Source: a virus. Taken from it: 20,878 nt of DNA. Position 1 is the stretch's first letter. Every line of letters starts with the position of its first letter. The translations under genes and the position numbers were made by a program. A model generated the notes under the pieces. The model did not search any database. It was not told the DNA's origin and saw only the letters and a program-made list of their open reading frames with translations. Positions 1-20,878 of this stretch are shown here, in pieces. The stretch lies in IMG/VR virus record IMGVR_UViG_3300044622_000196, positions 1 through 20,878 of that record; one strand, given 5' to 3'.

Positions 1-2
1 TT

Positions 3-605
3 AAGCAGAACCTTATTTACCTTATGCAGCTTGTAGGTATCAACAATCCTGGAGATGTTAAGTTAGCAATTTTAGAGGATTGGATAAGAACAGAGTATGG
101 TAACTTTACAATAAACGAAGTTAAAGTAGCGTTTAAGCAAATGGTAGCCAATGACTTTATAGATCACTACCAAAACTTTAGCCCTGCATACTTTAGTCAG
201 GTTATGGATAGGTACAAGAAAAAAGCAAACGAAGTAAGAAAAATGATGCCACAGGAACGAGTTGAAGCAATACCACACTTAACCGATTTAGAGATAATTG
301 ATTACAGTTACCAGGAATATAAGGTTCTGGAAAATAGAACTTTTGACAGGTTGTTTAACCCTTTATCCGTATTTACAAAGCTTAATAGTTCAGGCATCAA
401 GGTATGGACAAAAGAAGATGGAGCAGTTGCTAAAAAGAAACTAATGGAAATTATTACCTACAAGGCTAATAAAATGGACATCATAAGTGCAAAGCAGTAC
501 CGGGACGAATGGACTGAACAATGGTTAAAGAACCAGGCTCGAGCAGTTGCAGTAGCTTTATTTTTTGAGGAACAAATTTTACAAAACAAAACAACGTTTA
601 AATGA
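3..605 (+). CDS. conserved phage protein, 5' end outside the window
   Basis: The reading frame is open to the left edge of the window. The first ATG inside is at 24 (193 residues), but codons upstream of it are also open, so the true start probably lies outside. The protein is mostly helical and charged, with no membrane segment. A stretch around residues 15-65 (YGNFTINEVKVAF, then HYQNFSPAYFSQVMDRYKK) resembles, from memory, conserved Bacteroidota phage proteins that sit in replication regions. Its stop codon overlaps the ATG of the following methyltransferase in an ATGA junction, which suggests translational coupling and an operon of DNA-metabolism genes. I cannot assign a function. A replication accessory role is inference from position only. 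Confidence 0.75.
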   Translation, partial: KQNLIYLMQLVGINNPGDVKLAILEDWIRTEYGNFTINEVKVAFKQMVANDFIDHYQNFSPAYFSQVMDRYKKKANEVRKMMPQERVEAIPHLTDLEIIDYSYQEYKVLENRTFDRLFNPLSVFTKLNSSGIKVWTKEDGAVAKKKLMEIITYKANKMDIISAKQYRDEWTEQWLKNQARAVAVALFFEEQILQNKTTFK

Positions 606-1879
606 GACACGGCAGTTTATTTAGCGGAATAGGTGGCTTTGATTTAGCAGCAGAATGGTGCGGTTGGGAAAACGTATTTCATTGCGAATGGAATACCTTT
701 GGTCAAAAAGTTTTAAAACATCACTTCCCAAATTCAATATCTTACAATGACATCACAAAAACAGATTTCACTATTCACAGAGGAACAATCGACATCATTA
801 GTGGTGGCTTCCCTTGCCAACCCTACTCAAGTGCAGGAAAGCGACTTGGCAAAGAAGATGAGAGACATCTCTGGCCGGAAATGCTTAGAGCAATTCGGGA
901 AATTCAACCGAGTTGGGTTGTGGGCGAGAACGTTCGCGGACTTACTAATTGGAACGGGGGATTGGTATTCGACGAGGTGCAAACTGAGTTGGAAGCTGAA
1001 GGCTACGAAGTCCTCCCGTTTTTACTTCCAGCTTGTGCCGTTAACGCACCACACCGAAGAGACCGCATTTGGTTTATTGCCTACTCCAACAGCTTCAGAC
1101 AATCCGGAGAAAAATACAGGCAAAATGAAACAAGACGGACTTCAAAAGAGAGCGAGAACCGGATTGCTACCAACACCAACTTGTATGGACAGCAGCAAGA
1201 ACGGGGATATGACTGGAGCAGCCAAATTGTTAATGGGAGCAACAACCAGAAGTTCAGGTCAGCAAATACAAAGGACTTTGACAGATGCAGTACAAATGGA
1301 GATATTAAAGGAGAACCCTGCTCTTGCAATGGAACTTGCATCAAAAGAATTTATGAAAAGAACCAAACTTCCTACACAAATAGAGTTTGTAGAATGGATC
1401 AAAACAATAGGAACGCAGAAGGAACTATCGGAAAAACTAAATTTGAAATTAACGAAAGTAGAGCATTGGTTCAGGAAGGACAAGATAGGTTTCAGTTATC
1501 CATCAATAGAGGATTGGACTTTAATCAAGAGCCATTATCAAGTACCAATGGAGTTAGACAACAAGATGTCTTATCAAGAGTCAATAGAATGGAAGGGTCT
1601 TTTGCCAACACCGACATTACAAGAATACACGAACAGCACATTACCCCCATCACAAATAAAAAGAAACAATATAGCAGGAGTTCTTTTGAGGAAAGGTGTT
1701 TCAGCACATTCCCAACTGAACCCCCTATTTGTGGAGGAGATGATGGGCTTCCCAAAGAATTGGACAACATTACCTTTTCAAAATGGAGAAACGAAAGCAT
1801 CAAAGCCTACGGGAACGCAATAGTTCCACAAGTAGCTTATCAAATATTTAAAAGTATTTGTCAATATCAAAAACTTTAG
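602..1879 (+). CDS. dcm: DNA (cytosine-5) methyltransferase, phage type
   Basis: Transfers a methyl group from S-adenosylmethionine to carbon 5 of cytosine in DNA, most likely to protect phage DNA from host restriction. The 425-residue frame shows motif I (LFSGIGGFDLA, residues 6-16), motif IV with the catalytic Cys72 in GGFPCQPYSSAG, motif VI ENVRG (109-113), motif VIII (HRRDRIWFIAY, 151-161) and motif X near the C-terminus (AYGNAIVPQVAYQIF, about 402-416). These are the diagnostic C5-MTase blocks, so the family call is firm. Between residues 162 and about 370, where the target-recognition domain belongs, this frame is rich in N, S, T, R, Q and E and poor in hydrophobic residues, while the +1 frame encodes a well-formed protein over the same DNA (747-1823). 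No cognate restriction enzyme is seen, so it is probably an orphan enzyme. Target sequence unknown. Confidence 0.93.
   Translation: MRHGSLFSGIGGFDLAAEWCGWENVFHCEWNTFGQKVLKHHFPNSISYNDITKTDFTIHRGTIDIISGGFPCQPYSSAGKRLGKEDERHLWPEMLRAIREIQPSWVVGENVRGLTNWNGGLVFDEVQTELEAEGYEVLPFLLPACAVNAPHRRDRIWFIAYSNSFRQSGEKYRQNETRRTSKESENRIATNTNLYGQQQERGYDWSSQIVNGSNNQKFRSANTKDFDRCSTNGDIKGEPCSCNGTCIKRIYEKNQTSYTNRVCRMDQNNRNAEGTIGKTKFEINESRALVQEGQDRFQLSINRGLDFNQEPLSSTNGVRQQDVLSRVNRMEGSFANTDITRIHEQHITPITNKKKQYSRSSFEERCFSTFPTEPPICGGDDGLPKELDNITFSKWRNESIKAYGNAIVPQVAYQIFKSICQYQKL
747..1823 (+). CDS. overprinted ORF inside the methyltransferase gene, LLPTPT-repeat protein
   Basis: This 358-codon ORF lies wholly inside the methyltransferase gene in the +1 frame; the frame is open from 717 and the first ATG is at 747. 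It looks like real protein: a hydrophobic/aromatic block at residues 57-97 (VGLWARTFADLLIGTGDWYS and onward to SSRFYFQL), three copies of LLPTPT (110-115, 140-145, 285-290), a helical segment with a probable helix-turn-helix (about 220-262, TQKELSEKLNLKLTKVEHWF), and a C-terminal block LNPLFVEEMMGFPKNW (324-339). From memory, LPTPTxxD and LNPxFVEWMMGFPxxW blocks occur in target-recognition regions of other phage C5 methyltransferases and in separate small phage proteins. It could be a separate protein, a target-recognition segment joined to the methyltransferase by frameshifting, or a reading-frame relic. No Shine-Dalgarno sequence precedes the ATG. Expression is unproven. Confidence 0.6.
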   Translation: MTSQKQISLFTEEQSTSLVVASLANPTQVQESDLAKKMRDISGRKCLEQFGKFNRVGLWARTFADLLIGTGDWYSTRCKLSWKLKATKSSRFYFQLVPLTHHTEETAFGLLPTPTASDNPEKNTGKMKQDGLQKRARTGLLPTPTCMDSSKNGDMTGAAKLLMGATTRSSGQQIQRTLTDAVQMEILKENPALAMELASKEFMKRTKLPTQIEFVEWIKTIGTQKELSEKLNLKLTKVEHWFRKDKIGFSYPSIEDWTLIKSHYQVPMELDNKMSYQESIEWKGLLPTPTLQEYTNSTLPPSQIKRNNIAGVLLRKGVSAHSQLNPLFVEEMMGFPKNWTTLPFQNGETKASKPTGTQ

Positions 1880-1889
1880 TATATTTTTG
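1857..1889 (+). promoter_or_regulatory. candidate Bacteroidota promoter upstream of the VRR-NUC gene
   Basis: TTTG at 1857-1860 and TATTTTTG at 1882-1889 match the Bacteroidota -33 (TTTG) and -7 (TAnnTTTG) elements, separated by 21 bases. The expected transcription start falls at about 1894, which is the ATG of the nuclease gene, so the transcript could be leaderless. The element straddles the 3' end of the methyltransferase gene. The motif is short and the region AT-rich, so chance occurrence is possible. Confidence 0.4.
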
Positions 1890-1893
1890 TAAT

Positions 1894-2199
1894 ATGACCG
1901 CAAACGAATTAACCAAACAAGCAATCCAAACTCTAAATAAAAACGGGTGCTTTGTATGGCGCAATAACAATCTTGCGGTTCGAGGGCGCACCTTCATAGG
2001 TCTTAAAGGAGTTCCAGATGTTGTAGGTTTTCACACCCAAAGCGGAGTAGCGGTATATTGCGAAACGAAAGCCATTGGCGATAAACTTAGCAGCTATCAA
2101 ATTGCATTCTTAAACTTGGCAAAAACGGCAAATTGTTTCTGCTACATAGCAACCGAAGATAACGGCAAACTAACCTTAAAAGAATATGAACAAGAATAG
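1894..2199 (+). CDS. VRR-NUC domain nuclease
   Basis: A 101-residue protein with the core of the VRR-NUC branch of the PD-(D/E)xK nucleases: KGVPDVVGF (catalytic Asp42), YCETKA (Glu57, Lys59) and a following Gln69 in SSYQIAFLN. Family members act as structure-specific nucleases, and phage versions are thought to process branched or recombining DNA during replication and packaging. The frame is open upstream to an ATG at 1858, but that start lies within the methyltransferase coding end and adds 12 residues before the usual N-terminus; the ATG at 1894 (MTANELTKQAI) fits the family better and follows a promoter-like sequence. Its 3' end overlaps the next gene by 14 bases. Confidence 0.85.
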   Translation: MTANELTKQAIQTLNKNGCFVWRNNNLAVRGRTFIGLKGVPDVVGFHTQSGVAVYCETKAIGDKLSSYQIAFLNLAKTANCFCYIATEDNGKLTLKEYEQE

Positions 2200-2662
2200 C
2201 ATCATATTAGAACTTTGGGAGAGCCGAGAACTAAAGGAAGCAATAGACAAAATGCAGCCTGAAGATTTACGAGAAGATTTAAGAAGCGAAATATTTAAGG
2301 TGCTATGCGAAATGGACGAGGAACGTTTAATTGATATGCGCACCCGGAACGTATTAAAGTTCTACTTGGTTAGAACTATGATTAATATGATGCAAAGTAA
2401 TACAAGCCAATTTTATAGGACATACCGCAAACCTTTAGAGGTTGAATTAATAGTACACGATAGGGACGAAGATTTATTAAACAAAGTAGAAGACGAGTTG
2501 TCAAAGATGCACTGGTACAAAGCGGAACTTTTAAGAGTGTACGCTATCAAGCATAATTGCAACGCTAAAGAACTAAGCAGGGTAACAGGAATACCTTATA
2601 TGTCAATACATAGGGAACTTAAATTAACTAAACGAGAACTTAAAAAACAATTACGAAAATGA
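2186..2662 (+). CDS. sigma-70-like phage transcription factor (putative)
   Basis: The 158-residue protein has the pattern of a minimal sigma factor. Residues 20-80 are a charged helical region (LREDLRSEIFKVL, then FYLVRTMINMMQSNTSQFYR) like sigma region 2. The C-terminus, residues about 125-158, holds a helix-turn-helix (NAKELSRVTGIPYMSIHREL) followed by a basic helix, as in region 4. If correct, it would direct host RNA polymerase to phage promoters, for example those of the late genes downstream. There is no large region 3 and no anti-sigma gene next to it. It overlaps the nuclease gene by 14 bases and the next gene by an ATGA junction. A plain helix-turn-helix regulator is the alternative. 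Confidence 0.6.
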   Translation: MNKNSIILELWESRELKEAIDKMQPEDLREDLRSEIFKVLCEMDEERLIDMRTRNVLKFYLVRTMINMMQSNTSQFYRTYRKPLEVELIVHDRDEDLLNKVEDELSKMHWYKAELLRVYAIKHNCNAKELSRVTGIPYMSIHRELKLTKRELKKQLRK

Positions 2663-2892
2663 TAATTATAGCAGCGATATGCTTTGCAATATTCTTTGTA
2701 GAGATACACCAATTTCATAGGAAGTGGTATTTAGATTTTAAGCCATTCAGTTGCACAAGTTGTTTAGCAGCTTGGACAGGTTTAGTTTTATATTTACTAC
2801 CTGCAATATGTACTGACATCATAGCGTTTGTATTTATTCCCGGAGTGTTAGCACCTTTACTTTCAAAACTAATGTGGAACTTATGGAAATAG
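2659..2892 (+). CDS. small membrane protein with CxxC motif
   Basis: A 77-residue protein with three hydrophobic stretches: residues 1-14 (IIIAAICFAIFFV), about 36-52 (AAWTGLVLYLLPAI) and about 54-69 (IIAFVFIPGVLAPLL). It also has a short loop with the pair FSCTSC at about residues 30-35, just before the second membrane segment. A CxxC followed by AAW-GLVLY recalls the short DUF1360-type phage and sporulation membrane proteins, but I hold that comparison only loosely. It starts in an ATGA overlap with the sigma-like gene and its 3' end overlaps the next gene. Function unknown; an inner-membrane location is inferred from hydrophobicity. Confidence 0.7.
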   Translation: MIIIAAICFAIFFVEIHQFHRKWYLDFKPFSCTSCLAAWTGLVLYLLPAICTDIIAFVFIPGVLAPLLSKLMWNLWK

Positions 2893-3119
2893 AACACCGC
2901 AATTATTTAGACCTGCATAGACCTAACTACGAAATGGTGCAGAATGGTTATGTGCGTAATATAGATTTAAACATCTTAAAAATGTACGAGCATATTTATC
3001 GCAAGTATATGAGTCCAGATTTCATATTAACAGTATGGTGCAGCCATTGTATATTTGATATGATTAAAAGGCTTTACGAATGGTACGATTTACAACCTAA
3101 AAATAAAAAGAATGGCTAA
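2883..3119 (+). CDS. conserved small phage protein of unknown function
   Basis: About 78 residues from ATG 2883; a GTG at 2874 would add three residues. The stop overlaps the next gene. The C-terminal half (SPDFILTVWCSHCIFDMIKR) contains a WCxxC pair followed by an amphipathic helix, a pattern I recall from short conserved proteins of Bacteroidota phages. There is no signal peptide or membrane segment. It lies between the CxxC membrane protein and the sugar-modifying genes, and I see nothing that ties it to either. Function unknown. Confidence 0.7.
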   Translation: MEIEHRNYLDLHRPNYEMVQNGYVRNIDLNILKMYEHIYRKYMSPDFILTVWCSHCIFDMIKRLYEWYDLQPKNKKNG

Positions 3120-3591
3120 CTTTATCCACCCCACCGCTATCATTGGCGATAACGTAATTATCGGAGACGGAAACTACATTGGTGCTTATTGTATTATCGG
3201 AGACAAAGCAGAGCATAAAAAGTTCTGGAATAAAGAAAAAGGAAAAGTATACATAGGCGATAACAATGTTATTACAGGACTTGTAACAATAGACGCAGGA
3301 ACTGAGATTGATACTTTTATTGGCAATAATTGTTTTATAATGAAACACGCACACATCGGACACGATTGCACAATCTTAGACAATGTAACAATTAGCTGCG
3401 GAGCAAAAATAGGTGGGCATTCTATTGTAGATCAAGGTGCTAATATAGGACTTAACGCAGTTTTACACCAGTTTGCAAACATCGGAGAGAATTGTATGGT
3501 GGGCGCAAGTGCTTTTGTAAAGGGAGATGCAAAACCAAATACTAAATATGCAGGAGTACCGGCAAGGGAAATCGGCTCAAACATAAGATAA
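3112..3591 (+). CDS. left-handed beta-helix acyltransferase (LpxA/acetyltransferase-like)
   Basis: The 159-residue protein consists almost wholly of hexapeptide repeats ([LIV]-G-x-x-x-x), beginning IHPTAIIGDNVIIGDGNYIG and continuing through IGHDCTILDNVTISCGAKIG and VDQGANIG to IGENCMVGASAFV. The C-terminal KYAGVPAREIG is the typical exit of sugar acetyltransferases. Proteins of this fold trimerise and move acetyl or acyl groups from CoA or ACP to sugars, as in UDP-GlcNAc acyltransferase LpxA. It is shorter than LpxA (about 260 residues) and lacks the helical C-terminal domain, so an O- or N-acetyltransferase is more likely. The following two genes are glycosyltransferases with a 1-base stop/start overlap, which points to joint modification of a glycan. 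The exact substrate cannot be read from the sequence. Confidence 0.85.
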   Translation: MANFIHPTAIIGDNVIIGDGNYIGAYCIIGDKAEHKKFWNKEKGKVYIGDNNVITGLVTIDAGTEIDTFIGNNCFIMKHAHIGHDCTILDNVTISCGAKIGGHSIVDQGANIGLNAVLHQFANIGENCMVGASAFVKGDAKPNTKYAGVPAREIGSNIR

Positions 3592-4274
3592 TGAAAGTAG
3601 CTATTTTATTACTTGCACAAAACAGACACGATTTAACTCAGCGTGTAATTAACCAAAACTTTTTTAACTCTGGTTATAATGCGGACTGCTTCTTAATAGA
3701 CAACGGAAGCGACACGCAAGAAACGTTTAACTACCCGTTTGCCGGTTATGACTTATCAAAAGAAAAGCGAGGCATAGCAGCCGGGGTTAATGCAGGGTTA
3801 CGCATAACCCAAAACTATGATGCGGTTTGTTTGTTAGCTAATGATATTTTACTTCCTGAGAATTGGTTGTCAAAATGGGTTATGTTTTCTCAACGTGTGT
3901 CAAAAACTGGCATTATTGGTATACATTGTGTAGAAGATTTGCCCCCAATAGTAGACGGAGTACATAAAACGCATACACCTTTTGGCGATAACTTTATTAC
4001 CCGTGAACTTATAGATGCAGTTGGCGGTTACAATGAAGCCTATGACCCTTATGGAATGCAAGACAGAGATTATGGGGAACGTGCAACTATTACAGGCTTT
4101 ACTAATTACTACTTACCAGATATGCGCTCAGAACATATAGGACACGATGTCGGTAATGGAACAGATTACAGACGAATGAAAGACGAAAGCTTGGCACGGG
4201 CGCAAAGTGTATGGGAAAAATACCAAGACATCTATCACAACCAAAAGAATATAAGATGCGAATACTTTGTATAA
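3591..4274 (+). CDS. family 2-type glycosyltransferase
   Basis: The 227-residue protein has the GT-A fold pattern: an N-terminal beta strand and acceptor loop (MKVAILLLAQNRHDLTQRVI), FLIDNGSDT at about 34-42, a GVNAGLR helix at about 65-71, and LLANDILLPENWL (about 81-93), where ND stands at the place of the usual DxD metal ligand. Near 143-163 it has GGYNEAYDPYGMQDRDYGER, matching the ED-like acceptor region of GT2 enzymes. It would transfer a sugar from a nucleotide-sugar donor. No membrane segment is visible, so it is probably cytoplasmic. It starts at the stop of the acyltransferase gene and overlaps the next glycosyltransferase gene. Confidence 0.82.
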   Translation: MKVAILLLAQNRHDLTQRVINQNFFNSGYNADCFLIDNGSDTQETFNYPFAGYDLSKEKRGIAAGVNAGLRITQNYDAVCLLANDILLPENWLSKWVMFSQRVSKTGIIGIHCVEDLPPIVDGVHKTHTPFGDNFITRELIDAVGGYNEAYDPYGMQDRDYGERATITGFTNYYLPDMRSEHIGHDVGNGTDYRRMKDESLARAQSVWEKYQDIYHNQKNIRCEYFV

Positions 4275-5251
4275 CTTCTGCCAACTCAGGTGTAGGACTG
4301 CATAGAATTATGATGCCGATAGTACACTTAGAAAAAGAGTACGCACTTATAACAGATGTACTTAATGACGAGTTATTAGAGCAGGGTTGGGACATTGTCT
4401 TAATGAATAGAATGCTTAACGAAATAGATGCAAAGCAAATGGACACCTGGCGCACTAAGTACGGCTTTAAATTAGTAGTCGATAACGATGACCATTGGGA
4501 ACTAAACGAAAGCCATTTATTGTATTTAAGATATAAGCTTAACAATATACCTAAACTAATTACCGACTACTTAAAGATAGCAGACCTTTGCACCTGCACA
4601 CACGAAAGGTTAGCAGGAGAGATAAGCCCATTTAATAAGAACGTTCACATCTTACCAAACGCATTACCTTACGGGCAAGAGCAGTTCCAGGATAACAAGA
4701 CCGAAGATTACAAGGTTAGATTATTCTGGAGCGGAAGCGGAACGCACGAAAGGGATATTGAAATACTAAGGCAACCTTTTAAAAGGTTACAAGGTATGAA
4801 TATTAGAACTGTTATAGCAGGTTACAATGACGGGGAGAAACCTATATGGGATAAAATGATTGATGCTTTTACTTGCGGACTAAAGCTTAATCCCACGATC
4901 TATAACTATGCAAGGGTTACAGAATATATGGGTGCTTATACGGACTCAGACATTTCAGTTATCCCACTTGTAGATAACAAGTTCAACGCTATGAAGTCAA
5001 ATTTAAAGGTATTAGAAACGGCTGCTAAAAAGAACCCTGCCATAGTTAGCTATGTCAATCCGTACTTAGATATGCCAGTACATTACGTTAAAAGTCAGAA
5101 GGATTGGTATAAACATATAAGAGATTTAGTAAGTGATGCGGATATGCGAAAGGAAAGCGGACAAAAGTTATTTGAGTTCTGCCAAAAGAAGTATAACTTT
5201 GACGAGATAAATTTAGACCGAAAGTATATTTATAGTAAACTATGCCAGTAA
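4256..5251 (+). CDS. GT-B glycosyltransferase (family 4-like)
   Basis: About 331 residues from the ATG at 4256; a farther ATG at 4211 would add 15 residues lying inside the previous gene. The start at 4256 gives MRILCITSANSGVGLHRI, the typical first strand and glycine loop of GT-B enzymes. The middle contains VVDNDDHWELN, then an interdomain stretch with VHILPNALPYGQ, then LFWSGSGTHERDIEIL, the start of the C-terminal donor-binding domain. Late in the protein, SDISVIPLVDNKFNAMKSNLK resembles the donor-site region of family 4 enzymes, although the usual EGF/ExE signature is modified. Together with the GT2 and acyltransferase genes it forms a three-gene cassette. Target could be host surface sugar, virion glycan or modified DNA. 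Confidence 0.8.
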   Translation: MRILCITSANSGVGLHRIMMPIVHLEKEYALITDVLNDELLEQGWDIVLMNRMLNEIDAKQMDTWRTKYGFKLVVDNDDHWELNESHLLYLRYKLNNIPKLITDYLKIADLCTCTHERLAGEISPFNKNVHILPNALPYGQEQFQDNKTEDYKVRLFWSGSGTHERDIEILRQPFKRLQGMNIRTVIAGYNDGEKPIWDKMIDAFTCGLKLNPTIYNYARVTEYMGAYTDSDISVIPLVDNKFNAMKSNLKVLETAAKKNPAIVSYVNPYLDMPVHYVKSQKDWYKHIRDLVSDADMRKESGQKLFEFCQKKYNFDEINLDRKYIYSKLCQ

Positions 5252-5664
5252 CACAATGCAGTTCAGGAAAATGGAAAATAGGTAACGGCGGTTGCATCTA
5301 CGATACCGAAGAGAAGGCAATGCAAGTTTGGAAAGCTATCCTTGCAGGTGGTAAATTTGCTGAAAGTTACACCGACTATCCGGAGTCAGCTACTAACAAC
5401 GCAAAGAGGGCAATAGAATGGGCTGAGAAAAATGGTTGGGGTTCGTGCGGAGAAGCAACTGGTAAGGCAAGGGCAAGACAGTTGGCAAATCGTGAGCCGA
5501 TTAGTAGAGATACTATTGCTCGTATGGCTTCGTTTAAAAGACACCAACAACATAAAGACGTGCCTTATAGCGAAGGTTGTGGCGGTTTAATGTGGGACGC
5601 TTGGGGTGGTACGAGTGGGATTGAGTGGAGTATTAATAAGCTAAAAGAAATAAACGGAAAATAA
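5242..5664 (+). CDS. conserved phage protein with YPxxAxNNAKRA domain
   Basis: A 140-residue protein of two parts. Residues 1-36 (VTQCSSGKWKIGNGGCIYDT onward) are a small Cys-containing segment. Residues 43-135 form a conserved domain containing DYPESATNNAKRAIEWAEKN, GWGSCGEATGKARARQLA, EPISRDTIARMASFKRH and EGCGGLMWDAWGGTSGIEW. From memory this domain occurs in phage genomes near structural and packaging genes, sometimes fused to capsid-associated proteins. I know of no biochemical function. It overlaps the glycosyltransferase gene by 10 bases, so it is expressed with that cassette, and it precedes the HNH and terminase genes. The conservation makes it a real gene, but its role is open. Confidence 0.78.
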   Translation: MPVTQCSSGKWKIGNGGCIYDTEEKAMQVWKAILAGGKFAESYTDYPESATNNAKRAIEWAEKNGWGSCGEATGKARARQLANREPISRDTIARMASFKRHQQHKDVPYSEGCGGLMWDAWGGTSGIEWSINKLKEINGK

Positions 5665-5719
5665 TTTGCATACTTAAATTTTTTAATTATTAATCAACGG
5701 AAAATTTAATGGGGAAAGT

Positions 5720-5974
5720 ATGCAGAAACACACGCAAATCTACTTACAAGGAATGGGCTATGACGCTACATCGTTTGTTCCTTGTGAGGTTTGTGGTGGT
5801 GTAGGAACTGACATACATCACATAGAAGCGAGGGGAATGGGGGGAACTAAAAAGGCAGACGTAATAGAAAACCTAATGTGTTGTTGTAGAGAATGCCATA
5901 TTAAGTACGGAGACAAGAAACAATATAAAGAGTTTTTAAAAGACATACACGCAAAGAATTATGGCAAAAGGTAA
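5720..5974 (+). CDS. HNH endonuclease, packaging-associated
   Basis: An 84-residue HNH nuclease. Cys22/Cys25 (CEVC) and Cys56/Cys59 (CREC) form the zinc ribbon. DIHHIEARGMGG carries the catalytic His pair (33/34), Asn51 lies in VIENLM, and His60 follows the second Cys pair. Small HNH proteins next to terminase genes are common in tailed phages, where they are reported to assist DNA cleavage at packaging; that role here is inferred from family and position. It is preceded by a 55-base AT-rich gap, the first sizeable intergenic space in the window, and its end overlaps the small basic gene by 14 bases. Confidence 0.85.
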   Translation: MQKHTQIYLQGMGYDATSFVPCEVCGGVGTDIHHIEARGMGGTKKADVIENLMCCCRECHIKYGDKKQYKEFLKDIHAKNYGKR

Positions 5975-6083
5975 CGAGAATAAGAACAAAATTTCATTCG
6001 GCAAAAGGAAGCGAGGCTCTGCAAAGAAGTCCTTTAATAAGCACACCCCCAGAGAAAAAGCATATAGAGGTCAAGGACGATGA
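5961..6083 (+). CDS. 40-residue highly basic protein
   Basis: ATG at 5961 opens a 40-codon frame with 14 Lys or Arg residues: MAKGNENKNKISFGKRKRGS, then a Lys-rich middle and a C-terminal KAYRGQGR. There are no hydrophobic segments. It begins inside the end of the HNH gene (14-base overlap) and its stop overlaps the next ATG in an ATGA junction, the same coupling as its neighbours, which supports translation. The composition suggests nucleic-acid binding or an RNA- or ribosome-like tail. From memory, similar short basic proteins ending in YRGQGR occur beside terminase genes in Bacteroidota phages. Function unknown. Confidence 0.65.
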   Translation: MAKGNENKNKISFGKRKRGSAKKSFNKHTPREKAYRGQGR

Positions 6084-6301
6084 GAAAACTAAATGCTATA
6101 TGGCTTCTCCTAACACATAAGGCTTACTTCGTAGCAGTATGTAAGACGGGTAAAAACGGAGACGATATGACTACCATAGGACACTACACCTATGCTATGG
6201 CAGAAACTTTGATTAACAAACATATAGCAGACGTAGACACTTACTTAGATCAAGAAGACGCAATAGACGAAGCAAACGATATAATTAACGGAATACTATG
6301 A
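6080..6301 (+). CDS. conserved small phage protein
   Basis: A 73-residue protein. The N-terminal part (LNAIWLLLTHKAYFVAVCK) is moderately hydrophobic and could be a buried helix-strand pair rather than a membrane segment. The C-terminal half is acidic (LINKHIADVDTYLDQEDAID, then EANDIINGIL). It is coupled at both ends by ATGA overlaps, between the basic protein and the next conserved gene. I do not recognise a function. The location immediately before the terminase genes suggests packaging or DNA maturation, but this is inference. Confidence 0.72.
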   Translation: MRKLNAIWLLLTHKAYFVAVCKTGKNGDDMTTIGHYTYAMAETLINKHIADVDTYLDQEDAIDEANDIINGIL

Positions 6302-6651
6302 TATTATTATCAAGTCAAATAGAGAGCATAGCCTCACGCAAAGACAAAACAATAAAGCTAACTTTAGCAACCCAAGAACTAAGTCCTAAAGATGCAGCTA
6401 ATTTATTCCAACTTAACCAACAGTTCTGCTACTTAGCAATTAAAGAAGAGCCATTTAGTAAAGAAGAGCAAGACATCGTAGAAAACCTTAAAGCAGACCC
6501 GGACACCTTTAAGACACCAAGCCAAAGATTAAGGGGCATCTTATACAGAACATACGAACAAGACAACGAAGGGTATAAAGATTTTAACACATATTACTTG
6601 TCAGTAATGGACAGGATATGTCAGCACTATAAAACAAAAATAGATGGGTAG
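6298..6651 (+). CDS. conserved phage protein upstream of terminase
   Basis: A 117-residue protein whose pattern I recognise from many tailed phages: an N-terminal beta region (SRKDKTIKLTLATQELSPKD), a central FKTPSQRLRGILYRTYEQ block and a final helix DFNTYYLSVMDRICQHYK. Proteins with this PSQRLRxxLY block are common phage hypotheticals and to my knowledge have no established activity. It begins in an ATGA overlap and ends with an 8-base overlap with the terminase small subunit gene, so it is part of the packaging operon. Confidence 0.78.
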   Translation: MILLSSQIESIASRKDKTIKLTLATQELSPKDAANLFQLNQQFCYLAIKEEPFSKEEQDIVENLKADPDTFKTPSQRLRGILYRTYEQDNEGYKDFNTYYLSVMDRICQHYKTKIDG

Positions 6652-7054
6652 GCATAAAGCAATAGAAACACCAGAGTTAATGCTTCAATACTTTACTGAG
6701 TATTGCGAGTATTGTAAAAGCAATCCTATTAAAGTTCACGATTTCGTAGGTAAAGACGGAGACGAAGTTTACAGATTAAGGGAGCGACCTTTGACAATAG
6801 AAGGCTTTGAAAACTATTGTTACAATCAAGGAATTATAAGCGATTTAGGAAGATACTTTGCCAATTTAGATAATGCTTATGAGGATTTTCGTACCATCTG
6901 TTCGCGTATTAGGAAAACAATTAGACAAGACCAAATCGAAGGGGGTATGGCAGGGGTTTACAATCCAAGCATTACTCAGCGTTTGAATAGCTTAGTAGAG
7001 AAGTCAGAAAACAAACACGAAGTAAGTGAGATCAAAATAACTTACGATAGATAA
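6644..7054 (+). CDS. terS: terminase small subunit (gp3-like DNA-packaging protein)
   Basis: A 136-residue protein of the gp3-type DNA-packaging family. It recognises phage DNA and hands it to the large subunit. Residues 1-25 (GRHKAIETPELMLQYFTEYC) match the family's opening. The core RERPLTIEGFENYCYNQGII and YFANLDNAYEDFRTICSRIR is its conserved body, and EGGMAGVYNPSITQRLNSL is the typical C-terminal oligomerisation stretch. The stop overlaps the large-subunit ATG by one base, the canonical small-large terminase order. Confidence 0.88.
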   Translation: MGRHKAIETPELMLQYFTEYCEYCKSNPIKVHDFVGKDGDEVYRLRERPLTIEGFENYCYNQGIISDLGRYFANLDNAYEDFRTICSRIRKTIRQDQIEGGMAGVYNPSITQRLNSLVEKSENKHEVSEIKITYDR

Positions 7055-8220
7055 TGCAGACAGTAGGCTTGAAGTTACATAACCCACACCCAGCGCAAAA
7101 GCAAGTAATTGAATGCGATAGTAGGTTTATTGTAATGATGGCAGGGAGAAGATTTGGCAAGTCCTTGATTAGTCAAACGATTAGCATAGACACGGCAGTT
7201 AATAAAAAGCGAGTAGCTTACATTACACCTACTTACCAATTAGGCAAAATATTCTTTAAGGAAATAGTAGACCTGTTGCCATTAGAGATATACTCTAAGA
7301 ACGAAAGCGACCTGGTTATTACTTTCATAACGGGTGGCTCAATTCGTTTCTTTACAGGGGAAAGGTTAGACAATCTTCGTGGTTTAAAGTTTCACTTAGC
7401 CGTAATAGACGAGGCTTCCTTTATACCTAACTTGGAAGACGGGTGGCTCAACTCGATAAGACCTACCTTAACTGACTATAAGGGTAAAGCTATATTTTTA
7501 AGCACCCCTAAAGGTAAAAACTACTTCTTTAGTTTGTTTAGCAAAGCCGAACCCGATTGGCAAAGCTTTAAGTTTACGACATACGATAACCCTTACATTG
7601 ATCCAAACGAAATAGACGATGCTCGTAAGCAACTGCCAGAGGTTGTATTTGAGCAGGAGTATATGGCAAACCCTGCGGAGAACGCAGCAAACCCTTTCGG
7701 CACTCAACATATACGCAAGTGCTTACACCCGGTAACTACAATGCCGGTAGTAGCTTATGGAATTGATCTGGCGAAGTCGGTCGATTGGACTGTAATAGTA
7801 GGTTTAGACGAAGACGGGAATGTGGCTTATTTTGACCGCTTCCAAATGGATTGGCACAATACCAAGCAAACTATCCTTAGGCTGCCTAAATGCCCTATCC
7901 TAGTCGATTCTACGGGGGTTGGAGACCCGATACTCGAAGACCTGCAAAGAGAAGGGGTAATGATACAAGGATTAAAGTTTACAAGTTCAAGTAAGCAGCA
8001 GCTAATGGAAGGGCTACAAGCTGCGATACATCAAGGTAAAATAGGCTATCCTGAGGGGATAATAAGCCAGGAGTTAGAAGTATTTGAGTATCAATACACG
8101 GCAACCGGAGTAAAGTACTCAGCACCTTCAGGCTTTCACGATGATGCGGTTGTAGGCTTGGCTTTGGCTTGGCAGAACTTCAGCCTTAAACGTGGCACGG
8201 GTAGGTATGCCTTTCTATAA
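7054..8220 (+). CDS. terL: terminase large subunit (packaging ATPase/nuclease)
   Basis: A 388-residue packaging motor. The ATPase domain shows a Walker A motif AGRRFGKS (residues 30-37), Walker B LAVIDEAS (115-122) and the coupling motif FLSTPKGKN (148-156). The RNase H-like nuclease domain shows the acidic residues expected: Asp238 in GIDLAKSVDWT, Asp285 in VDSTG and Asp363/364 in FHDDAVVGLA. It pumps DNA into the procapsid through the portal and cuts it at start and finish. It is somewhat shorter than the usual 420-550 residues but carries both domains. No terminator follows; the next bases lead into the tiny-ORF region. Confidence 0.95.
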   Translation: MQTVGLKLHNPHPAQKQVIECDSRFIVMMAGRRFGKSLISQTISIDTAVNKKRVAYITPTYQLGKIFFKEIVDLLPLEIYSKNESDLVITFITGGSIRFFTGERLDNLRGLKFHLAVIDEASFIPNLEDGWLNSIRPTLTDYKGKAIFLSTPKGKNYFFSLFSKAEPDWQSFKFTTYDNPYIDPNEIDDARKQLPEVVFEQEYMANPAENAANPFGTQHIRKCLHPVTTMPVVAYGIDLAKSVDWTVIVGLDEDGNVAYFDRFQMDWHNTKQTILRLPKCPILVDSTGVGDPILEDLQREGVMIQGLKFTSSSKQQLMEGLQAAIHQGKIGYPEGIISQELEVFEYQYTATGVKYSAPSGFHDDAVVGLALAWQNFSLKRGTGRYAFL

Positions 8221-8307
8221 ATGCAACAAGGTTACAAAAATAAATTTGGTGGATTGTGTAGAACTTGTATATTTGGTTATTATTTAATCAAAACACAAAC
8301 ACAATGA
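8221..8307 (+). CDS. possible 28-residue ORF with CxxC, doubtful
   Basis: The ATG directly abuts the terminase stop and opens 28 codons (MQQGYKNKFGGLCRTCIFGY and onward) with a CRTC pair. Its stop overlaps the ATG at 8304 in an ATGA junction like the neighbouring genes. Against it, the best promoter candidate of the region (8245-8275) lies inside the ORF, which would make the coding reading accidental. Treat as possible only. Confidence 0.25.
   Translation: MQQGYKNKFGGLCRTCIFGYYLIKTQTQ
8245..8275 (+). promoter_or_regulatory. strong Bacteroidota-type promoter candidate
   Basis: TTTG at 8245-8248 and TATATTTG at 8268-8275 fit the -33/-7 elements of Bacteroidota promoters exactly (TTTG, 19-base spacer, TAnnTTTG). 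The predicted start near 8280 gives a leader of roughly 25 bases before the ATG at 8304. It would give the accessory genes after the terminase their own transcription. Confidence 0.6.
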
Positions 8308-8390
8308 AAAAAGAAACCGCACAACTTTTAGCCGTATTTTTAGTAGCTTGTTACCTTATTGGACAATTACAAGACATCTACTCAAAATGA
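8304..8390 (+). CDS. 28-residue single-pass membrane peptide
   Basis: ATG at 8304 follows an A-rich, C-poor leader (ending AAACACAAACACA), typical of Bacteroidota starts that lack a Shine-Dalgarno sequence. The 28 codons give a short basic N-terminus (MKKETAQ), a hydrophobic segment LLAVFLVACYLIGQL and a short tail DIYSK. The stop overlaps the next ATG (ATGA). The promoter just upstream and the coupling argue that it is translated. Function unknown; a membrane location is inferred. It could be a tiny lysis, superinfection-exclusion or host-takeover peptide, none of which the sequence proves. Confidence 0.55.
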   Translation: MKKETAQLLAVFLVACYLIGQLQDIYSK

Positions 8391-8512
8391 TCTACGCTAT
8401 CTGCCTTCTGCTAATTGCGACAGGTTTTGTAATGGCAGCATTAACTGACTATTTAATTAAACACAATGACACAAAGCGCAAAAGAATACATAGACAAGTA
8501 TTACGCAAGTGA
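8387..8512 (+). CDS. 41-residue membrane peptide with basic tail
   Basis: ATG at 8387 overlaps the preceding stop (ATGA). The 41 codons encode an N-terminal hydrophobic segment of about 20 residues (MIYAICLLLIATGFVMAALT) and then a strongly basic tail (KHNDTKRKRIHRQVLRK). The positive tail predicts an N-out, C-in topology. It overlaps the next gene (start 8466) by 47 bases in another frame, which is more than usual here and lowers confidence. Function unknown. Confidence 0.5.
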   Translation: MIYAICLLLIATGFVMAALTDYLIKHNDTKRKRIHRQVLRK

Positions 8513-8678
8513 GCCAATTAGTATAATGATGTCTAACATTGATGCTACCTATCTGGAGATACTTACCTACTGCAACGATAAGGGTTACGAACCTGCAAAG
8601 CGTAGATTAAGGAAACCAGAACATAAGTCACAAATTGGCTTTTTTGACATTGAGAATTACAAACCCGAAACAATATGA
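8466..8678 (+). CDS. small conserved-looking protein of unknown function
   Basis: A 70-residue soluble protein: acidic/tyrosine-rich at the start (SAKEYIDKYYASEPISIMMS), a basic middle (GYEPAKRRLRKPEHKSQ) and a C-terminal IGFFDIENYKPETI. No membrane segment. It ends in an ATGA overlap with the next gene, so the two are probably co-translated. I do not recognise the family. Confidence 0.65.
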   Translation: MTQSAKEYIDKYYASEPISIMMSNIDATYLEILTYCNDKGYEPAKRRLRKPEHKSQIGFFDIENYKPETI

Positions 8679-9232
8679 GTTTTTATTTTGATGATGATGG
8701 ATATTTTGGTATTCCAAGAATATCAGTTAATAGAACAGAACCATATAAACTACAAATAAACAAACCAATGGAACTACAACAAATCTTCGAAACAACAAAA
8801 GAGCAAAGGAATGAGTTTACCTATCAATTAATTGAACGCTTAAACGCGGGGGAACTTGATCCGTTAAAAACACATCTACAAGTTAAAGCCTTAGAGGATA
8901 TGCTCGAAACCCTAAAGGCAAACAAGGACTACAAAGATGCGGTATTACAAGCAGCCGTTCTTAATGGCAAGGACTTTGAGTATATGAGTGCAAAGTTTAA
9001 CATTCGCGAGGTCGGAGTTAAGTACGATTATAGCAAATGCGAAAGCCCACAATACGAGGAAATTATGGCCGAGTACAATAGCGCAGCCAAAGCCAAAAAG
9101 GATATGGAAGAGTTCCTTAAGAAAGTGCCACATCAAGGACTTGATATTATAAACGGAGTTACTGGCGAGGTTACCAAAGTTTACCCCCCTGCCAAGAGTA
9201 GCACAACAAGTGTAGCCGTATCTCTAAAGTAA
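8675..9232 (+). CDS. conserved phage protein, coiled-coil with VYPPAKSSTTSVAVSLK tail
   Basis: A 185-residue mostly helical, charged protein. Residues about 45-90 and 130-160 have heptad-like helices. The middle FEYMSAKFNIREVGVKYDYS and the end TKVYPPAKSSTTSVAVSLK match, from memory, a family of phage proteins of about 150-200 residues whose role I do not know. Some relatives sit near recombination or single-strand annealing genes, but none is present here. It is coupled by ATGA to the 70-residue gene. Cytoplasmic; function unknown. Confidence 0.75.
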   Translation: MSFYFDDDGYFGIPRISVNRTEPYKLQINKPMELQQIFETTKEQRNEFTYQLIERLNAGELDPLKTHLQVKALEDMLETLKANKDYKDAVLQAAVLNGKDFEYMSAKFNIREVGVKYDYSKCESPQYEEIMAEYNSAAKAKKDMEEFLKKVPHQGLDIINGVTGEVTKVYPPAKSSTTSVAVSLK

Positions 9233-9327
9233 TAAAAATATTATACTTCTTTACAATTTGCTTACCTTTGTTTGCAGTAGCTTACATCGGTGGGCATCTT
9301 GTATATATTATAAAACAATTAAAATGA
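9232..9327 (+). CDS. possible 31-codon hydrophobic ORF without ATG
   Basis: A frame open from the end of the preceding gene encodes a hydrophobic stretch (ILYFFTICLPLFAVAYIGGH, then LVYIIKQLK). Its stop overlaps the ATG at 9324 in the ATGA pattern seen throughout this region. It has no ATG, only ATA codons and a TTG at 9268, and a promoter-like sequence lies within it. It may be accidental or a decayed member of the tiny-ORF series. Confidence 0.22.
   Translation: MKILYFFTICLPLFAVAYIGGHLVYIIKQLK
9263..9270 (+). promoter_or_regulatory. candidate -7 promoter element (TACCTTTG)
   Basis: TACCTTTG is an exact match to the Bacteroidota -7 consensus TAnnTTTG. No good TTTG is present at the -33 distance (the bases there read TTA near 9241), so only half the promoter is convincing. 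A start near 9276 would give a leader of about 48 bases to the ATG at 9324 and supply the tail chaperone operon. Confidence 0.35.
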
Positions 9328-9404
9328 TACTTTTACCATTCGCAATAATTATAGTAATTTTAGCTATAATTGAAGTTAGGGATATGTACAACCAAACGAA
9401 ATGA
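9324..9404 (+). CDS. 26-residue single-pass membrane peptide
   Basis: ATG at 9324 opens 26 codons: an almost uninterrupted hydrophobic segment (MILLPFAIIIVILAIIEV) and a short polar tail (RDMYNQTK). Its stop overlaps the ATG at 9401 (ATGA). Size, hydrophobicity and coupling are like those of the peptides at 8304 and 8387. No family recognised. Confidence 0.5.
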   Translation: MILLPFAIIIVILAIIEVRDMYNQTK

Positions 9405-9517
9405 TAGTAGCAATAATATGTTCTTTAATCTCAGCAACCATTATATCAATAGTATGGGTTCGATTAATAGATCAAAGCAATAAGATACTTGAACAAGACA
9501 AAAAAGAAAACAAATGA
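9401..9517 (+). CDS. 38-residue single-pass membrane peptide
   Basis: ATG at 9401 opens 38 codons: a hydrophobic segment (MIVAIICSLISATIISIVWV), then a charged C-terminal tail (RLIDQSNKILEQDKKENK) that could form a short coiled coil. The stop overlaps the tail chaperone ATG at 9514 (ATGA), so this gene would be translationally coupled to a structural gene. Predicted N-out, C-in or signal-anchor membrane peptide. Function unknown. Confidence 0.55.
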   Translation: MIVAIICSLISATIISIVWVRLIDQSNKILEQDKKENK

Positions 9518-10206
9518 CTTGGAACGAATTAACGATTTGGCAGTACCAACAGATTTATCCAATAGTTACTAAGCCTGAAAAGGATTGGACTAACTTAGAC
9601 GTGGAAAGTAAGTTAGTAGGTATAATCTACAATCTAACCGACACCCAGGTCGATAGCCTATCTATTCAGCAATTCAATAATCTAAGGGCAACACTTAGCT
9701 TTTTAGACGATAAGATTGAAGGTAAGCCGGTTAAGTACACGGAAGTAAACGGCAAACGATACCGGTTTGTTTATGATGTGCAGCAAATCAAAGCAGCCAG
9801 ATATATCGAAAGCAAGGTATTTAGCACCGACTTAATTAACAACTTGCATAAGTTAGCAGCCTCAATGGTTATGCCTCAGCGCAAAACTTGGTATGGCAGA
9901 TGGGTAGACGATACCTATGATGCAGCAAAGCATAGCGAGTATGCAGCCGACCTACAAGCCTCGAACTTTGTTCACGTTTATCATTCGGTTGTTTTTTTTT
10001 ATCAAGTATACAGAAACTGGATCGAGGTTTCTCAGGCTTATTTGATACAGGAAATGATGTCGAAGGGAATGAGTCCGGAGTCAGCGCAAGAGGCGGTTCA
10101 AATTTTATGCAGCACTTTGGATGGCAATATTGCGCCAAATCTGTTGCCGACCACGAAAATATCACAGTTGACCAAAGCTATGAACTTTCAACAATCCAGT
10201 TCCTAA
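9514..10206 (+). CDS. tail assembly chaperone-like protein, unshifted product
   Basis: A 230-residue protein. The N-terminal part (TWNELTIWQYQQIYPI; about residue 85 onward VYDVQQIKAARYIESK; 112-150 LHKLAASMVMPQRKTWYGRW and on) follows the plan of tail assembly chaperones of Bacteroidota phages: a short binding domain, an SMVMP-type helix and an FF-containing helix near residues 160-162. Chaperones of this kind (lambda G/GT) bind the tape measure while the tail tube forms. At codons 160-162 the gene contains nine T in a row, where a -1 shift gives a different C-terminus ending at 10271. The unshifted tail of 68 residues is unusually long for a product that is supposed to lack the T domain. 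It starts in an ATGA overlap with a membrane peptide. Confidence 0.75.
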   Translation: MTWNELTIWQYQQIYPIVTKPEKDWTNLDVESKLVGIIYNLTDTQVDSLSIQQFNNLRATLSFLDDKIEGKPVKYTEVNGKRYRFVYDVQQIKAARYIESKVFSTDLINNLHKLAASMVMPQRKTWYGRWVDDTYDAAKHSEYAADLQASNFVHVYHSVVFFYQVYRNWIEVSQAYLIQEMMSKGMSPESAQEAVQILCSTLDGNIAPNLLPTTKISQLTKAMNFQQSSS

Positions 10207-10271
10207 ATACACTTAGTTACCTGAAGGCTAAAGCCGATTACGATAAAGAGCAACATAGGAAACTTAAATAA
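9514..10271 (+). CDS. tail assembly chaperone, -1 frameshift fusion (G-T type)
   Basis: Joining codons 1-162 of the 9514 frame (through 9999) to the -1 frame from 9999 gives a 252-residue product. The -1 frame is open from 9936 to the TAA at 10269-10271. Its tail reads LSSIQKLDRGFSGLFDTGND, then FMQHFGWQYCAKSVADHENI, then ELSTIQFLNTLSYLKAKADY, a typical conserved protein end with aromatic and Leu spacing. An in-frame ATG at 10107 could instead start a separate 54-residue protein (MQHFGWQYC and on). Programmed -1 shifting is well established for tail chaperones of tailed phages. The fusion is inferred from frame structure. Confidence 0.6.
9992..10000 (+). other. T9 slippery run, probable -1 recoding site
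   Basis: Nine consecutive T, read GTT TTT TTT TAT in the chaperone frame, contain the heptamer T TTT TTT in the X XXY YYZ layout needed for simultaneous tRNA slippage by one base. Polymerase slippage on the homopolymer is another route to the same product. A sequencing miscount of the run must be excluded. Confidence 0.55.
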
Positions 10272-10279
10272 TAGACAAG

Positions 10280-10311
10280 CCCTGCCAATTTTGGTGGGGT
10301 TAGTTATTTTT
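10280..10311 (+). terminator. intrinsic terminator after the chaperone gene
   Basis: CCCTGCCA (10280-10287) pairs with TGGTGGGG (10292-10299) around the loop ATTT, with two G-T wobbles, and the stem can extend by a G-T and an A-T pair. A T-rich stretch (TTAGTTATTTTTA) follows. It lies right after the -1 frame stop at 10269-10271, which supports that stop as the real gene end. Confidence 0.6.
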
Positions 10312-10321
10312 AGACCTTCCT

Positions 10322-10329
10322 TATATTTA
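10322..10329 (+). promoter_or_regulatory. candidate promoter element TATATTTA before GTG 10335
   Basis: TATATTTA differs in one base from the -7 consensus TAnnTTTG. A weak -33 (TTAG, 10300-10303) stands 18 bases upstream. The element ends 6 bases before the GTG start, exactly as at 19375-19382, so the transcript would begin at or just before the start codon. It follows a terminator, as expected for a new transcription unit. Confidence 0.4.
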
Positions 10330-10334
10330 TTAGC

Positions 10335-11015
10335 GTGAGTATATCAAAGGCGCAAATACAAGCATTAAGGGAAGGCTTTTTAAAAAGCATAGGCGATACG
10401 GGCTTTGGAAAGGTTAAGGAAGGCGATTTACCTGTATTAGAGGAAACATTGTCTTTATACGGACAAGCCTTTAATGATGCCCTAATCAATATATTAGATC
10501 AAGAAAATATAACAAGTTCTGGTAAGTTAGCAGAACCGGCAATCGGTATTGTAACTAAATTTGGAAACAGTTACGTTTTAAGTTTAGGTTACGAACCAGG
10601 AAGCGAACAAGACAAATACTTTAGGTTTGTCAATAAAGGGGTTAAGGGTACAAACAATACAAAGGCAGATGCTAAAACGCCTTATTCGTTCAAGACAAGT
10701 AGCAAGTCAATTCCGGTTAATGTAATAGAAAAATGGCTTAGTTATAATAAGCTAAAATCGGTAGCCGTTAAGAAGTACACAAAACTTGGAGCGGAAAGCA
10801 AAGCAATACAAGGCAAAAAATCTTTAGCTTGGGCGATAGCAAAAAGCATACATACTAAAGGACTTAGGTCTACACACTATTTTGACAGAGCAGTAGCCCA
10901 AATATTTAATAAAGAATTTATTGAAAATATAGCAGTCGCAGTAGGTGGCGATGTATTAATTCAAATAAAGCAAACAGTAAACGAAAGCAAGAATGGCAAT
11001 AACAATAACAAGTAG
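10335..11015 (+). CDS. tail-completion / neck-like structural protein (putative)
   Basis: A 226-residue protein starting at GTG 10335 (SISKAQIQALREGFLKSIG). The C-terminal half carries SLAWAIAKSIHTKGLRSTHY then FDRAVAQIFNKEFIENIAVA. The SIHxxGxRxTxxFxRA pattern is like gp10-type tail-completion proteins of HK97-like phages, which join tail to head or stop tube growth. The N-terminal part is helical, and the middle contains beta-type segments. It overlaps the next gene by 23 bases. The assignment to a tail-completion role is by pattern and neighbourhood, not by clear homology. Confidence 0.65.
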   Translation: MSISKAQIQALREGFLKSIGDTGFGKVKEGDLPVLEETLSLYGQAFNDALINILDQENITSSGKLAEPAIGIVTKFGNSYVLSLGYEPGSEQDKYFRFVNKGVKGTNNTKADAKTPYSFKTSSKSIPVNVIEKWLSYNKLKSVAVKKYTKLGAESKAIQGKKSLAWAIAKSIHTKGLRSTHYFDRAVAQIFNKEFIENIAVAVGGDVLIQIKQTVNESKNGNNNNK

Positions 11016-12207
11016 CCCTGCACCTTATTCGTCAATGCACGATAACCTTTGGTTTGTTTCAAGTTCTACTAATAGCGGAACTACAAACTTTAAATTCGTG
11101 TATGATGTATACATTAACGGAAGCCAAGTAATTAGATCAAAGGTATTCCCTGCGCCAAGTGCAGAAGGTAGCTATGGCGTGTTTAACGCATCTCCAATGG
11201 TAAGAAGTTTTGTAACTAACTATTTCGAGCCTTCAGGGAACTCAATACTTGTAGCTTCAAACGATAAGATTAAAGTAGATTACCAAGTAAGGATAGGCGA
11301 AGAGGTTAGCGGTGTTACTACTACCAACTTAGCATCTGGCAGCTACTCAGCTTACAACTTTGTACCGCCATTGTTTGCCGATGTATTCTTAACAAAGAAC
11401 AATACACCTTTAGTGTTATCGGACTATTACGATAATTTACTATTGGAAAACTTTACGGACGATTTTTTAACGGAGCGTGATACGGATAACATAACGCTTG
11501 AATACGGAGATAACTTTTACATTACCTTCCTACGCATAGCAACGGGCGGTTACTCTGCTTGGGTTGAAGTATTAGGCGAAGGCGACGTGGTTACTAATAC
11601 AGTAAGCGGAGACATCACGTTAAGCGGACAATTCAATATGTTTAACCTACAAGCAGGACACATAAACGATTGGGCATCGGGAACTATAATTACCGAGAAT
11701 ACATACGGCTACAACTTCTATTTAAAAAGAGGTGGCGCACAAACAAGGGTAATAAAATTAAGACATAAGTGCTACCCTAAATACCAACAATTTAACTTAG
11801 AGTTTCTAAATAGATTAGGCGGTTGGGACACTAAAAAATTCGCTTTAGTAAATAGAAGGTCAAGCGAGTATCAAAGGGCATCATACAGGCGAAGCGACTG
11901 GCAACTTGTAGGTGGGCAAATGACAAATATAGATGGATATAACAGATATAACGAAACAACTTTCAACTATGCTATTCAGCATAAAGATAAATATAGGCTT
12001 ACTTCTGATTGGGTTAGCGAACAAGATTATTCGTGGTTGGCTCAACTTGTATCGAGTCCTATTGTGTATATGGAAGTACTTGGTGCTTACTTCCCTGTTA
12101 CCATAAGCACGAGCAATTATGAGTACAAGTTAGAGAGCGCGGACAAACTATTTAACTTTGAGATTGAAATAGAAGTAGGCAAATACTTAACAAGCCAATT
12201 CAGATAA
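10993..12207 (+). CDS. large tail/virion structural protein
   Basis: A 404-residue beta-rich protein with no signal peptide or membrane segment. It opens with a strand-rich region (TITSSPAPYSSMHDNLWFVS, then FKFVYDVYINGSQVIRSKVF) and continues with Tyr/Asn/Thr-rich sheets. This opening is, from memory, that of a virion protein found between the chaperone and tape-measure regions in Bacteroidota phages. The C-terminal half has a charged aromatic region (SEYQRASYRRSDWQLVGGQM). The gene overlaps the next by one base (TAATG). Distal-tail or tail-tube-associated protein is a reasonable guess; a definite role cannot be given. Confidence 0.72.
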   Translation: MAITITSSPAPYSSMHDNLWFVSSSTNSGTTNFKFVYDVYINGSQVIRSKVFPAPSAEGSYGVFNASPMVRSFVTNYFEPSGNSILVASNDKIKVDYQVRIGEEVSGVTTTNLASGSYSAYNFVPPLFADVFLTKNNTPLVLSDYYDNLLLENFTDDFLTERDTDNITLEYGDNFYITFLRIATGGYSAWVEVLGEGDVVTNTVSGDITLSGQFNMFNLQAGHINDWASGTIITENTYGYNFYLKRGGAQTRVIKLRHKCYPKYQQFNLEFLNRLGGWDTKKFALVNRRSSEYQRASYRRSDWQLVGGQMTNIDGYNRYNETTFNYAIQHKDKYRLTSDWVSEQDYSWLAQLVSSPIVYMEVLGAYFPVTISTSNYEYKLESADKLFNFEIEIEVGKYLTSQFR

Positions 12208-14288
12208 TGATTAGTACAGAGATATACATCGAGGAACAAAAGATTGATCTATTGCAGGATATATCTACAGAGTTCACTTATGCGATTGACGATGTGAGTG
12301 AGTTTGGTAGTCGCAATACTTCTTTTAGTAAGACAATAAGCATACCAGGAACGGCAAACAACAACCTAATCTTTGGTTACATCTTTGAACTTAACAACGC
12401 AAACGTTACTGTTAATTCTTTACCAAACGTAGGTTATAACTACAACGTAACTAAACAAGCTAACTGCAAAATTTTTATTGATAAGGTGCAGATATTCAAA
12501 GGCACCTTAAGAATATTGGAGATAGTAATAGACAAAGAAACTATTGAATACCAGTGCAGCGTGTTTGGGGAATTAGGTGGGTTTATTAACCAATTAGGCA
12601 ATAGGCGTTTAGAAGATTTAAACTTTGATGCTTATGACCATACTTATAGCGTAGCCAATATTAGTGCGAGTTGGGATAACCCTGGCGGTTCTGGATATTA
12701 CTATCCGCTTATTGATTACGGAAGTGTTAGCACGGGTACAGGTTCAACAGGACCAGGAGCATACGGAGTTGCTAAAAAGGACTTTCAATACACAACGTTT
12801 CGACCTGCTTTGTATGTTAAGGAATATATAGATAAGATATTTGCAGGAACAGATTATACTTTTGATTGCTCGTTCTTTGATACGCCTTTATTTAAAAGGC
12901 TTATCATACCTAATAACCAAACAAACATTACTGCGTTAAATAATACCAGTATGAGTGCAAGTGCTATTAATAGAACTATGCTATTAACAAGCGACCCTTA
13001 CGTTCAATATACTTTAGTAACAATAGGTAGCTTTGCTATTGACGGCACTAATACTTTATTTACTTATTCTGGCGCAACGCTAACTACTAATATACAGATT
13101 ACCTTAACAGGCTTTGTAAACATATTTGACCCACCGCAGCCTACATATACTGTAATACTTAGAAAAAACGGAGTACAAATCGGCTCACAAGATTTTGATG
13201 CGAGTGTTACAAGAATGCTTAATTGTAATTTTACTGTTCAAGGTATTACTTTTAATAGTGCAGATACTATGCAAGTAGAAATACTTGGTACGTTAATGCA
13301 GATTGAAATATTTACGGGTAATGTAGGAGTTACTACAAGCACACCAACACAAGTACAAATTAACTTAGGCGAAACTATTAAGGTAAGCCAAACAATCCCT
13401 AAAGGTATATTTCAAAGAGATTTCTTTTTGAGCATTGTTAAGATGTTTAACCTTTATGTTTATGAGAATAAGTTTAATGACAAGGAACTTGTTATTAGTC
13501 CGTATGTGGACTTTTATCCTGAGAAGTCGGCTGAAGCATTGGATTGGACTAACAAAGTAGACAGGGCAAAGCCTATAAGTATTAAGCCAATGAGTGAGGT
13601 TAATGCTCGTTACTATAACTATAAGTTCAAGCAAGACAATGACTTCTATAACGAAAACTATCGTAAGAAGTATACAGAAGGTTATGGCGATTTAATATAC
13701 GATACTGAGTTTGACTTTGTAAAAGAAACCGATGTTTTAGAAGTTATCTTTGCAGCATCTGTACTTTATCAAGCAACAGGACAAGACAAAGTATTCCCTG
13801 CAATATATAAGAAGTCGAATACAAATAGTGCAGAGGACAGAATGGATAGCATCATTCGTATAATGCAGACAAAGAAGATTTCAAGCGTAACAAGTTGGGA
13901 CATTATGAATACTACAACTGTGTTAGGTAGCTTTACAAGTTATGGTTATGCAGGACATTTAGACGATCCAATTAATTCTAATACTGACATTAATTTTGGT
14001 GCGCCTAAAGAGATACAATTTGCACCTTCTAATTTTACGGAGTTTAATTTATTTGCTGACTTCCATAGCCCATACCTTGCTGAGATTACAAACAAGGATA
14101 GTAAGCTATTAACTTGCTTTGGACTTTTAGACATAGTAGACATTTTCAATTTAGATTTTAGCAAGTATGTTTATATAGACGGGGTTTTGTTTAGGCTTAA
14201 CAAAGTCGAAAACTTTAACCCAATGGAATACAACACAACTAAACTATCGTTTTTAAAAGTAATTAATACACGATACCCAATAATTTAA
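12207..14288 (+). CDS. large tail/baseplate-type structural protein
   Basis: A 693-residue beta-rich protein. The N-terminus (ISTEIYIEEQKIDLLQDIST, then FTYAIDDVSEFGSRNTSFSK, then SIPGTANNNLIFGYIFELNN) is the signature, from memory, of a tail or baseplate protein of Bacteroidota siphophages. The middle (about 150-400) is Ser/Thr/Asn-rich with many short strands and may be the surface-exposed part. Residues 400-600 are more charged (SIVKMFNLYVYENKFNDKEL, then YNYKFKQDNDFYNENYRKKY). Its size and place right before the tape measure suggest a tail-tip or tail-associated structural role. Confidence 0.72.
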   Translation: MISTEIYIEEQKIDLLQDISTEFTYAIDDVSEFGSRNTSFSKTISIPGTANNNLIFGYIFELNNANVTVNSLPNVGYNYNVTKQANCKIFIDKVQIFKGTLRILEIVIDKETIEYQCSVFGELGGFINQLGNRRLEDLNFDAYDHTYSVANISASWDNPGGSGYYYPLIDYGSVSTGTGSTGPGAYGVAKKDFQYTTFRPALYVKEYIDKIFAGTDYTFDCSFFDTPLFKRLIIPNNQTNITALNNTSMSASAINRTMLLTSDPYVQYTLVTIGSFAIDGTNTLFTYSGATLTTNIQITLTGFVNIFDPPQPTYTVILRKNGVQIGSQDFDASVTRMLNCNFTVQGITFNSADTMQVEILGTLMQIEIFTGNVGVTTSTPTQVQINLGETIKVSQTIPKGIFQRDFFLSIVKMFNLYVYENKFNDKELVISPYVDFYPEKSAEALDWTNKVDRAKPISIKPMSEVNARYYNYKFKQDNDFYNENYRKKYTEGYGDLIYDTEFDFVKETDVLEVIFAASVLYQATGQDKVFPAIYKKSNTNSAEDRMDSIIRIMQTKKISSVTSWDIMNTTTVLGSFTSYGYAGHLDDPINSNTDINFGAPKEIQFAPSNFTEFNLFADFHSPYLAEITNKDSKLLTCFGLLDIVDIFNLDFSKYVYIDGVLFRLNKVENFNPMEYNTTKLSFLKVINTRYPII

Positions 14289-14291
14289 GAT

Positions 14292-16502
14292 ATGGCAGAA
14301 AGTAATCAACTCTCGTTTGATATAAAGGTAGGCGGCAACGCAGAGCAATCAATAGGTAATGTTAAAAAAGCATTAAAGGAAGCAAATGCTGAATTAATAA
14401 ACGCACAATCTAACTTTGGCGATTACTCAAAAGAAGCTATTGAAGCTGCTAAAAGAGTTGCAGAACTAAAGGACAAGATTAGTGAAGCAAGGGAAACGGC
14501 TGATTTGTTTGACCCTGGAAAAAAGTTTCAGGCTCTTGCTGGTGCTGCTACTGCGGTTGCTGGTGGCTTTACTGCGGTACAAGGTGCGCTTGGTTTAATA
14601 GGAGTTGAAAGCGAGGAAGTAGAAAAATCTTTATTAAAGGTACAATCTGCTTTAGCATTATCTCAAGGCTTATCTACTATTACTGACTCAGTAAAAGATT
14701 TTGAAAGGTTAGGCAAGGTTATTCAAAATACAACTGCGTTTCAAACTGCCTACAATTTTGTAATGGGCAAAAAGGTTGCAATACAAGCGCAAGACACGGC
14801 AACAACTGTAGCATCAACTGTAGCAACTAAGGCACAGGCTGCTGCAACTAATACGGCAACTGTAGCAACAACCGCTTCAAGTGTAGCTATGAAGGTATTG
14901 CGTGGAGCGATACTTGCAACGGGAATAGGGGCTTTAGTAATTGGACTTATAGCCGTAGTTCAAAACTTTGGCAAAATAAAAACTGCGATACTTAATGCTA
15001 TCCCAGGACTTGGCAAATTTGCATCTACTGTTGGTAATGTTATTAATGCCTTTACTGACTTGATAGGCGTAACAAATGCAGCATCAAGGGCAGAGCAACA
15101 AAGACAAGCAATCTTTACAAAAGCTGCTGCAGGTACTAAGATAATTAATGAAGGGATTGACAGACAAATTAAACTACTTCAAGCGCAGGGTGCGGAGCAG
15201 GGAAAATTAGATGCACTTAGAAAGCAACAAATCAATAATGAATTAAACGATTTAAAAAAATTAGCAGATCAAAAAGGTATTTTAAGAGGCGAAGATGCTA
15301 AAAAATTCAAAGACCTTCAAAATGACTTGCAGGTAATTGATGCGACGGCACAAAAAACAAGAGAAGATGCAGCTAAACAAGCAGCACAAAGAGGTACAGC
15401 CAATGCAAATAAATACGGGGAAAGCCAAAAGAAACAAGACGAGCAACTTGCAAAGGAAAGGTTAGAAGCACAAAAAGAAGCTTTATTAAAACTAAGCGAA
15501 TTAAATAATGAAATATTCTTATCTACTTTTAAAGACGAAAATGATAGAAAAAGAGCAGAATTAAATATTGCATTTGATAAAGAAAAAGCAGAGATTTTAG
15601 CTAATACTAAAATAACAGAAGAGACAAAAAATCAATTAATAGTTGCTTTAAGAACTAAACTTAATTCAGATTTAGATGCTATAGCAGCAGCAGAAAAAGA
15701 AAAGAAAGCGGTCGCAGATGCAAAGATGCTTGAAGATGCAGCAGCACAAATGGCTAAAGAAGATGATTTAGAGTTTGCTAATTTACAAAAAAAGTTTTCT
15801 AAAACACAAGAGGACGAAAAGAAACAAGCAGCTAAAGACCTTGCTGACTTAGATAAAAAGATTGCAAAAAATACTACTGATTTAGAATTAGAAAGGAGTT
15901 TATTAGACGAAAAGCAAATAGCAGTTGAAGAGGCTTTTGCTAATAGTTTAATAACAGAAGAACAATACAATGCAGCTTTAGAGGCAAATGCAAAAGCAAG
16001 GGCTGACATAGATAAGTTAGAAGCCGAGGCAAAAGTTAAAAACGCTGAAGTTGCTTCTCAGTTATTAGGAACTATCTCAGATATAGTTGGTAAAAATACG
16101 GCAGCAGGTAAAGCGGCTGCTATTGCTTCAGCTACAATAGATACTTATTTAAGTGCGCAAAAAGCCTATGCTTCGCAGTTATTACCAGGAGACCCAACCT
16201 CTCCTATTAGAGCGGCTATCGCTGCTGGTATTGCAGTTGTAGGTGGTATTAAAAATGTTAAATCTATTTTAGCAGTTAAAACACCGAATGGTGGTGGTGG
16301 TGGCGCAGCTAACATTTCGGCTCCAAGTTTATCTGGCGCACCAATAGCCCCACCTCAACCACAAGCAGCTACTACCAATATTAGCGCACAATCAATAAAC
16401 GCTTTAGGCAATCAAGCAACGAGAGCCTATGTTGTAGAAAGCGATGTAACAAGCAGCCAAGAACGTATCGCAGCTATTCAGCAACGAGCAAGGTTTGGTT
16501 AA
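14292..16502 (+). CDS. tape measure protein
   Basis: A 736-residue protein with long coiled-coil helices (about 20-75, 265-400 and 425-600), a hydrophobic pair of segments at about 75-105 (LAGAATAVAGGFTAVQGALG) and 203-225 (VLRGAILATGIGALVIGLIA), and an Ala/Thr-rich imperfect repeat (TVASTVATKAQAAATNTATV). The C-terminus is Gly/Pro/Ala-rich (NGGGGGAANISAPSLSGAPI). This layout, and the length, are those of tape measure proteins, which set tail length and cross the tube. At about 0.15 nm per residue, 736 residues correspond to a tail of roughly 110 nm. It starts 3 bases after the previous stop. The tail chaperone gene is separated from it by three genes, which is unusual. Confidence 0.85.
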   Translation: MAESNQLSFDIKVGGNAEQSIGNVKKALKEANAELINAQSNFGDYSKEAIEAAKRVAELKDKISEARETADLFDPGKKFQALAGAATAVAGGFTAVQGALGLIGVESEEVEKSLLKVQSALALSQGLSTITDSVKDFERLGKVIQNTTAFQTAYNFVMGKKVAIQAQDTATTVASTVATKAQAAATNTATVATTASSVAMKVLRGAILATGIGALVIGLIAVVQNFGKIKTAILNAIPGLGKFASTVGNVINAFTDLIGVTNAASRAEQQRQAIFTKAAAGTKIINEGIDRQIKLLQAQGAEQGKLDALRKQQINNELNDLKKLADQKGILRGEDAKKFKDLQNDLQVIDATAQKTREDAAKQAAQRGTANANKYGESQKKQDEQLAKERLEAQKEALLKLSELNNEIFLSTFKDENDRKRAELNIAFDKEKAEILANTKITEETKNQLIVALRTKLNSDLDAIAAAEKEKKAVADAKMLEDAAAQMAKEDDLEFANLQKKFSKTQEDEKKQAAKDLADLDKKIAKNTTDLELERSLLDEKQIAVEEAFANSLITEEQYNAALEANAKARADIDKLEAEAKVKNAEVASQLLGTISDIVGKNTAAGKAAAIASATIDTYLSAQKAYASQLLPGDPTSPIRAAIAAGIAVVGGIKNVKSILAVKTPNGGGGGAANISAPSLSGAPIAPPQPQAATTNISAQSINALGNQATRAYVVESDVTSSQERIAAIQQRARFG

Positions 16503-16537
16503 ATGATAACAATTTAAAACACTTAATATTTAAAGAT

Positions 16538-17122
16538 ATGGACTTACCTGTTTATTTATTAGACATTAGCGAGGATATGAATGACGATGCCGAGGTCGAT
16601 TATGTGGCACTCGTAGACAAACCTGCTATTCAAAAGAATTGGAATGCCTTTAAAAATCAACAACGCTTTGAAGTGGTTAGCGAAGATAAGCGTATTATCT
16701 CTGGTCCTCTTATGTTGGCTGATATGCCTATTTTTAGGAGTGATGCTACTTATGGCGATTACTATGTGGTCTTTTCTAAAGACACTATATTCAAGATTGC
16801 GCAAAAGTTTTTTAAAAGAGGCTACCAATCAAACGTAAACTTAATGCACTCTCCTGACCAACAAGTAGAAGGTGTAACAATGTTTGAGAGTTTTATTACA
16901 GATCAAAGCAGAGGTATACAACCAATGAAAGGGTTTGAAGATGCACCGGACGGCTCGTGGTTTGGCTCGTTTAAAGTAGATAACGAAGGCGTTTGGAATG
17001 ATGTAAAGGAAGGCAAATTTAAAGGCTTTAGCGTAGAAGGGTTGTTTACTTACAAGACAAAGCCAACTAAAGAACAAGAACTTATGAATGCAATAAAGGA
17101 AATATTGCAACGGGTTAAATGA
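16538..17122 (+). CDS. XkdF-like phage serine protease (capsid maturation)
   Basis: A 194-residue protein with the conserved blocks of the XkdF-like serine protease family: VDYVALVDKPAIQKNWNAF (about 20-38), RIISGPLMLADMPIFR (52-67), YYVVFSKDTIFKIAQKFF (75-92), NLMHSP with His104 and GKFKGFSVEGLF with Ser165, the likely catalytic His and Ser. DAPDGSWFGSFKV (about 135-147) is also diagnostic. It cleaves scaffold or capsid subunits during head maturation, in line with the scaffold-like and capsid genes just downstream. It starts after a 35-base AT-rich gap containing TTAATATTTAAA, a sequence also seen before the next gene. Confidence 0.88.
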   Translation: MDLPVYLLDISEDMNDDAEVDYVALVDKPAIQKNWNAFKNQQRFEVVSEDKRIISGPLMLADMPIFRSDATYGDYYVVFSKDTIFKIAQKFFKRGYQSNVNLMHSPDQQVEGVTMFESFITDQSRGIQPMKGFEDAPDGSWFGSFKVDNEGVWNDVKEGKFKGFSVEGLFTYKTKPTKEQELMNAIKEILQRVK

Positions 17123-17158
17123 TAAACAAAATCTTTTATTAATATTTAAACAAAAAGA

Positions 17159-17749
17159 ATGATGAACGCAAAAGATGCAATTATGCAAATTAGGGCTTTA
17201 TTCGAAGATATGCCACAAGTAGAGGCTCCGGCTCCTATTGAAGCACCTATCGAAGAGGTACCTGTTACATTCGCGGAATATAGCCTTATGGACGGAACGA
17301 AGGTTATGATTAGCGAATTAGCTATCGGTGGCGAAGTTACTTTAGCAGACGGAAGTCCTGCTCCTGTTGGCGAACACCAATTAGCAGACGGCACTAAAAT
17401 TGTTTTAGACGAAGCCGCTAAAATCTTATCTATTGAAACTCCAGAAGCAGAAGCTAAAGAAGCTGACGAAACACCTGCTGAAATGGGTAAAAAGATGGAC
17501 GAGAAAATGGCAGACGAAATCGCTGCTTTAGTTTCTGAAAACGAAAATCTTAAAACACAAGTAGCGCAATTAGAGGCAAAAGTTAAGAATGGCTTTAGTC
17601 AAGTAGCTGAATTAATAGAAGCACTTACAAAGACACCTAACGCTGAACCTATTGCGCAACCAAAAAACAACTTTAGTTCTAATGTTACTACTCATAATAT
17701 GAAGTTAGAAAAATTAGAAAAATTTAGAAACGCTTTATTAAACAAATAA
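17159..17749 (+). CDS. scaffold-like protein preceding the capsid gene
   Basis: A 196-residue acidic protein. Residues 22-36 are Pro/Glu/Ala-rich (EAPAPIEAPIEEVPV). The middle has two beta-type 'ADG' repeats (TLADGSPAPVGEHQLADGTK). Residues about 115-160 form a coiled coil (EIAALVSENENLKTQVAQLE). The C-terminal helix MKLEKLEKFRNALLNK could bind the capsid subunit. Position between protease and major capsid protein, acidity and coiled coil all fit an internal scaffold that is degraded by the XkdF-like protease. Sequence identity of the family is not recognised beyond this. It begins with ATGATG, so either Met could start it. Confidence 0.75.
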   Translation: MMNAKDAIMQIRALFEDMPQVEAPAPIEAPIEEVPVTFAEYSLMDGTKVMISELAIGGEVTLADGSPAPVGEHQLADGTKIVLDEAAKILSIETPEAEAKEADETPAEMGKKMDEKMADEIAALVSENENLKTQVAQLEAKVKNGFSQVAELIEALTKTPNAEPIAQPKNNFSSNVTTHNMKLEKLEKFRNALLNK

Positions 17750-17761
17750 AAATAAAATAAA

Positions 17762-18715
17762 ATGGGATTTGATGTATCTGCATTAGCAAACTATACAAAA
17801 GAAAACGAGGCTCTACTTGTAACTTCATCTGTATTGGGTGCAAAAACTGCTTCTCTTATTAAGAGCGCAGGTAACGTTATGGTTGGCGTAAAGTCAAGCG
17901 AAAAGATTAACATTATGGAAACTGACGCTATCTTCCAAGATGGTGCTTCTTGCGGGTTCAACGCAAGCGGATCGACGACCTTCACTCAGCGCACGGTTAG
18001 CCCTGGAAAAATTAAGCTAAATGAAGCTTTATGCCCGAAGGATTTAGAGTCAAAGTACCTTCAAAAATCTTTGCCAACAGGGTCTTATTATGATTCTATT
18101 CCTTTTGAGCAAGAGTATTCTGAAAAGAAAGCTAAGACAATCGCTGCACAATTAGAAACTGCTTTATGGCAAGGTGACACTACAAGTGTAAACGTAAACT
18201 TAAACAAGTTCGATGGTCTTGTTAAGTTAATCGGTGCTGCTTCAGGTGTTGTAGCTGCAAACGCTTCTACTTTTATTAGTGGTGCGCCTTTAAGCTCTAT
18301 TACTGCTGCTAACGTAATTAGCATCTTTGATGGTGTTTACCAAGCAATTCCTGCAAAAGTTGTAGCTGCTGACGATATGACTATCTTCTGCGGTCAAGAT
18401 TTATTCAGAACTTACACTGTTGCTCTTAAGAATAGCAATGCTTTCTCTTATGCAGTAGATGTAAAGGCTGATAGCGAATTTGTACTTCCGGGAACTACAA
18501 TCAAAGTTATTGCAGTTGCAGGTCTTAACGGAACAAACAAAGTTTACGCTATGCGTTTAAGCAATATGTTCTTAGGAACTGACTTATTGAACGAAGAAGA
18601 AAAATTCGAAATCTTCTACGCAAAAGAGGCAGACCAGGTTCGCTTTGTATCTGAGTTTAAGATGGGTGTAAACATTGCATTCCCTGACGAAGTAGTGAAG
18701 TTTATCCTTGCATAA
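17762..18715 (+). CDS. major capsid protein (HK97-like fold expected)
   Basis: A 317-residue protein forming the head shell. The N-terminus is helical (FDVSALANYTKENEALLVTS), followed by a beta-rich part (SEKINIMETDAIFQDGASCG), an extended loop region, a helix bundle EKKAKTIAAQLETALWQGDT, and a C-terminal beta domain (FEIFYAKEADQVRFVSEFKM, then GVNIAFPDEVVKFILA). Size, position after protease and scaffold, and resemblance from memory to Bacteroidota phage capsids support the call. The 12-base leader (AAATAAAATAAA) is nearly pure A/T, as expected for a highly translated Bacteroidota gene. A strong terminator follows at 18722-18752. Whether the first residues are trimmed by the protease is unknown. 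Confidence 0.87.
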   Translation: MGFDVSALANYTKENEALLVTSSVLGAKTASLIKSAGNVMVGVKSSEKINIMETDAIFQDGASCGFNASGSTTFTQRTVSPGKIKLNEALCPKDLESKYLQKSLPTGSYYDSIPFEQEYSEKKAKTIAAQLETALWQGDTTSVNVNLNKFDGLVKLIGAASGVVAANASTFISGAPLSSITAANVISIFDGVYQAIPAKVVAADDMTIFCGQDLFRTYTVALKNSNAFSYAVDVKADSEFVLPGTTIKVIAVAGLNGTNKVYAMRLSNMFLGTDLLNEEEKFEIFYAKEADQVRFVSEFKMGVNIAFPDEVVKFILA

Positions 18716-18721
18716 TTTATC

Positions 18722-18752
18722 GGGTAGGTTGAAATATACCTACCCATTTTTT
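18722..18752 (+). terminator. intrinsic terminator after the major capsid gene
   Basis: GGGTAGGT (18722-18729) and ACCTACCC (18738-18745) form a perfect 8-base-pair stem with an 8-base loop, followed by ATTTTTT. It lies 6 bases after the capsid stop. Terminators directly after capsid genes allow high capsid output relative to downstream genes. Confidence 0.8.
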
Positions 18753-18773
18753 AAACTAATTAATTTCTAAAAT

Positions 18774-19295
18774 ATGCCTTGCGCTTTAACTCAAAATTAT
18801 ACCTTAGATTGTAAAGACAGTTTAGGTGGTATAACCGAAGTTTATTTTGCAGCAGCAGCAGACGTTACCTCAACTACCGAAGCAAGTGGTGTTATTACCG
18901 CACTTGTTAAGGCAGCAGGTAAAAGGTTCTTTAAGTACGAACTTGTAAAAGGTACTTCTCAAATCGTTGAGAACATCAATGCAAACGTACAGAACGGAAC
19001 TGTTTTCTATGCTCCAGAATTAACAGTAGTATTAAACAAATTACAAGCTAATACAAGAAACGAAATCTTGTTGTTAGCTCAAAACACTTTAGTAGCAGTT
19101 GCCAAAGATAACAATGGCAAATACTGGTACTTAGGTAAAACAAGAGGCTTAGACCTTACCGCAGGTAATGCTGGTACAGGAACGGCTGAAGGCGACAGAA
19201 GTGGTTACACTTTAACTTTCACAGGTGCAGAAGCGGCTATGGCTCCAGAGGTTAACTCTACAGTTGCAGCAGCTTTAACTACTCCTGGTTCTTAG
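18774..19295 (+). CDS. virion structural protein, candidate tail tube or decoration protein
   Basis: A 173-residue protein. The opening (CALTQNYTLDCKDSLGGITE, then VYFAAAADVTST) and KYELVKGTSQIVENINANVQ, YAPELTVVLNKLQANTRNEI, GLDLTAGNAGTGTAEGDRSG form a pattern I recall from abundant virion proteins of Bacteroidota phages. It is beta-rich with a conserved CKDSLGG near the start, and ends in a flexible Ala/Thr tail. The major tail protein is one candidate because no other tube protein is evident among the tail genes; a head decoration protein is another. It sits between two strong terminators. Confidence 0.72.
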   Translation: MPCALTQNYTLDCKDSLGGITEVYFAAAADVTSTTEASGVITALVKAAGKRFFKYELVKGTSQIVENINANVQNGTVFYAPELTVVLNKLQANTRNEILLLAQNTLVAVAKDNNGKYWYLGKTRGLDLTAGNAGTGTAEGDRSGYTLTFTGAEAAMAPEVNSTVAAALTTPGS

Positions 19296-19320
19296 GTTGT
19301 TTTGGTTTTGTATATAGATG

Positions 19321-19355
19321 CCCTCGGACTTAATTGTTCGGGGGTTTTTTATTTT
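19321..19355 (+). terminator. strong intrinsic terminator
   Basis: CCCTCGGAC (19321-19329) pairs with GTTCGGGGG (19336-19344) over nine positions (two wobbles) around the loop TTAATT, followed by six T and then ATTTT. It is the clearest terminator in the window and is followed by a promoter candidate for the next unit. Confidence 0.88.
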
Positions 19356-19382
19356 GCAAACAATCGTGATAGTTTATATTTA
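19353..19382 (+). promoter_or_regulatory. candidate promoter before GTG 19388, possibly leaderless
   Basis: TTTG at 19353-19356, an 18-base spacer and TATATTTA at 19375-19382 (one mismatch to TAnnTTTG) give a Bacteroidota-type promoter. The -7 element ends 6 bases before the GTG start, matching the spacing before the GTG at 10335. Transcription would begin at or next to the start codon. Confidence 0.5.
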
Positions 19383-19387
19383 TAGTT

Positions 19388-19762
19388 GTGATAAGATTAA
19401 TTAAGGGGCAAACCCAAAACATAATACTTACCTTGACTGAGAAGCAGCTTTTAACAAGCCCGAACTATCTATTTATATTTGAGAATAGATCAACAAATAC
19501 GGACATCAAATTTGTAAGGCTTAACAATACAGATATAAGCGCATACAAGGAAAGGTACAATGAGTTCACTATTGTAGTTAATAGCTTCTTTAATACGGCT
19601 TTAAACGGGCAATACACCTACACAATCTACGAACAGACAAGTACTACCAACACAAACCCGACGGGCTTAAACTTGCTTGAAACAGGCATAATGGAACTTG
19701 AGGGTACAACTATATCATTCACAGAATACGAAACAACAAGCACATTCACAATAAGACAATAA
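19388..19762 (+). CDS. conserved virion-associated protein of unknown role
   Basis: A 124-residue beta-rich protein starting at GTG 19388 (IRLIKGQTQNIILTLTEKQL). It has strand-like repeats (NYLFIFENRSTNTDIKFVRL, then TYTIYEQTSTTNTNPTGLNL, then ETGIMELEGT). From memory a similar small protein, opening with K-G-x-T and containing YEQTS and LETG, is common between capsid and portal or tail genes in Bacteroidota phages. It may be a small capsid-fibre or head-tail protein. The stop overlaps the portal ATG by one base. Confidence 0.68.
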   Translation: MIRLIKGQTQNIILTLTEKQLLTSPNYLFIFENRSTNTDIKFVRLNNTDISAYKERYNEFTIVVNSFFNTALNGQYTYTIYEQTSTTNTNPTGLNLLETGIMELEGTTISFTEYETTSTFTIRQ

Positions 19763-20878
19763 TGGAAATACAAGTATTGACATTTGCCGAGGCAAAGCAA
19801 CCGGAATATAAAGAGAAAAAAGGCGAAGGGTATATGCAGTATGGTCAAAATAATGACTATCCGCAATACCTATTAGACCTTTTTAACAAGTCAGCCAAGC
19901 ACAATGCTATCGTAAGAGGCAAAGTGAACTACATTGTTGGTAATGGTTGGGCAGGAGAGCAGCCTATTGTTAAGCAAGTTAATAGAGAGGAAACTTTAAA
20001 TGATCTAACTAAAAAGGTAGCTTTAGATATTGAACTATTTGGCGGTGCTTATATCCAAGTTATTTGGTCTGTAATGGGCGAACAAATCGCTGAGTTATGG
20101 CATTGTGATTATACAAAGATTAGAACTAACAAAGACAACACTCAATTTTGGTATAAAGAAGATTGGAAGGCTACACGCAATCAAGAAAAAGCTGAGATAT
20201 ACAATGCGTTCAATCCTAAAAACCCTGTAGGTGTTCAAATACTTTATGTAAAAGAATACAGACCGGGTATGAATGTTTATAGCCTTCCGGGTTATTTTGG
20301 TGCGCTTAACTACATTGAAAGTGATGTTGAAGTAAGTAAGCACGTTTTAGGTAATGCTCAAACAGGGTTTTCTGCAAGTAAACTTATTACTTTACCAAAC
20401 GGAGAGCCAAGCCCTGACGAGAAACGTGCAGTAAGCAGACAGTTCGACAATATGTACACGGGTGCAGACGGCAAAAAGTATTTACTTGCTTTTGTAAATG
20501 ATGCAACAAGAAAGCCTATTGTAGACGATTTGGGTGCGAGTGATTTAACTAAAGAAGATTTTGGACGTGTAGATGAGTTAATACAGAATAACATTTTTAG
20601 CGGCCACCAGATTACAAGCCCTGACCTTTTTGGTATTGCCGTTCCTGGTCAATTAGGGAATAGACAACAGATGCGTGATAGCTACGAAATCTTTAACAAC
20701 ACTTATATTCGTTATAAGCAAATGCAATTAGAAGGTGTATTTAATATGCTTGGACAATATGCAGGTGTAACAGAGGAATTAATGCTACAACCTACCGACC
20801 CAATCGGTATTGATTTTAGCGAAAGCATTATAAAAGAAGTAGCACCAAAAGAGTGGATATTAGAAAAGCTTGGTATTG
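19762..20878 (+). CDS. portal protein, 3' end outside the window
   Basis: The frame starts at ATG 19762 and stays open for 372 codons to the window end, so the C-terminus is missing. The N-terminus EIQVLTFAEAKQPEYKEKKG and YMQYGQNNDYPQYLLDLFNK, followed by SAKHNAIVRGKVNYIVGNGW, is typical of portal proteins, and DIELFGGAYIQVIWS, RPIVDDLG-type loops and FGIAVPGQLGNRQQM with a long helix IRYKQMQLEGVFNML are consistent with a portal core and wing. Portal proteins form the dodecameric entry for DNA and dock the terminase. Finding it after the major capsid gene, and far from the terminase, is unusual. Confidence 0.85.
   Translation, partial: MEIQVLTFAEAKQPEYKEKKGEGYMQYGQNNDYPQYLLDLFNKSAKHNAIVRGKVNYIVGNGWAGEQPIVKQVNREETLNDLTKKVALDIELFGGAYIQVIWSVMGEQIAELWHCDYTKIRTNKDNTQFWYKEDWKATRNQEKAEIYNAFNPKNPVGVQILYVKEYRPGMNVYSLPGYFGALNYIESDVEVSKHVLGNAQTGFSASKLITLPNGEPSPDEKRAVSRQFDNMYTGADGKKYLLAFVNDATRKPIVDDLGASDLTKEDFGRVDELIQNNIFSGHQITSPDLFGIAVPGQLGNRQQMRDSYEIFNNTYIRYKQMQLEGVFNMLGQYAGVTEELMLQPTDPIGIDFSESIIKEVAPKEWILEKLGI

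Follow-up and report, generated by a model that had tools for sequence, protein, structure and literature searches.

A cassette of three overlapping genes in a phage genome, encoding a hexapeptide-repeat acyltransferase (HEX), a GT2 glycosyltransferase and a GT4 glycosyltransferase, was found to be glycan-building: GT4 is constant, and the decorating enzymes are swapped. This description is well supported. The cassette most likely decorates the virion, which we infer to be the acceptor, an assignment held tentatively at a little short of an even chance. It was favoured because of the placement beside terminase and portal genes, the soluble enzymes and the precedent of the mycobacteriophages.

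The window analysed was IMG/VR virus record IMGVR_UViG_3300044622_000196 (20,878 bases). It is included entirely, at 99.995% identity, in a 34,859-base contig (G001; IMG/VR class linear), which was taken as a probably complete genome of about 34.7 kb because its own start recurs 127 bases before its end (127-bp terminal repeats). Megablast of the whole window against 50,697 GenBank phage records gave no close phage, and the matches of GT2 and HEX among these records were distant ones only. The cassette (3112–5251) lies on the same strand as the packaging and head genes, and the terminase genes start 1.4 kb downstream of it (Table 1). An acyltransferase and two glycosyltransferases, consecutive and overlapping, had been named in the preliminary description of this DNA, and they were borne out by Pfam and PHROG matches, predicted folds and selection. 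Median pairwise dN/dS was 0.039 for HEX, 0.067 for GT2 and 0.058 for GT4 (terminase 0.038), indicating strong purifying selection; these low values together with conserved motifs show that the cassette genes are not chance ORFs. All three products are soluble enzymes with no membrane span by hydropathy. The gene at 2186–2662 had been called sigma-like, which was not upheld: it matched no Pfam sigma family and gave a weak match to a PHROG 'transcriptional repressor' (0.001). Its homologues adjoin GT4 or HEX in L162, L301, L305 and L306.

Table 1. Features of the window in and around the cassette.
Feature	Position	Strand	Remarks
C5 DNA methyltransferase	602..1879	+	PF00145 2.7e-49; sporadic accessory gene, outside cassette
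Putative regulator, 158 aa	2186..2662	+	Homologues beside GT4 or HEX
Small membrane protein, 77 aa	2659..2892	+	Hydropathy peak 2.43; homologue in L305
HEX	3112..3591	+	LpxA-like left-handed beta-helix acyltransferase, 159 aa; Pfam Hexapep 3e-22
GT2	3591..4274	+	Soluble glycosyltransferase of predicted GT-A fold, 227 aa
GT4	4256..5251	+	Glycosyltransferase of predicted GT-B fold, 331 aa; constant cassette member
Terminase small subunit-like	6644..7054	+	Pfam GP3_package 8.6e-9
Terminase large subunit	7054..8220	+	phrog_2 2e-43

HEX matched the NCBIfam LpxA models at 7e-36, yet below the equivalog cut-offs (124 versus 226 and 120 versus 231 bits), and it is far shorter than the models (254–264 residues), with no full-length match. 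It shares the hexapeptide beta-helix and the His motif with the LpxA UDP-GlcNAc acyltransferase and differs from it in length and score. The motif HIGHD was present in 70 of 72 distinct HEX proteins; the His of this AHD/GHD motif in the beta-helix is presumably equivalent to the LpxA catalytic residue. The best solved relative was 8e62 (E 7e-35), for which a literature search found no paper.

GT2 matched Pfam Glycos_transf_2 at 1.7e-4 (22 bits, just below the curated cut-off of 23.3) and phrog_2456 glycosyltransferase at 6.8e-9; PF00535 was matched by six of the seven GT2 family members (best 1.9e-7). The folds of GT2 and GT4 were predicted because phmmer gave no solved relative of either, and the AlphaFold models were built on shallow alignments (10 and 7 rows). 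For GT2 the predicted structure was a GT-A fold (pTM 0.83) with a best Z of 19.4, to PcManGT; Z scores of 17–19 were obtained with many GT-A enzymes, which indicates the fold and says nothing on the substrate. Some relatives carry a second allele of 195 aa (GT2b), about 35% identical to the allele termed GT2a. The motifs NDIL and YGxxDxDY were present throughout (84/84 GT2 proteins, 21/21 GT2b).

The glycosyltransferase identity proposed earlier for GT4 was confirmed by a nearly full-length match to phrog_7162 glycosyltransferase (2e-58, with the longer ORF 4211–5251 as query), but its start had been placed at 4211, and 4256 was preferred because aligned lineage relatives start MRILCI or MKILCI. 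The predicted structure is a GT-B fold (pTM 0.70), superposing with Z 17–18 over about 300 residues (rmsd 5–6 Å) on GT4 enzymes such as HepE, PglA, BshA and PimA. WaaG is also among its nearest solved folds, and SenB belongs to the same fold group. KSNLKxLE was found in 133/133 GT4 proteins, one of the aligned rows having an internal stop. E-x7-E is the CAZy GT4 motif; its second Glu is invariant here (within KSNLKxLE), and at the first position the aligned sequences have a residue other than Glu.

Gene content was compared among related freshwater contigs selected through two neighbouring genes, the 2186–2662 gene (best 80 of 231 relatives) and the terminase (best 80 of 590). Neighbours were used as anchors because a cassette anchor would select for itself, and close relatives dominate both sets since the best 80 were taken for each. 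Contigs were scored with both flanks visible (72/80 and 48/80, respectively; 8/80 and 32/80 were dropped for a missing flank), and the two sets overlap partly. Among these best 80 per anchor, GT4 was found in every scored contig (72/72 and 48/48), and HEX and GT2 were found jointly in 66/72 and 46/48, neither ever alone. GT2a and GT2b were present in 50 and 16 contigs of the 2186–2662 set and in 30 and 16 of the terminase set. An optional 120-aa ORF sits between GT2 and GT4 in the lineage. As a separate observation, an optional PAPS-reductase-like gene (234 aa) was seen, flanked by the 79-aa gene on one side and by HEX or GT4 on the other (L129 1478–2182, PF01507 5e-8; L072 4231–4935; L137 7622–8326).

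The same three-gene order, a search for which had been proposed, was recovered in other phages. In a Chitinophagaceae MAG, a phage belonging to this lineage (L162) has the order HEX-GT2-GT4 with 67, 77 and 61% identity. This suggests the host group: the lineage would consist of freshwater phages that infect Chitinophaga-like bacteria. The order is kept (59, 32 and 37% identical) in a prophage of Chitinophaga varians KACC 19415 (L163) that represents another phage type; it differs in a 90-aa ORF inserted between HEX and GT2 and in lying in the interval from a phrog_2 terminase to an SPP1-type portal. In six loci (L163, L164, L165, L299, L302 and L303) GT4 lies immediately or almost immediately upstream of a portal gene confirmed by HMM, and in five of the six TylF-/CmcI-type sugar O-methyltransferases or other glycosyltransferases replace HEX; the upstream large terminase matched phrog_2 in L163, L164, L165 and L299, and that of L303 matched phrog_5902 (unknown function) alone. 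An SPP1-type portal gene follows GT4 in C. japonensis DSM 13484, C. sp. YR573, G400 (with the same ORFs in IMG/VR L304), L302 and L303, where other glycosyltransferases and CmcI-type/TylF O-methyltransferases occupy the place of HEX and GT2. L305 and L306 are rearranged, with the genes close together in the order GT4, 2186-type regulator, HEX and GT2. A weaker GT4 relative in G102 follows the portal and precedes a DegT-type aminotransferase, and Streptomyces phage KimJongPhill has an epimerase-methyltransferase-GT4 series followed by RnaseE, terminase and portal.

An identical chromosomal cluster, which would have indicated recent cargo, was not found among 394 genomes from the same family as the Chitinophaga genome G020. 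Seven of them gave a match at E ≤ 1e-8; the three strong matches were in phage or prophage context, and the four weak ones resemble generic glycosyltransferases, one of them (L250/L300) lying beside a portal. Cargo copied from the host chromosome was rejected on these counts.

Glycosyltransferase genes among packaging and structural genes are expected of a virion glycosylation cassette, and they were seen upstream of the terminase genes on the same strand in the window and in the terminase-portal interval in prophages. Also counted for decoration of the virion were the constancy of GT4, the gain and loss of HEX and GT2 as a pair, the two GT2 alleles and the purifying selection. Glycans are present on the capsid and tail tube of mycobacteriophages, whose virion glycosylation genes were described by Freeman et al. 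(2023), according to excerpts of PMC12619734; these excerpts also present phage-encoded glycosyltransferases and virion glycans that act as a shield. The present set differs from that of the mycobacteriophages, as far as those excerpts go, in including an LpxA-like acyltransferase and in the swapping of decorators. A literature search combining glycosylated capsids with phage glycosyltransferases and acetyltransferases in Bacteroidetes found nothing. Counted against the virion as target was the position of the GT4 homologues of phi92-like phages, which adjoin primase and DNA polymerase rather than head genes. That the enzymes have no membrane spans does not settle the matter, because cytosolic glycosyltransferases can also work on lipid-linked glycans of the host.

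O-antigen loci typically show modular sugar tailoring, and this was counted for a serious rival, modification of the host surface: the enzymes would alter LPS or exopolysaccharide on infected cells and so block superinfection or release progeny caught on receptor debris. The proximity of the GT4 model to WaaG and HepE (LPS/exopolysaccharide enzymes) and the LpxA-like character of HEX also fit such a role, and parts of the pelagimyophage paper (PMC7029224) argue for it in the case of phage glycosyltransferases. It is weakened by the score of HEX under the LpxA cut-off and its much shorter length, and by the prophage copies, which lie inside the terminase-portal interval and are not separate morons. 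A gtr-type O-antigen conversion operon consists of a membrane GtrA flippase, GtrB and a polytopic Gtr; no GtrA/GtrB-like partner, and no Pfam or PHROG match to any gtr-type component, was found in the cassette and the neighbours scanned, and HEX, GT2 and GT4 differ from the flippase and the polytopic Gtr in having no membrane span. Modification of the host surface was ranked below virion decoration as less likely. In a further reading the enzymes would serve counter-defence by glycosylating something outside the virion, for instance a host protein or a small molecule involved in defence. This is improbable: the GT4 fold group does include enzymes that act on small-molecule acceptors (BshA and SenB, for example), but such a function does not predict that several interchangeable tailoring enzymes lie next to the terminase and portal genes.

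If the virion is decorated, GT4 would transfer a sugar that all these phages share, GT2 would add a second sugar, presumably in that order, and HEX would O- or N-acylate (probably acetylate) the nucleotide sugar or the finished glycan. No nucleotide-sugar pathway was found in the phage, so the donors would be host-supplied. The enzymes would work in the cytoplasm, and their position would fit late expression. With GT4 kept, the exchange of GT2 and of the tailoring enzyme would make the coat chemistry on virion proteins differ from phage to phage. A broader and more doubtful proposal is a modular 'virion serotype' island in Bacteroidota phages, located next to the terminase and portal genes, that would write and diversify the glycan coat of the particle. 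Such an island would combine one constant GT4 with an exchangeable LpxA-like acyltransferase, TylF/CmcI-type O-methyltransferases, an aminotransferase and alternative GT-A enzymes; in viruses it would correspond to the O-antigen loci of bacteria, and recognition by hosts or protists may exert selection on it.

By default, the annotation given to phage glycosyltransferases is often DNA protection or O-antigen conversion. For this cassette the roles listed earlier were DNA glucosylation, conversion of the host O-antigen and glycosylation of the virion; glycan transfer stands, and DNA modification, which had been kept open because of the nearby methyltransferase, falls. The methyltransferase itself is real, but it was present in only 16/61 and 12/37 of the related contigs showing its slot (best 80 per anchor), so that most cassette-bearing contigs have none. 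Hydroxymethylating enzymes were indeed not visible: a thymidylate-synthase-type hydroxymethylase (PF00303) was found in 0/19 related records including G001 (the control matched in 9/14 genomes), and a TET/JBP dioxygenase (PF12851) was absent from 19 of 20 records including the window and G001, the positive control being G019. TAGT (PF20691) was matched by none of the seven members of the window's GT2 family at E ≤ 1 and was absent from G001 (13 records searched). Pfam scans of most other G001 ORFs gave no nucleotide-modifying enzyme; matches were to exonuclease, ERF, DnaA-like, GNAT, chitinase, HNH and VRR-NUC proteins. DNA modification via the adjoining methyltransferase was rejected on the presence counts and the missing partners.

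One relative (G019, 1/20 records) does carry a TET gene (4.7e-22) followed by TAGT (3.3e-23) at L172 1642–3253, inserted between an HNH gene and a 6080-type gene downstream of an ordinary HEX-GT2-GT4 cassette. The lineage can therefore gain true DNA-glycosylation machinery, as a separate and different module: TET/TAGT hypermodification modules are likewise phage glycosyltransferase modules, but they belong to a different family, require TET and are absent from G001. The phage with TET and TAGT lacks a PF00145 methyltransferase. Weak, sub-cut-off similarity to TAGT was seen in glycosyltransferases accompanying GT4 in L303 (3.5e-5) and in a phi92-like phage (0.001). The phi92-like coliphages (Justusliebigvirus, Phapecoctavirus) have a GT4 that shares about 30% identity from end to end and, like the window, a small GT-A gene that overlaps or abuts it; they differ in having two GT4 paralogues and no HEX, and their cluster, with two smaller glycosyltransferase genes, precedes primase and DNA polymerase and so adjoins replication genes. 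Passages of the BASEL study (PMC8594841) describe the Vequintavirinae and relatives including phi92-like phages as exceptionally restriction-sensitive despite putative dTDP glycosylation machinery, to which we infer that their GT4 homologue belongs. Taken with the upstream methyltransferase, these likenesses would favour glycosylation of phage DNA bases by the cassette enzymes; against the missing partners, the rarity and separateness of the TET and TAGT pair and the restriction sensitivity, it is very improbable.

The comparison distinguishes the cassette from a real DNA-glycosylation module of the same lineage and, across several phage types, links it with the terminase and portal genes. Whether Bacteroidota phages glycosylate their virions thereby becomes directly testable, and the natural GT4-only, GT2a and GT2b variants form a ready comparison set.

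Two further features of the window were observed. Behind the putative capsid gene, 18774–19295 encodes a 173-aa protein with a Thr/Ser/Ala-rich C-terminal tail, which was judged tail-tube-like from reading of its sequence, with no family name, and is a candidate glycan acceptor. A conserved ORF in the +1 frame (747–1823, + strand) overprints the gene of the C5 methyltransferase. A literature search on methyltransferase overprinting found nothing, and none of the eight other window genes tested had a similar open +1 frame. The frame is open for 368/425 codons, which was reached by 0/2000 synonymous-codon shuffles, and likewise 0/2000 shuffles reached the openness observed in the methyltransferases of L065 and L061. 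It was open for 178–407 codons in 26/26 distinct methyltransferase copies read (gene length 250–464 aa), and the product of the ORF matched phrog_1008 'DNA methyltransferase' at 3.5e-27; the gene may be a true dual-coding gene.
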